Of a stretch of DNA of 64,000 nt, positions 1 to 64,000 are shown one piece after another. Location: contig JAKSDK010001362.1 of the NCBI GenBank assembly GCA_022360095.1, forward strand, positions 1 through 64,000. The letters are read 5' to 3'. The DNA comes from Phycisphaerales bacterium (GTDB lineage Bacteria > Planctomycetota > Phycisphaerae > UBA1845 > UTPLA1). Every line of letters starts with the position of its first letter. Position 1 is the first letter of the stretch. Both the position numbers and the translations under genes were made by a program. The notes beneath the pieces are model-generated. The model ran no database searches. It worked only from the letters and a program-made list of their open reading frames with translations, and had not been told where the DNA came from.

Positions 1-124
1 CGAGCGAACTGAATCGGGCGTCGGTGCTGGCGTCCGAGAATTGCGGAATCACGACCGCGGCAAGGATGCCCAGGATGACCACCACGATCAACAACTCGAC
101 CAGTGTGAAAGCCTTCAGTTTCAT
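1..124 (-). CDS. Type IV pilin-like / type II secretion pseudopilin, N-terminal part
   Basis: Only the first 41 codons lie in the window; the gene runs off the left edge. The reverse strand from 124 reads MKLKAFTLVELLIVVVILG and continues as a hydrophobic helix, then a polar segment (FSDASTDARF). This is the class III prepilin signature: a short basic leader, the F-T-L-V-E-L motif with the conserved Glu at mature position 5, and a single transmembrane helix. A prepilin peptidase would cleave before the Phe. A strong Shine-Dalgarno (GGAGG) precedes the ATG. Planctomycete genomes carry many such pseudopilin-like proteins (often with a DUF1559 body), so whether this one forms a pilus, a secretion pseudopilus or is simply membrane-anchored cannot be told from the fragment. 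Confidence 0.85.
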   Translation of the reverse strand, partial: MKLKAFTLVELLIVVVILGILAAVVIPQFSDASTDARFSSL

Positions 125-332
125 GTCCCTAAACCTCCGGAAGTCTCTAAGTCTGCAAGTTCCATCGCTCAGATTGAGGCTACTGCCACCTATCGGATTC
201 GTATGTTGCGTCCTTTAAGAACTGAGGGCCTTACTTATGAAGCCGAACGATATTTCTCCGCACGTCAAATAAAAACGCCACTGGTGCGAACTTCCGAACG
301 ACTGCTCGTTAAACAGCCGATAGTCGTTTCGT

Positions 333-1877
333 ATGGAACCTGTAAGAAGATCATGGTGGAATTGCGCGACCGGCGTCTTTGTCGTTTTTTGGCTGGGTTT
401 GCTTTGGGCCGGGCAAAGTAAAATGCTCCGTGATCCGGGCACGCTATGGCATACGGTGGTCGGCGAACGAATCATTCAAACCGGAGCGTTTATCCGGACC
501 GACTCATTCAGTTTCATGCAAAAGGGCGAAGCGTGGATTGCCCAACAGTGGCTGGGTGAATGCGCCATGGCCGTGGTTCATCGAATCGCGGGACTTGACG
601 GCCTGGTTCTGACATCGGCCGTGCTTCTGGCGGGTATTTTCGCGTTTCTGGCCGGTCGCTTTTCGCGTTCGGGGCTCCAATGGCCGGCCACGATGCTGTT
701 GTTGCTCATGGTCGCCGGTGCGAGCAGCTACCATTTCATTCCACGACCGCACCTGATCACGATCCTGCTTTTGGCCTGGCTGGTCGCAACGCTTTGCGAT
801 GTCGAGGCGGGGCGAGCATCGGCCAGGCGACTCTTCCTGTTGCCTCCGATATTCGTACTTTGGACCAATGTGCACGGCGGCGCTCTGGGCGGCGTCGCGA
901 CCGCTTTCATCGTCTTGATGATCTGGTTGCTGCGTCCGGTCCGTATGCTCAGAGTCGAAACAGATCCCAAACGGTCAGCCTCTCCGCTCGTTACGGCGGC
1001 GGTGCTTTCACTTTCGTTCGTCGCCGTTCTGATTAATCCCTACGGGCCCTCACTGCCTCGGGTATGGCTGAGCTTGATGAACTCCGACCTCCTTCCAAAA
1101 CTCATTATCGAACACGCACCACTGGACCCGTTAAGCATCGAAGGGTTGATGATCCTGGCCGTAGCCGCGGTGTACCTCGGCCTGCTGTTTGCATCCCGGC
1201 GAGACGGCCTTCGCGCGACCTGGTTTGTCCCGCTCATCTGGTTGTTTCTGGCGTTCTCCCGTGTTCGACACGGCCCCTTGTTTGCGATCACGGCCGCGGT
1301 GGCCGTGGCCGACATGCTGCACATGAAGAATGTAAGATGGAGAGCGAACAAGTCGACTTTCGCATCCTTTCTTTCTCCATTGCCGATCCGACATCCACAT
1401 TCGTTTCGTCCGGCGGTTATTCCGGCAATGTTCGTGCTCACCGCTTTGGCGCTACAGGCCGCCGGTATTCGGTGTCCGCTCATCGGCGCCGGCTGGTGTC
1501 GACTCGATTCGACGTATTGGCCGATCGAGGCGACGAACGCCTTACGCCGTCACATGACAGAGTATCCAGAAGACCGTCGTGTCTTCAACGACATGCGTTT
1601 CGGCGGTTACTTGATCTATCATGTTGCTGATGCCGAAGTTTACATTGATGACCGTTGCGAGCTTTATCGGGAGGCCGGGCTCCGGCGTTATGTCGAGCTT
1701 CGCAGGACCCCCCATTTGATGAAGGGCCTTGCAGACTATGAGGACGTTCATTGGGCGCTTGTCCAAACCCGTTCGCCGATGGCAGAATATCTGAGTCATA
1801 GCCCTGATTGGGTTGAATTACATCGGGACGGTACGGCCTCACTCTTTCACCGACGACGAAACGGACTTAAATCCTGA
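333..1877 (+). CDS. Polytopic membrane protein, GT-C-like, function unknown
   Basis: A 514-residue protein with about ten hydrophobic segments across residues 10-410, followed by a soluble C-terminal region of about 120 residues. Near the N-terminus there is a D-P-G-x-L-W-H stretch followed by T-D-S-F-S-F and W-I-A-Q-Q-W-L-G-E. This layout (first TM helix, then a large loop with Asp and Trp motifs) recalls GT-C fold glycosyltransferases, and similar proteins are common in Planctomycetota. The C-terminal part contains F-G-G-Y-L-I-Y and Y-I-D-D-R-C-E. No catalytic site can be named with certainty. The ATG at 333 has no clear ribosome binding site, but a later start would remove the first membrane helix. 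It is followed after 74 bases by the flippase-like gene and may be co-transcribed with it. A lipid-linked sugar transferase is one possibility, by inference only. Confidence 0.6.
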   Translation: MEPVRRSWWNCATGVFVVFWLGLLWAGQSKMLRDPGTLWHTVVGERIIQTGAFIRTDSFSFMQKGEAWIAQQWLGECAMAVVHRIAGLDGLVLTSAVLLAGIFAFLAGRFSRSGLQWPATMLLLLMVAGASSYHFIPRPHLITILLLAWLVATLCDVEAGRASARRLFLLPPIFVLWTNVHGGALGGVATAFIVLMIWLLRPVRMLRVETDPKRSASPLVTAAVLSLSFVAVLINPYGPSLPRVWLSLMNSDLLPKLIIEHAPLDPLSIEGLMILAVAAVYLGLLFASRRDGLRATWFVPLIWLFLAFSRVRHGPLFAITAAVAVADMLHMKNVRWRANKSTFASFLSPLPIRHPHSFRPAVIPAMFVLTALALQAAGIRCPLIGAGWCRLDSTYWPIEATNALRRHMTEYPEDRRVFNDMRFGGYLIYHVADAEVYIDDRCELYREAGLRRYVELRRTPHLMKGLADYEDVHWALVQTRSPMAEYLSHSPDWVELHRDGTASLFHRRRNGLKS

Positions 1878-1951
1878 GGCGAGGCAGCAAGGGGACCATT
1901 TGCCATTCATGATTCGCCGTTCTATCCTACCGCCGGACGCCAGGAGCGCTC

Positions 1952-3238
1952 GTGAACAAGTCAGCGAAAAAGTGGATTTCGAGACTGGTCAAATTCGCCG
2001 TTTGCGCCGGCGCACTGTGGTATCTCAGCACCAAGGTCTCTCTGGACGATTACGTTCGCCTCGCCGAATCACCTGAGACGAAATATAGGCTCGTTTCCCA
2101 ATCCGAGGAGACGCTGCGGATTCGTGATGTCGATGGTGGACATGTGAGGGAAGTTTCGCGTCATGCCGTCGCGAAGCAGGAGCAGCTCAAGAAGGACCAG
2201 CGGCCCATCGAACTCGGTTTGAAGACGATCGTCCGCACAACAAACTGGTCGTGGACGGGATGGGCGCTGCTCTCGTTCGGACCGGTCACTTTCATCCTGT
2301 CGTGGCGACTTCGTTTGCTGCTGGCGACGCAGGGCATTCAAATCAGCTACGTGCATACTCTGCTGCTCACCTTTGCGGGCAATTTCTTTAATTTCGCGAT
2401 GCCCGGGACGACCGGCGGTGATCTTTACAAGGCCTACCATATCGCCAAGCGCACGCACAAACGGACGGAAGGCGTTACGGTCGTGATTCTCGATCGTGCG
2501 ATCGGCCTGATCAGCTTTCTGTTGATCGCCGTTGTGGCCATCGGTGTCGCGGGGGTCACGGGCACCACGATCATCGGCACCTATGGAACATGGGTCGGAT
2601 TAACGATGGTCGCATTGATGGTCGGAGGCATGCTGTTTTTTTCCAACCGTGTTCGGCGGTGGATTCGATACGACGCCTGGCTGGGCAAGCTGCCGTTCGC
2701 CGACAAGCTCAAACGTATTGATGAGACGGCGTTCAGCTTTCGTTATCATCGGCCTCAGGCGTTGATTTCGCTGGGTGTCACGCTGCTCAGCCATTGCTTC
2801 ATCGTGACGTGCATTTATTTCCTGGCGCGCGGGTTCGGAATTCATCCGAATCTCGGTCGCGGTGCGAATGAGCTGTACATGGCCTGTACAATCTCGACGG
2901 CCGTGGGATTTCTCTTCGCGGCAGTCCCCATCAGCGTCCAGGGGTTCGGTCTGCTGGAAGCGGTCTTTTTCAAAGTGATGGTCGAAGGCCAATGGTCGAA
3001 TGCTTCGCAAATGCTCGCGCTGACGCTCGGGGCCAGACTGGTTCAGATCGTATGGTCGCTTCCGGGTCTGCTGGTCCCCTGGCTTGGTATGGAGCGGCCG
3101 TCCGGCGTTTCGGATCGTGCACCGTTGGGTTCGAACGAGGTATCCGGCGCCGACATGCAGATGACATCCCTAAAACCGTCTCAACCACGACTGAGCGTGC
3201 CGAAACATCGGACGTTTGCCGCGTCGGAGAGCGACTGA
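1952..3238 (+). CDS. Flippase-like membrane protein, lysylphosphatidylglycerol synthase TM family (UPF0104/YbhN)
   Basis: A 428-residue integral membrane protein. The diagnostic stretch is G-N-F-F-N-F-A-M-P-G-T-T-G-G-D (residues about 142-156) followed by K-A-Y-H-I-A and V-I-L-D-R-A-I-G-L, the conserved core of the LPG_synthase_TM / AglD-like family (PF03706). Family members are thought to move lipids or lipid-linked intermediates across the inner membrane; the catalytic C-terminal domain of true MprF is absent, so aminoacyl transfer is not expected. Between TM1 and TM2 (residues about 38-85) there is a polar insertion rich in charged residues. The start is GTG at 1952, with CAGGAG five bases upstream. 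The C-terminal 50 residues are polar and probably disordered. The upstream membrane protein suggests a joint role in envelope lipid or glycan handling. Confidence 0.8.
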   Translation: MNKSAKKWISRLVKFAVCAGALWYLSTKVSLDDYVRLAESPETKYRLVSQSEETLRIRDVDGGHVREVSRHAVAKQEQLKKDQRPIELGLKTIVRTTNWSWTGWALLSFGPVTFILSWRLRLLLATQGIQISYVHTLLLTFAGNFFNFAMPGTTGGDLYKAYHIAKRTHKRTEGVTVVILDRAIGLISFLLIAVVAIGVAGVTGTTIIGTYGTWVGLTMVALMVGGMLFFSNRVRRWIRYDAWLGKLPFADKLKRIDETAFSFRYHRPQALISLGVTLLSHCFIVTCIYFLARGFGIHPNLGRGANELYMACTISTAVGFLFAAVPISVQGFGLLEAVFFKVMVEGQWSNASQMLALTLGARLVQIVWSLPGLLVPWLGMERPSGVSDRAPLGSNEVSGADMQMTSLKPSQPRLSVPKHRTFAASESD

Positions 3239-3261
3239 ATCGGACAAACGATTGATTCGCG

Positions 3262-3317
3262 TTTGAGATCTCAAATTTGAAATCTCAGAATTGAGATCTC
3301 AGAATTGAGATCACTCA
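3262..3317. repeat. Four tandem 14-bp palindromic units between convergent genes
   Basis: Four consecutive 14-base units are visible: TTTGAGATCTCAAA, TTTGAAATCTCAGA, ATTGAGATCTCAGA and ATTGAGATCACTCA. Each unit is centred on GAGATCTC or a variant and is itself close to a palindrome. The array fills the gap between two converging genes and its last unit enters the 3' end of the reverse-strand gene. It may act as a bidirectional terminator or as a protein-binding array; it has no T-tract. Confidence 0.75.
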
Positions 3318-5191
3318 CGTCGAGGCCGACGACATCGCATCTTCATACAGGTGATACCGAAGAGCGTGAGCGACATCGTCGCGACACTCATCGGCGCACA
3401 CGGGCCGAACAGGAGAAAGAGAAGGAAGTTGAGAGGATTCGGGGCGGGTTCTTCGCAATCGTCCGGCACGCCGTTGCCATTGGTATCGATCCCGTCGTCG
3501 AAACCCGGGCAGACGTCATCGCTATCGCAGACGCCGTCGCCGTCCGTATCGTTCGGATTGTCCAACGGACACGCATCACAACCGTCAGCGACGCCGTCAC
3601 CGTCACTATCGACGTTATCGTCAGCACCGGCGCAAACATCGTCGACGTCGCACACGCCGTCGCCGTCCGTGTCGTCAGGATTATCCTGCGGGCACGCGTC
3701 ACAGTCGTCCGGCCGACCGTCACCGTCGGCATCGGCATTGTCATCAAATCCGGCACAGGCGTCGTCCGAGTCGCAAACGCCGTCGTTGTCCGAGTCGTCC
3801 GGATCATCCTGCGGACAGACATCGCAGCCGTCGGGCCTGCCGTCCCCATCGGAGTCCATGGCGTCATCGAAACCGGGGCAAATGTCGTCGGTATCGCAGA
3901 CGCCGTCGTTGTCGGCATCGAGGGGAATGAACGCAGGCCCTAAGGCCTCAGCCGCCAGATGCGTCGGCGTTCCGGCTTTGAAATGGCCGATGGTCAAGTC
4001 TGCATCCGTCACCGGCGGCGCATTGGTTTCAAAATGGAAATTGTAGAGTGTTCCCCATCGGAGGGGATTTGTGGTCGTCGACCAACACACAAGGTTATAC
4101 GTTTCGTCATTCGAGAGGCTGAGCATCGGGGTGATGCTTTCATTCCAGTCGCTGTTATCAATCGGTACTCCGCCCGGCGCATTCATGGATTCATCATGAT
4201 GTGGAACGGCATGAAAGCCCATGTCGCGCACGTTTGCGCCGCACGGAACCGGTACGCAAAACGATCCGACTTGTCGATCCATGTCGATGTTCAAGAGGGC
4301 GTATTCATATCGCCAATAGCCGTCGTTGAGGTCGGTGGCCTTGCCCGCGAGTACACAGCGGCCGTCGGGCGAGCTGAATTCGACCGGCGGCACTTCCTGT
4401 GCGAAGGTGGTTTGGGTTGCCCCTGCCCACGCGTCGATTGCAAAGCCGATGTTCGGCGGATCCGATCGTAAAGTCATGTTGAAGGTCCAGGTGCCTCCCG
4501 GTGTGCCGATGGGTGTCACCTTTTTCCATCCGGCGCTGTTCATCACGTCGATGTCATCCAACATGACGTAGTAGCTTTCGACATAATAATCCGCGCCTGG
4601 ATTCATGTCAGGATCGAGGTCGTTGTCATGAACCTGCAGGCGGTGGGAGATGGCGTCATGGTTCTGCTCGATCGGATCAAAGTGCGACCCCGTGAACGAC
4701 CAGTCGCCGGTCCAGGGGTTGACTTCGTATCGCGGGCCGAGTCCATCCGGATTGGCGTTCAGTCCTGCGCTGTAGGTATCCGTGCAGCCTACGCCGAGCC
4801 ACTTGAATGCCAGGTGGCCGGGCTCCAGATCCTGGCAGCCGATTGAGCATTGGTCATTGTTCAGGGCAGCGAACCCGTGCTTGACCCACGATTGACCGAT
4901 TTGCTCGAAGCGATCGTCTTTGAGTCGATACAGGTTCATCACGATGAAGGGGTGCTCCGGATCGGGCGCGATGAACCATTGCAGGTCTTCGTCTCCGATG
5001 TTCAACGACGTGGTTGCGACGGCAAGGCCGACGACGTCTCCGACTCTGCCGAACTGGCGGAGGCCGAACAATTCACAGAATGTCATATCTCCGCCGTTGT
5101 TGCGCGTCACGGCGTTTTCATCCGCGATCGCCGGGTGAAAAGACAGCACTCCAAGAACCGTCCATGAGATGAGCGTGTTTGGTCGTATCAA
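3311..5191 (-). CDS. Secreted thrombospondin type 3 repeat protein with C-terminal membrane/sorting segment
   Basis: A 626-residue protein with an N-terminal signal peptide (hydrophobic residues about 8-22, ending near A-I-A-D). Residues 35-430 form an unrecognised extracellular region with several Cys and Trp residues. Residues about 430-580 are a run of thrombospondin type 3 calcium-binding repeats, with D-x-D-x-D-G-x-x-D units spaced by C-P or C-A-G. The end of the protein has a hydrophobic stretch, a G-P-C-A-P motif, a second hydrophobic helix and a basic tail (R-C-R-R-P-R-R-E). That organisation resembles PEP-CTERM-like sorting signals and recurs in the VWA protein at 5754-9692. The start appears to be TTG at 5191: no in-frame ATG precedes the signal peptide. 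It is probably displayed on the cell surface; the ligand is unknown. Confidence 0.75.
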   Translation of the reverse strand: MIRPNTLISWTVLGVLSFHPAIADENAVTRNNGGDMTFCELFGLRQFGRVGDVVGLAVATTSLNIGDEDLQWFIAPDPEHPFIVMNLYRLKDDRFEQIGQSWVKHGFAALNNDQCSIGCQDLEPGHLAFKWLGVGCTDTYSAGLNANPDGLGPRYEVNPWTGDWSFTGSHFDPIEQNHDAISHRLQVHDNDLDPDMNPGADYYVESYYVMLDDIDVMNSAGWKKVTPIGTPGGTWTFNMTLRSDPPNIGFAIDAWAGATQTTFAQEVPPVEFSSPDGRCVLAGKATDLNDGYWRYEYALLNIDMDRQVGSFCVPVPCGANVRDMGFHAVPHHDESMNAPGGVPIDNSDWNESITPMLSLSNDETYNLVCWSTTTNPLRWGTLYNFHFETNAPPVTDADLTIGHFKAGTPTHLAAEALGPAFIPLDADNDGVCDTDDICPGFDDAMDSDGDGRPDGCDVCPQDDPDDSDNDGVCDSDDACAGFDDNADADGDGRPDDCDACPQDNPDDTDGDGVCDVDDVCAGADDNVDSDGDGVADGCDACPLDNPNDTDGDGVCDSDDVCPGFDDGIDTNGNGVPDDCEEPAPNPLNFLLFLLFGPCAPMSVATMSLTLFGITCMKMRCRRPRRE

Positions 5192-5753
5192 GGTTTCGAA
5201 TCCCCGCGAACTTTGTTCGATGACTCTGAAAGAAAGGCCACAATCAGATTAAGAAAATAGTATGCCTTTCGCATTCTCACGACAAGCCGCGGGTCGAGAT
5301 TGGGTTTACGTTTCGGGCTGAAGAAGTCGCTTGAAAAAGGGCGCGGTCCGATACGACCTTGCGCGAAACGGCTCCTGAAATGAGACGTGATCGAGTCGTC
5401 TTTTTGGGGCACGACGTTTTTGGGGCACGGTAAATTATCGGAACGTTTTCTTCGAAAAAAGTGCCGAAACAGGCTTGCAGCAGGTCCTATATGCCACATA
5501 ATAGGACCTCGGTTTGAAGGCCACGTCACTTGTTCGAGGGGTGGCGAGACGAGTTTCCTTTTCTTAGCTCTATGGGGAGCGATTGAAGCAAGGGCTTCGG
5601 GTTAATACTAAGACATATGTCGAAATCACATGGAGGTGACGTTCGTGAGTCTGAATTTCTCTTAGTGTCTTTTTTCAAGGCGCATCGGGCGCTCAATTTT
5701 TGAACGTGAATTATCTGAACGGGACTATAAGGAATGAAAGGAGGAGGACACAA
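5192..5753. other. Intergenic region upstream of the VWA protein; short repeats and a hairpin
   Basis: This 562-base gap separates two divergent genes for surface proteins and holds no convincing gene. It carries a near-duplicate of TTTTTGGGGCACG (5401-5413 and 5417-5429), a perfect 9-bp stem hairpin (annotated separately), and at its right end the ribosome binding site AAAGGAGGAGG for the next gene. Promoters for both genes should lie here, but no clear -35/-10 pair stands out. Confidence 0.5.
5482..5509. promoter_or_regulatory. Perfect inverted repeat, candidate operator or leader hairpin
   Basis: AGGTCCTAT and ATAGGACCT form a perfect 9-bp stem around a 10-base loop. It sits about 245 bases upstream of the VWA surface-protein start, in a long divergent spacer. 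There is no T-tract, so an operator or leader structure is more likely than a terminator. The function is unproven. Confidence 0.45.
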
Positions 5754-8700
5754 ATGTCTTCTAACAAGATGAGTGTATTAATTGGGGCGGCCCTATGTAT
5801 GGCCGGACTGGTGTGGCCAGACGCGGCCCACGCGCAGCGTGACCCGGTCAGCGCGACGCTGGACGGTGGTGATCCGTGGACGCCGACCAGCGGCGACACG
5901 GGAAACCGCGACAGTGACAACGGCGAAGCCTTGACGATCTGCCCGGGCGGAACGATTTCCGTCGAGTTCGAAGTGTTCGTCGAGTCGGAATGGCGGACGA
6001 CGAGCTATCGGTTCTCGGGGCAGTCTTCCAGGTGCGTCGATACCCTTAACGCTTCCAACGGCACGTTTACCCGGTCGTTCGAGATTACGGCGCCCGAGGA
6101 ACCCGGGACGTACAGTCTCAGGCTGCGTGCCCATCGTTTTTCAAATTGTGGGGACGATGGCTCCGGTGTGTTCGATTTGATTGACGCCGTCACCGTGACG
6201 CCGCTGGACGGCGAGCCCCCCGTTGCGGTTTGTCAGGATATCGAACTCTGTCTGGATAAAGACGGATGTGCCTATCTCACGCCGAACCAGATTGTCGGTG
6301 AAGGATCGGGCGACCGATGCGGCGAGATCACGGCCGTGTCCGCGCTCAGGAAAGACGGGGTGGAGCCCGGCGACAAGTTTACGTGCGCCGACCTCGCACC
6401 GCCCTGTGGTTCCAACGAAGTCGAGGGTGAACCGGCCCTGTGCACCGGTCCGAGTCAGGTGCAAGTCGAGCTGATGATTCAGGACGAGGCCGGCAACATT
6501 TCGTTGTGCAATGCGTGTGTCACCGTGGTGGACTGCCTCGCTCCGCTCGTCGCCTGTCCGGATCTTTGCTTTGATACGGACGCAGGCGAGTGCTACAGCA
6601 TCCAGACCATTCCCGTCCCCACGGCGGCGATGATCATCGACAACTGCACCGAGTATGACGATCTCCTGATCGAGCACCGCATCTACTGCGGTGACGAGGA
6701 GCTTCGAGACTGGCGGGAAGGTCCCGTCACGAACGACGGCAATAATGGCGGCTATCAGTTCAACGGCGGTGACACTCGCATCGAGTGGCGCGTAACGGAC
6801 TGCAGCGGCAACCGCTCTGAAATCTGCAAGCAGGTCATCAGCGTCCGCGACACGGAAGCCCCGACCCTCATTTGCCCGACGGGCGACGAGACAGGCGATG
6901 AAGGCATCCAGCGGTTCGTGGTTGAGATCGGCTCGGACGACTGCTCGGCCTACGTCAACATCCCTTATCCGGAATACTCGGACAACTGTTGCATCCAGTC
7001 CGTGACTCACGAGATCGAGGCGCCCCCGTGCCTGCCGTTCGATTTCCTCAAGACTCCTTATGACACCAACTGCTTCGATCAGGACGGTGGTTGTGAGAAT
7101 GATTATTGCTGGAACAAGGTCTGCGAATGTGACCCGTTCTGCTGCTCGGAAAGCTGGGACGAATACTGTGCCGGCGACGGTTACATGGGCAGCGGCTGCG
7201 GCGCGGCGCGCCTTTGCGGCCTGAAGTGCTTCGACGATGAGCCGGTTTGTGACGGAAACGCCTCGGGCCTGTACCCGCTCGGCACGACCGTCGTCACGTT
7301 CAAGGCCCAGGACTGCGTCGATCGAGAGATCGTTCTGTGCCTCGATGTGTCGTCGAGCATCGACGAAGGTGAACTCGAAACGGAAGTCAACGGTCTGAAG
7401 GCATGCCTCAAAGAGGACCTGCTGGATGAGCGAGGACGGCAGCGCGTGGCCATCGTTGTATACGGTGCGACGGCAGCCACGATTCTCGATCTGACGGACC
7501 TCACGCCAAGCAGTCTTCAGAACGTTATCAACCCGGCCTTGATGGACCTGATCGACGAACGGCCCGTCAGCGGCGCTGCGACCAACATCGGCGCGGGTCT
7601 TCAAATGTCTCGTGACATCCTGACAGGCGACCAGTCCAAGACGAGCAACGACACGATCCTGCTGGTCGGTGACGGCGGCGCCAACGTCGGTCTCACGGGC
7701 GAAGACCTCCTTGAGCTTTGTGAGGATATCGGCGAAGACGATGAGGACGACTGTGGCGACATCATCATCTGTGCCATTGCCGTGTCACCAGAGAGCGAAG
7801 AGGACTCCGACGAGCTTCGAGACTGTGCCGAAGCGACCGATGGACCTTTTGCCGAAGCGGAGAGCTACGAGGACTTCCTGCCGGTGTGCAGGCGGTGCTT
7901 CGACGTCATCACGGCGTCCGGCGGCAATTGCAGCTTCTGCAGCATCGAGGTGGTCGTCCGGAAGCTGGACGACAACCCGTTCCCGATCATCAAGTGTGCC
8001 GTCGATGTCTGCGTCGAAGCCGATCTCGGATGCATGCCGACAGGCGGACCGCGTGGTGTACCGTATGAGGAGAGCGGCCAGTGCTGCTACGCCTACATCG
8101 ATTTCGATGACGACGACGAAGAAGACAACGATGATGTGCCGCTCAACCCGGCCTCGATCGATTTCTGCACTCCGGATGAGTGTCTGGTGATCACGCACAC
8201 CACGATCGGCCCGAACGGTGAGCCGGGGCCCTTCTCGGACACGAACGGCAACCGCTGCTTCGATGGCGGCCATTGCTGGGACTTCAACGAGAACGGCATT
8301 GGCGACATGCCCGGCGGACCGGGAACCGGTGAAGACCGCAACGGCGACGGCGTGGTCAATGATGACGACTGCTTCGATGATGAAGGTGAGTTCGTCGGAC
8401 AAGACACGGGTGCGTGCGACGACGACGCAACCGGCTACTATCCGGTCGGCACGACCATCATCACCTGGACGGTCACCAACACCGTGACCGGCGCCAAGTC
8501 CACGTGTGAGCAGAAGATCACCGTGCTGGATACGCAGGAACCTTCACTGTTCTGCAGCGGCAACGGCAAGATCTTCGTCACGACGAGCGAAGATGATCCG
8601 GGTTGCGGCAGCATCTGCCGTGACGACATCCTGGCTCAGATCATGGAGCTGGAAGGACGCGGTCTGGATCTCTTCGATCGTGCCGACAACTGTGCGAAGG

Positions 8701-9692
8701 AATTCCCGAACTTCAACAGCGTCAGAGACACGCGGTTGGATCCGTACTACAGCGCGGCATGCAACCAGACGGAACTGGTCATCATTGATCTCGATGCCGA
8801 ACTGGATCTCGAAGAAGAAGGGATTTGCAGGGACGACGACGACGATGATGATGACGACGACGATGATGACGATGACGACGACGACGACGATGGCGATGAC
8901 GATCGCGATAGCGCCGGTCGCGAGGCGGAAGCTGACTTCTGCCTGCCGCTGGGCGCATGGCCGGTCACCTTCGCCGCCAAGGACTGTGCGACGGATTGCG
9001 ACGGCAACCCGAGCCCGAACTATTCCGAGTGCTGCACTGTTCTCGTAGTCGTCATGGACGGCTGTGCTGAAGACCCGGTGGGCGCCTGCTGCTTCGACGA
9101 CGGCGACTGCATGCTGATCTCCGAAGCCGCGTGCGGAACCGCCTCCGGAACGTACCAGGGTGACAACACCGGTTGTGATCCGAATCCGTGCGTGCAGCCC
9201 GCCACCGGCGCCTGCTGCCTCGGTGAGGATGACGAACAGTGCACCGTTCTTGAAGAGGAAGACTGCGATAACAACGGCGGAAGCTATCAGGGCGACGATA
9301 CGGACTGTGACGACGATCCGTGTGCGGATTCCGACTTTGGCGCCTGCTGCTTCGAGATCGAAGGGACGTGCGTGATCCTCGACAGGCTCGGTTGCGACGT
9401 CAACGGCGGCTCTTATCAGGGCGACGAGACGGATTGTGACGACGATCCGTGTGAGCCTGCCTTGCAGGACGACCAGGACGGCGGCGACGTACAGCCGACG
9501 CCGACGCAGGTTCCTGAGCAACAGCCGGAACCGCAGCCTCAACCGGAACCGACCAACGGCGGGACCACCAACAACGGTCCGGATGGCGGCGTAACCGGCG
9601 GCCTGTGCGCACCGGCGAACGCAAGCGTCATGTCGATGATGCTGGTCGGGCTTCTCGCCATACGAAGCGGCCTCCGTCGCCGACGTCGCTAA
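5754..9692 (+). CDS. Giant Cys-rich secreted protein with HYR-like and VWA domains
   Basis: A 1312-residue surface protein. ATG at 5754 is chosen because AAAGGAGGAGG lies just upstream and it opens a good signal peptide (residues 1-28, ending A-H-A-Q). Residues about 160-500 contain HYR/immunoglobulin-like, Cys-rich modules. Within them is a C-E-C-D-P-F-C-C-S-E-S-W-D segment of a type common in planctomycete exoproteins. A VWA domain spans about 525-715, with the MIDAS start D-V-S-S-S at Asp531. More HYR-like modules follow (P-V-G-T-T-I-I-T-W near 905, and near 1065), one interrupted by a run of 20 Asp. Three 37-39-residue Cys-rich repeats lie at 1110-1233, then a Pro/Gln/Glu-rich linker, then a C-terminal G-L-C-A-P motif, hydrophobic helix and five Arg. 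It is probably a calcium-dependent adhesive cell-surface protein; the partner is unknown. Confidence 0.8.
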   Translation: MSSNKMSVLIGAALCMAGLVWPDAAHAQRDPVSATLDGGDPWTPTSGDTGNRDSDNGEALTICPGGTISVEFEVFVESEWRTTSYRFSGQSSRCVDTLNASNGTFTRSFEITAPEEPGTYSLRLRAHRFSNCGDDGSGVFDLIDAVTVTPLDGEPPVAVCQDIELCLDKDGCAYLTPNQIVGEGSGDRCGEITAVSALRKDGVEPGDKFTCADLAPPCGSNEVEGEPALCTGPSQVQVELMIQDEAGNISLCNACVTVVDCLAPLVACPDLCFDTDAGECYSIQTIPVPTAAMIIDNCTEYDDLLIEHRIYCGDEELRDWREGPVTNDGNNGGYQFNGGDTRIEWRVTDCSGNRSEICKQVISVRDTEAPTLICPTGDETGDEGIQRFVVEIGSDDCSAYVNIPYPEYSDNCCIQSVTHEIEAPPCLPFDFLKTPYDTNCFDQDGGCENDYCWNKVCECDPFCCSESWDEYCAGDGYMGSGCGAARLCGLKCFDDEPVCDGNASGLYPLGTTVVTFKAQDCVDREIVLCLDVSSSIDEGELETEVNGLKACLKEDLLDERGRQRVAIVVYGATAATILDLTDLTPSSLQNVINPALMDLIDERPVSGAATNIGAGLQMSRDILTGDQSKTSNDTILLVGDGGANVGLTGEDLLELCEDIGEDDEDDCGDIIICAIAVSPESEEDSDELRDCAEATDGPFAEAESYEDFLPVCRRCFDVITASGGNCSFCSIEVVVRKLDDNPFPIIKCAVDVCVEADLGCMPTGGPRGVPYEESGQCCYAYIDFDDDDEEDNDDVPLNPASIDFCTPDECLVITHTTIGPNGEPGPFSDTNGNRCFDGGHCWDFNENGIGDMPGGPGTGEDRNGDGVVNDDDCFDDEGEFVGQDTGACDDDATGYYPVGTTIITWTVTNTVTGAKSTCEQKITVLDTQEPSLFCSGNGKIFVTTSEDDPGCGSICRDDILAQIMELEGRGLDLFDRADNCAKEFPNFNSVRDTRLDPYYSAACNQTELVIIDLDAELDLEEEGICRDDDDDDDDDDDDDDDDDDDDGDDDRDSAGREAEADFCLPLGAWPVTFAAKDCATDCDGNPSPNYSECCTVLVVVMDGCAEDPVGACCFDDGDCMLISEAACGTASGTYQGDNTGCDPNPCVQPATGACCLGEDDEQCTVLEEEDCDNNGGSYQGDDTDCDDDPCADSDFGACCFEIEGTCVILDRLGCDVNGGSYQGDETDCDDDPCEPALQDDQDGGDVQPTPTQVPEQQPEPQPQPEPTNGGTTNNGPDGGVTGGLCAPANASVMSMMLVGLLAIRSGLRRRRR
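8832..8891 (+). repeat. Twenty consecutive Asp codons inside the VWA protein
   Basis: Twenty Asp codons run without a break, using an irregular mix of GAC and GAT, so this is not a pure triplet expansion. More acidic residues follow after single Gly and Arg codons. It sits in what looks like a loop of a HYR-like domain and would form a dense calcium-binding or spacer segment. Confidence 0.9.
9081..9452 (+). repeat. Three Cys-rich repeats (G-A-C-C ... C-D-x-x-P-C) in the VWA protein
   Basis: Copies at 9081-9191, 9207-9323 and 9339-9452 share the pattern G-A-C-C, a Cys about 5-7 residues on, a further Cys, then G-x-Y-Q-G-D-x-T-x-C-D-x-x-P-C. A diverged single copy ends the metalloprotease gene at 28442-28570. 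The even Cys count suggests disulphide-bonded mini-domains outside the cell. Confidence 0.85.
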
Positions 9693-9751
9693 GGATTGCA
9701 CGACTCTCCCGGACGTCGCATCCGTGACGCCGGAGTGAAATGCTTACAACG

Positions 9752-9791
9752 GCCGCCCTGTTCGTACTTCGAGCAGGGCGGCTTTGTTTTT
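9752..9791 (+). terminator. Rho-independent terminator after the VWA gene
   Basis: GCCGCCCTG and CAGGGCGGC form a perfect 9-bp GC-rich stem with a 13-base loop, followed by TTTGTTTTT. It starts 60 bases after the stop codon. Confidence 0.85.
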
Positions 9792-9867
9792 GCGCGAGTT
9801 GGTTCTGAGTGGAGCCAGGGATATTGTCGTTCTTCCGGCGAACCGGCGACTGTAGTTGCGCGCTCAA

Positions 9868-9897
9868 GAACCCCGGGCAGGGTGGCCTGGGTTTTTT
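9868..9897 (+). terminator. Terminator-like repeat, copy 1
   Basis: ACCCCGGGCAGG pairs with GGCCTGGGTT around a short loop, followed by TTTTT. It is the first of five near-identical elements in this window (others at 12304, 32389, 42775 and 57543). It lies between converging genes, behind a separate conventional terminator. Confidence 0.75.
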
Positions 9898-9926
9898 GGG
9901 GGGAGTGCTCGATGATCAGCCGGGAT

Positions 9927-11618
9927 TTAGGGCTTTTTGCACGTTGCGCCGTTTAGCGCCGCGTTGATGAACGGAGAAATATCCGCATTGTCCACGAGGC
10001 AATTTTCGTCGGAATCACCTCGTAAGATTTGATCGAGTTCGGCTGTGGGGCCATCAAGGATGGCCTGAACAAAAAGCCCGATGTCCGAACCGTTGACCTC
10101 GCAACTGTCGTCCATATCACCGAACAAAGGCAATTCCGGCGGCGAGGCCGGTAACAAGTTGACATCCACGGCGACAGGAAGATCGGCCACGGCAACGAGC
10201 ACATCCTGCGTGACGAACCCCGGCTTCGTCACACGAATGGTGTAGGCGTCATTGGCGGGCACCATGAAAGTCCAGCGGCCGAAGGGAAGAAACGTCTCCC
10301 GCGGCAGTTCGCCGGTATCGAACAGGTAGTCGGTCAGGGTCACTTCCGCTTCCAGGGGCTGACAGTTGCCGGTCACGTGAACGTCGATCCTCGCCCCGCC
10401 CAGCCTGTCGTAAAGATATCGCCAGCCTGCCCGGTTGCGATGAACGATGTTCGCCACTTCGCTGAAGGGAGGTTCAAAACTGGTGCCGACTTCGACAATA
10501 AAGGCATAGGTGCCTTTGTGCGCGTAATACCAACTTGTGTCATCGCCACTTAAGGGTCCGAAAGAACCGTTGCTGAACGACGTATAGTTCACTCCGTCCA
10601 CGGAGGAGATCGCCGACGCCATGTCGTCCATCATCTCTTTGATCACATCATGTTCCGGCATCGTTTCCGCACCGGGCTCCCAGTTGTAACAGGCATAGGG
10701 ATAATCGATGAATCGCCCAAAGGAATGGTAGGAGGTGGCCATCACAAAATGATACTGGTCGGCCAGCCCGATCATGCTTTGGGTTTCCAGTTCGGAGTTC
10801 GGCAGCGGGCCACGATAGGAGATACTGCTGCACGAGGCGCTGGAGCCGCAACCGGCAGGTCCCCAGCGATAGGGGTAATTTCGGTTCAGGTCGGTTCCGA
10901 CGTTTCCGGTGCAAGGTTTCCGGTTTTTCCGCCAGTTACTATTTACGTCGAAGACATGTTGAGTGCCGTCAGGGTTGACCATGGGGACACAGACGGTCTT
11001 GTACCGATTGACCCAATCGGTCACATCCGAATCGACACCGTAGTCGTCGGTGAGCGTTTCGATGAGGTCCATAACGATGTGACTCGTTTGAACTTCGCGG
11101 GCATGATGCTGGCTGTTGAACTGGATCGCGGGCTCATCTTCATCGATGCCGGGATTGTCGGAAATCTCGATCGCCCAGATCGTTCGTCCTTCATGGGTCG
11201 TGCCGACGGAAAAGCGGTGTGTGATCGCGGGGTGGTCGTTTTCGATCTGCATCAGCATCGCTTCAATTTCGCCGGGGTCAAAAAACTCCGACTGCGTTCG
11301 TATTTGCGTCCGGAAGGGATCGGCTTCGATTTCACGAACGATCTGAAAACCGGCGTCGAGGAGTGTTTTGGTTTGATCGGAACGCTCGAGGTCCAAGATC
11401 AAGCTTCGTTTTTCGAGGTCGATTCCACAACGATGAATCGTGAAACCATTGCCTACGAGCCAATCTCGCCAGGTGTGCATGGCAGCGAAACCGCCAATTC
11501 TCACTTCGCCGTTGTCCGGCAGAACAACTTCCACCGTTTTCGGTTGGAACGTCTCGGGCGACTCCTGGGCCCCGGCGGCGGAACACCACAACAATCCGAT
11601 CAAAGTCGCACATCGCAC
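9927..11618 (-). CDS. Secreted M14 zinc carboxypeptidase with dockerin-like tail
   Basis: A 563-residue secreted metallocarboxypeptidase. GTG at 11618 is preferred to the longer reading from 11648 because AGGAGGG lies seven bases upstream and it opens a signal peptide (M-R-C-A-T-L-I-G-L-L, ending A-G-A-Q). The M14 domain covers residues about 100-400. Zinc ligands H172 and E175 sit in H-A-R-E, the third His lies in T-S-Y-H-S-F, and the catalytic Glu in F-I-V-E-V-G-T. A carboxypeptidase T-like substrate range is expected. A carboxypeptidase-regulatory-like beta domain follows (about 415-480). The last 65 residues hold two dockerin-like calcium loops (G-D-M-D-D-S-C-E-V-N-G-S-D-I and G-D-S-D-E-N-C-L-V-D-N-A-D-I). 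The tail suggests docking to a surface partner; no cohesin is visible here. Confidence 0.85.
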   Translation of the reverse strand: MRCATLIGLLWCSAAGAQESPETFQPKTVEVVLPDNGEVRIGGFAAMHTWRDWLVGNGFTIHRCGIDLEKRSLILDLERSDQTKTLLDAGFQIVREIEADPFRTQIRTQSEFFDPGEIEAMLMQIENDHPAITHRFSVGTTHEGRTIWAIEISDNPGIDEDEPAIQFNSQHHAREVQTSHIVMDLIETLTDDYGVDSDVTDWVNRYKTVCVPMVNPDGTQHVFDVNSNWRKNRKPCTGNVGTDLNRNYPYRWGPAGCGSSASCSSISYRGPLPNSELETQSMIGLADQYHFVMATSYHSFGRFIDYPYACYNWEPGAETMPEHDVIKEMMDDMASAISSVDGVNYTSFSNGSFGPLSGDDTSWYYAHKGTYAFIVEVGTSFEPPFSEVANIVHRNRAGWRYLYDRLGGARIDVHVTGNCQPLEAEVTLTDYLFDTGELPRETFLPFGRWTFMVPANDAYTIRVTKPGFVTQDVLVAVADLPVAVDVNLLPASPPELPLFGDMDDSCEVNGSDIGLFVQAILDGPTAELDQILRGDSDENCLVDNADISPFINAALNGATCKKP

Positions 11619-11811
11619 GATAAGACCCTCCTCTCGACTTCGTGTCACGGCTCGCCGGCTGTTGTCCTTCCCCTGATAAGATTTGTCGGTCTACGATCAA
11701 GTATAGACGTGCTCTCTCTGCCGACCAAAATGCGCGAATGGTTTTTCGGGCCATCCGGCCTATGATATCGGGTCTGATTGACCGGTGAGCCCATTGAACG
11801 AAACCTGAGAC

Positions 11812-12291
11812 ATGTCCGACTCATTCGTGAACGAAAAGCCCGCAAGACGATCATTTGCCGCACATTACGTTCTACTCGGCGCGTTGGTCATTGGCCTGTA
11901 TTGGTTTGTCAATCAGCGTGCTGAGTCGCAATTGGAATGGCTCAACGATTTGGACACGGCCGTCGCGCGCGCGCAATCGAAAGAGATTCCGGTTCTTTTG
12001 GATTTCTGGGCGGATTGGTGCGGTCCTTGCCTCGAACTCGACAACAGGATTTTCTCCTCGGACGCTGTTGCATCCGTTGCGTCGAAGAACTATGTGCCGA
12101 TGCGCGTAGACCTGAGCGGCAAGAGGCCGTCTCGGTCGCATGAGGAGATTGCGAAACATTATGGCGTGGAGACCATCCCAACGATATTGGTGTTGGATGC
12201 CGTGAGCCGTAAAGTGATTGCGAGAGCGTCCCATGATGACGAAGCCTCGCCCGAGGCGTTTGTCAGGTTTTTGAAGCTTCATTCGCGATAA
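11812..12291 (+). CDS. Membrane-anchored thioredoxin-fold protein (DsbD-gamma-like)
   Basis: A 159-residue protein with one N-terminal transmembrane helix (residues about 17-34) followed by a thioredoxin domain. The active site W-C-G-P-C lies in D-F-W-A-D-W-C-G-P-C (residues about 63-72), and the cis-Pro is in V-E-T-I-P-T-I-L-V-L. The membrane anchor places the thioredoxin domain outside the cytoplasm, where it would reduce disulphides or deliver electrons as the C-terminal domain of DsbD does. This fits a neighbourhood rich in Cys-containing exoproteins. The gene appears monocistronic: it has its own ATG with no strong ribosome binding site and is closed by a terminator. Confidence 0.85.
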   Translation: MSDSFVNEKPARRSFAAHYVLLGALVIGLYWFVNQRAESQLEWLNDLDTAVARAQSKEIPVLLDFWADWCGPCLELDNRIFSSDAVASVASKNYVPMRVDLSGKRPSRSHEEIAKHYGVETIPTILVLDAVSRKVIARASHDDEASPEAFVRFLKLHSR

Positions 12292-12303
12292 CGTTATGAA
12301 ACT

Positions 12304-12337
12304 GGAACCCCGGGCAGGGTGGCCCGGGGCTTTTTTT
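12304..12337 (+). terminator. Terminator-like repeat, copy 2
   Basis: ACCCCGGGCAGG, a short loop, GGCCCGGGGC and a run of seven T. It lies 13 bases after the thioredoxin stop codon and just before the converging pyrG end. It is the cleanest of the five copies. Confidence 0.9.
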
Positions 12338-12359
12338 ACGATCGCCATGATTCATGTGA

Positions 12360-14105
12360 TCACACGGTCTGGGGGGATTTGTTTTGGCGGCTCTTGACGT
12401 CCACGGCTGCCTGGATCAGGCCGAAGAAGAACGGGTCCGGGCGTAACGGGCGACTGGTGAGCTCGGAGTGGGCCTGTGTGGCGATGAAATAGGGATGCGT
12501 GCTCACAGGCAACTCCAGCACCTGCATGATCGGATAGTCGGGCGCCTTACCACTGAAGATCATCCCTGCGTCTACGAGTTGATCGATATAGCGCGGGTCT
12601 ACCTCATAGCGATGCCGGAACCTCAGACGAATCTCTGGGGCGCCGTTGAAGAGTTGCGCTGCGAGGGAACCTGGTGTGAGCACAACATCCTGCCCGCCGA
12701 GACGCATGTTTCCGCCCAGTCCTTCGATCTGCTTTTGCTCGGGCAGAATATCGATAACCGGATGTTGGCTGTTGTCTTCAAACTCTGTGGACCCGGCGCC
12801 GGCCAATCCGGCCATATTCCGGGCATACTCGATCACGGCCAACTGGAAGCCGAGGCAGAGCCCGAGATACGGCAGCCCCGACGTCCGCGCATGATGAATG
12901 CATGCAATCTTTCCCTCCGCGCCCCGGGAGCCAAAGCCGCCCGGAACGATGAGGCCGTGCAAGTGGGCCAGCTTGTCGACCGCCTGGTCCGCTTTCATGC
13001 CCGAAGCTTCAATCCAGTCGATTTCGACCCTGACGCCGCAGTTTGTGCCGGCGTGTTCGAGCGCTTTGATGACGGATGCGTAACTATCTCGTACCGAAGT
13101 GTATTTTCCTGCAATTCCGACGGTGACGGTTTCTTTGGCATGACGAAACTTGCTGAGGTAATCATCCCATGTTTGCCGGGCGGTCTTTTCCGCTTCCGGA
13201 TGGAGGCGCTCGGCGAGATTTAAGATGTCGACCACGGCCGAATCCAAACCGGCTTCGCGAACCATTTCGGGAATGACATAAACGGATTCGCAGTCGTGCA
13301 TGCTGAAGACCCGTTCATAAGGCACGCTCGAATACATCGCGATCTTTTCGCGGGCTTTCTTTGTCACGGGCTTGATCCCGCGGCATGCGATGATGTGCGG
13401 CTGGACGCCGGCCTCCAAGAGCTGCTTGATCCCCAACTGGGCCGCCTTGGATTTTTGCTCTCCGAGGGCCGGTGGCTGAAGGATGTAGGTGAGTGCCACC
13501 CAGCAAGTGCTGTTCGGACCTTCTTCGAAGGCGAGTTGCCGCAGGGCCTCGATGTAATAAGCGTTTTCAACGTCGCCGACGGTCCCGCCGATCTCGATGA
13601 ACACCACGTCGGCATCCGACTCCACGGCCAGTTGCCGCAGCTTGGACTTTACCTCGCCGGTCACGTGGGGGATCATCTGCACATCACGTCCCAGATATCC
13701 CCCGCGACGCTCCTTTTCCAGGACGGCTGTAAAGATCTGCCCGCTGGTAGAGAAATTGGCCCGACTCATGTTCTGATCGAGCATTCGCTCATAGGTGCCG
13801 AGGTCCATGTCGCATTCCATTCCATCGTCGAGGACGAAGACTTCACCATGTCGAAATGGATTGAGCGTGCCGGAGTCGAGATTGAGGTAGCCCTCGAGCT
13901 TGATCGGCGCGACGGTCAGGCCTTTGTCTTTGAGCACCCTGGCGAGGCTGCTGGCGAAGATTCCCTTGCCCAGTCCGGACATGACCGTGCCAAACACGCC
14001 GACGTACTTGGTCTTCCCCGGCTTATAACCGCCGGGCATGGGCGTATAGAACTCGGTGTCGTCGGAGATATTCGCGATGGAAGACAGCAGATTCTTGGAG
14101 TTCAT
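12360..14105 (-). CDS. pyrG: CTP synthase (divergent)
   Basis: A 581-residue glutamine-hydrolysing CTP synthase, which makes CTP from UTP, ATP and glutamine. The N-terminal synthetase domain has the P-loop G-L-G-K-G, H-G-E-V-F-V-L-D-D-G and E-I-G-G-T-V-G-D-V-E. The C-terminal class I amidotransferase has the nucleophile in G-L-C-L-G and the His/Glu pair in A-H-S-E-L. Several normally fixed residues differ: the usual K-L-D-P-Y-I-N reads K-L-E-G-Y-L-N, V-V-S-S-L-G-K-G reads V-M-S-G-L-G-K-G, and H-P-E reads H-S-E. There is also a roughly 30-residue N-terminal extension. The ATG at 14105 is chosen for GGGGAG six bases upstream. It follows kdsB and an unknown gene on the same strand; KdsB uses CTP. 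Confidence 0.95.
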   Translation of the reverse strand: MNSKNLLSSIANISDDTEFYTPMPGGYKPGKTKYVGVFGTVMSGLGKGIFASSLARVLKDKGLTVAPIKLEGYLNLDSGTLNPFRHGEVFVLDDGMECDMDLGTYERMLDQNMSRANFSTSGQIFTAVLEKERRGGYLGRDVQMIPHVTGEVKSKLRQLAVESDADVVFIEIGGTVGDVENAYYIEALRQLAFEEGPNSTCWVALTYILQPPALGEQKSKAAQLGIKQLLEAGVQPHIIACRGIKPVTKKAREKIAMYSSVPYERVFSMHDCESVYVIPEMVREAGLDSAVVDILNLAERLHPEAEKTARQTWDDYLSKFRHAKETVTVGIAGKYTSVRDSYASVIKALEHAGTNCGVRVEIDWIEASGMKADQAVDKLAHLHGLIVPGGFGSRGAEGKIACIHHARTSGLPYLGLCLGFQLAVIEYARNMAGLAGAGSTEFEDNSQHPVIDILPEQKQIEGLGGNMRLGGQDVVLTPGSLAAQLFNGAPEIRLRFRHRYEVDPRYIDQLVDAGMIFSGKAPDYPIMQVLELPVSTHPYFIATQAHSELTSRPLRPDPFFFGLIQAAVDVKSRQNKSPQTV

Positions 14106-14218
14106 GAGCAGCTCCCCGATAGGATTGTTCTGACGAAAGGACTGACCAGGAGAAAAAGAAATAGATGCCAACGATCCGGAGCACTCAAGTATGGCATTTA
14201 TGAATTATACACGGGATG

Positions 14219-15232
14219 TCAAGGCGCGCCTTGGAGAGCGTACCGGAGTCCTGATTCAACATGCCAACCAATGAACAGGGGATCAGCGTCCGGCCAGGTC
14301 TCATATTCCCAGAGGACCAACCGAGAGCAATGATAATAGATGACACGACTGGGCGGTTGCGGCAAGTTCAAGCCGAGTTCAATGGGAGGCTCCGCGCCTT
14401 GCACGCCGATCAAATCGAAACGGCTGGCTGAGCCTTTCACGACCTTCAGCGAGACCTTATCGGTAAGTTTAAGAACCGCCCGTTCGGGCCCCACGGTGAG
14501 TATCTTGGATTGCCGATTGTCTCGACGACACCACTTCTGATGATGGCTGAAGGACTCCTCCGTCAGTGAAAAGAGAGGTTCGTCTATCAGCAGTGTTGCG
14601 TATTTGACATACACATAGTCAAGCGTATCTCCAAGCCTCCCGTCTGCGATCCTCGACCTTATTCCATCTTGATAACCAAACCTGACAGGGTCACGGGTTG
14701 TAGAGGAGCGGACGGAACTGTCGTTGCACAACACGTGCATATCGGGTGCGTGACCGCGTAGCAGTGGAAGGATTCTCACGCTGTGCTTATCCCAATTTCG
14801 CCCCGCGGCCTCCCTGCCACGGCAATAAAGGTAGGCGATGGCGAACGCTTGATCAGGCAGCTTTGCGCCAGTTTTTGAACGCATCTCCTCAATGTAACCG
14901 CTAAGTTTTCTGTTTGATATTCTATCGTATCGTCTTGATAGCGCAGCCAAACGGAAATCCAACTTCGGATTAAGAAGCTTTTGTTTGGCCCATTGATCTT
15001 GAAGACTTGCTTGATCCATCCAGCCTTTTTTTAAGTCTTGACGAGCCAGCACCTCACCATTTTTAAAAGACCGCCAGTCGTTGAAAGAGCGAACGAACCA
15101 ACCGAATGATGGCACCAGGAGCGCACAGACGGCCATCCCACCTACAATGAGCAAACTCATTCTCAGCAGCTTCGGCAAACGCTTTGGACCTGATGCGTAG
15201 GTCAGTTGAATAACACGCGCTTCATTAGACAT
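14219..15232 (-). CDS. Membrane-anchored protein of unknown function between kdsB and pyrG
   Basis: A 337-residue protein that I do not recognise. It has a basic cytoplasmic N-terminus, one transmembrane helix (residues about 27-46) and a soluble, probably periplasmic, domain of about 290 residues. That domain contains Y-L-Y-C-R-G-R-E, H-V-L-C-N-D and a hydrophobic C-terminal part. The ATG at 15232 is preferred over an upstream TTG because GAGGAA is well placed. It begins 46 bases after kdsB ends and stops 113 bases before pyrG starts, so the three may be co-transcribed. Codon choice appears somewhat more AT-rich than in kdsB or pyrG, consistent with a lineage-specific gene. No enzymatic motif is evident. 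Confidence 0.6.
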   Translation of the reverse strand: MSNEARVIQLTYASGPKRLPKLLRMSLLIVGGMAVCALLVPSFGWFVRSFNDWRSFKNGEVLARQDLKKGWMDQASLQDQWAKQKLLNPKLDFRLAALSRRYDRISNRKLSGYIEEMRSKTGAKLPDQAFAIAYLYCRGREAAGRNWDKHSVRILPLLRGHAPDMHVLCNDSSVRSSTTRDPVRFGYQDGIRSRIADGRLGDTLDYVYVKYATLLIDEPLFSLTEESFSHHQKWCRRDNRQSKILTVGPERAVLKLTDKVSLKVVKGSASRFDLIGVQGAEPPIELGLNLPQPPSRVIYYHCSRLVLWEYETWPDADPLFIGWHVESGLRYALQGAP

Positions 15233-15278
15233 GATTTTCCTCAATGATGCGCTAAGTCGTGTGCTTTGCTCAAACTGT

Positions 15279-16019
15279 TTATCGATCCCTTATCCTTCGG
15301 ACAAATGCCTCATAGTCCTCCGGTGTATCGATCCCGATCGCGGCACGATCGACCACGGCCACGCCGATGGCGTAGCCGTGCTCGAGAACTCGAAGCTGTT
15401 CCAATTTCTCCCGTTGCTCCAACGGTGTGGGGGGCAGTTTCGCCAATTGCAGCAGAAAATCTCGCCGATACGCGTAGAGACCGAGATGCAATCGCCAACT
15501 TTCAGAATCATCGACTTTCCCCTCTTCATCGCGGGGATAAGGGACCAATGCGCGAGAAAAATACAATGCGCGACCTTGGCCATCGAGAACAACTTTGACC
15601 GCATTGGGATCGTTCGGGTCGGAGCCGTTTGGGAACGGACAGGCGAGCGTGGCGATCGGCACGTCCTGATCCGTTGTCAATAACGCAATAAGCCTGTTGA
15701 TGTGGTCGGGGTCGATTTCCGGTTCGTCGCCCTGGACATTCACGATGATTTCGGCGTCCAGGCCTGCCGCCACTTCAGCCACCCGATCCGTGCCGCTTGG
15801 GTGATCCTCGCGCGTCATGGCGACTCGGCCTCCGAACGATTCCACGGCTTCGGCAATCCGCCGATCGTCGGTTGCAACGATGACTTCGGAGATCAACGAT
15901 GCCCGACAGACGTGTTCATAGACGTGCTGTATGAGGAATTTCCCGGTCTCCCTGGCCAATGGTTTGCCGGGGAATCGGGTCGAAGCGTATCGAGCCGGAA
16001 TAATCGCGACCGTTTTCAC
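15279..16019 (-). CDS. kdsB: 3-deoxy-manno-octulosonate cytidylyltransferase
   Basis: A 246-residue CMP-KDO synthetase, which activates KDO with CTP for attachment to lipid A in Gram-negative outer membranes. Diagnostic motifs are I-I-P-A-R-Y-A-S-T-R-F-P-G-K-P-L at the N-terminus (nucleotide binding), V-A-T-D-D-R-R-I, H-P-S-G-T-D-R-V and V-N-V-Q-G-D-E-P (metal-binding Asp/Glu). The length matches the family (about 245-255). The start codon is GTG. It is divergent from the glutathione peroxidase gene with about 140 bases between. Its presence argues that this organism makes a KDO-containing lipopolysaccharide. The nearby pyrG would supply its co-substrate. Confidence 0.95.
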   Translation of the reverse strand: MKTVAIIPARYASTRFPGKPLARETGKFLIQHVYEHVCRASLISEVIVATDDRRIAEAVESFGGRVAMTREDHPSGTDRVAEVAAGLDAEIIVNVQGDEPEIDPDHINRLIALLTTDQDVPIATLACPFPNGSDPNDPNAVKVVLDGQGRALYFSRALVPYPRDEEGKVDDSESWRLHLGLYAYRRDFLLQLAKLPPTPLEQREKLEQLRVLEHGYAIGVAVVDRAAIGIDTPEDYEAFVRRIRDR

Positions 16020-16158
16020 GATTCCGAAGGGTATGTTGCTCGGCAGTTCGTGTCAAAAAAAAGCACCGGATTGACGTCATCGGATAGGCCGCGGAGAATG
16101 CCGACACTACAATTCGCAAAAGGCGCGAGCACCTGGACAGGACGGTTTGGAGGTTGAG

Positions 16159-16890
16159 ATGGTTTATACACGACGGGTCGCCACGGCTTCGTTCATCATG
16201 GCCTTAGCTCTGGCAGTGCTGGCGTCAGTCACGGGTTCAGATCACTTGAAAGCGGCGCCCCCCACTCCAGAGATGAAAACCAAGACGCCGAAGAAAAAGA
16301 AGACCGATAAGAAACAGGACGACATGGAAATGCCTGCGCTGAATTTCAAGATGAAGGACATCGACGGCAAGGAACAGGACCTGAAACAGTATCACGGCAA
16401 CGTGATCCTGATGGTGAACACGGCGTCCCAATGCGGTTTTACACCACAGTATGAGGGGCTGCAGAAGCTGTACAAGAAATACGGCGATCAGGGTTTTGTC
16501 GTTCTTGCCTTTCCCGCCAACAATTTCGGCCGTCAGGAACCCGGAACCAATCCGGAAATCAAGCAGTTCTGCACGTCGAGATTTGCCGTAACCTTTCCGA
16601 TTTTCGGCAAAGTCTCCGTCAAAGGGGACGACGCATGTGATCTCTACAAGTATCTGACGAACAAGAAAGTGGGCCACGAATACGGTGGATCGATCAAGTG
16701 GAATTTTTCGAAGTTTCTGATCAACCGACAGGGTGAAGTTGTGGAGCGCTTCAGCTTCAAGACCTCGCCTGAGCATAAGAAAGTCATCGCCGCCATTGAA
16801 AAAGAAATGGCCAAGCCGATTCCCGACGATTCGCCGCTGGCCGAAAAGATGAAGCAAGAAGAAAGCAAAAAGAAGCAGAAAGACGGGTAA
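16159..16890 (+). CDS. Exported glutathione/thioredoxin peroxidase family protein
   Basis: A 243-residue protein of the GPx family, reducing hydroperoxides with thioredoxin or glutathione. The ATG at 16159 follows GGAGGT and opens a signal peptide (hydrophobic residues about 9-27, then a Lys-rich linker), so the enzyme is probably exported. The peroxidatic Cys is in N-T-A-S-Q-C-G-F-T and the W-N-F-S-K-F motif is intact. A probable resolving Cys is present in I-K-Q-F-C-T-S-R-F, suggesting thioredoxin as donor. The usual F-P-C-N-Q-F-G reads F-P-A-N-N-F-G, so the catalytic Gln is Asn here. It ends eight bases before metF and is likely co-transcribed with it. Confidence 0.9.
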   Translation: MVYTRRVATASFIMALALAVLASVTGSDHLKAAPPTPEMKTKTPKKKKTDKKQDDMEMPALNFKMKDIDGKEQDLKQYHGNVILMVNTASQCGFTPQYEGLQKLYKKYGDQGFVVLAFPANNFGRQEPGTNPEIKQFCTSRFAVTFPIFGKVSVKGDDACDLYKYLTNKKVGHEYGGSIKWNFSKFLINRQGEVVERFSFKTSPEHKKVIAAIEKEMAKPIPDDSPLAEKMKQEESKKKQKDG

Positions 16891-16898
16891 AGCTCAGA

Positions 16899-17807
16899 AT
16901 GAAAATCCGCGAGCTGCTTTCGTCCGGTCGTCCCTGCTTTTCATTCGAGTTCTTCCCTCCGAAGACGGAAAAGGGCCTGGAATCCTTACGCGATGCAGTG
17001 CGCTCGCTGCGCGACCTGGACCCGACGTTTATCTCCGTCACGTACGGGGCCGGGGGCAGCACGCGGGACCGTACGATCGAGCTGGTCTCCGAGATTCAGC
17101 GTCACTACGGCGTTGAAACTATGGCGCACCTCACCTGCGTCGGGGCGGACCGGGATGAAATCACGAACGTCCTCCGGCGATTGGAGGCCGGCGGCATCGA
17201 CAACGTCCTTGCCCTTCGCGGTGATCCTCCCAAGGGCGAGGACAAGTTCGTGCCGGTCGAGGATGGGTTCCACTATGCAAACGAGCTGACGGCCTTTGTC
17301 AAGGAGAACTTTGCCTTCGGGGTCGGCGGCGCATGTTACCCTGAAGGCCATGTCGAGTGCCTTGGTTCGGAGAACGGCCGCGATCTGGAACGGGACCTGG
17401 AAAATCTTCGGCGTAAGGTGGATGCTGGGGCCGAGTTTCTCATCACGCAGTTGTTTTTTGACAACGACGTTTATTTCGATTTCGTCGCCAGAGCGCGAAA
17501 GGTGGGCATCGGCTTGCCGATCATTCCAGGCATCATGCCGATCACCAACGTCGATCAGATCAAGCGTTTTACCGACATGTGCGGCAGCAGCCTGCCCGAT
17601 ACGTTGATGCGCGAAATGGAGAAGCTGAAGGACCAGCCGGATGCCGTTTTGTCGCAGGGCGTTGCCTACGCAACGGCCCAGTGCTTCGATTTGCTGCAAC
17701 GCGGCGCTCCCGGCGTTCACTTTTACACTCTGAACAAGTCGGCAGCCACGCGTACAATCCTGACGGCTTTGCGAACAATCTGGCCCCCGGCCACGCGGCC
17801 GGCTTAG
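16899..17807 (+). CDS. metF: 5,10-methylenetetrahydrofolate reductase
   Basis: A 302-residue flavoprotein that reduces methylene-THF to methyl-THF for methionine synthesis. It shows the family signature from the start: F-S-F-E-F-F-P-P-K-T-E-K-G (with the catalytic Glu), then F-I-S-V-T-Y-G-A-G-G-S-T-R, H-L-T-C-V-G, N-V-L-A-L-R-G-D-P-P and Q-L-F-F-D-N. The length is typical of the bacterial TIM-barrel enzyme without the eukaryotic regulatory domain. It starts eight bases after the peroxidase stop and the epimerase gene follows after 34 bases. No SAM riboswitch or other leader is visible in the small gap upstream. Confidence 0.96.
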   Translation: MKIRELLSSGRPCFSFEFFPPKTEKGLESLRDAVRSLRDLDPTFISVTYGAGGSTRDRTIELVSEIQRHYGVETMAHLTCVGADRDEITNVLRRLEAGGIDNVLALRGDPPKGEDKFVPVEDGFHYANELTAFVKENFAFGVGGACYPEGHVECLGSENGRDLERDLENLRRKVDAGAEFLITQLFFDNDVYFDFVARARKVGIGLPIIPGIMPITNVDQIKRFTDMCGSSLPDTLMREMEKLKDQPDAVLSQGVAYATAQCFDLLQRGAPGVHFYTLNKSAATRTILTALRTIWPPATRPA

Positions 17808-17841
17808 CGGCTTGTTCAGCACCGCTTAAACTCGTGGAACA

Positions 17842-18825
17842 ATGGCGATGAAGATAGTCATTCCGGGTGGTTCCGGTCAGATTGGGTCCTTACTGGCGCG
17901 CGTTTTTCGCGCCGACGGTCATGAAGTCGCCGTCATCAGCCGTGATCGGACAATCCCGAATGCAATCGTCTGGGACGGCGAAACCAGCGGGGCATGGGCC
18001 AAGGCGCTTGACGGAGCCGACGTGGTCATCAACCTCGCCGGCCACACGGTCAATTGTCGTTATCACAGCAAGAATCGCGACCGAATCATGAACTCGCGCA
18101 CCAACTCCACTCGTCTTGTGGGAGACGCCATTGGTCACGCGACTTGCCCGCCTCGTGTCTGGCTCCAGGCGAGCACCGCCACGATTTACTCCCATCGCTA
18201 CGATGCCCCGAATGACGAAACGTCTGGAATCATCGGCGGAAAGGAGCCGGACGCGCCCGATACGTGGAAATTCAGCATTGAGGTTGCGACTGCATGGGAA
18301 CGGACGCTGGACGCCGCCGATGTGCCGAACACGCGCAAGGTCAAGCTTCGTTCGGCGATGACCATGAGCCCCGATACCGGCGGCATCTTCGACGTGTTGT
18401 TAGGCCTTGTCCGGCGCGGTCTGGGCGGCCCCTCGGGCGACGGTCGTCAGTATGTATCGTGGGTGCATTACGAGGATTTCATCCAAGCCATCTATTGGCT
18501 CATTGAGCACGAGGAAATCGAAGGAGCCGTCAACGTCACGTCCCCCAATCCGTTATCGAATGCTGAATTCATGCAGGCCATCCGAGACGCCTGGGGCACA
18601 CGAATCGGATTGCCGGCGACGCGGTGGATGTTGGAGCTTGGCGCTGCATTCCTGCGGACTGAAACCGAACTCATCCTGAAGAGCCGACGCGTCGTCCCCG
18701 GTTTGCTTCTTCAAAAGGGTTTTGTCTTTCGACACCCGACATGGCCTGAAGCTGCACGCAGCCTCTGCCGTGAATGGCGCGGCCGATCGGCGACGAAATC
18801 ACACGATGCGTCGCCGTCGTCTTGA
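17842..18825 (+). CDS. TIGR01777-family NAD(P)-dependent epimerase/SDR (YfcH-like)
   Basis: A 327-residue short-chain dehydrogenase-type protein. The N-terminus carries the nucleotide-binding G-G-S-G-Q-I-G-S-L-L-A-R, followed by V-V-I-N-L-A-G-H-T-V and the extended-SDR body. The C-terminal part matches the DUF1731 extension (N-V-T-S-P-N-P-L-S-N near 235, then R-V-V-P-G-L-L-L-Q-K-G-F near 290) that defines the YfcH/TIGR01777 group, whose substrate is not established. It starts 34 bases after metF and appears to be the last gene of that cluster. Its 3' end overlaps the converging PEP-CTERM gene by 27 bases. Confidence 0.88.
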   Translation: MAMKIVIPGGSGQIGSLLARVFRADGHEVAVISRDRTIPNAIVWDGETSGAWAKALDGADVVINLAGHTVNCRYHSKNRDRIMNSRTNSTRLVGDAIGHATCPPRVWLQASTATIYSHRYDAPNDETSGIIGGKEPDAPDTWKFSIEVATAWERTLDAADVPNTRKVKLRSAMTMSPDTGGIFDVLLGLVRRGLGGPSGDGRQYVSWVHYEDFIQAIYWLIEHEEIEGAVNVTSPNPLSNAEFMQAIRDAWGTRIGLPATRWMLELGAAFLRTETELILKSRRVVPGLLLQKGFVFRHPTWPEAARSLCREWRGRSATKSHDASPSS

Positions 18826-19395
18826 GATGGCGAGCAATCCCGCGGACAACATCGCGAAGGTGGCCGGTTCCGGAATCGGCGCGAGTTCGACCTCGATGAA
18901 GGAATTGGAGAACTGACCGCCCAACGCCGGGTTTGCGTCATCAAGACTGAAGATCCGGGCAAACCAGAGGACCAGGTCGGGGGGAGGATTGCCAAAGTCA
19001 AGAAACGGCTCATTCAGTAGATCGGTCTCAAAATCAGCCGTGAATTGTCCCTGTCCCTGCCAGCCCAAGTCTGCGCCCGACACTTGAAGAATCGGCAGGT
19101 TGATCGTGGGAGGCTGGAAATCAATCGCGATGTTCGCAGCGTCGCCTAAATCGCCGCCGATGGGACCGCTCGTGTTGAACTCCAGATGCATCCGCGTTTT
19201 CGTAATCACCTTGTTCTCAATCTCTGCAAAGTCTGTCGCGTAATCGACCGAGAACTGCTGGCCGAAGAAGCCCAACTGCAAATCCGTGATATCGAATCGA
19301 ACGGCCTCTGCCGAAGCGGGACGAGCGTTTGCGGCGATCGCCAAAATGATCACCATCGATGCCGGAAACAGCGTTCTTAGATTTTTGAAGACCAT
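18799..19395 (-). CDS. PEP-CTERM sorting domain protein, exported
   Basis: A 198-residue exported protein. A signal peptide covers residues about 1-28 (ending P-A-S-A-E-A). The C-terminus is a classic PEP-CTERM signal: P-I-P-E-P-A-T-F-A-M-L, a hydrophobic helix, then R-R-R-R-R. Such proteins are expected to be cleaved by an exosortase; none is encoded in this window. The middle domain is beta-rich in appearance and has no recognised function. The ATG at 19395 is chosen because GGAGGAGGGG lies just upstream. The last 27 bases overlap the converging epimerase gene. Confidence 0.85.
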   Translation of the reverse strand: MVFKNLRTLFPASMVIILAIAANARPASAEAVRFDITDLQLGFFGQQFSVDYATDFAEIENKVITKTRMHLEFNTSGPIGGDLGDAANIAIDFQPPTINLPILQVSGADLGWQGQGQFTADFETDLLNEPFLDFGNPPPDLVLWFARIFSLDDANPALGGQFSNSFIEVELAPIPEPATFAMLSAGLLAISRRRRRIV

Positions 19396-19608
19396 GGTCC
19401 CCTCCTCCATATTCAATTCTTTCCCAACGCAAATCGCGGCTCGCCAATTCCCCCCGGGCGATGCGCGAAAGCCGTGACAAGTTCCTCAAGCGACAACGGT
19501 CCCCCCTTTGACGGAATAGAAGTGAGGGAACCGGGAAGTAATGCAAAAACAGTCGTGTGGACGCGCCAAAAAAAAATGAAGAATTACACTAAGACCGAGT
19601 CCTGCGTC

Positions 19609-22548
19609 CTAAAACCCCTGTGGAATGTCCCGGGAATGCCGATTCGCCGCGGTCCGAGCCGACGCACGGACGTCATCAAGAAGGATTTCGCTCGCTTGAA
19701 GCCGTTGGTGCCCATCGGGGAAACGAGACCTTTCGATTTCGACGGCCTTGAGGATGAGTGGTTCTGCAAGCTCGGGTTTGCCTTGGGCCAAGAGGTTTCG
19801 TGCGATGTCGCAAAGCGTCTTGGCGACAAACGGATGGGACGGCCCGAGCATCTGTCGCCCTTCCTGCAAAGCGGTCCTGAGAAGCGGTTCAGCTTCTTCG
19901 AATTCTTTCATTTCCGACAAAACCACGCCGAGCAACCTCTCGGCCGTCGCGATGAAGGCGTCCGGCCGGTCAAACAGTCTTCGACTCATGGACACGGCCT
20001 CACGTCCGTAAGACAGCGCTTTGTCGGGATGACCGGTTTTCAGTGCGTATTCCGTCAAATGCTCCAGACTGGACAAGACCTCGGAATGACCCTCGGGATA
20101 GATTCTTTTTCGAGTTTCATAAGCTTCATGAAGCGCCTGTTTCGCTTCGGCGAATTCACCCTTGACCATCATGATATGGCCCAGGCCATCCAGACTTGTT
20201 GCAAAATAGGGATGTGAATCCCCCAGCAGCTCGCGGCGTATGGCGAGGCCTCGCCGACAGCGTTGCTCGGCTTCCTCGAGTCTCCGCTGAATCAAAAGGA
20301 GTCTCGCCAGGTTGTGCAGCGACGTCGCGGTTCTGTGATGTTCTGCGCCGAGTTGAGTTTCGTTGATTTCGAGGCTTTCACGAAAGAGCGTCTCGGCCGC
20401 GTCGTACTCGCCGAGTGTCTGGAGGAGGGCGGCGAGGTTATTCGCAGCGATGGCGATCCGCGGGTGCGAAGGGCTGAGTAGCCGTCGATTGATCTCAAGC
20501 GCCTGGCGGAGCAGATCAAGCGCTCCCTGATAGTCGCCCATAGCGTGCCGCAAGTTAGCCAGGTTGTTAATCGTGTTGGCCGTGAGGAAATGATCGTCTC
20601 CAAAATTCGTTCTTAAGATGTCGAGCGCGCGTTCGAAAAGCGGATGCGATTCCTTGAATCGCCCCTGCACTTTGAGAAGGACGGCAAGATTATTTAACTT
20701 TGAGGCGACATCGTGGTGCTCGGGACCGAACAATCGCTGGCTCAGTTCAAGGGCTTCTCTGTACAGCGGTTCGGCTCGGTCATAGTCACCTTGCGATTTG
20801 ACGATCACGCCGATGTCTGAAATCAACGAGGCGACGGATTCGTCGTCCTTGCGAATGAGACTTCGGCGAATCTTCAACGACTTACGGCTCAGTTCTTCGG
20901 CTTCATCATTCGTTCCTTTGATGTGGAGCAACACGGACAACTCGTGGAGGCTTTCGGCAACCTCCAGATTGTGCTCGCCGTATTGCTCAATGTGCAGCTC
21001 GAGCGATCTTTTCAGTTGCTCTTCCGCGGGTTCGAGACTACGGAGCCCACGGTAGGCTTTGCCGATCGTCGACCGGAGCGACGCCTCCACCTCAGGATGT
21101 TGTTGGAATTTTTTTCCGACTCGATCCGCGGCACGATCAAGGACCTGGCGCATGGTCAGGTCTTTTCCGACGACTGCTATGTCGGTGTCCGCCAGGACGT
21201 CCTGCAGGAATTCATTCATCAATCTCGATTTTTTTTGGGCGGCGTTCACTCGAATCAGCGCGACGCTGGTCCCGATGATGCCGCCGATGAACGTCAATGC
21301 GAGGACCGTCGCAGCGATGACGCTTGCCCTGTTTCGTTTGATAAACTTGGCTGCCCGATATGACAGTGTGCTTCGCCTTGCAATCACGGGCAGCCCGACA
21401 AGGTGGCAGCGGATATCCTCGGCGAACTGTTCGGCCGATCCGTATCGTCGTTGGGGTTCCTTCTGGAGGGCCATCATGGTGATGTTGTCCAGGTCGCCTG
21501 TGAGCCGGCGTTGAAGGGCATCGGGTTCCGTCCGCCGGCTTTCAGCGATTTGAGCCTTGGTGGGCATCCGGGTTGAGGTGAGTGAAAGCTGATCCTCTGA
21601 GGATCTGCGAAGCGTGGCACTGGGGAAAATCGGTTCCTGTTCCCAAATCACTCGAGTCATTTCGTGATTTGAGCGCGTTTTGACTCGATAAGGCGATCGT
21701 CCGGTCAGTAGTTCAAAGAGAATGACGCCCAGGGAGTAGACATCGCTTGCGGTCGTGATGGCATCCCCTGCGACCTGTTCGGGGCTCGCGTACCTGGGGG
21801 TCAGAAACGGAACCGTCGCACCTTGTGCCGCGGCATGATGAGAATCGTTGTCCAGTAACTTCGCAATCCCAAAGTCCAGGAGCTTCGGTGCGCCTTCCGG
21901 CGTGACAAGAATGTTCCGCGGCTTCAAGTCTCGATGAACCACCAAGCGTTGATGCGCATAGTGAACCGCTCCACAGACTTTGCGAAACAACTCCAGTCGC
22001 TGACTCGTATCCAACCGAACCCCATCACAATATTCGTCGATTGGCCGGCCCTCAACATATTCCATGACCAGATACGAAAGGCCGTCGGCGGTGGTTCCGC
22101 CATCCATGAGCTTGGCAATGTTCGGGTGATCCAGACCAGCGAGGGTGCTGCGCTCCCTGCCGAAGCGTTTGACCAACTCGGGCGAACAGTGGTTGTGACG
22201 CATGATTTTGATGGCGACCTGCTTTTCGAACTCACCGTCCGCACGTTCGCCGAGGTAAACGTGGCCCATTCCTCCGGAGTCGATGAGCCGCACCAGACGA
22301 TAAGGTCCGACCAGCCTTCCGACGAGTGACGCAGTTTCAGCGTCTTCAAAGATATGCGCGACTTCACCCAAATCAGGAGGCTCGATAAAGTTGTCATCGC
22401 GGTCGTTTTTCAGGAGTGAACGGACTTCCAGCTTGAGCGTTTTGTCGCCACCACACTGCTCATCCAGAAAGGCGTCGCGCTCTTCGGGCGGATGGGTGGT
22501 CGCTTGCTCAAAGAGATCCTTGATCCGGTTCCATCTGGTTGGCGTCAT
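19609..22548 (-). CDS. Ser/Thr protein kinase with TPR repeats, module A
   Basis: A 979-residue PknB-type kinase. An N-terminal segment (1-75) precedes the kinase domain at about 82-345. That domain has the Gly-loop D-S-G-G-M-G-H-V-Y, the Lys in V-A-I-K-I-M, the catalytic H-R-D-L-K-P-R-N and D-F-G-I-A-K. A transmembrane helix follows (about 410-432), then eleven or so TPR units to residue 950, most recognisable as A-x-x-L-Y-R-E-A-L-E type helices. The kinase faces the cytoplasm and the TPR region the outside. It starts 12 bases after the ECF sigma stop codon with no obvious ribosome binding site, suggesting translational coupling. A near-paralogous pair lies at 28729-32101. The likely role is control of the partner sigma factor, by inference. 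Confidence 0.92.
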   Translation of the reverse strand: MTPTRWNRIKDLFEQATTHPPEERDAFLDEQCGGDKTLKLEVRSLLKNDRDDNFIEPPDLGEVAHIFEDAETASLVGRLVGPYRLVRLIDSGGMGHVYLGERADGEFEKQVAIKIMRHNHCSPELVKRFGRERSTLAGLDHPNIAKLMDGGTTADGLSYLVMEYVEGRPIDEYCDGVRLDTSQRLELFRKVCGAVHYAHQRLVVHRDLKPRNILVTPEGAPKLLDFGIAKLLDNDSHHAAAQGATVPFLTPRYASPEQVAGDAITTASDVYSLGVILFELLTGRSPYRVKTRSNHEMTRVIWEQEPIFPSATLRRSSEDQLSLTSTRMPTKAQIAESRRTEPDALQRRLTGDLDNITMMALQKEPQRRYGSAEQFAEDIRCHLVGLPVIARRSTLSYRAAKFIKRNRASVIAATVLALTFIGGIIGTSVALIRVNAAQKKSRLMNEFLQDVLADTDIAVVGKDLTMRQVLDRAADRVGKKFQQHPEVEASLRSTIGKAYRGLRSLEPAEEQLKRSLELHIEQYGEHNLEVAESLHELSVLLHIKGTNDEAEELSRKSLKIRRSLIRKDDESVASLISDIGVIVKSQGDYDRAEPLYREALELSQRLFGPEHHDVASKLNNLAVLLKVQGRFKESHPLFERALDILRTNFGDDHFLTANTINNLANLRHAMGDYQGALDLLRQALEINRRLLSPSHPRIAIAANNLAALLQTLGEYDAAETLFRESLEINETQLGAEHHRTATSLHNLARLLLIQRRLEEAEQRCRRGLAIRRELLGDSHPYFATSLDGLGHIMMVKGEFAEAKQALHEAYETRKRIYPEGHSEVLSSLEHLTEYALKTGHPDKALSYGREAVSMSRRLFDRPDAFIATAERLLGVVLSEMKEFEEAEPLLRTALQEGRQMLGPSHPFVAKTLCDIARNLLAQGKPELAEPLILKAVEIERSRFPDGHQRLQASEILLDDVRASARTAANRHSRDIPQGF

Positions 22549-22560
22549 GCTGTGCGATCA

Positions 22561-23163
22561 TCAACTCGTGCTGATTTCTCGTCGGAGCCAGGCCCTGGCG
22601 ACGCGCCACTCGCGCACCACCGTTCGGACTCCCAGGTTCATCACTTGAGCAACCCCGCGAACGCCCAGTCCGCCGAAAAAACGGAGTTCGACGATTCGGG
22701 CCTGCCTCGGATCGTTCTCGGCGAGTTTTTGAAGCGCTTCATTTAAGGCAAGAAGATCGACCGAGCGGTCTTCAAAAATGGTCACGGCTTCATCCAAGGC
22801 CACTTCACGCCAATCGCCCCCGCGTTTCTTGGCCTTGTTTCTGATCGCATGGTTGACGAGCACTTCGCGCATGGCTCTCGCGGCGATCGCCACGAAATGG
22901 GATCGATTGTTCCAACTCGGCGGGCAATCGGCGCTGAGCTTCAGGTAAACCTCGTGGATCAAAGCGGTCGGCTGTAGCGTGTGATCGCGTCGCTCGCTGA
23001 AGAGGTATCGCTCGGCCAGCGCGTGCAATTCATCATAAACCTCCGGCAGCAGTTTCTCCACGGACGCATCGTCCACGGAAACTCTGCAATCGAGCGCATC
23101 CAGACTCGTTCTGCCGGACTCGGTTGCCAACGGCGTGCTCCCCAAAGAAGATCGTGTTCGCAT
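22561..23163 (-). CDS. ECF sigma factor, TIGR02999-type, module A
   Basis: A 200-residue RNA polymerase sigma factor. Region 2 includes L-P-E-V-Y-D-E-L-H-A-L-A-E-R-Y-L and H-T-L-Q-P-T-A-L-I-H-E-V-Y-L-K-L. The middle holds R-A-M-R-E-V-L-V-N-H-A, and region 4 has I-V-E-L-R-F-F-G-G-L-G-V. These motifs define the planctomycete/acidobacterial ECF group (TIGR02999) that typically sits next to large TPR kinases. Here the kinase follows after 12 bases. ATG at 23163 is used; a GTG one codon earlier is possible. The expected targets are unknown, but the adjacent divergent protease genes are the nearest candidates. Confidence 0.92.
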   Translation of the reverse strand: MRTRSSLGSTPLATESGRTSLDALDCRVSVDDASVEKLLPEVYDELHALAERYLFSERRDHTLQPTALIHEVYLKLSADCPPSWNNRSHFVAIAARAMREVLVNHAIRNKAKKRGGDWREVALDEAVTIFEDRSVDLLALNEALQKLAENDPRQARIVELRFFGGLGVRGVAQVMNLGVRTVVREWRVARAWLRREISTS

Positions 23164-23264
23164 CACGATTATACCCGGAGAGGCACGAGATTGGCCGAGG
23201 GTGCAGTCCGATAAACTCCCTAGACTCCAACCGTTGTTATGGTGGCGAACGAATGCGGACCTGA

Positions 23265-25433
23265 CTACGAATTGCCTCCCGGCGGCGCAAGGATGAAACG
23301 GAGCGTAAAGTCGCGCAATTCAAACCTGCCTTTGGTCCCACCGTTGGCATCGAAGACAAGATTCCAGGTCCCGGCCGCCTTCTCGCCGTTGAAGTCTGCG
23401 AGTCGATTCCGTCGATACGGCGGATTCGTATCATCGTCATACACCGTGTCGAGCACATCTCCGGGATCCAAACGATCCTCATGCAGCGTGATGCTCGTGC
23501 CCTCCGGCGAAACCAGTCCCAGCACGAGGCCGTTTACATCGCCGTCCTGGTACTCAATGTTCAGGGCGACGTCGAGGTCGACGACTTCGAGCAAGAACTC
23601 AGGCAACTCAATCGGAACGAGCACGGGATCAAGCCCTTTGATCACAAGCGGTGCATTCGGAAGACCGAAGAAGCGACGTCCGACGTCGATGCGGACTTCA
23701 CGGAACACGGGGGCCGGTGAGGGCTGTCCGTCAAACATCGAGACGAACTCCACAGTTCCGACATGAACGCCGTCCGAAAGTCCTGTCGCATCCAGGGAAA
23801 GCTTTGTCCACGCCACGGGTTGGTTCGGGACGAGCCCCGACGAACCATTTGCCGGCAAGATGATGTTCGGATCGATGTTGTAGGTGACAGGCCCGGGTCC
23901 GTCGTCGACTCGTATCCACGAATCGCTTGCGCTGACTCTGACCTGTTGCGAAACGGTGTACTTGTTAGTGATCGAATAAAACTTTTCTTCGTCGGGTTGA
24001 GCGCCGGGTCCGTCGCCGGCGAAGCGCTCGTCCGGGTCGACGTCGAATCCTTCGACGCCGACCAGAATACGATGACGTCGGAAATCCGATGCCCGATAGG
24101 CGCCGTCAAAAAAATGAATGTCGGCATCATAGGCACCAGCCGACAAGTTGAGGACGGGCGTCATGAGTCCGGCGACGACACCCCGGACATCGCCCGGTTC
24201 CAAGGTTCCGCTGATGGGCCCGGTCTGCAACGCTCCGCGTCCGGGGTAGCGCACACCCACGAGTCCGTTCGCATCCGGTGTCACCGTGAAATCAACCGTG
24301 CGACTCGGCAAGAAGCCCGGCTCCGGCAAAGGCACATCAATCTGGTACGTAAAGCCCATGACGATCTGCGGTTCGCCATTCGTGAACGGCCCACCGGGCG
24401 GTCCGTGATGTTCGATCGGTCCGATCGGCGAGACCTGCATGCCCACCGGCGGGACCCCCTCCTTGGCGGTTGCGAAGCTCAATGCAGACGCCACCCTCGT
24501 AAACTCGGGATCCGCACGACAGTCATTTTCCTCATCGCATTCCAGATAGGTCGGACCCGATCGAACAAGACCTTCGGCCTTCCCCGTGATTTCATTCACG
24601 ATAACGCCTCCCGAGTTTCCGACTCTGACGAAGGCCGGGACTCGAACCGTGCCGCCTGACACGGCGGATTCAATCGCGCTGCGCTCAAGCTTTAAGGGAA
24701 GACGATCGGGGAAACCAAGAAGCGATGCGGGTGCTCCGGGCTCGGCCACGCCCTGTCGCCGAATTCGAAACGGAATGCGCTTTTCCGGCACGGGTCGATC
24801 CAAGCGGACCAACACCCAGTCGTTGATCACGCCGGGCGAAGGTTCCCACGTCACGGCCTCTGCGCAGAAAAAAACGTTCTCTGCCGGAAAAATCACGACG
24901 CCGTTCGAGCCCGGATAGGACGCCCGAATTGCATATTGAAAATGGTCAAAGATGAAGGCTCGGCCCGATGCGCAAATGGCAACCGGATCGCCGTTGTTGC
25001 CACCGAACGTATGCTTCGCAACCAAGACAAGATCTTCACCGACCAGAAACGCCGATGAGCCGTTCCACGGATCGGCAATGGGCTGGCCGAAGAAGCGCAC
25101 GGACGGGCAGAGATTGATCGAGGCCGTCGGGCAGGCCACGGCAAAAAGGTCTTCGGTCCAGGGCACGACATTAAAGCTGAAAGTGCCATTGCCTTCGTCG
25201 TGCAGTCGATTGGTGAACGTATGGAATGCCACAGCTTTGGCATAGCGCACAAGGAACTCGTCGTCGGCGTATTCCCAGAAATCCATTCGGCTGTCGACGT
25301 GGCCACCCTGGGCGTTTTGGATCCCCTCTTGCTGATTTGCCTCACCCGACTGAGCTTTCAGAACAGACGTGGCCAAACACAAAATCAAGAAAACATACGC
25401 CAGACTTGAACGAGCGCAGGAACCTCCATCCAT
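23265..25433 (-). CDS. Secreted trypsin-like serine protease with P-domain
   Basis: A 722-residue exoprotease. The ATG at 25433 follows AGGAGGTG and opens a signal peptide (hydrophobic residues about 9-25). The protease domain (about 110-310) shows a full catalytic triad: His141 in L-V-A-K-H-T-F, Asp205 in N-D-W-V-L-V-R-L and Ser274 in V-G-N-S-G-G-V-I. Middle beta-rich regions follow. The C-terminal 130 residues are a proprotein-convertase P-domain (D-V-N-G-L-V-L-G-L near 615, then G-T-W-N-L-V-F-D near 685), often a chaperone-like or binding module. It is transcribed away from the metalloprotease at 25751 across a 317-base spacer and lies upstream of sigma module A on the same strand. Confidence 0.85.
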   Translation of the reverse strand: MDGGSCARSSLAYVFLILCLATSVLKAQSGEANQQEGIQNAQGGHVDSRMDFWEYADDEFLVRYAKAVAFHTFTNRLHDEGNGTFSFNVVPWTEDLFAVACPTASINLCPSVRFFGQPIADPWNGSSAFLVGEDLVLVAKHTFGGNNGDPVAICASGRAFIFDHFQYAIRASYPGSNGVVIFPAENVFFCAEAVTWEPSPGVINDWVLVRLDRPVPEKRIPFRIRRQGVAEPGAPASLLGFPDRLPLKLERSAIESAVSGGTVRVPAFVRVGNSGGVIVNEITGKAEGLVRSGPTYLECDEENDCRADPEFTRVASALSFATAKEGVPPVGMQVSPIGPIEHHGPPGGPFTNGEPQIVMGFTYQIDVPLPEPGFLPSRTVDFTVTPDANGLVGVRYPGRGALQTGPISGTLEPGDVRGVVAGLMTPVLNLSAGAYDADIHFFDGAYRASDFRRHRILVGVEGFDVDPDERFAGDGPGAQPDEEKFYSITNKYTVSQQVRVSASDSWIRVDDGPGPVTYNIDPNIILPANGSSGLVPNQPVAWTKLSLDATGLSDGVHVGTVEFVSMFDGQPSPAPVFREVRIDVGRRFFGLPNAPLVIKGLDPVLVPIELPEFLLEVVDLDVALNIEYQDGDVNGLVLGLVSPEGTSITLHEDRLDPGDVLDTVYDDDTNPPYRRNRLADFNGEKAAGTWNLVFDANGGTKGRFELRDFTLRFILAPPGGNS

Positions 25434-25750
25434 CAAACACCTCCTAAGGTTGATTGAATTAGTCTCTCCGGCAATGAACACAAGATATTGCTTGCGGTAT
25501 TTCCTTGGCGCGCAACCCACCTTTCACATCATTTCGAAGACACGACTTCCCGAAGTAAGTGCAAAAATTATCGCGCTGTCGGTCAGAAATTTTCAAAAAA
25601 TTTTTTAACGGCAAATGAGAATCTCTTGTTTAAAAAACGAACGAATACTTCACGCAAAAAACCTTGGCGCGCGACAAGGCATTTTCTATAGTCCATTCCA
25701 TCGGAGTAGTTGAGAAGTCTTTCATCTTTAAACCAAAAGGAGTCTCTGCC
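25434..25750. promoter_or_regulatory. Divergent promoter region of the two secreted proteases with a duplicated element
   Basis: This AT-rich 317-base spacer has no gene. The 11-mer CCTTGGCGCGC occurs twice, at 25503-25513 and 25662-25672. The first copy lies about 70 bases from the serine protease start, the second about 79 bases from the metalloprotease start. The placement is suggestive of a shared operator or activator site, unproven. Strong ribosome binding sites mark both ends. Confidence 0.5.
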
Positions 25751-28609
25751 ATGTCGAGCGAGCATCGTTCAGCGCATTCTGTTTTGCCGTTAAGTCTTGC
25801 ATTGGTGCTGTTGATATTCACACCAGCGGACGGATCTGCATTGTCCGTCGGACTCTGGGAACCCATGGCTGAACAGGCGCTCAGCGTCTCTGATAGTGAG
25901 ATCATTCAAATCAATGCGGCCGCCATTGAAGGAAATCCCTTCCAGGCAAGCTTCCTCCTGGCCGGGCAAAATGTAACACTCACGTTGACCCCGCATTCTG
26001 TAAGAGCGTCGGGGTTTCAGGTTCTTGTCAGCAATGCAAACGGCACGCTGACCGAAATTGATCCCGGCCCGGTCCGCACGATGCGTGGACAACTGACGAA
26101 TATTCCAGGCTCCGTCGCAACGGGTTCAGTTCTGCCAAGCGGTCTCGAAGCGAGAATTCAATTCCCCAATGGCAAAGCTTATGGGCTGGTTGCATTGCGC
26201 AGGCTGTTTCCATACGCGGCCGCAAATCTTTATGCACTCTATGATGAGAGCGACAGCACCTTGCCGGCGGGTCAGTGCGGAGCCGTGGCAGGATTCGCCC
26301 AGGAGGCGCGGCAGCAAAACGAAGGTGCCGGCAATCCCTGCGAACCGGTAGGTCCTTTCGTCACGGGCTTGGGTTGCGACGGCGATTCGGCGTTTGTTGC
26401 GAGCTTTCCGGGTACACCGCCGGAAGAGCTGATGGCCGCTCAGCAGTTCATCGAAGATAATGTGAATGAGATTAATACGTTTGTATATGAAGTGCAGTTG
26501 GACACGACGCATGAAATCGTCAGGCTCATTCTTCGCGATCAGGCGAATGACATTTATGCGGACATCCCCGGCGGTTCCGCCGTCTTGTCCGCAGTTCGAA
26601 CCGAATGGCGCACCACCCAGGCCGATGCAGATGCCGACCTGGCATCACTCTGGACCGGGCGAAACCTGGACGGGAGCGTCGTCGGACGAGGGTACGTCGG
26701 CGCGATCTGCGGCCCCGGCGCTTGTTGGGTTGAGAAGCGTCTTGGAAACCAACGTCTAACCCTGCTGGCACATGAACTCGGACACAACTGGGGTGCATGG
26801 CATTGCAATCAGGATAACTATCCGGGAGACATGTGCACAACGTGCACCGTCCCCTGCTCGATCATGCGCTCCACACTCTCAAGCTGTGGCGGAGCAATGT
26901 TCAGCCAGTGCTCGTTAGATGAAATCCTCAATCGACGCAGGAATTTCTCCTGTGTCGAAGACCTGGGATTCACACCGCCTGTTCTCACAGCGGGAGGCCC
27001 CCCGCTTGACGACGGCGACACGGTCACGTTTGAGGAAGTGTTGACCGGTGAAACCAGCAAGAGAGTTTTCCAGCTTGAAAATCTGTTGAATTGTGAGATG
27101 CCTGTCTCCGCATCACTGGTCGGCGCCGGCGGCCGCTTCCGTATTCCGGAGCCTCCCACTTCGATTGCTCCGCTCGGCACGGTGAATTTCACGGTCGAGT
27201 TTTCCGCGGATTTCGCGGGAAGTTACTCAGCCGGGTTGAGAATACGAACGCCGGGTCTAATCGGAGGCGTGGACTTCACCGTGAATCTCGAAGCCACGGC
27301 AGGCGTCGGCGCCAACCTCCCGACGGCGCCGGAATTGCTCTGCCCTTTGAACTGGGCGACGACACCCCAGCCCGATCAAATGACGTTCAGTTGGACGCCG
27401 GTCGAATTCGCGGAGAGTTTCGAGTTCCGCATCATGAACTATCCGGTTTGCGACCAGCTCGTCTTTGGACGAACCGATCTGCAGCAGTTTGTGCTAAGAC
27501 CCACTGGGCTGATCTTGACGCCCGGCATGTCATACTGCTGGGTGGTCATCGCACACAACGCCAACGGCAGCACGGCTTCGCCCGTCTACATCTTCACCGT
27601 GGACCCGGACAACGCCAACCCGATCATGGATTCCACTTACACAAACATACCCGTTCGGGATGGCGACACGCTGAATCTACCGCTCAACCCACATTCCTTC
27701 GTGTTCAATTTCGATTTCCACAACTCCGGGGCCGTTCCCCTTCTTATCGGTAATCTCGTCCTCCCTGACAACTTTTCCGCGAGGTGGGTCAAATTCGGCG
27801 CCGGGGGAATTGGCATTGGAGGACCGGGCAATGAACCTCCGACAACGGGGAGAATCCAGGCCTGCTCAAGCAGCACGCTTCGGCTCACGTCGACCCTCAC
27901 CATCGAGGAACTGCTACAGAACAACATTATCATGGATACGTTGGAATTCGACACGAATGATCCGAGCTCGCCGCATTTCGCGATCAATCTCTGCTTCCGA
28001 TGTGATCCTCTCTCGTGTGTCGGTACGCCGTTTTCCGGATGCGGTGAGCTGAACGTCGTGACTCAGGGGTGTTATCATTTCCTGGCGGACTGCGGGACCG
28101 AGTTCGGAATCTGGAACCCCGGCAACTTCAATCTCGGCGATCGCGTCTGGATATCGGGGACGGTTGACCTTGATGCCCAGTTCTGTTTCCCGTTGGTCGA
28201 TCTCCCTCATATTCCCGACAATAAGATCGGCGCATGCTTCAATGAATGCGGCACTCTCGTGCAAGGGACTCCGTGCGTCTTGTTGCAGTCCGACTCCGGC
28301 GGCCTCTACGAGGTCAACAACCTGGGTGATTTCCAGGTCGGCGATCATGTTCGAGTCATCGGAGGGTTGATTTCCGAAGGTTCCTACTGCCAACAGGGCG
28401 ACGGTCAGGTTTTCGATAACACGATTGAGCCGTGTCCCTTGGGGCGGTGTTGTTTCGTTGGGATTGTGCCGGCCCCGCCCTTCCTTTGCGAGGAAACGAC
28501 CGAAGAAGAATGCTCTTACTATGTTGGAGGCACCTGGACCGAAGGATTGAATTGCGTCGATGATCCTTGTCCCAAGAGGAAGGGCCAGCAAAGCCTGAAC
28601 GGTGGGTAG
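25751..28609 (+). CDS. Secreted M12B-like (reprolysin-type) metalloprotease with Cys-rich tail
   Basis: A 952-residue exoprotease. The ATG at 25751 follows AAGGAG and gives a signal peptide (hydrophobic residues about 13-25). A pro-region leads to a metzincin domain with H-E-L-G-H-N-W-G-A-W-H (first His at 341) and a Met-turn in C-S-I-M-R-S-T, the arrangement of ADAM-like zinc proteases. Immunoglobulin/ASPM-like beta domains follow (about 420-740). Two copies of an OB-like module come next (about 750-895; compare L-G-D-R-V-W-I-S-G-T with V-G-D-H-V-R-V-I-G-G). A single G-R-C-C ... D-D-P-C repeat (about 898-940), related to those of the VWA protein, closes the protein. It is divergent from the trypsin-like protease. 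Confidence 0.88.
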   Translation: MSSEHRSAHSVLPLSLALVLLIFTPADGSALSVGLWEPMAEQALSVSDSEIIQINAAAIEGNPFQASFLLAGQNVTLTLTPHSVRASGFQVLVSNANGTLTEIDPGPVRTMRGQLTNIPGSVATGSVLPSGLEARIQFPNGKAYGLVALRRLFPYAAANLYALYDESDSTLPAGQCGAVAGFAQEARQQNEGAGNPCEPVGPFVTGLGCDGDSAFVASFPGTPPEELMAAQQFIEDNVNEINTFVYEVQLDTTHEIVRLILRDQANDIYADIPGGSAVLSAVRTEWRTTQADADADLASLWTGRNLDGSVVGRGYVGAICGPGACWVEKRLGNQRLTLLAHELGHNWGAWHCNQDNYPGDMCTTCTVPCSIMRSTLSSCGGAMFSQCSLDEILNRRRNFSCVEDLGFTPPVLTAGGPPLDDGDTVTFEEVLTGETSKRVFQLENLLNCEMPVSASLVGAGGRFRIPEPPTSIAPLGTVNFTVEFSADFAGSYSAGLRIRTPGLIGGVDFTVNLEATAGVGANLPTAPELLCPLNWATTPQPDQMTFSWTPVEFAESFEFRIMNYPVCDQLVFGRTDLQQFVLRPTGLILTPGMSYCWVVIAHNANGSTASPVYIFTVDPDNANPIMDSTYTNIPVRDGDTLNLPLNPHSFVFNFDFHNSGAVPLLIGNLVLPDNFSARWVKFGAGGIGIGGPGNEPPTTGRIQACSSSTLRLTSTLTIEELLQNNIIMDTLEFDTNDPSSPHFAINLCFRCDPLSCVGTPFSGCGELNVVTQGCYHFLADCGTEFGIWNPGNFNLGDRVWISGTVDLDAQFCFPLVDLPHIPDNKIGACFNECGTLVQGTPCVLLQSDSGGLYEVNNLGDFQVGDHVRVIGGLISEGSYCQQGDGQVFDNTIEPCPLGRCCFVGIVPAPPFLCEETTEEECSYYVGGTWTEGLNCVDDPCPKRKGQQSLNGG

Positions 28610-28656
28610 TCAACGCCTGCTTTGTGATCGCGCAATGACATCGCAGCGTTTCAAGA

Positions 28657-28699
28657 ATCGACCACACCTTGCCTGTTTCCTCGGCGAGGTGTGGTCGAT
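28657..28699. terminator. Long hairpin between converging genes
   Basis: ATCGACCACACCTTGCC and GGCGAGGTGTGGTCGAT pair over 17 positions with a single G-T wobble and a 9-base loop. It lies between the metalloprotease and kinase B stop codons. There is no T-tract on either side, so it may serve as a bidirectional transcript end or stability element. Confidence 0.7.
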
Positions 28700-28728
28700 G
28701 ACATTATATCAACGATGATATGAACACC

Positions 28729-31488
28729 CTATTTCGTTGCATTGCAAAGCGTGATTCGCTTCTCGATCGACAAACTGATCGGATGGTCTGAGCCGACGAC
28801 TTTAACAACCCGTTCGTGGCTATTGAGCATCACCTCGCATCCCTCCGAACACCGGCCCGCCCGGGCCATGCACAGTCCGAGGACACTTCTCGCATCAAGC
28901 GTTGACGGGTTTTCCTTCCCGTAATGCTCTTCAAGGAAACGAATGCTCTCATAAAGGTGTGACTCGGCCTCGACGAACTCGCGGTTTCCAATCAATGCGA
29001 GACCAAGAAGAATCATACTATTGCTGACATGCTGTTCTTTTGCCGGCACTTCGCCTCGAATCATGGACACGGCCCGTCTAAGGGGCACGGTAGCCTCTTC
29101 GTACTCTCGCTGATCCAGCAACACCGACCCGAGATTCGTCAAAATGGATATGAGGAAAGGATTCTCCGCTCCCAGCTTTTTCTCATAAATCTCCGCGGCC
29201 TTTCGCAGACAACGTTCCGACTCATCCAATGCCTTTTTCGTGCGCAAGACTCTTGCGAGGTTGTACATTCCCCGGGCATACTCAATGTGCTCTTCTCCCA
29301 AAGTTCGTCGCAGAATTTCGATCGACTCGGAAAACGCCTCTTCAGCGCCGGAATTGTTACCCGTCGTGTACAGGATATAGCCCTGGTTGTTGAGAGTCCT
29401 GGCAACTTCGGGATGCCAGGGTCCGAATTCCTGTCGCTGCAGTTTATAGGCGCGTTTGAGATAATCGAAGGCCTCGACAAACCGACCGCGCAGGCTGAGT
29501 AGCTTGGCGTAATTATTCCAGGCGATACCGATCGTCGGCACGTGCTTTTGATCCTGCAGGGCATCTTCCAGCGCGCTTTCCAGGAGACGGTGTGCTTCCT
29601 CATCAGCACCTCGCGCATAAAGTGCCATCGCCAAGCTGTTTCGAATCACGGGGAGCAGCTCGGAACACTTTGAATTCGATTCCGAGATCCGGATCGCTTC
29701 TCGAAGCAACGGCTCGGATTCCGAATGCCGGTTGGTTCGCTGAAGAACAACGGCCAGATTATTCAAGCCCAACGCAACGTCGTACGAATTCTCGCTTTGG
29801 GCAGCCCTGTACAGGGCCAGCGCTCGTCTCGCGGAGGCCTCTGCAGACAAAAAATCACCCAGACATTGCTGGGACTCGCATAGACAAACCAGACTGTTCG
29901 CCGTCTCCACCATCGAGTCATCGATTTCGTTTTGTCGTATCTCAAGCACACGATCAAACTGGCGTTTGGCATCCTCACACCGTGCCAGATTCAACATCGC
30001 CTTGCCCATCGTTGTGCGTATCATGGCCTCTACGGCAAGATCTTCCGGTGGATTCGCGGCGAGCTGATCCTCCGCGATTTGGAGAACGTCCATGACGTGT
30101 GCCCCGGCATCGCTGTCGCGCAATTTGGGCTCACTCAGCAGCTTCGAAAGAAAACTGAGTGTCTCCTGGGTTTGGACACGTGCCGACTGAGCCTGATCTC
30201 GCTCCGTTCTGGTTTGAATCAGGGCAACACCGATGGCGGCGGTCGCGAAGATCATGCTTCCCAGCGCAAGGCAACTCGCGAACGTGGCGATCCTGTTACG
30301 GCGAGCAAACTTCGAGATTCGATAGCCCAACGTCAAACGCCGCGCCGTCACCGGCTGATTGCGAAGATGTCGTTGGAGATCGCAGCTCATTTGCTGTACT
30401 GACCGATACCTCGCTGAGGGGTCCACCTGCAGCGCCATGGTCACGATATCGTCGAGGTCACCGCGTAGCTTCCTTGCGAGACGACGAGTGGTCATGGAGC
30501 GCCGTGCAGCAATGCGCACCCAATCAGGTTCTTCGTGACTTCCAATGCGTCGACTGGGAAGTCGTTCGCGCGTCGAAACGCCTAAATCCATTTCAGGCTC
30601 CCTCGACGCCGGAGGATGCGCCAAGGCGCCCGTAAGAAGCTCAAAGAGAATGGTACCCAACGAATACACATCGCTTGCCGTCGTGATCAGATCCCCGGCC
30701 AACTGCTCCGGGCTCGCATACTGGGGTGTCATCGCCGTGGCGACCGTCGAGGAATCGGAGGCCGGTTGTCCAAACGCCGCAAGCTTGGCAATCCCGAAAT
30801 CCAATAGCTTCACGACACCGTCGGTCGTGACAAGAATGTTGGTCGGTTTGAGGTCGCGATGCACGATCAGATTCTGATGGGCATAATGAACGGCATCGCA
30901 GACTTCACAAAAAAGTTCCAGACGCTTCGTGATTGTCAGACTTTTTTTGTCGCAGTACTCGGTAATCGGCCGCCCTTCAATGTATTCCATCACCAGGAAC
31001 GGCAGCCCGTCCGTCGTCATACCCGTGTCACACAACTTGACGATATTGGGATGATGCAGCCTTTCAAGAAGTTCACGTTCCTCTTGCATTCGCTCAAAAA
31101 ACGTGGAGGTGAACAACGAGCGACGCAAAACCTTGATGGCCACTTTGCGCTCCAGGCGCGTGTCCGTCCGACGAGCGATGTAAACATCGCCCATCCCCCC
31201 GGCGTCGATCCAACGCTCGATTCGGTACGCACCGACATCCTGCCCGATCAGTTCCTGTGGAGAAGGATCGATAATCCGGTCAATCACCGCCCCCGCCACC
31301 GGTTCCAGAAAATCGGTTGGCGGACTTGCCTTCAACAGCCTCCGAACCTCCGCCACAAGTTCAGGGCTGGCTTCCTCACACTTCGTTAGGAAAGCTTCGC
31401 GTTCTCCCGGGCGGAGCGAAAGTGCACGCTGGAACAAAGTCTTGACGCGACTGAAGACATCGGGGTCAGTTCTCGGCCCTTTGTTCAT
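28729..31488 (-). CDS. Ser/Thr protein kinase with TPR repeats, module B
   Basis: A 919-residue PknB-type kinase built like the one at 19609-22548. The kinase domain (about 78-340) has D-A-G-G-M-G-D-V-Y, V-A-I-K-V-L, H-R-D-L-K-P-T-N and D-F-G-I-A-K. One transmembrane helix follows (about 400-422), then a long TPR region to the C-terminus. The ATG at 31488 is chosen for GGAG seven bases upstream; this makes the gene overlap the preceding sigma gene by 23 bases, consistent with coupled translation. The TPR region diverges from module A more than the kinase domain does, suggesting different sensing partners. Confidence 0.92.
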   Translation of the reverse strand: MNKGPRTDPDVFSRVKTLFQRALSLRPGEREAFLTKCEEASPELVAEVRRLLKASPPTDFLEPVAGAVIDRIIDPSPQELIGQDVGAYRIERWIDAGGMGDVYIARRTDTRLERKVAIKVLRRSLFTSTFFERMQEERELLERLHHPNIVKLCDTGMTTDGLPFLVMEYIEGRPITEYCDKKSLTITKRLELFCEVCDAVHYAHQNLIVHRDLKPTNILVTTDGVVKLLDFGIAKLAAFGQPASDSSTVATAMTPQYASPEQLAGDLITTASDVYSLGTILFELLTGALAHPPASREPEMDLGVSTRERLPSRRIGSHEEPDWVRIAARRSMTTRRLARKLRGDLDDIVTMALQVDPSARYRSVQQMSCDLQRHLRNQPVTARRLTLGYRISKFARRNRIATFASCLALGSMIFATAAIGVALIQTRTERDQAQSARVQTQETLSFLSKLLSEPKLRDSDAGAHVMDVLQIAEDQLAANPPEDLAVEAMIRTTMGKAMLNLARCEDAKRQFDRVLEIRQNEIDDSMVETANSLVCLCESQQCLGDFLSAEASARRALALYRAAQSENSYDVALGLNNLAVVLQRTNRHSESEPLLREAIRISESNSKCSELLPVIRNSLAMALYARGADEEAHRLLESALEDALQDQKHVPTIGIAWNNYAKLLSLRGRFVEAFDYLKRAYKLQRQEFGPWHPEVARTLNNQGYILYTTGNNSGAEEAFSESIEILRRTLGEEHIEYARGMYNLARVLRTKKALDESERCLRKAAEIYEKKLGAENPFLISILTNLGSVLLDQREYEEATVPLRRAVSMIRGEVPAKEQHVSNSMILLGLALIGNREFVEAESHLYESIRFLEEHYGKENPSTLDARSVLGLCMARAGRCSEGCEVMLNSHERVVKVVGSDHPISLSIEKRITLCNATK

Positions 31489-32101
31489 CGGGTTCTCCAG
31501 ATAGACGCTGATAGAGCCAGGCGCGGGCCATGGCCCATTCACGTTTCATCGCGCTTTCCGACAATCCCAACAATTCCGCCGCCGCTTTTGTGGAGAGGCC
31601 GCCGAAGAACCTCAGTTCAACGGCACGGAACAGACGGTCATCCAACTTCTTGAGATCCGTCAGAGCTTCGTCCAGCTCAAGCAAATCCACTGAACGGGTT
31701 TGAAGATCCGTGAAGCACTCATCAAAGGAAACTCTTGTATGCTTGGAGCCTCGTTTCACGGCCTGCCGGGCTTTTGCGTAGTTCACCAGGATTTGCCGCA
31801 TGACGCGTGCGGCAATTCCGATCAATTCACGATATTGCGCCGTGAGCCCGGGAGGATGCCTCAGCAAACGCAAGTACAACTCGTGCACGAGTGCCGTGGG
31901 TTGCAGTGTATGATTCTTGCGCTCGGCAGCCAGACAATCGTTGGCCATCGTACGGAGTTCGGCGTACAAATCGGGCCAAAGGGCGCTGAGTCGAAGGCGC
32001 GCCTCACCAGCGACGTCCTGCGCCGTTGTCATCGAACCATCGATAGAACTCTCTTTCCCGATATTCATTTTTTTTTGATTATCGATCCGGGCAGGCTTCA
32101 C
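31466..32101 (-). CDS. ECF sigma factor, TIGR02999-type, module B
   Basis: A sigma factor of up to 211 residues. Conserved motifs are L-W-P-D-L-Y-A-E-L-R-T-M-A, H-T-L-Q-P-T-A-L-V-H-E-L-Y-L-R-L, A-R-V-M-R-Q-I-L-V-N-Y-A and V-E-L-R-F-F-G-G-L-S-T-K-A-A. These match the sigma of module A and the TIGR02999 group. The start is uncertain: GTG at 32101, ATG at 32068 and ATG at 32032 are all in frame and none has a good ribosome binding site. The 3' end overlaps the kinase gene. It is expected to direct transcription under control of the partner kinase, by inference from gene order. Confidence 0.9.
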   Translation of the reverse strand: MKPARIDNQKKMNIGKESSIDGSMTTAQDVAGEARLRLSALWPDLYAELRTMANDCLAAERKNHTLQPTALVHELYLRLLRHPPGLTAQYRELIGIAARVMRQILVNYAKARQAVKRGSKHTRVSFDECFTDLQTRSVDLLELDEALTDLKKLDDRLFRAVELRFFGGLSTKAAAELLGLSESAMKREWAMARAWLYQRLSGEPDEQRAEN

Positions 32102-32523
32102 CCAGGGTGAGCAACCCTCCTGTCTTCGGGGAAATATCTTACTTTCAGACGCTCAGCCGTTCAAGCTTGTCAGTCGGCCAGGCACAGATACCGCCGCTGT
32201 TTAGTCATAATTGCCGAGTGACTTAAGAAATCCGCTGCTGAGCTTTCCACGATCTCGCAGCAACTCTAAGAACCGAAGAATCGCCCATACAATTTATTAA
32301 TACCATGGTATAATAACGTCATGCATTGAAATGAATACCGACGACGACGGAATCCGAACCACAGCCATTTGACGCGACTCCATTGTTAAGACCCCGGGCA
32401 GGTAGGCCCTGGGCTTTCTTTGGGTTGGGTGATGATTTTCCTTTGGGGGGCGGCGCGGTAGCGCATAAAAATGAGACTGCCATACAACGCCTTGCGGAAA
32501 TTATACGGCAGTCTCTGTTTTAG
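32102..32523. other. Gene-free region with palindrome, -10-like hexamer and terminator copy 3
   Basis: No protein-coding gene is supported. A 12-bp perfect palindrome ATACCATGGTAT lies at 32300-32311, overlapping a -10-like TATAAT at 32309-32314. About 80 bases further on is a terminator-like repeat oriented for forward transcription, though no forward gene precedes it. A small forward transcript is possible (see findings). Confidence 0.45.
32389..32420 (+). terminator. Terminator-like repeat, copy 3
   Basis: ACCCCGGGCAGG, then a short loop, GGCCCTGGGCTTT and CTT. It is oriented forward with no annotated forward gene upstream; on the other strand it lies downstream of tRNA-Glu. Confidence 0.65.
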
Positions 32524-32596
32524 CACCCCCAAGGGGAGTCGAACCCCTGTCGCCGGCATGAAAAGCCGGTGTCCTAGGCCACTAGACGATGGGGGC
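32524..32596 (-). tRNA. tRNA-Glu (anticodon TTC)
   Basis: A 73-base cloverleaf on the reverse strand. The anticodon stem is CCGGC/GCCGG around the loop TTTTCAT, giving anticodon TTC. The T-arm carries GTTCGAC and the acceptor stem pairs GCCCCCA with TGGGGGT, including one G-T pair. The CCA end is not encoded. Confidence 0.95.
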
Positions 32597-32746
32597 CTCG
32601 GTCCGCCCGAGCGCCACTCGGCCGCCCCGGCGTGACTTAAGGGGGACGGGTATTAGAATCGCAGTTCGCCATCTTCGCAAGCGCCGGTCAACTCCGGAAA
32701 TTACCTTCAGGGGAGCGTCCGGGCGCAAAGCCGTTACAATGTCGGC

Positions 32747-33196
32747 ATGGACGTCGGCACTTGGCTTCAGGGCAATCGGCCCCTTCTGCTCGGCATCACG
32801 ATCGTGCTGCTCGTGCTGCTTTTGCTTCAGCGGCTCATCGGCAAAATCCGCCGGCGTGGAAAGGCGGCCCCTCTCCACCCCAAACTCCAGGCTTATGCCG
32901 GACGCACGGAAGCCGATCTTCAGGCCGAACAACAGGATGCAGCGAAGATCATCGCGACGAGTTCGACCGGGACGGTCGCGGGCTACAAGATCATCCAGCA
33001 GATCGAAGCGGTTTTTGTGGAAGGTTATCGCACACCCCAGGAGGCCATCACCTCACTGAAGGCTTCTGCCGCACGCTCGGGCGCCAACGCCATCATCAAC
33101 CTCGCCCAACAGCGCACCGCCGCCGGCCGCTGCACGGCCCAGGGCGATGCGGTACGCATCCGCCCCGACGTCGCGGAACAGGGAAAAGCCTCCTGA
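32747..33196 (+). CDS. Single-pass membrane protein with YbjQ-like (UPF0145) domain
   Basis: A 149-residue protein. One transmembrane helix at residues about 11-30 is followed by a basic stretch (K-I-R-R-R-G-K). The C-terminal domain (about 70-140) contains S-S-T-G-T-V-A-G-Y-K-I and, further on, S-G-A-N-A-I-I-N-L. These correspond to the conserved ends of the YbjQ/UPF0145 fold (T-T-x-x-x-G-Y and G-A-N-A-V). The family's biochemical role is not settled. The gene is converging with phosphofructokinase, with only four bases between their stop codons. Confidence 0.6.
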   Translation: MDVGTWLQGNRPLLLGITIVLLVLLLLQRLIGKIRRRGKAAPLHPKLQAYAGRTEADLQAEQQDAAKIIATSSTGTVAGYKIIQQIEAVFVEGYRTPQEAITSLKASAARSGANAIINLAQQRTAAGRCTAQGDAVRIRPDVAEQGKAS

Positions 33197-33200
33197 CGGA

Positions 33201-34304
33201 TCAATCACCGAAACAAGTGCCGACGGACCTGGCGATCTTGACCAGTTCGTTGTCCGGTTCAACCTGGCGTTGCCGATCGGCCACTTCAGCAATGGGAACA
33301 CTGGTGATCTGGCCGCTTTGCACGACGACGAGACGGCTGAATTCAGCCCTGGCCAGCAGCTCCGTCGCGGCATGTCCGAAGCGTGTTGCCAGCACTCGGT
33401 CCGCAGCACATGGCGTTCCGCCGCGCTGCACATGCCCCAGAACAACAGCCCTGGTCTCGATGCCGGAGCACTTTTCGATTTGGTCTTGAAGTTGATGAGC
33501 GATCCCGCCGAGACGAATCGGGTCCGGGCTGTCGGCGATCGTCTTGTGCACGAATTGCTCGCCGCCCACGGGCCTGGCGCCTTCCGAGACCGCGACGATG
33601 GTGAATGCCTTATGGTGCTCCATCCGGTCCCGGCAATAATCACAGACCTTATTGATATCATATGGAATTTCGGGGATCAGAATCACGTCGCTTCCGCTCG
33701 CCAGTCCCGCAAAGAGCGTAAGCCAGCCGGCGTTCCGCCCCATCAGCTCGACGACCATGACGCGGTTATGGCTGGCTGCCGTTGTATGCAGTCGGTCCAA
33801 GGCCTCCGTTGCAATTTCCACGGCCGTCTGAAATCCGAAGGTGACATGCGTGTGCATGAGATCGTTGTCGATTGTTTTCGGCACACCGACGCAGCGCAGA
33901 CCCATCGGAATCATCGTTGCGGCACAAGTCATGGTTCCGTCTCCACCGATAACGACCAAAGCGTCCAACTTGTGTTTCCGGTAATGGGCCATGGCTTTTT
34001 CGCGCACGTCCTTGAAAATCGGATGGCCGTCGGCGTCATGCCCGACGGCGAAGCGAGAGGGGTTGGCTTTGTTTGACGTCCCGAGAATCGTACCGCCGCG
34101 TGTGAGAATGTTGCTGACGTCCTGGAAACTCAGAGGGCGGATTCGGTCCTCGATCAATCCCAGAAATCCGTCTTCGATTCCGAAACACTCCCAGCCGTGG
34201 TCGAACATGGCCGTTTTGGTGACGGCACGCAGAACGGCGTTGATCCCGGGACAATCGCCACCGCCTGTCAGAATACCCACTCGTTTGATTTCTTGCGTTG
34301 ACAT
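33201..34304 (-). CDS. pfkA: 6-phosphofructokinase
   Basis: A 367-residue glycolytic enzyme phosphorylating fructose 6-phosphate. Motifs include G-I-L-T-G-G-G-D-C-P-G-I-N at the N-terminus, G-G-T-I-L-G-T-S, V-I-G-G-D-G-T, P-K-T-I-D-N-D and M-G-R-N-A-G-W. Donor preference can be guessed from two sites. The Gly in G-G-D-G-T is the residue normally seen in ATP enzymes (PPi enzymes have Asp), while the Lys in P-K-T-I-D-N-D is shared with PPi enzymes and with some actinobacterial ATP enzymes. ATP is therefore the more likely donor, but this is unproven. The gene stands alone and is divergent from the glycosyltransferase-like gene. Confidence 0.94.
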   Translation of the reverse strand: MSTQEIKRVGILTGGGDCPGINAVLRAVTKTAMFDHGWECFGIEDGFLGLIEDRIRPLSFQDVSNILTRGGTILGTSNKANPSRFAVGHDADGHPIFKDVREKAMAHYRKHKLDALVVIGGDGTMTCAATMIPMGLRCVGVPKTIDNDLMHTHVTFGFQTAVEIATEALDRLHTTAASHNRVMVVELMGRNAGWLTLFAGLASGSDVILIPEIPYDINKVCDYCRDRMEHHKAFTIVAVSEGARPVGGEQFVHKTIADSPDPIRLGGIAHQLQDQIEKCSGIETRAVVLGHVQRGGTPCAADRVLATRFGHAATELLARAEFSRLVVVQSGQITSVPIAEVADRQRQVEPDNELVKIARSVGTCFGD

Positions 34305-34398
34305 GATCGACGGCCCTCGGGTTACCGCTCGTTTCTCGCCAGGAGTTGCGGGAAGTTTAAGTTTTGCCGCTTGGCAAGTCCAGCTTTAACATTCGTTC

Positions 34399-35631
34399 AT
34401 GGCGGTGACGACAAACGAACAAAGCAGCGACCTGTCAACGCAGGGAGGGCGATGGCAATGCGGTATTCTGCTTGTGATTATTTTGCTCGTGTTGCGGATT
34501 CCCTTTTGGAATCACCCGACCCCGGTCCATCCGGATGAATTGGCCTTCGTGGCCGGGATCGGATTTCCCGTGCAATACCCGGTGCATCCTCCCGGCTATC
34601 CCCTCTGGGTCCTTCTGGGCACGCTGCTGACCTATACCGGCGTGTCAGCGTACACAGCCTACCAGGTATGGTCCGTCCTTGCCTCAATCCTCGCACCACT
34701 ACTCCTATTCTCAGGATTGCGGTGGCTTCTCAACAGAGGTATCGCCTTTTGGCTGGCCTTGGGTTTTGGCGTCAACCCACTGGTCTGGTTTCAATCGACC
34801 GTCGCGCTGACGTATCTCCCGGCAACCGTGATTGGACTGCTTGTTGTCGGACTATGCCATCAAGCATTGGTTCGAGAATGCGGCACTCGATTGTTGTGGG
34901 CCGGCGTGTTGTTATCATTCGGATTACTTCTTCGCTCTGATCTCCTTATCTACCTCGGGCCTCTTTTTGCCTATGTCGCGTGGCGACGACGCCGTCAAGG
35001 AGGTCTTCGATCAATGATCATCCTTATGCTGGGATGCCTGATGCTGTATATGCTCACGCTCTACCTCTATTCCCGGAACGAAGGCGACTCGGCCGGTGAC
35101 AGACTGGCTCATACACGGGACTTGATTCTTGCAACAAGTGTCTTTCGACTGGGTCTGGCGGACGGTCTGCTCCGCAATCTGATCAAGATTGCGATCAACG
35201 TGACCTGGGATTTCGGCCTTGGGACGATCCTTCTATTTCCCTCGTTATGGATTTGTTGGCGCAATCGACTGCGGAATCCCCATCTGTCGACGTTGCTTTT
35301 GCTCTGGCTTCTACCCGGCGGCCTCTTTCTCCTCCTGATGCACGTCGTGCAGGGCTACTTCATGCTGCTGGTACCCGCGGGCTACGTGATTGTCGGTCTC
35401 GCTTTGCAGGCCCGGTGCAAGCCGAACACCGCGTTGCGAATCGCGGCGTTGACGACCCTTGCTTCGGCGAGCCAGTTCATATTTTACCCCTGGTCCGGCG
35501 AGAGTTCGGGTTTTAAACGACTGCTCGACGCGAAGATCGCCTTCCAGAGTGCTTCCGGTCTCCGGCACATCGATCAGCGGAAAAAAATCCACCGTCAAGG
35601 GGACTACTGGCCAACCCGTGCTCACGAATAA
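34399..35631 (+). CDS. Polytopic membrane protein, GT-C glycosyltransferase-like
   Basis: A 410-residue protein with about nine hydrophobic helices. The first extracytoplasmic loop holds H-P-D-E-L-A-F and V-H-P-P-G-Y-P-L-W. An acidic pair shortly after TM1 followed by a P-P-G-Y-P-L motif is what GT39-type and DUF2723-type mannosyltransferase-like proteins show. A lipid-linked sugar donor is therefore plausible, by inference. The C-terminal 50 residues are soluble and end in basic residues. It is about 65 bases upstream of polX on the same strand, without an obvious functional link. Confidence 0.65.
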   Translation: MAVTTNEQSSDLSTQGGRWQCGILLVIILLVLRIPFWNHPTPVHPDELAFVAGIGFPVQYPVHPPGYPLWVLLGTLLTYTGVSAYTAYQVWSVLASILAPLLLFSGLRWLLNRGIAFWLALGFGVNPLVWFQSTVALTYLPATVIGLLVVGLCHQALVRECGTRLLWAGVLLSFGLLLRSDLLIYLGPLFAYVAWRRRRQGGLRSMIILMLGCLMLYMLTLYLYSRNEGDSAGDRLAHTRDLILATSVFRLGLADGLLRNLIKIAINVTWDFGLGTILLFPSLWICWRNRLRNPHLSTLLLLWLLPGGLFLLLMHVVQGYFMLLVPAGYVIVGLALQARCKPNTALRIAALTTLASASQFIFYPWSGESSGFKRLLDAKIAFQSASGLRHIDQRKKIHRQGDYWPTRAHE

Positions 35632-35697
35632 CGCTCTAGACGATCTCTCCTCGGGTCCATGTTGATCACACGTCATTTCAGGCTATAGTCGATATCC

Positions 35698-37425
35698 ATG
35701 AAGAACAAGGAACTCAGCGTGATATTCAACGAGATGGCCGACCTGCTGGAGATCAAGGGCGAGCAGGTCTTCCGAATCAACTCTTATCGCCGCGCCGCCA
35801 GGACCATCAAAGATCTCGCAGACGATATCGAAACGGTGGCCGGCGACGGCGAGCTTGCCAAACTTCCGGGCATCGGAAAGAGCACGGCCGAGAAGATCGA
35901 AGAGTACTTGAATAAGGGTAAGATTTCGAAACATCAGGCTTTGCTGCAATCGGTGCCCGCCGGTCTGCCGGCTCTCTTGAACATTCCGGGCATGGGTCCC
36001 AAGAAAATCGCGCTGGCGTGGAAAGCGTTGGACGTCACGGGTGTTTCGGACCTGAAGCGAGTGATCGATTCCGGCGAACTCGCGCAGCTCAAGGGCATGG
36101 GCGCCAAGAGCGTCGAGCAGATTGCCGCCGGTCTTCAGTTCGCGGAAGGCGTATCCGATCGAACGCCACTGGGACTGGCGTGGCCACTGGCAGAGGAATT
36201 GGCGGAGCATATGCGTAAGGTCAAGGGCGTACGCCGGGTCGAAATAGGCGGAAGTCTTCGCCGGGGTTGCGAGACCATCGGTGATCTGGACCTCCTCTGC
36301 GAAGCGAAGGACGGCGAACGCGTTGTCCAGGCATTCACGAGCCTGCCGCACACGAAATCCGTTCTGGCCTCGGGCAAAACAAAGGGATCGATCATGGTCG
36401 ACCGGCGCGACGGCGCGGAGATTCAGGTCGATTGCCGGGTTGTGCCCAAGGAATCTTTCGGAGCGGCGCTTCAGTATTTCACGGGCAGCAAGGAGCACAA
36501 CGTTCGCCTTCGTGAGATCGCGGTCAAGAAGAAGTGGAAGCTCAACGAATGGGGGCTGTTCGACGGCGACACTCAGCTCGCCGGCAAAGACGAAGCCTCC
36601 ATTTACAAGAAGCTCGGCGTTCCGTTCGTTCCCCCGGAACAACGCGAAGACCGTGGTGAGTTCGATCTTTCGAAGCCCGAGCGGCTGATCACGCTGAAGG
36701 ACATCCGTGGCGACCTGCACAGCCACACGACCGCCAGCGACGGGAAAACCGACGCCGAGACCATGGCCCGGGCGGCCGCAGACCTGGGTTACGAATACAT
36801 CGCCATTACGGACCATTCCAAGTCCAGCGCGGTCGCCAACGGTCTTTCGATCGATCGGATGTGGCGCCAGATCGAGAAGCTGCGTGAACTCAACAAACGG
36901 CTTGACACGATTACCGTTCTCGTCGGTTGTGAATGTGACATCCTCGCCGACGGCTCCTTGGACTATCCCGACAAGATTCTCGCCGCCTGTGATTTCATCG
37001 TGGCCAGTGTTCACTCGGCGATGCGGCAGGATCGCGAGAAGATCACGGCTCGTGTCACCATGGCCATGGAAAACCCCCATGTTTGCGTGCTCGGCCATCC
37101 CACTGCGCGTTTGATCAACCGCCGCGAGCCCATGGACCTCGATATGGCCGCCGTGGTTGCGAAGGCCGCCGAAACCGATACAGCTTTGGAACTTAACGCT
37201 TCCTGGCAACGTCTCGACCTGAACGACCGTCACGTCCGCATGGCCGTTGACGCGGGGGTCAAGATCAGCATCAACACGGATTCGCACTCGGTCGCGCAGT
37301 TTGATCAGATGAAACTCGGCGTCGCCACCGCTCGCCGGGGGTGGGCCCGAGCAAAAGACGTGATCAATACGCTGCCCCTCCCGAGTCTGCGTAACTGGAT
37401 CGCAGCGAAGCGGGAGCGGGCGTAA
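35698..37425 (+). CDS. polX: Family X DNA polymerase with PHP exonuclease domain
   Basis: A 575-residue PolX, a repair polymerase with 3'-5' exonuclease and AP-site processing activity. Residues 1-90 form the 8-kDa helix-hairpin-helix domain (L-P-G-I-G-K-S-T-A). A second HhH is near 95-140 (I-P-G-M-G-P-K-K-I). The nucleotidyltransferase palm is at about 175-315, with G-G-S-L-R-R-G-C-E-T-I-G-D-L-D-L-L giving the GS and D-x-D metal motifs. The PHP domain spans about 335-570, with D-L-H-S-H-T-T-A-S-D-G, A-I-T-D-H-S-K and a C-terminal I-N-T-D-S-H-S. The length is typical of bacterial PolX. It converges on the TPR operon with 13 bases between the stop codons. Confidence 0.95.
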   Translation: MKNKELSVIFNEMADLLEIKGEQVFRINSYRRAARTIKDLADDIETVAGDGELAKLPGIGKSTAEKIEEYLNKGKISKHQALLQSVPAGLPALLNIPGMGPKKIALAWKALDVTGVSDLKRVIDSGELAQLKGMGAKSVEQIAAGLQFAEGVSDRTPLGLAWPLAEELAEHMRKVKGVRRVEIGGSLRRGCETIGDLDLLCEAKDGERVVQAFTSLPHTKSVLASGKTKGSIMVDRRDGAEIQVDCRVVPKESFGAALQYFTGSKEHNVRLREIAVKKKWKLNEWGLFDGDTQLAGKDEASIYKKLGVPFVPPEQREDRGEFDLSKPERLITLKDIRGDLHSHTTASDGKTDAETMARAAADLGYEYIAITDHSKSSAVANGLSIDRMWRQIEKLRELNKRLDTITVLVGCECDILADGSLDYPDKILAACDFIVASVHSAMRQDREKITARVTMAMENPHVCVLGHPTARLINRREPMDLDMAAVVAKAAETDTALELNASWQRLDLNDRHVRMAVDAGVKISINTDSHSVAQFDQMKLGVATARRGWARAKDVINTLPLPSLRNWIAAKRERA

Positions 37426-37438
37426 CGACAAACATTCG

Positions 37439-39778
37439 CTACCGATCCGACGAATAGTCCGCCTGCGCCTGTGTGATCGGGGGCAAATAACTTGACGCCA
37501 TCAGGCGTATGTAAGGAATGGGATCGGATTGGCTGACCTGTTCCAAAACCGGTTTAAATCGATCTCCGTGCTGTTCAGCGAAGAGTTGAATCGCCATGAG
37601 GCGAGCAACGGGCTGCTGCTTGCGAACGTGTTGTGACGCAGCCATGACGACTCGATCATCCAAGGGCGACCAGCCTGAGGCGCACAGGGCGTGGGCGACC
37701 ACTTGCCATGCATGGTCCGACAAGAGTGTCGAGAGCGCGGCATTCAATCGATCAACGGGAATCGCTTCTCGAATCCTTGCGGGAACACCTGCACTCAAGC
37801 TGGCCAGGATCGCCCCGATCTGTTGGGCGGCGACAATTCGCTGCTGAAGATCAGGCGAGCCGGCGCGATTCAGAATGGCCGTGATGCCTTCCGTCGACAC
37901 ATCCAAAGGAAGGCGAGTCGTCTTGTACGGGCCTGTGCGAATGGTGCCCAACCCCGCAACGAGACCTTCTTTTCCATAAACCGGATCGAACATCGCGGTG
38001 ATCTCGATCGGCATCGGCTCTGTGATCGTCCTTATCAAACGATCCCGCAGGGGTCCGACGTCGATCCCGACGGTTTTTTCCATCACCTCGCCGGGAAGCA
38101 ACATCGTCCTGGAGTTCATCATCACCTGAAGGTAGTTGTCATGGTTCTCAAGCACTTGGCTCCCCACCTTGGCACTGAGGGCAATCAGCGGTCTGGCCAT
38201 AAAGCCTTCGCCGAAAGTGATCGGAAACGGCCCGATGTTTTTGAGACGAAATCGGACATTCACCGGTCCGACGGCCGGCTGAGGGTTCTGCTCAAACGCC
38301 ACGGTGAATTGGAGAAATTCGTTCGGCCTGTGATGATAATCGAGCACATCCCACTGGAACTTGTCCAGCGCCGCGATGACATTGCGGTGCAACGGCGGCT
38401 GTGGGAGAGGTTCGCCGTGCTCCACAAGGAGTTCGCAAATCAAGTCGTAGGCGATGCCTGAATATTGGAGTTCCGTGGCCCTGCTGAGTGTGGTCAGGGC
38501 GGCGACTTTCTCACCCCGGTCCAGCTGCAATCGGCCCAATTCGTAGGCTGCGAGCTGGTCGGAGCCGGCCAGGGGCTTCAAGGCCTGAATCGCTTCATCC
38601 GTTCGACCGTTAAGACGCAACGCAAACCCATGGGCGACTTGCGCCAACGAACTGGGTTGTGCGTCGGACATGGCGATTTCGGACAATGTCAAGGCACGGG
38701 CCGGGTCCGGCTTGTGATAGGCATAGAACCAGGCGATCTCGGCGGCCTCATCGAAATTCTTGTCGGTCTTCACGTCTTCAATCCTGGAAGCATAAGCCTT
38801 CGCGACGTCCTCGAGGTCGGTCCCGGCTTCGTGTGTGTGCCCCAGTTTGGTCAGCGCATGCATTCGAAGAAGTCGAGTGACGTGAAGCCGAGGAGCAACA
38901 GCCAGTGCCTTGTCAGCGGCCTTGACCGCCTGTTCGAAGTCCTTCGAGTTCACATAAGACACGGCCAGTTTGTGCTGAAATTCAGCGGGGATGGGTCCGG
39001 CATCCGCACGACGATGAAGATCGATTGCACGGGTGTACCATGCTTGAGCGCGTCGATGCAGCGACAATTGGTCGAGAAATTCGGCAAGGTCCCAGACAAG
39101 ATTGGCCTGACTCGGATTGATGCTGATCAGCTGCAATGCCATCTCGACGCGTTGCAGGTCCGGCTCGGTCGCATTGAACATCTCATAGGCCAATTCACGG
39201 GCCGACACGTTCAACGGGTTCAATCGCAGCGCTTGCTCCACTTCCCGGGCCGCAGATTCGTTTTCTCGACGCTCGTAGAAATGATGGGCCAACCATCGAT
39301 GCAACTCACTCTCCAGCGCTCGCGAGCGTTGTTCACGTTGGAGTTGGGCCTTGACGAACTCGGTTCTGGCTTCCGTGGTCTGGCGTTCCTCCAATCCAAG
39401 CTCGAAGTAGCGTATACCGGCGAAATCGTCATCGGGTCTGAGGCCCACATAGCGTGCCAAGGCGTCGAACGCCGCATCCTGCCGCCCCAGCCGGTGCTCC
39501 AGGTCATAAAGCCAGTAATACGCCTCGGCATCCTCGGGGGAGGTGTCGATGGCGGCCTTCAGCAGAGCCATGACGTGCAGCGAAGCGCGCCGCGGGTCGA
39601 GCCTGCCCGCAAGATGCCCTTGGTGCCGTGCCAGGTGGGTGAGCCATGGCCCCATGTCCGGCCCGGCCACTCGAACCGGGGTGCGAGAATCCATCTCAAC
39701 GGGTGTTCTGGAAGTCTCGATGGCGTTTGTTTGCCCTATGACACATAAGGCCGCCGCGGAAACAAAGGAAAGAAGCAT
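37439..39778 (-). CDS. Exported TPR-repeat protein, last gene of a three-gene membrane operon
   Basis: A 779-residue protein with a signal peptide (hydrophobic residues about 2-18, ending T-N-A) and many helical TPR-like repeats from about 60 to 470. Examples are A-F-D-A-L-A-R-Y-V-G-L-R-P-D and A-V-K-A-A-D-K-A-L-A-V-A-P. The second half (470-770) looks mixed alpha/beta and ends in HEAT-like helices (P-Y-I-R-L-M-A-S-S-Y-L). No enzyme motif is seen. It starts 97 bases after the second of two smaller TM/TPR genes on the same strand. A scaffold for an envelope complex is plausible, by inference. Confidence 0.7.
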   Translation of the reverse strand: MLLSFVSAAALCVIGQTNAIETSRTPVEMDSRTPVRVAGPDMGPWLTHLARHQGHLAGRLDPRRASLHVMALLKAAIDTSPEDAEAYYWLYDLEHRLGRQDAAFDALARYVGLRPDDDFAGIRYFELGLEERQTTEARTEFVKAQLQREQRSRALESELHRWLAHHFYERRENESAAREVEQALRLNPLNVSARELAYEMFNATEPDLQRVEMALQLISINPSQANLVWDLAEFLDQLSLHRRAQAWYTRAIDLHRRADAGPIPAEFQHKLAVSYVNSKDFEQAVKAADKALAVAPRLHVTRLLRMHALTKLGHTHEAGTDLEDVAKAYASRIEDVKTDKNFDEAAEIAWFYAYHKPDPARALTLSEIAMSDAQPSSLAQVAHGFALRLNGRTDEAIQALKPLAGSDQLAAYELGRLQLDRGEKVAALTTLSRATELQYSGIAYDLICELLVEHGEPLPQPPLHRNVIAALDKFQWDVLDYHHRPNEFLQFTVAFEQNPQPAVGPVNVRFRLKNIGPFPITFGEGFMARPLIALSAKVGSQVLENHDNYLQVMMNSRTMLLPGEVMEKTVGIDVGPLRDRLIRTITEPMPIEITAMFDPVYGKEGLVAGLGTIRTGPYKTTRLPLDVSTEGITAILNRAGSPDLQQRIVAAQQIGAILASLSAGVPARIREAIPVDRLNAALSTLLSDHAWQVVAHALCASGWSPLDDRVVMAASQHVRKQQPVARLMAIQLFAEQHGDRFKPVLEQVSQSDPIPYIRLMASSYLPPITQAQADYSSDR

Positions 39779-39875
39779 GAATCAACGCCTCCTGGCAGAA
39801 AGTCGAACGTCTGTCGGGCGGACGATTTCGCGATCTCCGCCCTGTGCCCGCCCCCGGCAAAATCTGGTCTCAAGC

Positions 39876-40781
39876 CTATTTATTATCGGCACTTGTAGCT
39901 TGTGGGGCTGAGTTCTTGCCGGAAGAGCCCTGCGCCCTTTCCCGCAACACGTCGTAATCCTCCGCCAATTCGTCCAAATCGTGATAAAGCTCGGCCCGCC
40001 GTTGTAAAAAGGTCGCGTTCTCGGTTTGCCCTGTCTTTTGACAGGCGACGGCCAGCAAGGCATGGGCCAGGGCGGCCTTTGGTGAATCCAGCAGTTCTGC
40101 CCGACTCATTTTCCAGGACAATGACGACGCCGCTCGTTCGTAGTGGTCGCTGCCGATTTGGCAGCGCAGCTCGATCGGCAACACGAGGAGTTGCTCCGCC
40201 AGGCTCAAATCGGGGTCTTGCGACGAAACCGGACGAAGGGCGCGGATGGCGGAAGTCACGTCGCCGAGGAACAAGTGACAATCCACGAGCATGATTCTAC
40301 AGAGACGGGAAATCCCCTTGGACAGGCCTCCCCATGCTCCGAAAGAGAGGATGCCGTCGCAGAGTTCCGCAGCGACCTGATATTGCTTTTGGCCGTGCGC
40401 GATAAGAGCCAATTTATGACAAGCCAGAAGCTTACCGTTGCGGTACAGGCTGAATTGCCGCAAGGCATCCATTAATTGGCCCTCGGCGAGGTCCAACCTT
40501 CCCGATGCAATGTACGCAGTGGCTTGATTGGTGGACCGCACCTGACGAACGCTATAGAACGTCAACGCGACCCAAACGACCGCGGCGAACGTGGCCGCGA
40601 GCCATAATGCGTTCGTCAGGGGGTTTGCGCTGAGGATAGAACCGGGTGCGTCAGACGGGTTCCAGAGGGTTCCTAGAAACCCCACGGCCACGGTGGTCAA
40701 GAGAAGACAACGCGTGACGGTCAGCAAGAGAAACTGCCGTCTCAAGGATCGAATGAGCCGATGGGCCTCCTGGCGCGTCAT
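39876..40781 (-). CDS. Two-TM membrane protein with TPR-like helices, paralogue of the upstream gene
   Basis: A 301-residue protein. Two transmembrane helices are near residues 18-40 and 55-78, followed by about 210 residues of helical repeats (for example Q-Y-Q-V-A-A-E-L-C-D-G-I-L) and a Ser-rich end. The ATG at 40781 overlaps the upstream stop codon in an ATGA arrangement, so translation is probably coupled. The upstream protein has the same plan: two TM helices, then TPR, then an L-x-E-x-Y-D motif near the C-terminus. The two are therefore likely ancient duplicates that may form a heteromer. Function is unknown. Confidence 0.7.
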   Translation of the reverse strand: MTRQEAHRLIRSLRRQFLLLTVTRCLLLTTVAVGFLGTLWNPSDAPGSILSANPLTNALWLAATFAAVVWVALTFYSVRQVRSTNQATAYIASGRLDLAEGQLMDALRQFSLYRNGKLLACHKLALIAHGQKQYQVAAELCDGILSFGAWGGLSKGISRLCRIMLVDCHLFLGDVTSAIRALRPVSSQDPDLSLAEQLLVLPIELRCQIGSDHYERAASSLSWKMSRAELLDSPKAALAHALLAVACQKTGQTENATFLQRRAELYHDLDELAEDYDVLRERAQGSSGKNSAPQATSADNK

Positions 40782-41641
40782 GATCTCTGCTCCAGCGCCG
40801 GATAGTTTTGCGACACGACCGCAAGACAATCGTACTCCTCGACCAGCCTTTCCGGGTGAACGAGGGTTGTCGCGTCGAGCCAAAGCCGGGCCGCCTCGTC
40901 AAGACGACCTAAGCGGTGGTGCGCCGCGGCGAGAAGGCCGTACCCGTATCCTGCCTTGGTTGACAGGAAACGGCGAAAGAGAGATTGCCGGTCGGCCATG
41001 TTCTCAACGGCGTCCTCATAATGCCCCATGAACACCTGTTGGGAAAGCCTGATCAACTGGCAAACGGCCTGCAATGCCGGAGGCATCGATATCTTTTCCA
41101 GCCGATCCAGGAGATTCACGGCATCGGCGAGTTCCTCGTTGCGCAGTTTGGCGGAAGACAGCCCCAGTTGAACGCGCTGGAGTTGATAGCCCTCGCCGAT
41201 TCGTTCAAGCAGAAGCGTTTGATAGATTCGAGCAGCGGATTCATACTGGCGGTTGTGCTCAGCCAAGGCCGCGAGCACCATGAACGCCTGACACCGATCG
41301 TTGGAAGACCGAATCGGACTTTGCAGCGCCGGCTCCAGGGTCCGTTCAGCCTGTTCCCAGGCCTCCAACTGTACATGCTCCTCCGCCTTCGTGATCATCC
41401 GACGACGTTGACGCTGCTGAAGCGTTGTCCACCAACTCACGGCCAAGAGCAACAACAGCACAAGCCAGGGCAGCCCCAGGACCAGAGGTCTAACCAAGTG
41501 CCATGATTGGGCTCGAAACGCCCAAACAAGAACAAAAGCCGCGACAACCCCGATGAGCGCATAAAAGCCGGTCATCCGACTTGGGCGTGGTGCAGTGGCG
41601 GCAAAATGGCGCTCAATGAATTGTGCATCGATTTCTTGCAT
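40778..41641 (-). CDS. Two-TM membrane protein with TPR-like helices, first gene of the operon
   Basis: A 287-residue protein. Transmembrane helices are near residues 24-43 and 52-70, with a Q-R-Q-R-R-R basic segment after the second. Helical repeats follow (A-W-E-Q-A-E-R-T-L-E-P-A-L and Y-E-S-A-A-R-I-Y-Q-T-L-L). The ATG at 41641 leaves a 92-base spacer to the divergent ilvC gene. The stop codon overlaps the next start (ATGA). Membership of a three-gene TPR/membrane operon is clear from spacing; the role is not recognised. Confidence 0.7.
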   Translation of the reverse strand: MQEIDAQFIERHFAATAPRPSRMTGFYALIGVVAAFVLVWAFRAQSWHLVRPLVLGLPWLVLLLLLAVSWWTTLQQRQRRRMITKAEEHVQLEAWEQAERTLEPALQSPIRSSNDRCQAFMVLAALAEHNRQYESAARIYQTLLLERIGEGYQLQRVQLGLSSAKLRNEELADAVNLLDRLEKISMPPALQAVCQLIRLSQQVFMGHYEDAVENMADRQSLFRRFLSTKAGYGYGLLAAAHHRLGRLDEAARLWLDATTLVHPERLVEEYDCLAVVSQNYPALEQRS

Positions 41642-41733
41642 TCTTAAATCATAGCTATCATAGCATGTTCCACGACATCCGATATCGTGTCGCAATGTCG
41701 CTTTCATTGAGATTATGGCAAGCTACGGTGATT

Positions 41734-42735
41734 ATGATGACTCTACCCGTTTACTATGAGAACGATGCCGACCCGCTCCTTCTCGGCTCGAAAACCGTGG
41801 CCGTTTTGGGCTACGGAAGCCAGGGTCGGGCCCATGCCCAAAATCTGCGGGATTCCGGCAACAACGTGCTGGTCGCTCAGCGCACCGGCAGCCGAAATCA
41901 CGAATCCGCGGTTGACGACGGCTTTGATCCTCTTTCGCTGGAGGAAGCCGTTCGCCGGAGTGACCTTCTCATCTTCGCATTGCCGGACGAAACGATGGGC
42001 GACATCTATGCGAAACAGATTGCGCCATTCCTGAAACACGGTCAGGCTTTGGGCTTCGTCCACGGTTTCAGTGTTCATTTCCGCCAGATCAACCCGCCCG
42101 CTGAGGCGGATGTGATCATGGTGGCCCCGAAAGGCCCGGGCACGCTGGTTCGCGAGGCCTACACCCGTGGCGGTGGACTGACCTGCATTCTCGCCGTTCA
42201 TCAAGACGCCACGGGCCATGCCCGGCAACTTGCCCTCGCATGGGGCGCCGCCATCGGAGGTGGCAGAGGGGGCATGATCGAAACCACGTTCGCGGCCGAG
42301 TGTGAAGCCGACCTTTTCGGCGAACAGACCGTCCTGTGCGGCGGTGTCATCGAACTGATGAAGGTCGCCTACGAGACACTCGTCGAGGCGGGTTTTCCGG
42401 AAGAGGTGGCCTACTTTGAGTGCGTCCACGAAGTGAAACAGGTTGTCGACCTTCAGTACGCCGGGGGCTTGGCCGCGATGCGACAACGGATTTCGAACAC
42501 GGCGTCTTACGGTGGACTCACCCGTGGGCCGCGGCTTGTGAATGAAAAAACCAGGACGGAAATGCAAGCGATTTTGCAAGAGATCCAAACCGGCCGTTTT
42601 GCCAGAGAATGGCTTGATGAGTGCCGATCGGGGAAAAAACACCTCGACGAACTTGAAACGACGGAGTCGCAACATTCCTCCGAAGCCGCGGGCCGGACGG
42701 TCAGAAACCTAGCGAGAAAGGCGAAGTCGGGATGA
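41734..42735 (+). CDS. ilvC: Ketol-acid reductoisomerase
   Basis: A 333-residue class I enzyme of valine, leucine and isoleucine synthesis, which isomerises and reduces acetolactate or acetohydroxybutyrate with NADPH. The Rossmann motif is G-Y-G-S-Q-G-R-A-H-A-Q-N-L-R. Also visible are V-A-P-K-G-P-G-T-L-V-R, F-G-E-Q-T-V-L-C-G-G and the knotted-domain residues F-E-C-V-H-E-V-K-Q-V-V-D. The ATG at 41734 (or 41737) is chosen because it matches the family N-terminus (V-Y-Y-E-N-D-A-D); the ribosome binding site is weak. The C-terminal tail beyond 300 is polar. Acetolactate synthase is not adjacent, so the gene is separated from the rest of its pathway. It is followed by terminator copy 4. Confidence 0.94.
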   Translation: MMTLPVYYENDADPLLLGSKTVAVLGYGSQGRAHAQNLRDSGNNVLVAQRTGSRNHESAVDDGFDPLSLEEAVRRSDLLIFALPDETMGDIYAKQIAPFLKHGQALGFVHGFSVHFRQINPPAEADVIMVAPKGPGTLVREAYTRGGGLTCILAVHQDATGHARQLALAWGAAIGGGRGGMIETTFAAECEADLFGEQTVLCGGVIELMKVAYETLVEAGFPEEVAYFECVHEVKQVVDLQYAGGLAAMRQRISNTASYGGLTRGPRLVNEKTRTEMQAILQEIQTGRFAREWLDECRSGKKHLDELETTESQHSSEAAGRTVRNLARKAKSG

Positions 42736-42774
42736 ACTGGAAGGTGGGACGCGCCTATTGTGACGTCTCTATTT

Positions 42775-42805
42775 CAGACCCCGGGCAAGGGGGCCCGGGG
42801 CTTTT
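42775..42805 (+). terminator. Terminator-like repeat, copy 4
   Basis: ACCCCGGGCAAG, a short loop, GGCCCGGGGC and TTTT, 40 bases after the ilvC stop codon. Confidence 0.85.
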
Positions 42806-43241
42806 GTGGCTGGGGGCAGGGCGCTCGAGTGTGTGAACATATTCCGAACATTTGGTCGAGAAGACAGTGAGCCGCCCCGGCTCGTCCGGCATCGACGTGG
42901 CGTGTTTTCGACGCTTGAATCGTGGGGACCGTGATCGCTACAATCTGTCAGAACTCTCGAGCCATTGGATAAACGGACCGATGTGTTATAGATCCGCTGA
43001 TTTTCGCTCCTATCGCACACACCGTCAGGCCACGGCCTGTGCCCAGCCCTGGCGGAGACTCCGAATCGGCCTGGCCGATTTCATGTCAAAGATCTTCGAC
43101 GAATAGCGATTTTTCCCTCCACGGACCCGTACGGCGGGCCGCCTGCACTGAATCAATCATTGAGCCGTCCGCCGCGTCAACCGATGTTGTATACGTAGTC
43201 GCCTGACTTTCGAACCTAACGACCTTTCCGTGAGACTCGCT
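42806..43241. other. Gene-free region upstream of lysine aminotransferase
   Basis: These 436 bases contain short open frames but none has a ribosome binding site or a protein-like composition. I see no RNA gene or repeat. The lat promoter should be here. Confidence 0.5.
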
Positions 43242-44588
43242 ATGCTTACTCCTGTGTCCGAACCGATTCGTATCAATCCCACTGATGTTCTCAACGAGCT
43301 GAGAAAGCACATTCTTGTCGACGGCTTTGAACTTGTCGTCGATCTTGAGCGCAGCCGGGGCTGCCGCTTCCACGATGCCAACGGCGATCGCACTCTGCTC
43401 GATCTCTACGGCTTTTACGCCTCCATGCCGATCGGCTTCAACCATCCTTATTTCGAGCGTCCCGAGGTCCGCGAGGATCTTTTGAGCGCGGCCATGTGCA
43501 AGGTTGCGAACTCTGATGTTTATACGTCGCAGATGGCCCGGTTCGTGAAGACCTTCGATCGCGTCGTCGGATTGCCCGAGCTGCCTCGGCTGTTTTTCAT
43601 CGAGGGCGGCGCCCTTGCGGTCGAAAATGCCATCAAGGCCGCCATGGATTGGAAGATCCAGAAAAACCTTGCTGCGGGTCATGGCGAAATCGGGACTGAA
43701 GTTCTCCATTTCAAGAATTGTTTCCACGGTCGCACCGGCTATACGATGTCGCTCACCAACACGGACCCCAAAAAGGTCAAGTACTTTGCCAAGTTTGATT
43801 GGCCGCGCGTTTCCAACCCGAGGATCGACTATTCCCTGGCGGAACCGGATCGCACGCAAAAGGTCCTCGAGGCAGAGAAACAGGCCGAGGCCGAAATCAT
43901 CGCCGCGATTCGGGAACGTCCGAACCGAATCTGCTCCGTCATCATCGAACCCATCCAATGTGAAGGCGGTGATCGCCATTTTCGACGGGAGTGGTTCCAG
44001 ACCCTTCGGCGGCTGTGCGACGAAAACGAAATGCTGCTCATTTTTGACGAAGTCCAGACAGGCATGGGCGTGACGGGGATGAACTGGTGCTTCCAGCACT
44101 TTGACGTCCTTCCCGATCTGCTTGTTTTCGGCAAGAAAGCTCAGGTCTGCGGCGTCATGGCAGGCGAGCGTCTCGACGAAATTCCCGACAACGTCTTTCG
44201 GGTCTCCGGCCGCATCAATTCCACCTGGGGAGGCAACTTCACGGACATGGTCCGTTCGACCCATTGCCTCAACATCATCGAACAGGAGCAACTTGTCGAA
44301 AATGCCCGGGCGATGGGCGAGCAGTTTCTCGATCAGCTTCACGGACTCGCTGCAGAGGCCCCTGATCTGATTCAGGCGGTCCGAGGCCGTGGTTTGCTTC
44401 TGGCCTTCAGCCTGCCCGATGCGGAAACTCGAGACCGCTTCTGGCGGGGGTGTTACGAGGTTGGCCTTCTGACATTACGCTGCGGTGAGAAATCCATCCG
44501 GCTACGCCCTGTCCTCGACGTCAAAACCGACATCATCGAGGAGGCGGTCGCTCTGATGCGCAAAGAAATCCGTCGCATAAAGGCCTGA
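43242..44588 (+). CDS. lat: L-lysine 6-aminotransferase
   Basis: A 448-residue class III PLP aminotransferase that moves the epsilon-amino group of lysine to 2-oxoglutarate, giving 2-aminoadipate 6-semialdehyde. Motifs that mark this subgroup are F-Y-A-S-M-P-I-G-F-N-H-P, F-I-E-G-G-A-L-A-V-E-N-A, F-K-N-C-F-H-G-R-T-G-Y, F-D-E-V-Q-T-G-M-G and the catalytic Lys in V-F-G-K-K-A-Q-V-C-G. The length agrees with actinobacterial Lat (about 450). The ATG at 43242 is chosen over the in-frame GTG at 43230 on family alignment. The next gene encodes the dehydrogenase for the product, so the two form a lysine-to-2-aminoadipate pathway. Confidence 0.93.
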   Translation: MLTPVSEPIRINPTDVLNELRKHILVDGFELVVDLERSRGCRFHDANGDRTLLDLYGFYASMPIGFNHPYFERPEVREDLLSAAMCKVANSDVYTSQMARFVKTFDRVVGLPELPRLFFIEGGALAVENAIKAAMDWKIQKNLAAGHGEIGTEVLHFKNCFHGRTGYTMSLTNTDPKKVKYFAKFDWPRVSNPRIDYSLAEPDRTQKVLEAEKQAEAEIIAAIRERPNRICSVIIEPIQCEGGDRHFRREWFQTLRRLCDENEMLLIFDEVQTGMGVTGMNWCFQHFDVLPDLLVFGKKAQVCGVMAGERLDEIPDNVFRVSGRINSTWGGNFTDMVRSTHCLNIIEQEQLVENARAMGEQFLDQLHGLAAEAPDLIQAVRGRGLLLAFSLPDAETRDRFWRGCYEVGLLTLRCGEKSIRLRPVLDVKTDIIEEAVALMRKEIRRIKA

Positions 44589-44621
44589 TCTCCGCTTACA
44601 ATACGCCGCGTCGAATCCCGA

Positions 44622-44646
44622 GGGTCGTGGGTCCCATCCACGGCCC
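44622..44646 (+). terminator. Possible hairpin after lat
   Basis: GGGTCGTGG and CCACGGCCC pair over nine positions with one G-T wobble and a 7-base loop, 34 bases after the lat stop codon. There is no T-tract directly after it, so it may only attenuate transcription into the dehydrogenase gene. Confidence 0.4.
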
Positions 44647-44689
44647 TGCGTACGTATGTTCCATCATCGTTGTTTGGATTTGGTCGACG

Positions 44690-44812
44690 TCTTGATGTTT
44701 TGACTTTTTGGCGTTTTGATGCTTTTTATGTTTTGACTTTTTGACGTTTCATATGTTTTGACGTTTTGACTTTTTGACGTTTCTTATGTTCTGACTTTTT
44801 GACGTTTCCAAG
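44690..44812. repeat. Degenerate tandem repeat (TTTTGAC units) before the ALDH7 gene
   Basis: About four imperfect copies of a unit like ATGTTTTGACTTTTTGACG are arranged head to tail, with internal TTTTGAC sub-repeats. It fills the gap between lat and its partner gene and ends nine bases before the next start codon. It is very T-rich on the forward strand and unlike the surrounding GC-rich DNA. Confidence 0.85.
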
Positions 44813-44821
44813 GTTCCCCCC

Positions 44822-46345
44822 ATGCAATCCATCCTCAAAAATCTCGGCATTGATTCAACAAACCTCGGCACTTTCAACGGCCGGTGGATGGGCTCGGACG
44901 CGAAGCTCGACGCCGTATCCCCAATCGACGGCAAGGTCATCGCGACGGTCGCCCAAGCCACGGTGGAGGAATATGAGCAGACCGTCGCGGCGGCGCAAGA
45001 GGCCTTCGAGTCCTGGCAGTTGCTTCCGGCGCCCAAACGTGGTGATGTCGTCCGTCGTTTAGGAAACGCCCTGCGCGAGCACAAGGCCGACCTTGGCGCT
45101 CTCGTCACGATCGAAATGGGCAAGATTCGCGCGGAAGGCGAGGGCGAAGTTCAAGAGATGATCGACATCTGCGATTTCGCCGTCGGTCTTTCTCGACAAC
45201 TCTACGGCCTCACCATGCATTCCGAACGGCCCGGGCACCGTATGTACGAACAGTGGCACCCGCTCGGTGTTGTGGGCGTCATCAGCGCGTTCAACTTTCC
45301 CGTCGCCGTCTGGTCCTGGAACGCGGCGCTCAGCGCCGTTTGCGGAAACGCAACGCTCTGGAAGCCTTCGAGCAAGACGCCTCTGACCGCCATTGCCACG
45401 ACGAAGATTGCTCAGCGTGTTTGCGAACAGTGTGGCGTCGATCCCGCGATTTTCAGCCTCGTCATCGGCCGCGGCTCGACCATCGGAGAAGAGCTGATCA
45501 ATGACAAACGCATCCCCCTCGTGTCTGCCACAGGCTCCTGCCGAATGGGCTATCGCATCGGCGAGGTCGTCGGAAATCGTCTCGGCCGAACGATCCTGGA
45601 ACTCGGCGGCAACAATGCCATCATCGTGACACCCAATGCAAACATGGACATGGCTGTTCGGGCGATTCTTTTTGGAGCTGTGGGCACGGCGGGCCAGCGC
45701 TGCACGAGCACGCGTCGTATCATCGTGCACGAATCGATCGAGCAGGATCTCGTCAATCGACTCCTCGCCGCTTACAAGCAGATCAAGATCGGCAATCCGC
45801 TCAATGAAGGCACCCTAATGGGTCCGATGATCGACACCGACGCCGTCAAGACGATGCAGTCGGCCATCGGCCGTATCAAAGAAGAAGGCGGGGAAGTCCT
45901 CTACGGCGGCGAACCGCTCTCCGGTGACACGTATTCCGGCAACTGCTATGTCACACCGTGCATTGCTCGAGCGAAGAACGAGTTCAAGATCGTCCAGGAA
46001 GAGACCTTCGCACCGATTCTGTACATCATTCGATATTCTGATCTGGACGAGGCGATCGCCAAGCACAACGGTGTTCCACAGGGTCTGAGCAGCGCCATCT
46101 TCACCGAGAATCTGCTGGAAGCCGAGAAGTTCCTAGGCTGCGCCGGCAGCGACTGCGGCATCGCCAACGTCAACATCGGAACGAGCGGCGCGGAAATCGG
46201 CGGCGCTTTCGGCGGCGAAAAGGAAACCGGCGGGGGTCGCGAGTCCGGCAGTGACAGTTGGAAAGCCTACATGCGCCGTCAGACGAACACGATTAACTAC
46301 ACAAGAGAGTTGCCGCTTGCGCAAGGGATCAAGTTCGGGGATTGA
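44822..46345 (+). CDS. ALDH7-type aldehyde dehydrogenase, 2-aminoadipate semialdehyde dehydrogenase
   Basis: A 507-residue NAD(P)-dependent dehydrogenase of the antiquitin (ALDH7A1) type. Motifs are F-N-G-R-W-M-G at the start, G-V-V-G-V-I-S-A-F-N-F-P-V-A-V-W, W-K-P-S-S-K-T-P-L-T, the general base Glu in L-E-L-G-G-N-N-A-I-I and the catalytic Cys in A-G-Q-R-C-T-S-T-R-R. The C-terminus has the ALDH7 hallmark G-G-A-F-G-G-E-K-E-T-G-G-G-R-E-S-G-S-D. It would oxidise the product of Lat to 2-aminoadipate in the cytoplasm. AAGG lies upstream of the ATG, at the end of the T-rich repeat array. Confidence 0.93.
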   Translation: MQSILKNLGIDSTNLGTFNGRWMGSDAKLDAVSPIDGKVIATVAQATVEEYEQTVAAAQEAFESWQLLPAPKRGDVVRRLGNALREHKADLGALVTIEMGKIRAEGEGEVQEMIDICDFAVGLSRQLYGLTMHSERPGHRMYEQWHPLGVVGVISAFNFPVAVWSWNAALSAVCGNATLWKPSSKTPLTAIATTKIAQRVCEQCGVDPAIFSLVIGRGSTIGEELINDKRIPLVSATGSCRMGYRIGEVVGNRLGRTILELGGNNAIIVTPNANMDMAVRAILFGAVGTAGQRCTSTRRIIVHESIEQDLVNRLLAAYKQIKIGNPLNEGTLMGPMIDTDAVKTMQSAIGRIKEEGGEVLYGGEPLSGDTYSGNCYVTPCIARAKNEFKIVQEETFAPILYIIRYSDLDEAIAKHNGVPQGLSSAIFTENLLEAEKFLGCAGSDCGIANVNIGTSGAEIGGAFGGEKETGGGRESGSDSWKAYMRRQTNTINYTRELPLAQGIKFGD

Positions 46346-46401
46346 GATAACTAAAATCGTATCACACCCAAAAATCATCGACTTGCCAATTGGAGTCATT
46401 T

Positions 46402-46626
46402 ATGAACCCTCAAGACTGGCGTCAGCGTATTGTGTGCAATCCGGATGTCCATCACGGTGAGCCGTGCGTTCGTGGAACCCGAATCGCCGTGTCCGTCATT
46501 GTCGCAAGCCTTGCAAACCTGAGCATTGACGAATTGCTCAAGCAATATCCTCAACTATCGCGAGAGGATGTTCAAGCATCGCTTTATTTTGCATCAGAAG
46601 CAGCGCATACGACGATGGTCGCTTGA
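46402..46626 (+). CDS. DUF433 antitoxin-like protein
   Basis: A 74-residue DUF433 protein. Conserved features are R-I-V-C-N-P-D-V-H-H-G-E-P-C-V-R-G-T-R-I near the start and a winged-helix-like body ending S-L-Y-F-A-S-E-A-A. Such proteins are antitoxins to DUF5615 PIN-like toxins, and a DUF5615-like frame begins four bases after this stop codon. The ATG at 46402 follows GGAG. The sequence looks intact, so the antitoxin may persist after loss of its toxin. Confidence 0.85.
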   Translation: MNPQDWRQRIVCNPDVHHGEPCVRGTRIAVSVIVASLANLSIDELLKQYPQLSREDVQASLYFASEAAHTTMVA

Positions 46627-46629
46627 GAG

Positions 46630-47015
46630 ATGGCTGTTAGAGTCAAACTCGATGAAGATCTTTCCCCGATGGTGGGCGAGCCACTGCGCAGTTCCGGCCA
46701 TACTGTATTGACGGTGCTTGAACAAGACTGGGCTGGGCTGGATTGAAAGACTCTGAACTTTGGCCCAAAGTCGTCTCCGAAGACATTTTCTTCGTGACCG
46801 CGGACAAAGGCTTCGGTGACATTCGGGCGTATCCACCCGGAACGCATTCCGGCATTCTGCTTTTGCGTCCGGATAGCGAGAGTCTTTTGGAATATCGCGC
46901 GTTGTTGGCGAATTTCGTCGAAAAACACGATCTTGAATCGTTGATGGGCGCAACCATCGTTGTCACGCCAAAAGGAGTTCGCATTCGTCGAAGTCCTTCT
47001 GATACGCAACAATAA
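46630..47015 (+). pseudogene. DUF5615 PIN-like toxin, frameshifted
   Basis: The first frame gives M-A-V-R-V-K-L-D-E-D-L-S-P and continues to W-A-G-L-D, then stops at 46741-46746. The rest of the family pattern (E-D-I-F-F-V-T-A-D-K-G-F-G-D-I-R then Y-P-P-G-T-H-S-G-I-L-L-L) is in another frame that reads from about 46731 to 47015. The break falls in a short GGCTGGGCTGG duplication, where a one-base slip is easy. The first-frame product would lack the PIN-like catalytic Asp residues. It could be a true pseudogene or an assembly error. Position next to DUF433 supports the assignment. Confidence 0.8.
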
Positions 47016-47068
47016 GTTGTTTCGATATTCACGAACATAACAGCTTTCACTGATTTTTTCTCGAACAG

Positions 47069-48238
47069 TCAAGCATTCGGTTGTTTGGAACGATCTGCTG
47101 CGTCATCGACGCGCAGCATCCCGAATCGCCAGGACGCCAGGCCGCCCACCAACAACAAGGCCGCAAAAATCGCAATCATATAGATGGCCGACAAGTGAAT
47201 CATGACGACGCCCAGGGTCGCGAAGACAAACGCCAAGCCGTAGCAAATCAGGACGGTTTGCCGGACACTGAGACCGCGATCCCGTATCTGGTCGTAGAAA
47301 TGGCTACGGTCGCCGACGAACAAGGGCTTCTTGTTCAGCCCTCGTCGTCCCAGTGCCAGCGCCGTGTCATAGATGGGAAATCCGAAAATGGTCAGGCCGG
47401 CCAGCAGCCCCCGCCAGGATGCGTGCTCGGCGAAGAGGACAATGAACACGGCCACATTAAAGCCGAGCAGCAACGATCCGCTGTCCCCCATGAACATCGA
47501 TGCCGGGTTGAAGTTGAATCGTAGGAAAGCGAGACAGGCGCCGAGCGTGCCGAGCGGGAGCACAATGATCAGGATCTCGTGTTCCGCTCCAAAAGAGAAA
47601 ACAGTGTCCACGGTGATGTAAGCAACCCAAAAGCCCAGCGACGCGATCGCCAAGACCCCCGCGCAGAGTCCATCCAAGCCGTCGATCAGATTCGTCGCAT
47701 TCGTCGCCCCTGCCAGCACGGCTGCGCAAAACGCGGCGCTGAGTCCGATTTCTGTCGTCGGGCCCAACATAAACTCGGGGAGCCCTTCTCGGCAGGGCTC
47801 CAGCAGTGCCGTCGCGACCGCACGACCAACGCCTGCAAAGAGCAGGCAGCCCGCCACGGCGACCTGAATGAAAAGCCGCAGGACAGGGGACAAGTGCCGA
47901 ATGTCATCCAGCAGGCCTGTCAACATCAACACGGAACCACCGATGATGATCCAAACGATTTCAGATCGCCCCGTCTGCTGAAGAATGATTGTGATCAGAA
48001 TCGCGGCGAGCCAACCGCAATAGATGGACACGCCGCCAAGAAAAGGGATCGGCTTTTCGTGCGGTTTCAGGCCTGCGTCGGGCCGATCGTACAATTCGGA
48101 AGCGGTGGCGATTCGTCGGACCAGGAGACCCGACAGCACGCCAACGACCATCGCGGCCCCCAGGGGCCACAGGACCTCTCCGAAAAGATCAAGGACCGGC
48201 GCATTGGCCAGGATGCTGAATCGTTCAGGTCCCTGCAT
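47069..48238 (-). CDS. MraY/WecA-family glycosyl-1-phosphate transferase
   Basis: A 389-residue polytopic membrane enzyme that would load a sugar-1-phosphate, such as GlcNAc-1-P, on to undecaprenyl phosphate to start a cell-surface polysaccharide. About eleven helices are apparent. Key motifs are P-F-L-G-G-V in the first loop, T-G-L-L-D-D-I-R (catalytic Asp-Asp), N-A-T-N-L-I-D-G-L-D-G-L and F-M-G-D-S-G-S-L-L-L-G. These fit WecA/TagO rather than MraY. The ATG at 48238 gives the usual N-terminal helix and overlaps the upstream aminotransferase stop by 14 bases, so the two genes are probably coupled. Confidence 0.9.
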   Translation of the reverse strand: MQGPERFSILANAPVLDLFGEVLWPLGAAMVVGVLSGLLVRRIATASELYDRPDAGLKPHEKPIPFLGGVSIYCGWLAAILITIILQQTGRSEIVWIIIGGSVLMLTGLLDDIRHLSPVLRLFIQVAVAGCLLFAGVGRAVATALLEPCREGLPEFMLGPTTEIGLSAAFCAAVLAGATNATNLIDGLDGLCAGVLAIASLGFWVAYITVDTVFSFGAEHEILIIVLPLGTLGACLAFLRFNFNPASMFMGDSGSLLLGFNVAVFIVLFAEHASWRGLLAGLTIFGFPIYDTALALGRRGLNKKPLFVGDRSHFYDQIRDRGLSVRQTVLICYGLAFVFATLGVVMIHLSAIYMIAIFAALLLVGGLASWRFGMLRVDDAADRSKQPNA

Positions 48239-49355
48239 AAAAAGACAGGATCGTATTTGCGATCTGCTGTTGATCGGCCTCGGTGAGTTCGGGATAAATC
48301 GGCAACGCCAGGACTTCCCGGGCGGCTCTCTCGCAATGCGGCAGGTCGCCCGCCTTGCCGCCCAGATCGGCAAAACAATCCTGCAAGTGCAATGGAACCG
48401 GATAGTAGACTTCGGTCCCGATGCGTTCCGCCGTCAGGTGCTTTCTCAGTTCATCCCGGTTTGGAACTGCAACGACATACTGATTGAAGATCGACACGTT
48501 GCCACCGGCGATTCTCGGTGTCTTCACGACCGAGTTTGCGAAGAGATTGTCATAGCGCCCTGCATTCTCGGCACGCTTTTTCGACCATGAAGGCAAGTGC
48601 TTCAGCTTAACCCTCACGACGGCGGCCTGAATCGCATCCAATCGGAAGTTACCGCCGATGAGCTTGTGGTAGTATTTTGGCTGACCGCCATGATTTCGAA
48701 GTATGCGACAGCGCTCAGTCAGCGCTTCGTCATTGGTGACGATCATGCCGCCGTCCCCGAAACATCCGAGATTCTTGCTTGGGAAAAACGACAACGTTCC
48801 GAGACGGCCCATACTCCCCGCCGGTCGGCCGTGGTGCGTCGCGCCGATCGTCTGCGCCGCGTCCTCCAGTACCGGAATCGACCGGGATTCAGCCAGTTCG
48901 AGAATTGGCCCCATGTCGGCGCACTGGCCAAACAAATGCACGGGGATGATCAGTTTCGTTTTTTCCGTGATGGCCGGCTCGATCAGTGCCGCGGTCGTGT
49001 TATACGTTTCAGGGTCAATATCCACAAAGACCGGCCTCGCGCCGAGCCGCGACACACAACCGCCGGTGGCAAAAAACGTGAAACTCGGCAGAATGACTTC
49101 GTCACCGGGTCCGATCCCCAGCGCCATCATGCCGCAAAGCAACGCATCCGTTCCCGAACTCATGCCGACGCCGAACTTGCAGCCGCAGCAAGCTGCGATT
49201 TCTTCCTCGCAGGCGGTGACTTCAGGTCCGCCGATGAAGCGCTGAGATTCGCACACGGCTTCGACGGCCGTGGTAATCTCCCCACGGATCGTTTCATATT
49301 GGGCCTTCAGATCCAGCAAGGGGATGGCTGACAAGGATTTCGTGACGTTTGACAT
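48225..49355 (-). CDS. DegT/DnrJ/EryC1/StrS sugar aminotransferase
   Basis: A 376-residue PLP-dependent enzyme that aminates nucleotide-linked keto-sugars. Motifs are P-L-L-D-L-K-A-Q-Y at the N-terminus, G-M-S-S-G-T-D-A-L, P-S-F-T-F-F-A-T, E-D-A-A-Q-T-I-G-A and S-F-F-P-S-K-N-L-G-C-F-G-D-G-G, where the Lys binds PLP. It likely produces an amino sugar for the polysaccharide begun by the WecA-like enzyme encoded next on the same strand, with overlapping ends. The exact sugar cannot be told. Confidence 0.92.
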   Translation of the reverse strand: MSNVTKSLSAIPLLDLKAQYETIRGEITTAVEAVCESQRFIGGPEVTACEEEIAACCGCKFGVGMSSGTDALLCGMMALGIGPGDEVILPSFTFFATGGCVSRLGARPVFVDIDPETYNTTAALIEPAITEKTKLIIPVHLFGQCADMGPILELAESRSIPVLEDAAQTIGATHHGRPAGSMGRLGTLSFFPSKNLGCFGDGGMIVTNDEALTERCRILRNHGGQPKYYHKLIGGNFRLDAIQAAVVRVKLKHLPSWSKKRAENAGRYDNLFANSVVKTPRIAGGNVSIFNQYVVAVPNRDELRKHLTAERIGTEVYYPVPLHLQDCFADLGGKAGDLPHCERAAREVLALPIYPELTEADQQQIANTILSFYAGT

Positions 49356-49479
49356 AACTCCATCCGGGACGCGACCGAGACAGACCGGCTCGCGTTTCTC
49401 AATCTGGAAACACGCTCGTCATAGAGCAAATATAGAAGAGATGCAAGGGGGGCGTCTAATTCGGGGCAGCCGCCCGGCC

Positions 49480-50505
49480 TTAGTCCTCGATCATCCAGGT
49501 GTCCCCGGCATTGAGAAGGTCTTCCAGGGTGCCTCGTCCTCGTTTGGCGATCGCTTGATCGACTTGATCCTGGATGCCGATTTCGAAACGAGGCTGATCC
49601 ACGCTGCGCAGGACGCCGACGGGCTCGGGGAACTCCGGGTATCGCATTCGGCTGAGCAGATAGGCCAAGCTAGGCTCGGGGGACTTTTCGTCGTGGAAGA
49701 GCAGATCATCTTCTTTCATGCTGCCGTCCGCGAGGGACACGATCTCCGGTTCCATCCCGTTCAGCCGGATGCCCTTGTCTTTCTTTTCTCCGAAGATCAT
49801 GGGCTTGCCGTGTTCAAGATAGAGTGTGGTATCGTGCTTCTGGTCTTTTTCCGAGGCGTAAAAAAAAGCGCCGTCATTGAAGATATTGCAGTTCTGGTAG
49901 ATCTCGATAAAGGCCGTGCCTCGATGGGCGGCGGCGCGTCGCAAGACCTCCGCCATGTGCTGCACGTTTCGATCAATGGTCCTCGCGACGAACGAGGCCT
50001 CAGCCCCGATCGCAATCGAGAGTGGATGAATCGGATTGTCCACGGAACCCATCGGTGTGGACTTGGTCTTCTTGCCCAATTCCGACGTGGGTGAATATTG
50101 CCCCTTGGTCAGCCCGTAGATCCGATTGTTGAACAACAGAATGTTGACGTCGAGGTTTCGACGGATCGCATGGATCAGATGATTGCCTCCGATGCTCAGG
50201 CCGTCGCCGTCACCCGTGACGACCCAGACGGTCAGTTCCGGATTGGCGACTTTGATGCCCGTGGCGACCGCAGGCGCTCTGCCATGGATCGAGTGAAAAC
50301 CGTAGGTATTCATATAGTAGGGAAATCGGCTGGAACAACCGATTCCGGAGACGAAGACCATCTTTTCGCGCGGGATGCCCAGTTCCGGCATGACCTTTTT
50401 GACCTGGGCCAGGATCGCATAGTCCCCACAACCAGGGCACCATCGTACATCCTGATCGCTGGCAAAATCTTTCGCTTTTAACTGCGGTAGTGCTTCGGTA
50501 GACAT
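49480..50505 (-). CDS. korB: 2-oxoacid:ferredoxin oxidoreductase, beta subunit
   Basis: A 341-residue thiamine-diphosphate-binding subunit. Motifs include W-C-P-G-C-G-D-Y-A-I, G-I-G-C-S-S-R-F-P-Y-Y, H-G-R-A-P-A-V-A-T-G-I-K, the ThDP motif G-D-G-D-G-L-S-I-G-G-N-H and N-N-R-I-Y-G-L-T-K-G-Q. These match 2-oxoglutarate synthase (Kor) more than pyruvate synthase. Together with the alpha subunit it oxidatively decarboxylates a 2-oxoacid, probably 2-oxoglutarate, to its CoA ester and reduces ferredoxin. It follows korA after six bases. Confidence 0.93.
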   Translation of the reverse strand: MSTEALPQLKAKDFASDQDVRWCPGCGDYAILAQVKKVMPELGIPREKMVFVSGIGCSSRFPYYMNTYGFHSIHGRAPAVATGIKVANPELTVWVVTGDGDGLSIGGNHLIHAIRRNLDVNILLFNNRIYGLTKGQYSPTSELGKKTKSTPMGSVDNPIHPLSIAIGAEASFVARTIDRNVQHMAEVLRRAAAHRGTAFIEIYQNCNIFNDGAFFYASEKDQKHDTTLYLEHGKPMIFGEKKDKGIRLNGMEPEIVSLADGSMKEDDLLFHDEKSPEPSLAYLLSRMRYPEFPEPVGVLRSVDQPRFEIGIQDQVDQAIAKRGRGTLEDLLNAGDTWMIED

Positions 50506-50511
50506 TCTTTT

Positions 50512-52413
50512 TTACTCGTTTGCCAAAACTTGGTTGATCTTCGTTTCGATTTCAGAAATCAGGAACGGCTTGCCCTGGACCTTGTTAAGACTGATGGCGT
50601 CCACGAGGTATTCCGCCCGGATCAGTAACCGCAATTGACCGGAATTCAACTCGGGAATCAGCACTTTCTTGTAATTCGCCAGGAGTTGACCGAGATTTCG
50701 CGGGAACGGATTCAAATACTTGATATGTGCATGCGCCACGGACCGGCCCTGCTGCTGGACTCGTTCAACGGCGCTCCGGATGGCCCCGGCCGTGCCGCCC
50801 CAACCGAGCACAAGGAGATCCCCCTGCTCGGGTCCCATGACCTCTTGCGCCGGGATATCGTTGGCGATGAGTTCAATCTTTCGGGCACGGGTGTTGATCA
50901 TGTGCTCGTGATTGGCCGGCTCATAGTTCACGTTGCCGGTGACGTCCTGTTTCTCGAGACCACCGATGCGATGCTGCAGTTCGGGGGTGCCCGGGATGGC
51001 CCACGGCCGAACCAGGTTTTCGTCACGCTTATAAGGGAGAAAGCCGTCGCCTTCACCGTTGCCGTTGGAATTGGTTTCCGTGGTATGGACGACGTTGATC
51101 TTCGCCAAATCCGCCGGGTTCGGGATCGCCCAAGGCTCTTCACCGTTGGCGATGTAGCCGTCCGTCAGCAGAATCACCGGCGTCATGTGCGTCATGGCGA
51201 TTCGCCCGGCCTCAATCGCGGCATAAAAGCAATCGGCGGGCGAACTCGCAGCCAGGACAGCCACGGGACACTCGCCGTTTCGGCCGTACATGGCCTGCAA
51301 CAAATCGGCCTGCTCCGTTTTCGTGGGCAACCCCGTGCTGGGCCCGCCGCGTTGAACGTTGATGATGACGAGCGGCAACTCCGTCATGACACCCAGACCA
51401 ATCGCCTCGGCCTTCAAGGCCAACCCCGGACCGCTGGTGCCCGTCACGGCGAAATCACCGGCAAACGAGGCGCCCAACGAAGCGGTCACGGCTGCGATCT
51501 CATCTTCGGCCTGAAACGTCTTCACACCATAATGCTTGTAACCGGACAGATGATGCAGGATATCACTCGCCGGGGTGATCGGATAGCTTCCGTAGAACAG
51601 GTCTTTGCCAGACTGATGTGATGCGGCAATGATGCCGAGAGAAACCGCTTCATTCCCACTGATGCGGCGGTACTTGCCCGGCGGCAACGTGGCCTTCGAG
51701 ACACGATAGCTGCTGTGGAACAGCTCACACGTTTCGCCGTAGGCGTGCCCCGCTTTCAAGACCAATCTGTTCGCTTCTGCGACATCCGGGTTCTTCCCGA
51801 ACTTCTGATCGATCCATTGAAGGGTCGGTTCCAGAGGTCTTCCATACAGCCACGAGACCAAACCGAGGGCAAAGAAGTTTTTGCACCGTTCAACCTGCTT
51901 GGTCCCCAACTTGGAATCCTTCAGGGCCTCACGAGTAAGACGTGAGACAGGCACCCGATGGACTTTTTGCTTGGTGATGCTACCGTCTTCCAACGGGTTC
52001 TGGTCGTATCCCGCCTTGCGGAGATCGGTTTTTCCAAAGGACTCATCGTTGGCGATGATGATTCCGCCCTCGCGGACGTCGCCGATGTTGACTTTCAGAG
52101 CCGCCGGATTGAATACGACGAGGGTGTCCACCATGTCACCCGGTGTGTGGACATCACAATTGCTGAAATGCACTTGAAAACCACTGACACCGGCGAGCGA
52201 ACCGGCCGGAGCGCGAATCTCGGCGGGAAAGTCCGGGAACGTGCTGATATCGTTTCCGAAGATTGCCGAGGTCCGTGTAAACTGACCGCCGGTCAACTGC
52301 ATGCCGTCGCCGGAGTCACCGGCAAACCGCACCGTCACGTCGCTCAACTCTTCAATCGGTTTGTCTGCCGTTTGCGTAGCCATCGTCGTTGTGGTTGCCT
52401 CTTGTTTGTCCAA
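50512..52413 (-). CDS. korA: 2-oxoacid:ferredoxin oxidoreductase, fused gamma-alpha subunit
   Basis: A protein of 633 residues (TTG at 52413) or 623 (ATG at 52383). Residues about 25-215 are the gamma domain (V-R-F-A-G-D-S-G-D-G-M-Q-L-T-G-G). The rest is the alpha domain (Y-P-I-T-P-A-S-D-I-L-H-H, F-Q-A-E-D-E-I-A-A, G-T-S-G-P-G-L-A-L-K, Q-R-G-G-P-S-T-G-L-P-T-K). This fused layout is usual for two-subunit Kor enzymes. It carries no 4Fe-4S ferredoxin domain. The gene leads a two-gene operon with korB. The start is uncertain because neither option has a well-spaced ribosome binding site. Confidence 0.93.
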   Translation of the reverse strand: MDKQEATTTTMATQTADKPIEELSDVTVRFAGDSGDGMQLTGGQFTRTSAIFGNDISTFPDFPAEIRAPAGSLAGVSGFQVHFSNCDVHTPGDMVDTLVVFNPAALKVNIGDVREGGIIIANDESFGKTDLRKAGYDQNPLEDGSITKQKVHRVPVSRLTREALKDSKLGTKQVERCKNFFALGLVSWLYGRPLEPTLQWIDQKFGKNPDVAEANRLVLKAGHAYGETCELFHSSYRVSKATLPPGKYRRISGNEAVSLGIIAASHQSGKDLFYGSYPITPASDILHHLSGYKHYGVKTFQAEDEIAAVTASLGASFAGDFAVTGTSGPGLALKAEAIGLGVMTELPLVIINVQRGGPSTGLPTKTEQADLLQAMYGRNGECPVAVLAASSPADCFYAAIEAGRIAMTHMTPVILLTDGYIANGEEPWAIPNPADLAKINVVHTTETNSNGNGEGDGFLPYKRDENLVRPWAIPGTPELQHRIGGLEKQDVTGNVNYEPANHEHMINTRARKIELIANDIPAQEVMGPEQGDLLVLGWGGTAGAIRSAVERVQQQGRSVAHAHIKYLNPFPRNLGQLLANYKKVLIPELNSGQLRLLIRAEYLVDAISLNKVQGKPFLISEIETKINQVLANE

Positions 52414-53011
52414 CTTGGTTCAACTCCGTCAAAGCCAAGGTGCTTTGCTTAAATCGGCGAGGTCCATTCACCGTGGACCGAAGTCACTGTTTATGTTTGA
52501 TCGTAGTTCCGAGAAACGATCTCTTCCGTTTTATGTTTGAAGCGCGTATTCATCGTGGCCCTCCACTTCTTTCGGCTAACCGATCGACCGGAATTGATGA
52601 AGAAAAGAGCACGACCGTTTTTGTTAATTCGTCCCATCCCCTCGACAAGGAAGGTCCCATGAGGTCGTCGACGTCCCGGCCTCAGCATTTATTCGGAGGA
52701 CTCACCCTTCCCGATTTGATAACCCAAATAAGAATACCCCTCTTATGCGATGAATACCACCCCAGTCGCTTGGCAATCAACATTTTTCGGGACGATTGGT
52801 CCGCGCGAGCGGCAACGACACTTCCCGGTCGCCAAGGTGTGACGGCCCGGTCCCATAGTCGTCAAGGAAACCTCGATGGGTCGGCTTTGTTTGAACGACC
52901 GATTCCGCCGAAGGCCCGCTCCCCCCCCGACTTGTCCGCCCCCAATCGGGTCGTTAAACTCATGCTCGTCGCGTGACAAGCTCTAAATCAGGGCGACGTC
53001 CGAGGCAGGCC
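52414..53011. other. Gene-free region between korA and tRNA-Leu
   Basis: These 598 bases contain no convincing gene. TTTATGTTTGA occurs twice, near 52490 and 52531, upstream of korA. I see no other structure. The korA promoter and the tRNA-Leu promoter should lie here. Confidence 0.45.
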
Positions 53012-53095
53012 GCGGCCGTGGCGGAATTGGCAGACGCGCTGGCTTCAGGTGCCAGTGGGGGTAACCCCGTGGAGGTTCGACTCCTCTCGGCCGCA
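53012..53095 (+). tRNA. tRNA-Leu (anticodon CAG)
   Basis: An 84-base class II tRNA. The acceptor stem pairs GCGGCCG with CGGCCGC. The anticodon stem CTGGC/GCCAG holds the loop TTCAGGT, giving CAG, and a long variable arm (TGGGGGTAACCCCGT) follows. The T-arm has GTTCGAC. CCA is not encoded. Confidence 0.96.
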
Positions 53096-53310
53096 TTTCT
53101 CCGATCAAATCCCTCAGACCGTCGTTGCTCCCCTTGGGGTGGGGTGACTTCTTTCTTCTGAAATGAGTGGCCCCTGTAAGATGTCCGAAGTGACTGTGCG
53201 GGCTTGACTTGGGCAAATGGCGGCAGAATGGGGGTAAAAAACGCAAGGCCGAGTTGGCGTTCCGGTAAACACCAACGCGGCCTCACATTGCAAGAGATTG
53301 TGATCGGGAG

Positions 53311-53778
53311 TTAGCCTCCCAGAAGGCAACGCTGGACGAATTCTTTCACGTCGACCCGCGTGCCTTCATTCAGATGAAGATCGACAACACACTGAATGTC
53401 ATTGCCATTTATCAAACCGTCGCCATTGTAATCGTCGCACTCCGGTGTTTCCGCACTCGGTGTCAACGACGCAATGGGTTGTGGCGTTTCCGGACGCCCG
53501 GTATCCAAATGGCTATGGACAGTCGTTGCGATGTCAGGCCTCGTCTGACCGGGGAACAAATTCGGACGCACGAACAGAACGGCGACTACAGCTGCCGCAG
53601 CCACAGGACCGCCGATCCGGAGCCAGGCAAATCGCCGGTGCGCGGGCCTCTGAACCCGGACCTGCTCGTTTTGCCATGGATACCGAGCCGCATCACTTTC
53701 GAAAGCACCCGCCTGGCGGGCCTCCCCAAGCTTTGCGAGCCAGCGTTCCATATTGTTCTGCTGAGAGTCCATCATCAT
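53311..53778 (-). CDS. Small single-pass membrane protein with dockerin-like motif, likely anti-sigma partner
   Basis: A 155-residue protein. Residues 1-48 are hydrophilic and probably cytoplasmic, with E-R-W-L-A-K-L-G-E-A. A transmembrane helix spans about 50-68. A Pro/Thr-rich stretch leads to one dockerin-type calcium loop (D-Y-N-G-D-G-L-I-N-G-N-D-I-Q) near 115-128. The start overlaps the ECF sigma stop by four bases (ATGA), and this position next to a sigma gene is typical of anti-sigma factors. The cytoplasmic part is short and lacks a recognisable zinc-binding ZAS motif, so the anti-sigma role is inference. Confidence 0.65.
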   Translation of the reverse strand: MMMDSQQNNMERWLAKLGEARQAGAFESDAARYPWQNEQVRVQRPAHRRFAWLRIGGPVAAAAVVAVLFVRPNLFPGQTRPDIATTVHSHLDTGRPETPQPIASLTPSAETPECDDYNGDGLINGNDIQCVVDLHLNEGTRVDVKEFVQRCLLGG

Positions 53779-54389
53779 TCTCCACTAGGCCATTGCATCT
53801 CGCCCTGCTCTTGCGCAGAAAAAAACTCAGAAAATTCGATTTCTTTTTTTTCCAGACGAAAGCGAAGGCTCTTGAGTAACGCGGGCAGCGTCGTTGCCCT
53901 CAACGTGGACTCGGGGATGTTAACTTCTTTAGCCACAGATCTTAACGTCTTCCCTTCAAAGAACCGCAAACGGACGATTGTGGCCTCCGGCTCGTCCAGG
54001 GACTCCACACACTCGTTCAACACGCTCAGAACTTCCGCCTCATGGACAACGGTTTCGGGGCTGAGGTCGTCGATTTCACCCACTCGGTCCTGATCCGGCT
54101 GATCCGAGGCCAGGGTGATCGGTGACTTTCGACACTGCTCGCGATAGACGTTTCGAAGAATGCCGGCCATCCACACGAGAAAGGGGCTTTCAGTGTTATA
54201 GGTCGTTCGCTGGTGAAACGCCCGGCACCAAGTCTCATTAAGAAGGTCATCGATCCAGTCCGATCGGTGTGAGACCCGCCAGGCGACGAGCCGCATTCGC
54301 TGATGGTAAATGTCATAAATCTGCGCAAAGGCCCGCTCATCGCCGGAGCCGATGGCCTTGAAGAGTTCACTTTCCGAGCGACTGGTCAT
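53775..54389 (-). CDS. ECF sigma factor
   Basis: A 204-residue sigma factor. Region 2 contains F-A-Q-I-Y-D-I-Y-H-Q-R-M and W-I-D-D-L-L-N-E-T-W-C-R-A-F; region 4 contains A-T-I-V-R-L-R-F-F-E-G-K-T-L-R-S-V-A. It differs from the two TIGR02999-type sigma factors in this window, lacking their H-T-L-Q-P-T motif, and so belongs to another ECF group. The gene overlaps a small membrane protein with a dockerin-like loop, its likely regulator. It stands alone otherwise, divergent from pntAA. Confidence 0.9.
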   Translation of the reverse strand: MTSRSESELFKAIGSGDERAFAQIYDIYHQRMRLVAWRVSHRSDWIDDLLNETWCRAFHQRTTYNTESPFLVWMAGILRNVYREQCRKSPITLASDQPDQDRVGEIDDLSPETVVHEAEVLSVLNECVESLDEPEATIVRLRFFEGKTLRSVAKEVNIPESTLRATTLPALLKSLRFRLEKKEIEFSEFFSAQEQGEMQWPSGE

Positions 54390-54677
54390 ACGTCACATGA
54401 AACGAAGTGGACGTGAGAGATCGGCCATCCGGCCAAGCACCGAAAACGACGATTCTCAAAGATGGTAGCAAATTATGGCGATTTGTGTACCGATGGAGTT
54501 TGGGGCGGGAGTTGTATTTGATTCGGGTTGGCTGTGCCGAGAAAGTCGCTACACTCGGAGCATCCTGCCACGTCCTTAAAGATGTGCAACCATGGATCTA
54601 AATCACTGGAATAACAAGGACCCATTCGATCCAAGACACGATTTGCCCAAGGCGATCACGCAACAACGAGCAATCCC

Positions 54678-55844
54678 ATGAAAATCGCTGTCCCAAAATC
54701 CACGATTGAAAACGAAGCCCGAGTGTCGATCATCCCGGAGACGTGTGCCCGGCTCAGCAAGGCCGGTCTCGAACCGATCGTTCAGACCAGTGCAGGTGAA
54801 GCCGCCTCATTTCCCGATTCCGAATACGCCTCAGCCGGCGCGCAAATTATTCCGGACGCCGCTTCGCTCTTCGATGAAGCGGAAGTCGTCGTGATGGTCC
54901 AACCTCCGACTCCCGACGAACTTCATCAAATCAAGTCCGGTACGATGCTGTTCAGCGTGCTCAGTCCGTTAACCAATCATGACGTTGTTCGTCAATTGGC
55001 TGAACGCGGCATCCATGGCCTGGCTCTGGACATGATGCCACGAATCACGCGCGCGCAGAAAATGGACGTCTTGAGCTCCATGAGCACGGTGGCGGGATAC
55101 AAGGCCGTTCTTCTGGCCGCATCTGAGTTGACCAAAATGTTTCCGATGCTGATGACGGCCGCCGGTACGATCACGCCGGCGAAAGTCCTCGTCCTGGGCG
55201 CAGGTGTGGCCGGTTTGCAAGCCATTGCGACGGCACGCCGGCTGGGCGCCGTGGTCGAGGCGTTCGACGTTCGCCCGGCTGTGAAAGAGCAGGTCGAGAG
55301 CCTTGGCGCACGGTTTGTCGAAGTCGAAGCGCCGCAGGAAGATGCTGAAGACGCCGGTGGTTATGCCAAGGAGATGTCTGAAGCCTACAAGATCAAGCAA
55401 GGCGAAACGATCGCCGCACATGCCGCGGAGTCTGATGTGGTCGTCTCGACCGCTCTGATCCCCGGCAAGCCCGCTCCGATCCTTATCACGGCCGATACGG
55501 TCCGCAAGATGAAGCCCGGTTCCGCCATCGTTGATCTCGCGGCGGAAGGCGGTGGAAATTGCGAGCTGACGCGTCTGGGCGAAACCGTCGTGGAAAACGG
55601 GGTCTCGATCATGGGACCCAAGAACCTGCCCGCATCGGTTCCATACCATGCGAGTCAGATGTTTTCGCGAAACGTCGGCGCCTTTCTGCAAGAGCTGATT
55701 AAGGAGGGCCGGGTCGTTTTGGATATGGAGAACGAATGCGTAACGGGCACGCTTATCACGCAGAGCGGTGAAATCGTCCATCAACGCGTTCGCGAGTCGA
55801 TGGGGCTTGAACCACTTGCCACTGTCCAAGGGAGTGCCGTCTAG
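54678..55844 (+). CDS. pntAA: NAD(P) transhydrogenase subunit alpha part 1
   Basis: A 388-residue soluble domain I of proton-translocating transhydrogenase, which binds NAD(H). It begins M-K-I-A-V-P-K-S-T. Motifs are N-E-A-R-V-S-I-I-P-E, the R-Q-D loop replaced around M-P-R-I-T-R-A-Q, and the Rossmann V-L-V-L-G-A-G-V-A-G-L-Q-A. With pntAB and pntB it transfers hydride between NADH and NADP, driven by proton-motive force. The split of alpha into two genes is common outside enterobacteria. Its stop codon overlaps the next start by one base. Confidence 0.95.
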   Translation: MKIAVPKSTIENEARVSIIPETCARLSKAGLEPIVQTSAGEAASFPDSEYASAGAQIIPDAASLFDEAEVVVMVQPPTPDELHQIKSGTMLFSVLSPLTNHDVVRQLAERGIHGLALDMMPRITRAQKMDVLSSMSTVAGYKAVLLAASELTKMFPMLMTAAGTITPAKVLVLGAGVAGLQAIATARRLGAVVEAFDVRPAVKEQVESLGARFVEVEAPQEDAEDAGGYAKEMSEAYKIKQGETIAAHAAESDVVVSTALIPGKPAPILITADTVRKMKPGSAIVDLAAEGGGNCELTRLGETVVENGVSIMGPKNLPASVPYHASQMFSRNVGAFLQELIKEGRVVLDMENECVTGTLITQSGEIVHQRVRESMGLEPLATVQGSAV

Positions 55845-56128
55845 TGACCGATCAACTGATCTTATTGCTGACGATTTTCGCGTTGGCCGTCTTCGTGGGA
55901 TTTGAGATCATCACCAAGATTCCGCCGACGCTGCATACGCCGTTGATGTCGGGATCCAACGCAATCTCCGGGATCACCATTATCGGAGCGATTCTTTCCA
56001 CGAGCGCCGGCTCGCCGTGGCTCACGGGCATTCTTGGGTTTCTTGCCGTCGGCACTGCCACGATCAACGTCGTCGGCGGTTTCATGGTCACGCACCGGAT
56101 GCTCGGCATGTTTCGCAGGAAGGATTAA
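55844..56128 (+). CDS. pntAB: NAD(P) transhydrogenase subunit alpha part 2
   Basis: A 94-residue membrane protein with three helices, the first part of membrane domain II. The motif H-T-P-L-M-S-G-S-N-A-I-S-G near residues 31-43 is diagnostic. It starts with GTG overlapping the pntAA stop codon (TAGTG), which suggests coupled translation, and pntB follows after three bases. Confidence 0.94.
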   Translation: MTDQLILLLTIFALAVFVGFEIITKIPPTLHTPLMSGSNAISGITIIGAILSTSAGSPWLTGILGFLAVGTATINVVGGFMVTHRMLGMFRRKD

Positions 56129-56131
56129 GAC

Positions 56132-57523
56132 GTGTCATCCAACTGGACCAACTTTGCCTACTTAATCTCGGCGATACTGTTCATCCTGGGCTTGAAGGGC
56201 CTGACACATCCCAGGACTGCCGTTCGGGGCAATATGCTGGGTGCATGCGGAATGCTGCTCGCAATCGTCGTGACGCTGTTGGCTTACGATATTGTTTCCC
56301 CCTGGGTCATCGGAATCGGTCTCGTCGCAGGCGCCGTCGTCGGCGCCGGTTTGGCCATCAAAATCGAGATGACCGCGATGCCCCAACTCGTCGCCTTGTT
56401 CAACGGGTTCGGCGGCGTCGCATCCGTGTTCGTCGCCGGCGCCTGGCTGGCGGCGCGGACCGTTTCGGATGCGACGACCTCTGATGAAATCGTCGCGGCT
56501 TCCGCGTCCGGCTTGATCGGCTCGGTGACGTTCCTCGGCAGTTTCGTCGCGTTTGCCAAACTGCAAGGTCTCAAATGGTTCCCCGACGGCAACGTCATCC
56601 CCGCCCAGAAGCTGGTCAACGCGCTGCTGTTCGTCCTGTCCATCCTGCTCAGTGTTTTTCTGGTTCAAAGTCCCAGTGCCGACTATTACTTCTGGCTCAT
56701 CGTGATCCTCGGCGCCGGCCTCGGTGTCTTCCTGGTGACACCGATCGGTGGTGCGGACATGCCCGTCGTCATCGCTTTGTTGAATTCCTATTCAGGCCTC
56801 GCCGCAGCCGCCACGGGGTTCGTCATCGGCAACAACGTTCTTATCATTGCCGGCGCGCTGGTGGGTGCATCGGGTTTGATTCTGACCGGCATCATGTGCA
56901 AGGCGATGAACCGATCCCTGACAAACGTCGTCTTCGGCACGCTGGCCCCCAGTGAAAGCGGCCCCAGCGCGGACGAAGTTTACGCCGGCAAGATCAAGTC
57001 GACATCCGCGGACGAGATCGCGATGCTTCTGGAAACCGCCCGCAAAGTGGTCATCGTACCGGGCTACGGGATGGCCGTTTCCCAAGCTCAGCACGCCGTG
57101 CGCGATTTGTCGAACCTGTTGGAGTCCAAGAACGGCAGCGTCGTGGACTACGCCATTCATCCCGTCGCCGGCCGCATGCCCGGCCACATGAATGTGCTCC
57201 TGGCCGAGGCGAATATTCCTTATGACAAACTCCGCGAGATGGATGACATCAATCCGGAGATGGAGCAGGTTGACATGGCCATCGTGATTGGGGCCAACGA
57301 TGTTGTGAACCCTGTGGCCCGAACCGACCCGAAGTCCCCCATCGCCGGCATGCCTATCATTGACGTGGACAAGGCCCGAACGGTGGTGGTCGTTAAACGC
57401 AGCCTGAGCCCCGGCTACGCAGGCATTCCGAATCCGCTGTTTGCCGCCGACAACACGCTCATGTACTTCTCCGACGGCAAGAAGGCCTTTCAGGAATTGT
57501 CGGAAGCGGTGAAAGAAACGTAG
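56132..57523 (+). CDS. pntB: NAD(P) transhydrogenase subunit beta
   Basis: A 463-residue protein with eight or nine membrane helices (residues about 1-265) and the NADP-binding domain III at the C-terminus. Motifs are M-P-Q-L-V-A-L-F-N-G-F-G-G, G-A-D-M-P-V-V-I-A-L-L-N-S-Y-S-G, V-P-G-Y-G-M-A-V-S-Q-A-Q-H and H-P-V-A-G-R-M-P-G-H-M-N-V-L-L-A-E. It starts with GTG preceded by AAGGA. It completes the pnt operon and is followed by terminator copy 5. Confidence 0.95.
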   Translation: MSSNWTNFAYLISAILFILGLKGLTHPRTAVRGNMLGACGMLLAIVVTLLAYDIVSPWVIGIGLVAGAVVGAGLAIKIEMTAMPQLVALFNGFGGVASVFVAGAWLAARTVSDATTSDEIVAASASGLIGSVTFLGSFVAFAKLQGLKWFPDGNVIPAQKLVNALLFVLSILLSVFLVQSPSADYYFWLIVILGAGLGVFLVTPIGGADMPVVIALLNSYSGLAAAATGFVIGNNVLIIAGALVGASGLILTGIMCKAMNRSLTNVVFGTLAPSESGPSADEVYAGKIKSTSADEIAMLLETARKVVIVPGYGMAVSQAQHAVRDLSNLLESKNGSVVDYAIHPVAGRMPGHMNVLLAEANIPYDKLREMDDINPEMEQVDMAIVIGANDVVNPVARTDPKSPIAGMPIIDVDKARTVVVVKRSLSPGYAGIPNPLFAADNTLMYFSDGKKAFQELSEAVKET

Positions 57524-57542
57524 GGATTCGTGAAAGTCTTGC

Positions 57543-57571
57543 GGACCCCGAGCAGGCCTGCCCGGGGCTTT
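57543..57571 (+). terminator. Terminator-like repeat, copy 5
   Basis: ACCCCGAGCAGG, a two-base loop, then CTGCCCGGGGC and TTT, 20 bases after the pntB stop codon. The T-tract is the shortest of the five copies. Confidence 0.75.
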
Positions 57572-57617
57572 ATGTCGTCATGATTGACGTTTCCATTCGC
57601 AGGCACAGCTCTGATCG

Positions 57618-58559
57618 ATGACTCGCACTTTTTATTATTGGGACGCCGTCAGCCTGGAGCACGATACCGGCGCGCACGTTGAATGCATCGAACGGTCTGA
57701 ACGGCTTCGCCCTGAGAAGATGCGAAAGCTCGTGCCTGAACTCGACGCGCGCCCGATCGAAGTACACAACGCCCGAGACTGGATTCTAAAACTTCATTTG
57801 CCTGATTATCACGACTTCGTTGAGAAGACCTGCGAAAACGGGGGCGGCCTGCTTGATCATGGCGACACGGTGACGAGCCCGCGGAGCTATGATGCGGCGC
57901 TGGCCTCGGTGAATGCCGCGCTTACGGCCGCCGATGCCGTGATGACCGGCGAGGCGGACCATGCGGTCTCCGTGTTGCGGCCGCCCGGCCATCATGCGTT
58001 GCCCGATTGTGCGATGGGCTTCTGCCTGTTTGGCAACGTCGCCATCCTCGCGCGCTACCTTCAGGAACGGCACGGTCTCTCGAAGATCGCGATCGTCGAT
58101 TGGGACGTTCATCACGGCAATGGAACGCAACATTTTTTCTACAGCGATCCCGACGTCTTTTTTGTGTCGCTGCATCAGTATCCGCTCTGGCCCGGCACCG
58201 GCCGATCACATGAACGCGGTGAGGGCCCTGGTGAAGGCGCGACGCTCAACCTCCCCATCGCCCCATTCACGACTGAAACCGACTTTCTGTCTAAATTTGA
58301 GACCGTTGTTCTTCCTGCCGTCACGGACTTCCGTCCCGAGTTTCTGATCGTCTCCGCCGGCTACGACGCGCACCGGGACGACCCTTTGGCTCAACTTCAA
58401 CTGACCGAGGACGGCTTCATCAAAATGACGCAATGGCTGAAGGGCGTAGCCGGAGATGTTTGCGACGGACGACTGATCAGTTGCCTTGAAGGCGGCTACA
58501 ACCTTGACGCCCTTCAGAACAGCGTTGCGGCCCACACGCGCACGCTCATGACGTCGTGA
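57618..58559 (+). CDS. Histone-deacetylase-family hydrolase (AcuC/AphA-like)
   Basis: A 313-residue zinc hydrolase. Signature motifs are R-P-P-G-H-H-A (catalytic His pair), D-W-D-V-H-H-G-N-G-T-Q with the zinc-binding Asp and His, S-A-G-Y-D-A-H-R-D-D-P (second zinc Asp) and E-G-G-Y-N. The length and motifs fit bacterial acetylpolyamine or acetyl-lysine deacetylases. The substrate is not indicated by the neighbours: it stands alone between the pnt operon and a long gene-poor stretch. Confidence 0.92.
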   Translation: MTRTFYYWDAVSLEHDTGAHVECIERSERLRPEKMRKLVPELDARPIEVHNARDWILKLHLPDYHDFVEKTCENGGGLLDHGDTVTSPRSYDAALASVNAALTAADAVMTGEADHAVSVLRPPGHHALPDCAMGFCLFGNVAILARYLQERHGLSKIAIVDWDVHHGNGTQHFFYSDPDVFFVSLHQYPLWPGTGRSHERGEGPGEGATLNLPIAPFTTETDFLSKFETVVLPAVTDFRPEFLIVSAGYDAHRDDPLAQLQLTEDGFIKMTQWLKGVAGDVCDGRLISCLEGGYNLDALQNSVAAHTRTLMTS

Positions 58560-59107
58560 AAAGCCACGCGTCTTTCGACGCCAAACGTTGTTCGCACATT
58601 GTTCAACGCAATACGTTGTCCTGCTCGCCTCGACACACATCAGGCGACATAATTTTCGGCGGCCCGATCATCGTCAACCTGAACCAAGTCGGGATGTTTA
58701 CTGCGCGAGTCTCCGTGAGACCGGGAGTACACCTCAGGGAGCACCAACAAGTAGCAGGCAACGGGCGAAGGCAACACGACAAGCGCTGCTGGGAGGTTCT
58801 CGATCGTTATGCCTGCGTCAGATTTCGACGTTCTTTTCGGCATCCCGACGATCCACGTTTAGCATCCTTTCGTTGAAGTGATCAAGTTCTCTTGTTTCCA
58901 GGCGACGTCATTGATGCGAGGCAACTCCTATGACCCTATGGTGAATGCTTGTTCAGTTTGTCGTGCGAATCGCGAGAGGGCAACGAGCCCTTCTTAAGAC
59001 GGCCTCAGCAGCTCCGGGAAAATGCGGTCGCGGGACTGTCGATAAGGTTGTCGTCCCATTTTTTGAGGTTGCCTATTTGCCTATGACCCAATAGCATGAA
59101 AGCATTC
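58560..59107. other. Gene-free region before tRNA-Met
   Basis: These 548 bases show no gene with a plausible start, and no repeats or hairpins that I can support. It could contain decayed coding sequence. Confidence 0.4.
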
Positions 59108-59180
59108 GCTGGCGTAGCTCAGTTGGCAGAGCAAGGGATTCATAAGCCCTGGGTCGCTGGTTCAAGTCCAGCCGCCAGCA
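59108..59180 (+). tRNA. tRNA-Met (anticodon CAT), elongator-type
   Basis: A 73-base cloverleaf: acceptor GCTGGCG/CGCCAGC, anticodon loop TTCATAA giving CAT, and T-arm GTTCAAG. Position 1 pairs with 72, unlike initiator tRNA. The anticodon stem AGGGA/GCCCT has an A-G mismatch next to the loop. A CAT anticodon could also be tRNA-Ile2 after lysidine modification. Confidence 0.9.
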
Positions 59181-59686
59181 GTTTCCGTTGTAACCCAATG
59201 AGATCAGGGCTCCCGGATCACGTCGCTTCAATGCGCCTGAATAAATACAGCCGTCATGATACAACTAAGAATGACAGGAAACGGAAAGGGGGGGGGATTC
59301 GATCTGCCCCGATTCCTCAACCTCTTTCGAAATCTCAGTTTATCACCCAACCTTCGCATCGACAACGATTTCACCCGTCTCGCCGATGTGCTGTTCCTCC
59401 ACGGTTTCTTACCGTCTCGTGATGCGATTTGAGGGCAATTTGAGGGCAGTTCGTTGTGGGGATGCGCTGTGTGGCAAGTTGGTGCGTTTGCCTGTCGAGA
59501 CGAATTTGGATGAACTCTGTTAGACGCGCCACAGGCCCCCGTTTGTATCAGCAACAGGAAACTTTTTAGATGGTTGTTCGGCGAAATGACAGTCTGAAGA
59601 GTTCGCCAAGACCTTGGGGGGGTATGCCAGTTACACAGCATCGAGTCGCACCGTTCATCGTTGAGGGGCGCTCACTTGATCAACGA
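59181..59686. other. Gene-free junction after tRNA-Met with an 11-bp tandem direct repeat
   Basis: These 506 bases have no convincing gene. ATTTGAGGGCA occurs twice back to back at 59427-59448, and a run of nine G lies near 59288-59296. The stretch separates tRNA-Met from a lower-GC gene block, so it is where an integration junction would be expected. No integrase is visible. Confidence 0.45.
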
Positions 59687-60505
59687 TTATTTCGTGGCAA
59701 GATACGCGATTTCCTGAGCTTTATCTGAGTCCTTGGCGCTCGGTGGAAATGCTCTGATTTTTACATCGTGGAATCCACATGCGTGAAGCATTTGCCGCAT
59801 CTCCTCATGGTCGTAGATTCGGATCGAGTAAGCTGCCTGTCTTTGTTCATCGTGGGGTCCGAGAATAGTCCACTTGCCCTCGAGGCGTTTGTTTGCGCTG
59901 TTGAAACTTTCATAGATGTTCAACTCAGCACCATCTCGCAGTGTTCGAATCGAACGATCAGCATAGGTCCCCGCTTGGATTCTCAACGGATTCACATCAG
60001 TATGGATAAGTATTTTTCCACCGGGTTTTAGGACTCGTGCTGCCTCTCGAAGTACCTGTTGATTGTCTTCCTGTGCAAGAAAAAAACCGAACGACAAGAA
60101 TAGATTCAAGACGTAGTCGTGGGTCGCATCCTCAATTGGTAATTTGCGCATATCGCCTTCGATGAATCGGCAATTCTCCAAACTCTTTTCGCGGGCTTTT
60201 TTTCTAGCTGTGTGAATGGCGGTCTTTGAAAGGTCGATGCCGGTCACCCGAAACCTCGGGCTGCTTTCTGCAATCGTCAAAGAGTGTCGCCCGATTCCGC
60301 AGGGACAATCGACGACGCGATGACCGGACAAAGGGCGGAGCATTTGCAATATTCCTCGAATTTCTCGTTTGGTGCGCTCGCTTTGATTAAGTTCCGTGTT
60401 TTCGACGTGACCCTCGAACGAGTCATCCCCGTGGTAATAAACCGACGGAAAAAAGGCATGGGCGTTTTGTGAATTCCACCAATCTTCGCTTGCTTCAATT
60501 CCCAT
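59687..60505 (-). CDS. Class I SAM-dependent methyltransferase
   Basis: A 272-residue enzyme. The SAM-binding motif I is V-V-D-C-P-C-G-I-G-R-H-S (residues about 65-76), followed by V-T-G-I-D-L-S (motif II) and E-G-D-M-R-K-L-P (motif III region). The family core is complete and a C-terminal part follows. The substrate is unknown. It overlaps the end of the transporter gene by 11 bases, so it belongs to the same operon. DNA composition is poorer in GC than most of the window. It may modify whatever the ABC system imports, but this is inference. Confidence 0.85.
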   Translation of the reverse strand: MGIEASEDWWNSQNAHAFFPSVYYHGDDSFEGHVENTELNQSERTKREIRGILQMLRPLSGHRVVDCPCGIGRHSLTIAESSPRFRVTGIDLSKTAIHTARKKAREKSLENCRFIEGDMRKLPIEDATHDYVLNLFLSFGFFLAQEDNQQVLREAARVLKPGGKILIHTDVNPLRIQAGTYADRSIRTLRDGAELNIYESFNSANKRLEGKWTILGPHDEQRQAAYSIRIYDHEEMRQMLHACGFHDVKIRAFPPSAKDSDKAQEIAYLATK

Positions 60506-62213
60506 TCAAGATCCCCGTATTTCCGCTTTCCATTCCAGCAAGACTTTTCGGGCTCGTCAACTGCTCGGAGAGCGATTTTATCAGCTCGAGCTTACCGTTG
60601 TGGATTCGCAGGATCGCATCGGCACTCGCCACGAGACGCATGTCATGTGTTGTGACAATCACGATGCGATCCCTCGCAACTGCCTTCAGCAACGCCACGA
60701 TAACGGCGCCGTGTTTTTGGTCGACGCCAGTAGTCGGTTCGTCGAGCAGAAGCAATGATGTATCAGTAATCATACTTCCTAACAGGGCCACGACTGTAGC
60801 CTGTCCTCCAGACAAGTCCGACACACGTTGTCGCCAAAAGAGGTGGGAGTATGGATTCAAGCTGGCGTCCTCAAAATAATCAGGCCCGAAGCCCAGCTGT
60901 TGGAGTTGCCGTCGAAGTGCAGTGATGACATCGCACTCGTGACGATTCTGATTAAATAAGAGCGCGGTTATCATGAAATCGCGAACCATCAAGGAGTGGC
61001 CGATCGTGAGAAATGGATTCTGGGTTACTAAAAAAATGGGTCTTCGGTGAGAGGGAATTCGATCGAGTGATTCGTGATTGAGCGCAAACGAACCGGTGTA
61101 GTTTTGAATCTGACCGCTGATTAATTTGAGTAATGTTGATTTACCGACGCCGTTTGACCCGACGAGTAACGTCAAGCCTTTTGTAAACTCCGCGCTGGCA
61201 CCATCGAAAACGACTCGATGAACCGGGCCATCGGCATATGAAAAGCAAACGTTGTGAATGTTCAGGAGATTTGCTCCGACCGGCTTACGAAACGGCGTCA
61301 ACAGGCGTCGCATCAGCTTGACGACATTTGCGTAGTCAAGCAGAGAAAGAACGAGCAATGTTGCAAGGACAATCTTCCATGATGAAGGATCGGGAGACGT
61401 GGCGAGTACTACATGGACCAGAGTGCCATAAAACAAAGCACCAAGCACGGCGCTTGCCTCTGGTGTTGTGAAAAAACTCGCCATTCGTGGCGTCGCAGCG
61501 CTACCAGATGACCCGACCACAGGAATTTCACGGCCTGCGACAATATTGCGAATCGCCTCGGTCGCACGGCGGACACAAAGAAACGCCGAAAGTGCGACCA
61601 CAAGGAATTCGAAACCACCACCAGACCTGGCGGTGCCAAGTTTGTGAACATAGATAGCACCGCCAAGTCCATAGAGCGAACCCGAAAAAACATAAGCCAT
61701 CATATACAGGACATTGGGTCCAAGGATCGGGTTGTTGACGAGAACACCGTCGCCACGTTTTCGGACTAGAATTCCAAAGTGCGTGCGATATGCGAACGTC
61801 GTTAACGCCAGGATGACCAGGGATAATAACCAAAGCCATGGTGGTGAAGCTGCGCCAGCGATTATGCCCGTGTCCGGAATACGTACGGATTCGCCGATGA
61901 GCTTCACCGAGATAGAATGGGCCGCAAGCGAGAAAACGACGCCGCACATGAGCTGTGGTACTCTTAGGCAGGCGGTCAGGGTCGCAACAAAACCAGAAAG
62001 CACGGCGCCTGAAACGGATCCCAAAATAATGGATGCAAAAGGACTTCCCGTTGCATTCGCAACCATCGCAGTGACTATGCCAGAGAGAACGACAACGCCA
62101 TCGAGTGAGACGTCAACCTCGTTCATGCGAACGAACAACAGTCCGAACCCAAGTATGATCGGAAGCCAGACGAGTCCATCACGGATCCCAAGTTGGAGTA
62201 TGTCAAGGGTCAT
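60495..62213 (-). CDS. ABC transporter permease fused to ATPase (PF04392-linked import system)
   Basis: A 572-residue fusion. Residues 1-310 form a BPD_transp_2-type permease with about nine helices (V-D-V-S-L-D-G-V-V-V-L-S-G-I-V near 33-47). Residues about 325-545 are an ABC ATPase: Walker A G-S-N-G-V-G-K-S-T, Q-loop V-T-Q-N-P, signature L-S-G-G-Q, Walker B L-L-L-L-D-E-P-T-T-G and T-T-H-D. Relatives are usually separate permease and ATPase genes beside a PF04392 binding protein, as here. The ATG at 62213 lies 43 bases after the binding-protein stop. The cargo is unknown; related systems have been proposed to carry aromatic amino acids or nucleoside-like compounds. Confidence 0.85.
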   Translation of the reverse strand: MTLDILQLGIRDGLVWLPIILGFGLLFVRMNEVDVSLDGVVVLSGIVTAMVANATGSPFASIILGSVSGAVLSGFVATLTACLRVPQLMCGVVFSLAAHSISVKLIGESVRIPDTGIIAGAASPPWLWLLSLVILALTTFAYRTHFGILVRKRGDGVLVNNPILGPNVLYMMAYVFSGSLYGLGGAIYVHKLGTARSGGGFEFLVVALSAFLCVRRATEAIRNIVAGREIPVVGSSGSAATPRMASFFTTPEASAVLGALFYGTLVHVVLATSPDPSSWKIVLATLLVLSLLDYANVVKLMRRLLTPFRKPVGANLLNIHNVCFSYADGPVHRVVFDGASAEFTKGLTLLVGSNGVGKSTLLKLISGQIQNYTGSFALNHESLDRIPSHRRPIFLVTQNPFLTIGHSLMVRDFMITALLFNQNRHECDVITALRRQLQQLGFGPDYFEDASLNPYSHLFWRQRVSDLSGGQATVVALLGSMITDTSLLLLDEPTTGVDQKHGAVIVALLKAVARDRIVIVTTHDMRLVASADAILRIHNGKLELIKSLSEQLTSPKSLAGMESGNTGILNGN

Positions 62214-62256
62214 CCGTTAGATCTCGCGCAAATTGGCTCCAAGTTTCCGATCATGT

Positions 62257-63276
62257 TCATTCGTATATCACAGCGTTTTTCAAGAATTCGGCGTCTAACG
62301 ATATGCCGCATTTCTGCAACGAAGTCTTGTTGACGTAAACGCGGGCCTCTTTCTGGGTAGTGATCGGCATCTTCGCTGGATCATCACCATTTAGGATGCG
62401 TAGGCACGTGTCGGCGGTCATCTGGCCGAGTTGACTATAACTGACCGATACGCCGATCGCAGCGCCGTTTTTGCGTACTGTTCCGTCATCCAAAGCAAAT
62501 ACGACCACCGGCTTATCTCGAAACTCATTGCAGATCTTTACAATCGCTGAGGCTTCGGTTGTTGCGGCTTTGTCATGCGGGATCACAATGCATGAACTTC
62601 CCCGGAGTAGGAGTGATTCCGTGACCGGTGCGACATCATTTGGCCCTGAAACTAATCCGGGAACCGTCTTTAACCCCTGGGATGTCAGAGCCGACTTGAG
62701 AGATAGTGCCGTGCTCTTCGAGTTGATTTCGCCTTCGTTGTACAAGATTCCGATTATTTGTTTGGTGCCGATCGCTTTGGCGATGATCTGAGCACTTTGA
62801 AGATAAATGTTGCGGTCAGGATTGTCGGAAACAATTGCGACCGCTGCTTTCCGTGGAGGAGTTAGCCCGATAGAGGTCAGTGATTCGACTTTTCTTGGAG
62901 CAGAGATGCAAGAAGCGACAACTTTGGGGAGTCGTTCTCGAAACTGGGGACCGAAAGCAGTGTTTGTGAGCTGCGTACCGATCGCGACGAGTATGTCAGG
63001 CTTAACACGCAAAGCCTGTTCGATCACGCTGTCGAACTTGCTTGGGTCGCCCTCGGCGCTAAGAACAGCTGAACTGACATTGGCATTATCGAGTTGCTTT
63101 TCGAAATCCATGCGAAACCGCTCAAAGGCATCGATAGTGACCGGAAACACGATGGCCACTTTGTGTTTGCGCTGGACCTGCGTATCCTTGTTGCAACCCG
63201 ACCCGACAGGAAACGCAACGACGAAACATGACATTATGATAGAGGCGACAGTGGTGAAATAGGCTCGACGATTCAT
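62257..63276 (-). CDS. ABC transporter substrate-binding lipoprotein (PF04392 type)
   Basis: A 339-residue protein. ATG at 63276 follows GAGGGA and opens a lipoprotein-like signal (hydrophobic residues about 8-22, lipobox V-G-S-G-C). The mature part is a two-lobe periplasmic-binding fold of the ABC_sub_bind family: V-A-I-V-F-P-V-T-I-D-A-F near 40-50, D-I-L-V-A-I-G-T-Q near 95, I-G-I-L-Y-N-E-G-E near 175 and P-V-V-V-F-A-L-D-D near 260. It would capture the ligand outside the membrane and pass it to the permease-ATPase fusion encoded next. It follows the partial upstream gene after 31 bases. Confidence 0.88.
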   Translation of the reverse strand: MNRRAYFTTVASIIMSCFVVAFPVGSGCNKDTQVQRKHKVAIVFPVTIDAFERFRMDFEKQLDNANVSSAVLSAEGDPSKFDSVIEQALRVKPDILVAIGTQLTNTAFGPQFRERLPKVVASCISAPRKVESLTSIGLTPPRKAAVAIVSDNPDRNIYLQSAQIIAKAIGTKQIIGILYNEGEINSKSTALSLKSALTSQGLKTVPGLVSGPNDVAPVTESLLLRGSSCIVIPHDKAATTEASAIVKICNEFRDKPVVVFALDDGTVRKNGAAIGVSVSYSQLGQMTADTCLRILNGDDPAKMPITTQKEARVYVNKTSLQKCGISLDAEFLKNAVIYE

Positions 63277-63307
63277 TTTTGGTCCCTCGTTCTCCAAATT
63301 CGTTGTA

Positions 63308-64000
63308 CTATTGCGGGTCGACGCACTTCCGAAGGCTGGAGAAGTCTGCGAGTGCTTTCTCGCCATCGGTTACATGAATGACAATCCCTGTGAGCGGGCG
63401 AGCTGCGTCGCCCGGTACCGTCCAATAGCAGATCAAGTCCTCCGGGCGTTTCACCAACGCAGGCTTCTTTTTAAGAAAGTAGATTTGATTTACGATCTTA
63501 AAATGGATAAATGACGTAGGGTTGTTGACTGCTTCATACGCCGGTCCAAATACTCGTTTCAAGACCTTGAGGTCCTGTGCGTAGGTCAAATATGTCTGGA
63601 GTTCGTCTACCCCGATTCCTTCCCGCTTCAAACGCTTGTGCATTTCGTCGTGGGAATTTTTTCGAGCAACGTTGTTTGCGATCCACATTCGAAGTAGGAC
63701 GTTTTTTCCGATTAGGGTCTTAATGGCGCTGTAATATGGATTCTCGTCGCCTTCAGGTTGGTAATGTGCATCGGATCGCGCGAGAAAGAACCAGCCCTCC
63801 TGGATTTTTCCACATTCGGCCAGCTTTCTTACTTCATCGGTAACGAGTTTTGCAGTTGCGTATACTTTTCCGAGCCCAGAGGTGAACGCTAAAGAGTCGT
63901 TCATTTTCAAATTGTATTTGTCTTCGAGGAGTGCACCCAAAGCATCCTCGTATCCGATGTCATATGCGTTTGCAATTTTCTGCAGTACGCCCGTGCTTGG
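63308..64000 (-). CDS. Partial gene: possible XRE-type HTH end plus unknown C-terminal domain
   Basis: The reading frame is open to the right edge of the window, so the start is missing. The first visible residues (P-S-T-G-V-L-Q-K-I-A-N-A-Y-D-I) resemble the last helices of an XRE/Cro helix-turn-helix domain. About 200 residues follow that I do not recognise, with W-F-F-L-A-R-S-D-A-H-Y and I-H-F-K-I-V-N-Q-I-Y-F-L-K-K-K. The gene is upstream of the ABC import genes on the same strand and could encode their regulator, sensing a ligand through its C-terminal domain. This is inference; the HTH match rests on about 30 residues. Confidence 0.6.
   Translation of the reverse strand, partial: PSTGVLQKIANAYDIGYEDALGALLEDKYNLKMNDSLAFTSGLGKVYATAKLVTDEVRKLAECGKIQEGWFFLARSDAHYQPEGDENPYYSAIKTLIGKNVLLRMWIANNVARKNSHDEMHKRLKREGIGVDELQTYLTYAQDLKVLKRVFGPAYEAVNNPTSFIHFKIVNQIYFLKKKPALVKRPEDLICYWTVPGDAARPLTGIVIHVTDGEKALADFSSLRKCVDPQ

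Follow-up and report, generated by a model that had tools for sequence, protein, structure and literature searches.

The far end of the DNA analysed here, a window that covers bases 1 to 64,000 of a contig of 73,661 bases, raises the question of whether the low-GC sequence that begins at a tRNA-Met gene is an acquired block carrying a complete importer and, if so, what kind of compound this importer would bring into the cell. The minus strand of the block encodes, in order, an XRE-type regulator, a PF04392 lipoprotein, a permease-ATPase fusion, and a methyltransferase (Table 1). Our preferred reading, to which we assign a probability of about 0.55, is that the block was acquired and carries a self-contained importer operon for an aromatic ligand, with the regulator and the methyltransferase acting as proposed below.

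Table 1. Features of the tRNA-Met locus and the adjoining low-GC block (window coordinates unless given as contig coordinates).
Feature	Coordinates	Strand	Basis
tRNA-Met (CAT), closing the chromosome segment of normal GC	59108-59180	+	ARAGORN
Scar: tail of a tyrosine-integrase frame and last tRNA-Ser bases (GGGGGGGATTCGA)	59242-59302	+	89% identity to C1420:781-839
Class I SAM-dependent methyltransferase, 272 aa	59687-60505	-	PF13649, 5.9e-23
Permease-ATPase fusion, 572 aa (BPD_transp_2 + ABC_tran)	60495-62213	-	Single open frame
PF04392 substrate-binding protein, probable lipoprotein	62257-63366	-	PF04392, 93.8 bits (cut-off 25.9)
XRE-type regulator, 295 aa	63308-64000 (complete on contig, 63308-64195)	-	HTH match
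Tyrosine-decarboxylase-family protein, 867 aa	contig 65602-68202 (L002:5602-8202)	-	Catalytic motifs, structure matches
Truncated AbiEii and AbiEi genes	contig 68790-69549 (L002:8790-9549)	-	N-terminal and C-terminal parts only, respectively

Composition of the block and likely traces of integration

The GC content is 57.0% ahead of tRNA-Met and 50.4% from 59181 to 64000, and every other 4820-bp segment of positions 1-59180 stays at or above 54.4%. With the best single change point of the window at 58795, the drop that had been described directly after the tRNA is borne out. Farther along the contig, GC content drops again, to about 45% from 63.5 to 69 kb, before it recovers, and the low-GC block extends to approximately position 69000. 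The four operon genes have GC3 values of 0.50-0.57, whereas 27 long, non-overlapping ORFs elsewhere in the window average 0.674 (sd 0.046); the shift is thus real and visible within codons too. The block is compositionally distinct and was probably acquired horizontally. Because the source assembly (8.5 Mb) is fragmented, with 1,918 contigs and 3.5% contamination, a chimeric join near tRNA-Met is possible, pending the reads.

The original prediction treated the block as an island linked to tRNA-Met. The same tRNA was found in 11 family members at 86-97% identity, neither of its flanks is kept in any of them, and no gene of the contig between 50 and 73.7 kb is shared with its surroundings in these genomes. 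Synteny therefore gives no verdict on insertion, and no empty site can be demonstrated. The tRNA and its 60-base 3' flank were also searched against the 73.7-kb contig, and no stretch of at least 14 bases was repeated, although the island's far boundary may fall past the contig end and so beyond the reach of this search. That part of the prediction which made tRNA-Met the integration target is therefore unsupported.

The idea of an island fared better, since a likely integrase scar lies 61 bases past tRNA-Met. In the same genome, a phage-integrase frame (PF00589) on contig C1420 runs into the 3' end of tRNA-Ser(GCT), and the scar matches this junction of integrase tail and tRNA-Ser. Only about 60 bases remain, with no full integrase gene nearby, and no similar sequence was found in other genomes of the order. 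The simplest reading is that the scar is likely the remnant of a tRNA-Ser-type integrative element lying beside tRNA-Met. The C1420 frame itself (C1420:203-928, L146) is an integrase tail that lies close to the edge of its contig and reads on into tRNA-Ser(GCT); it probably marks another integrated element in this genome.

The binding protein and its probable ligand

The predicted PF04392 binding protein, a probable lipoprotein, was confirmed by its domain score (Table 1). Translation probably begins at an inner ATG, at 63276 (MNRRAYF...), which leaves about 31 bases after the regulator stop; the resulting protein carries a signal sequence and a lipobox-like G-S-G-C site. A search of 392 genomes of the phylum yielded no close relative of it. 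The three nearest solved binding proteins are CD0873, VC_1101, and SP1069, which bind tyrosine, phenylalanine, and tryptophan, respectively (PMC6816091). The closest of these is the tyrosine-binding lipoprotein CD0873 (6HNI), which matches over nearly its full length at about 25% identity.

We placed the specificity residues named in PMC6816091 on the structure-match alignment. In CD0873, Glu-263 touches the tyrosine hydroxyl, and the tryptophan binder SP1069 has Gln-284 at the position that contacts the indole (PMC6816091). In the protein described here, Asp293 aligns with Glu-263 and Tyr310 with Tyr-279 of CD0873, so that an acidic residue and a tyrosine are kept at the specificity positions; Tyr310 also stands in place of Gln-284, the indole-contact glutamine of TrpX. 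Because Asp293 replaces Glu-263 and Tyr-279 is retained where the tryptophan binder has a glutamine, these positions appear nearer to those of the tyrosine and phenylalanine binders and favour a tyrosine- or phenylalanine-like ligand. As judged from the sequence, an aromatic amino acid or a compound closely derived from one is the most likely substrate. No characterised binder is more than about 25% identical, and the model for the TrpX equivalog, NF041285, gives 99 bits against a cut-off of 390; the ligand could therefore differ.

The nearest described operon is that of the TrpXYZ tryptophan importer of streptococci, which shares the PF04392 binding protein, the BPD_transp_2 permease, and the ABC ATPase (PMC9382623). 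The operon described here differs from it in the fusion of permease and ATPase, in a binding protein that falls far below the TrpX cut-off, in the added XRE regulator and methyltransferase, and in having no T-box; an Rfam search of the contig from 60 to 73.7 kb returned nothing. We place the transporter, as a divergent member, in the aromatic-amino-acid (TrpXYZ/CD0873) importer type.

Regulator, methyltransferase, and a model for the operon

The regulator gene is cut by the window end and was completed from the longer contig. Residues 20-81 of its product match the HTH model PF13560 at 28.7 bits, just over the cut-off of 27, and the C-terminal part outside the HTH comprises about 200 aa. This C-terminal part had no match in plasmids or phages, a search of 114 genomes of the order with the whole protein brought up no relative, and a scan of viral contigs was also without a match. 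These results uphold the description of a possible XRE-type regulator with an additional domain. A single-sequence structure prediction (mean pLDDT 41) was too poor for a fold search.

At the other end of the operon, the methyltransferase gene overlaps the fusion gene by exactly 11 bases, as had been noted. Its best NCBIfam match is the MenG/UbiE subfamily, under the cut-off, and 392 genomes of the phylum were searched for a close relative without success. The four-gene order was seen nowhere else, so no conservation backs the link between import and methylation; the coupling of import to small-molecule modification is something we infer from gene order. Of the unusual importer operon that had been proposed, the acquired-type block, the PF04392 importer, and the unusual fusion have stood, and what is missing is the same order in other genomes.

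Under our preferred reading, the horizontally acquired block would carry four co-transcribed genes that form a self-contained ABC importer operon. The TrpX/CD0873-type lipoprotein would capture a small ligand, for which an aromatic amino acid or a near derivative of one is the best candidate, and pass it to a transporter presumably made of two copies of the fused protein, each supplying one transmembrane domain and one ATPase domain. The XRE-type protein, encoded first, probably senses the ligand or the state of the host and controls the operon, and the last gene would supply a methyltransferase that probably modifies the imported compound, or a product of it, by methylation. This model draws its support from the curated cut-offs, which are passed by the predicted lipoprotein, permease, and ATPase, from the intact ATPase motifs and the permease alignment, from the kinship and specificity residues of the binding protein, from the gene order of the unfused counterparts, from the composition shift and the likely scar, and from a tyrosine-decarboxylase-family gene in the same block.

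The most credible of the alternatives, which we nevertheless consider doubtful, is an importer for a non-aromatic ligand, with the methyltransferase carried along only as a passenger through translational coupling. The breadth of the PF04392 family and the low TrpX score would allow such a ligand, but the residues that face the side chain of the ligand in CD0873 have counterparts of the same kind here. The best plasmid relative of the methyltransferase lies in a polyketide cluster, away from any PF04392 importer, as would suit a passenger, but genes that are regulated together usually show an overlap such as this one of 11 bases.

The decarboxylase gene farther along the block

Upstream of the operon, in the same low-GC block and on the same strand, lies a gene for a tyrosine-decarboxylase-family protein. 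The motifs HYS, DAAWGG, and DPHKMGY are kept, the closest solved relatives are tyrosine-decarboxylase-type enzymes, and the protein has large insertions relative to enzymes of 620 aa. A scan of viral contigs gave no match. The only relative in the order, at 43-46% identity, is in G392, a genome of the same family, where the neighbouring genes look mobile by eye (relaxase-like, HNH, and methyltransferase) and where neither a PF04392 transporter nor a related methyltransferase lies beside it. Directly after this relative, G392 encodes a 562-aa FAD-dependent oxidoreductase-like protein (L108:6855-8540), possibly forming a two-gene unit with it. A match of the C-terminus of this flavoprotein downstream of the decarboxylase described here (E 1.5) was taken as chance.

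The importer and the decarboxylase could together be one acquired pathway, in which an aromatic amino acid is taken up, decarboxylated to an amine, and methylated. The shared block and strand, the intact motifs, and the resemblance of the binding protein to aromatic-amino-acid binders point in this direction. However, 1.4 kb separates the decarboxylase and regulator genes, with a 162-aa ORF on the opposite strand in between, and because of this gap, this ORF, and the lack of such a transporter beside the G392 relative, the decarboxylase may be unrelated to the importer. Its GC3 of 0.40, far under the 0.50-0.57 of the operon genes, further suggests a separate arrival. We thus regard the single pathway as unlikely. 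Less likely again is its fuller form, a mobile aromatic-amine cassette in which the decarboxylase and the methyltransferase would work with an importer built from single-chain half-transporters and with a dedicated regulator bearing a new sensor domain, together turning an aromatic amino acid into a methylated amine.

Two other features were observed farther along the contig. The AbiEii and AbiEi remnants are apparently a decayed toxin-antitoxin pair. The second, at L002:10306-12786, encodes an 826-aa protein with tandem TPR repeats that matches an FxSxx-COOH system TPR model under the cut-off, and this gene contains 139-nt direct repeats.

The fused transporter protein

The permease and ATPase that had been read as one protein are indeed encoded in an uninterrupted frame, with both domains detected. 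Scanned alone, the permease part (residues 1-305) matches BPD_transp_2 at 32.2 bits (cut-off 26.8) and aligns end to end with three TrpY-type permeases. ABC_tran matches residues 347-495, and Walker A, LSGGQ, Walker B, and the H-loop are all present. Structure prediction from the single sequence (mean pLDDT 36) was too poor for a fold search.

The claim that such a fusion is uncommon for this transporter type also stood up to comparison. In the three unfused counterparts examined (G277, G431, and a Pseudomonas aeruginosa plasmid) the order is binding protein, permease, ATPase, and the latter two are encoded by distinct genes that adjoin or overlap each other. Searches of 392 genomes of the phylum with the fusion and with its permease part brought up no close relative; scans of plasmids with the permease and of viral contigs with the fusion gave no match, and a scan of genome contigs turned up weak hits only, almost all of which fell in the generic ATPase part. 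Our literature search found no permease-ATPase fusion in the PF04392/TrpXYZ importer type.

Among importers of branched-chain amino acids, permease-ATPase fusions do occur. Importers of the LivM-LivG type likewise have a BPD_transp_2 permease followed by an ABC ATPase in one chain, but they belong with another binding-protein family and another permease subfamily. Because the permease and ATPase genes abut in the relatives, the simplest origin for the fused gene would be the loss of a short overlap or junction between two adjoining genes.

An assembly artefact that joined two normal genes is improbable. The single, fragmented assembly and the lack of a relative carrying the fusion would be compatible with an artefact, but the 572-codon frame is uninterrupted, the error would have to fall precisely at the joint, and the joint holds an extra stretch of about 10 residues instead of an overlapping stop and start. 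The idea that the methyltransferase and the ATPase belong to a MADS-like anti-phage system, based on the matches of these adjacent genes to PADLOC mad2 (2.4e-23) and mad3 (3.7e-25), is hardly tenable and was rejected because ordinary transporter ATPases and other class I methyltransferases used as controls match mad3 and mad2 about equally well or better; no neighbouring protein specifically matches the remaining components.

Significance of the operon

The operon is a fused, regulator- and methyltransferase-equipped version of a known kind of importer, located in a probably acquired block, and it alters no general picture. If real, it would provide a natural single-chain importer of the aromatic-amino-acid type, helpful for structural work because the fusion fixes the subunit ratios. 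It would also mean that such importers travel between bacteria together with a regulator and a tailoring enzyme.
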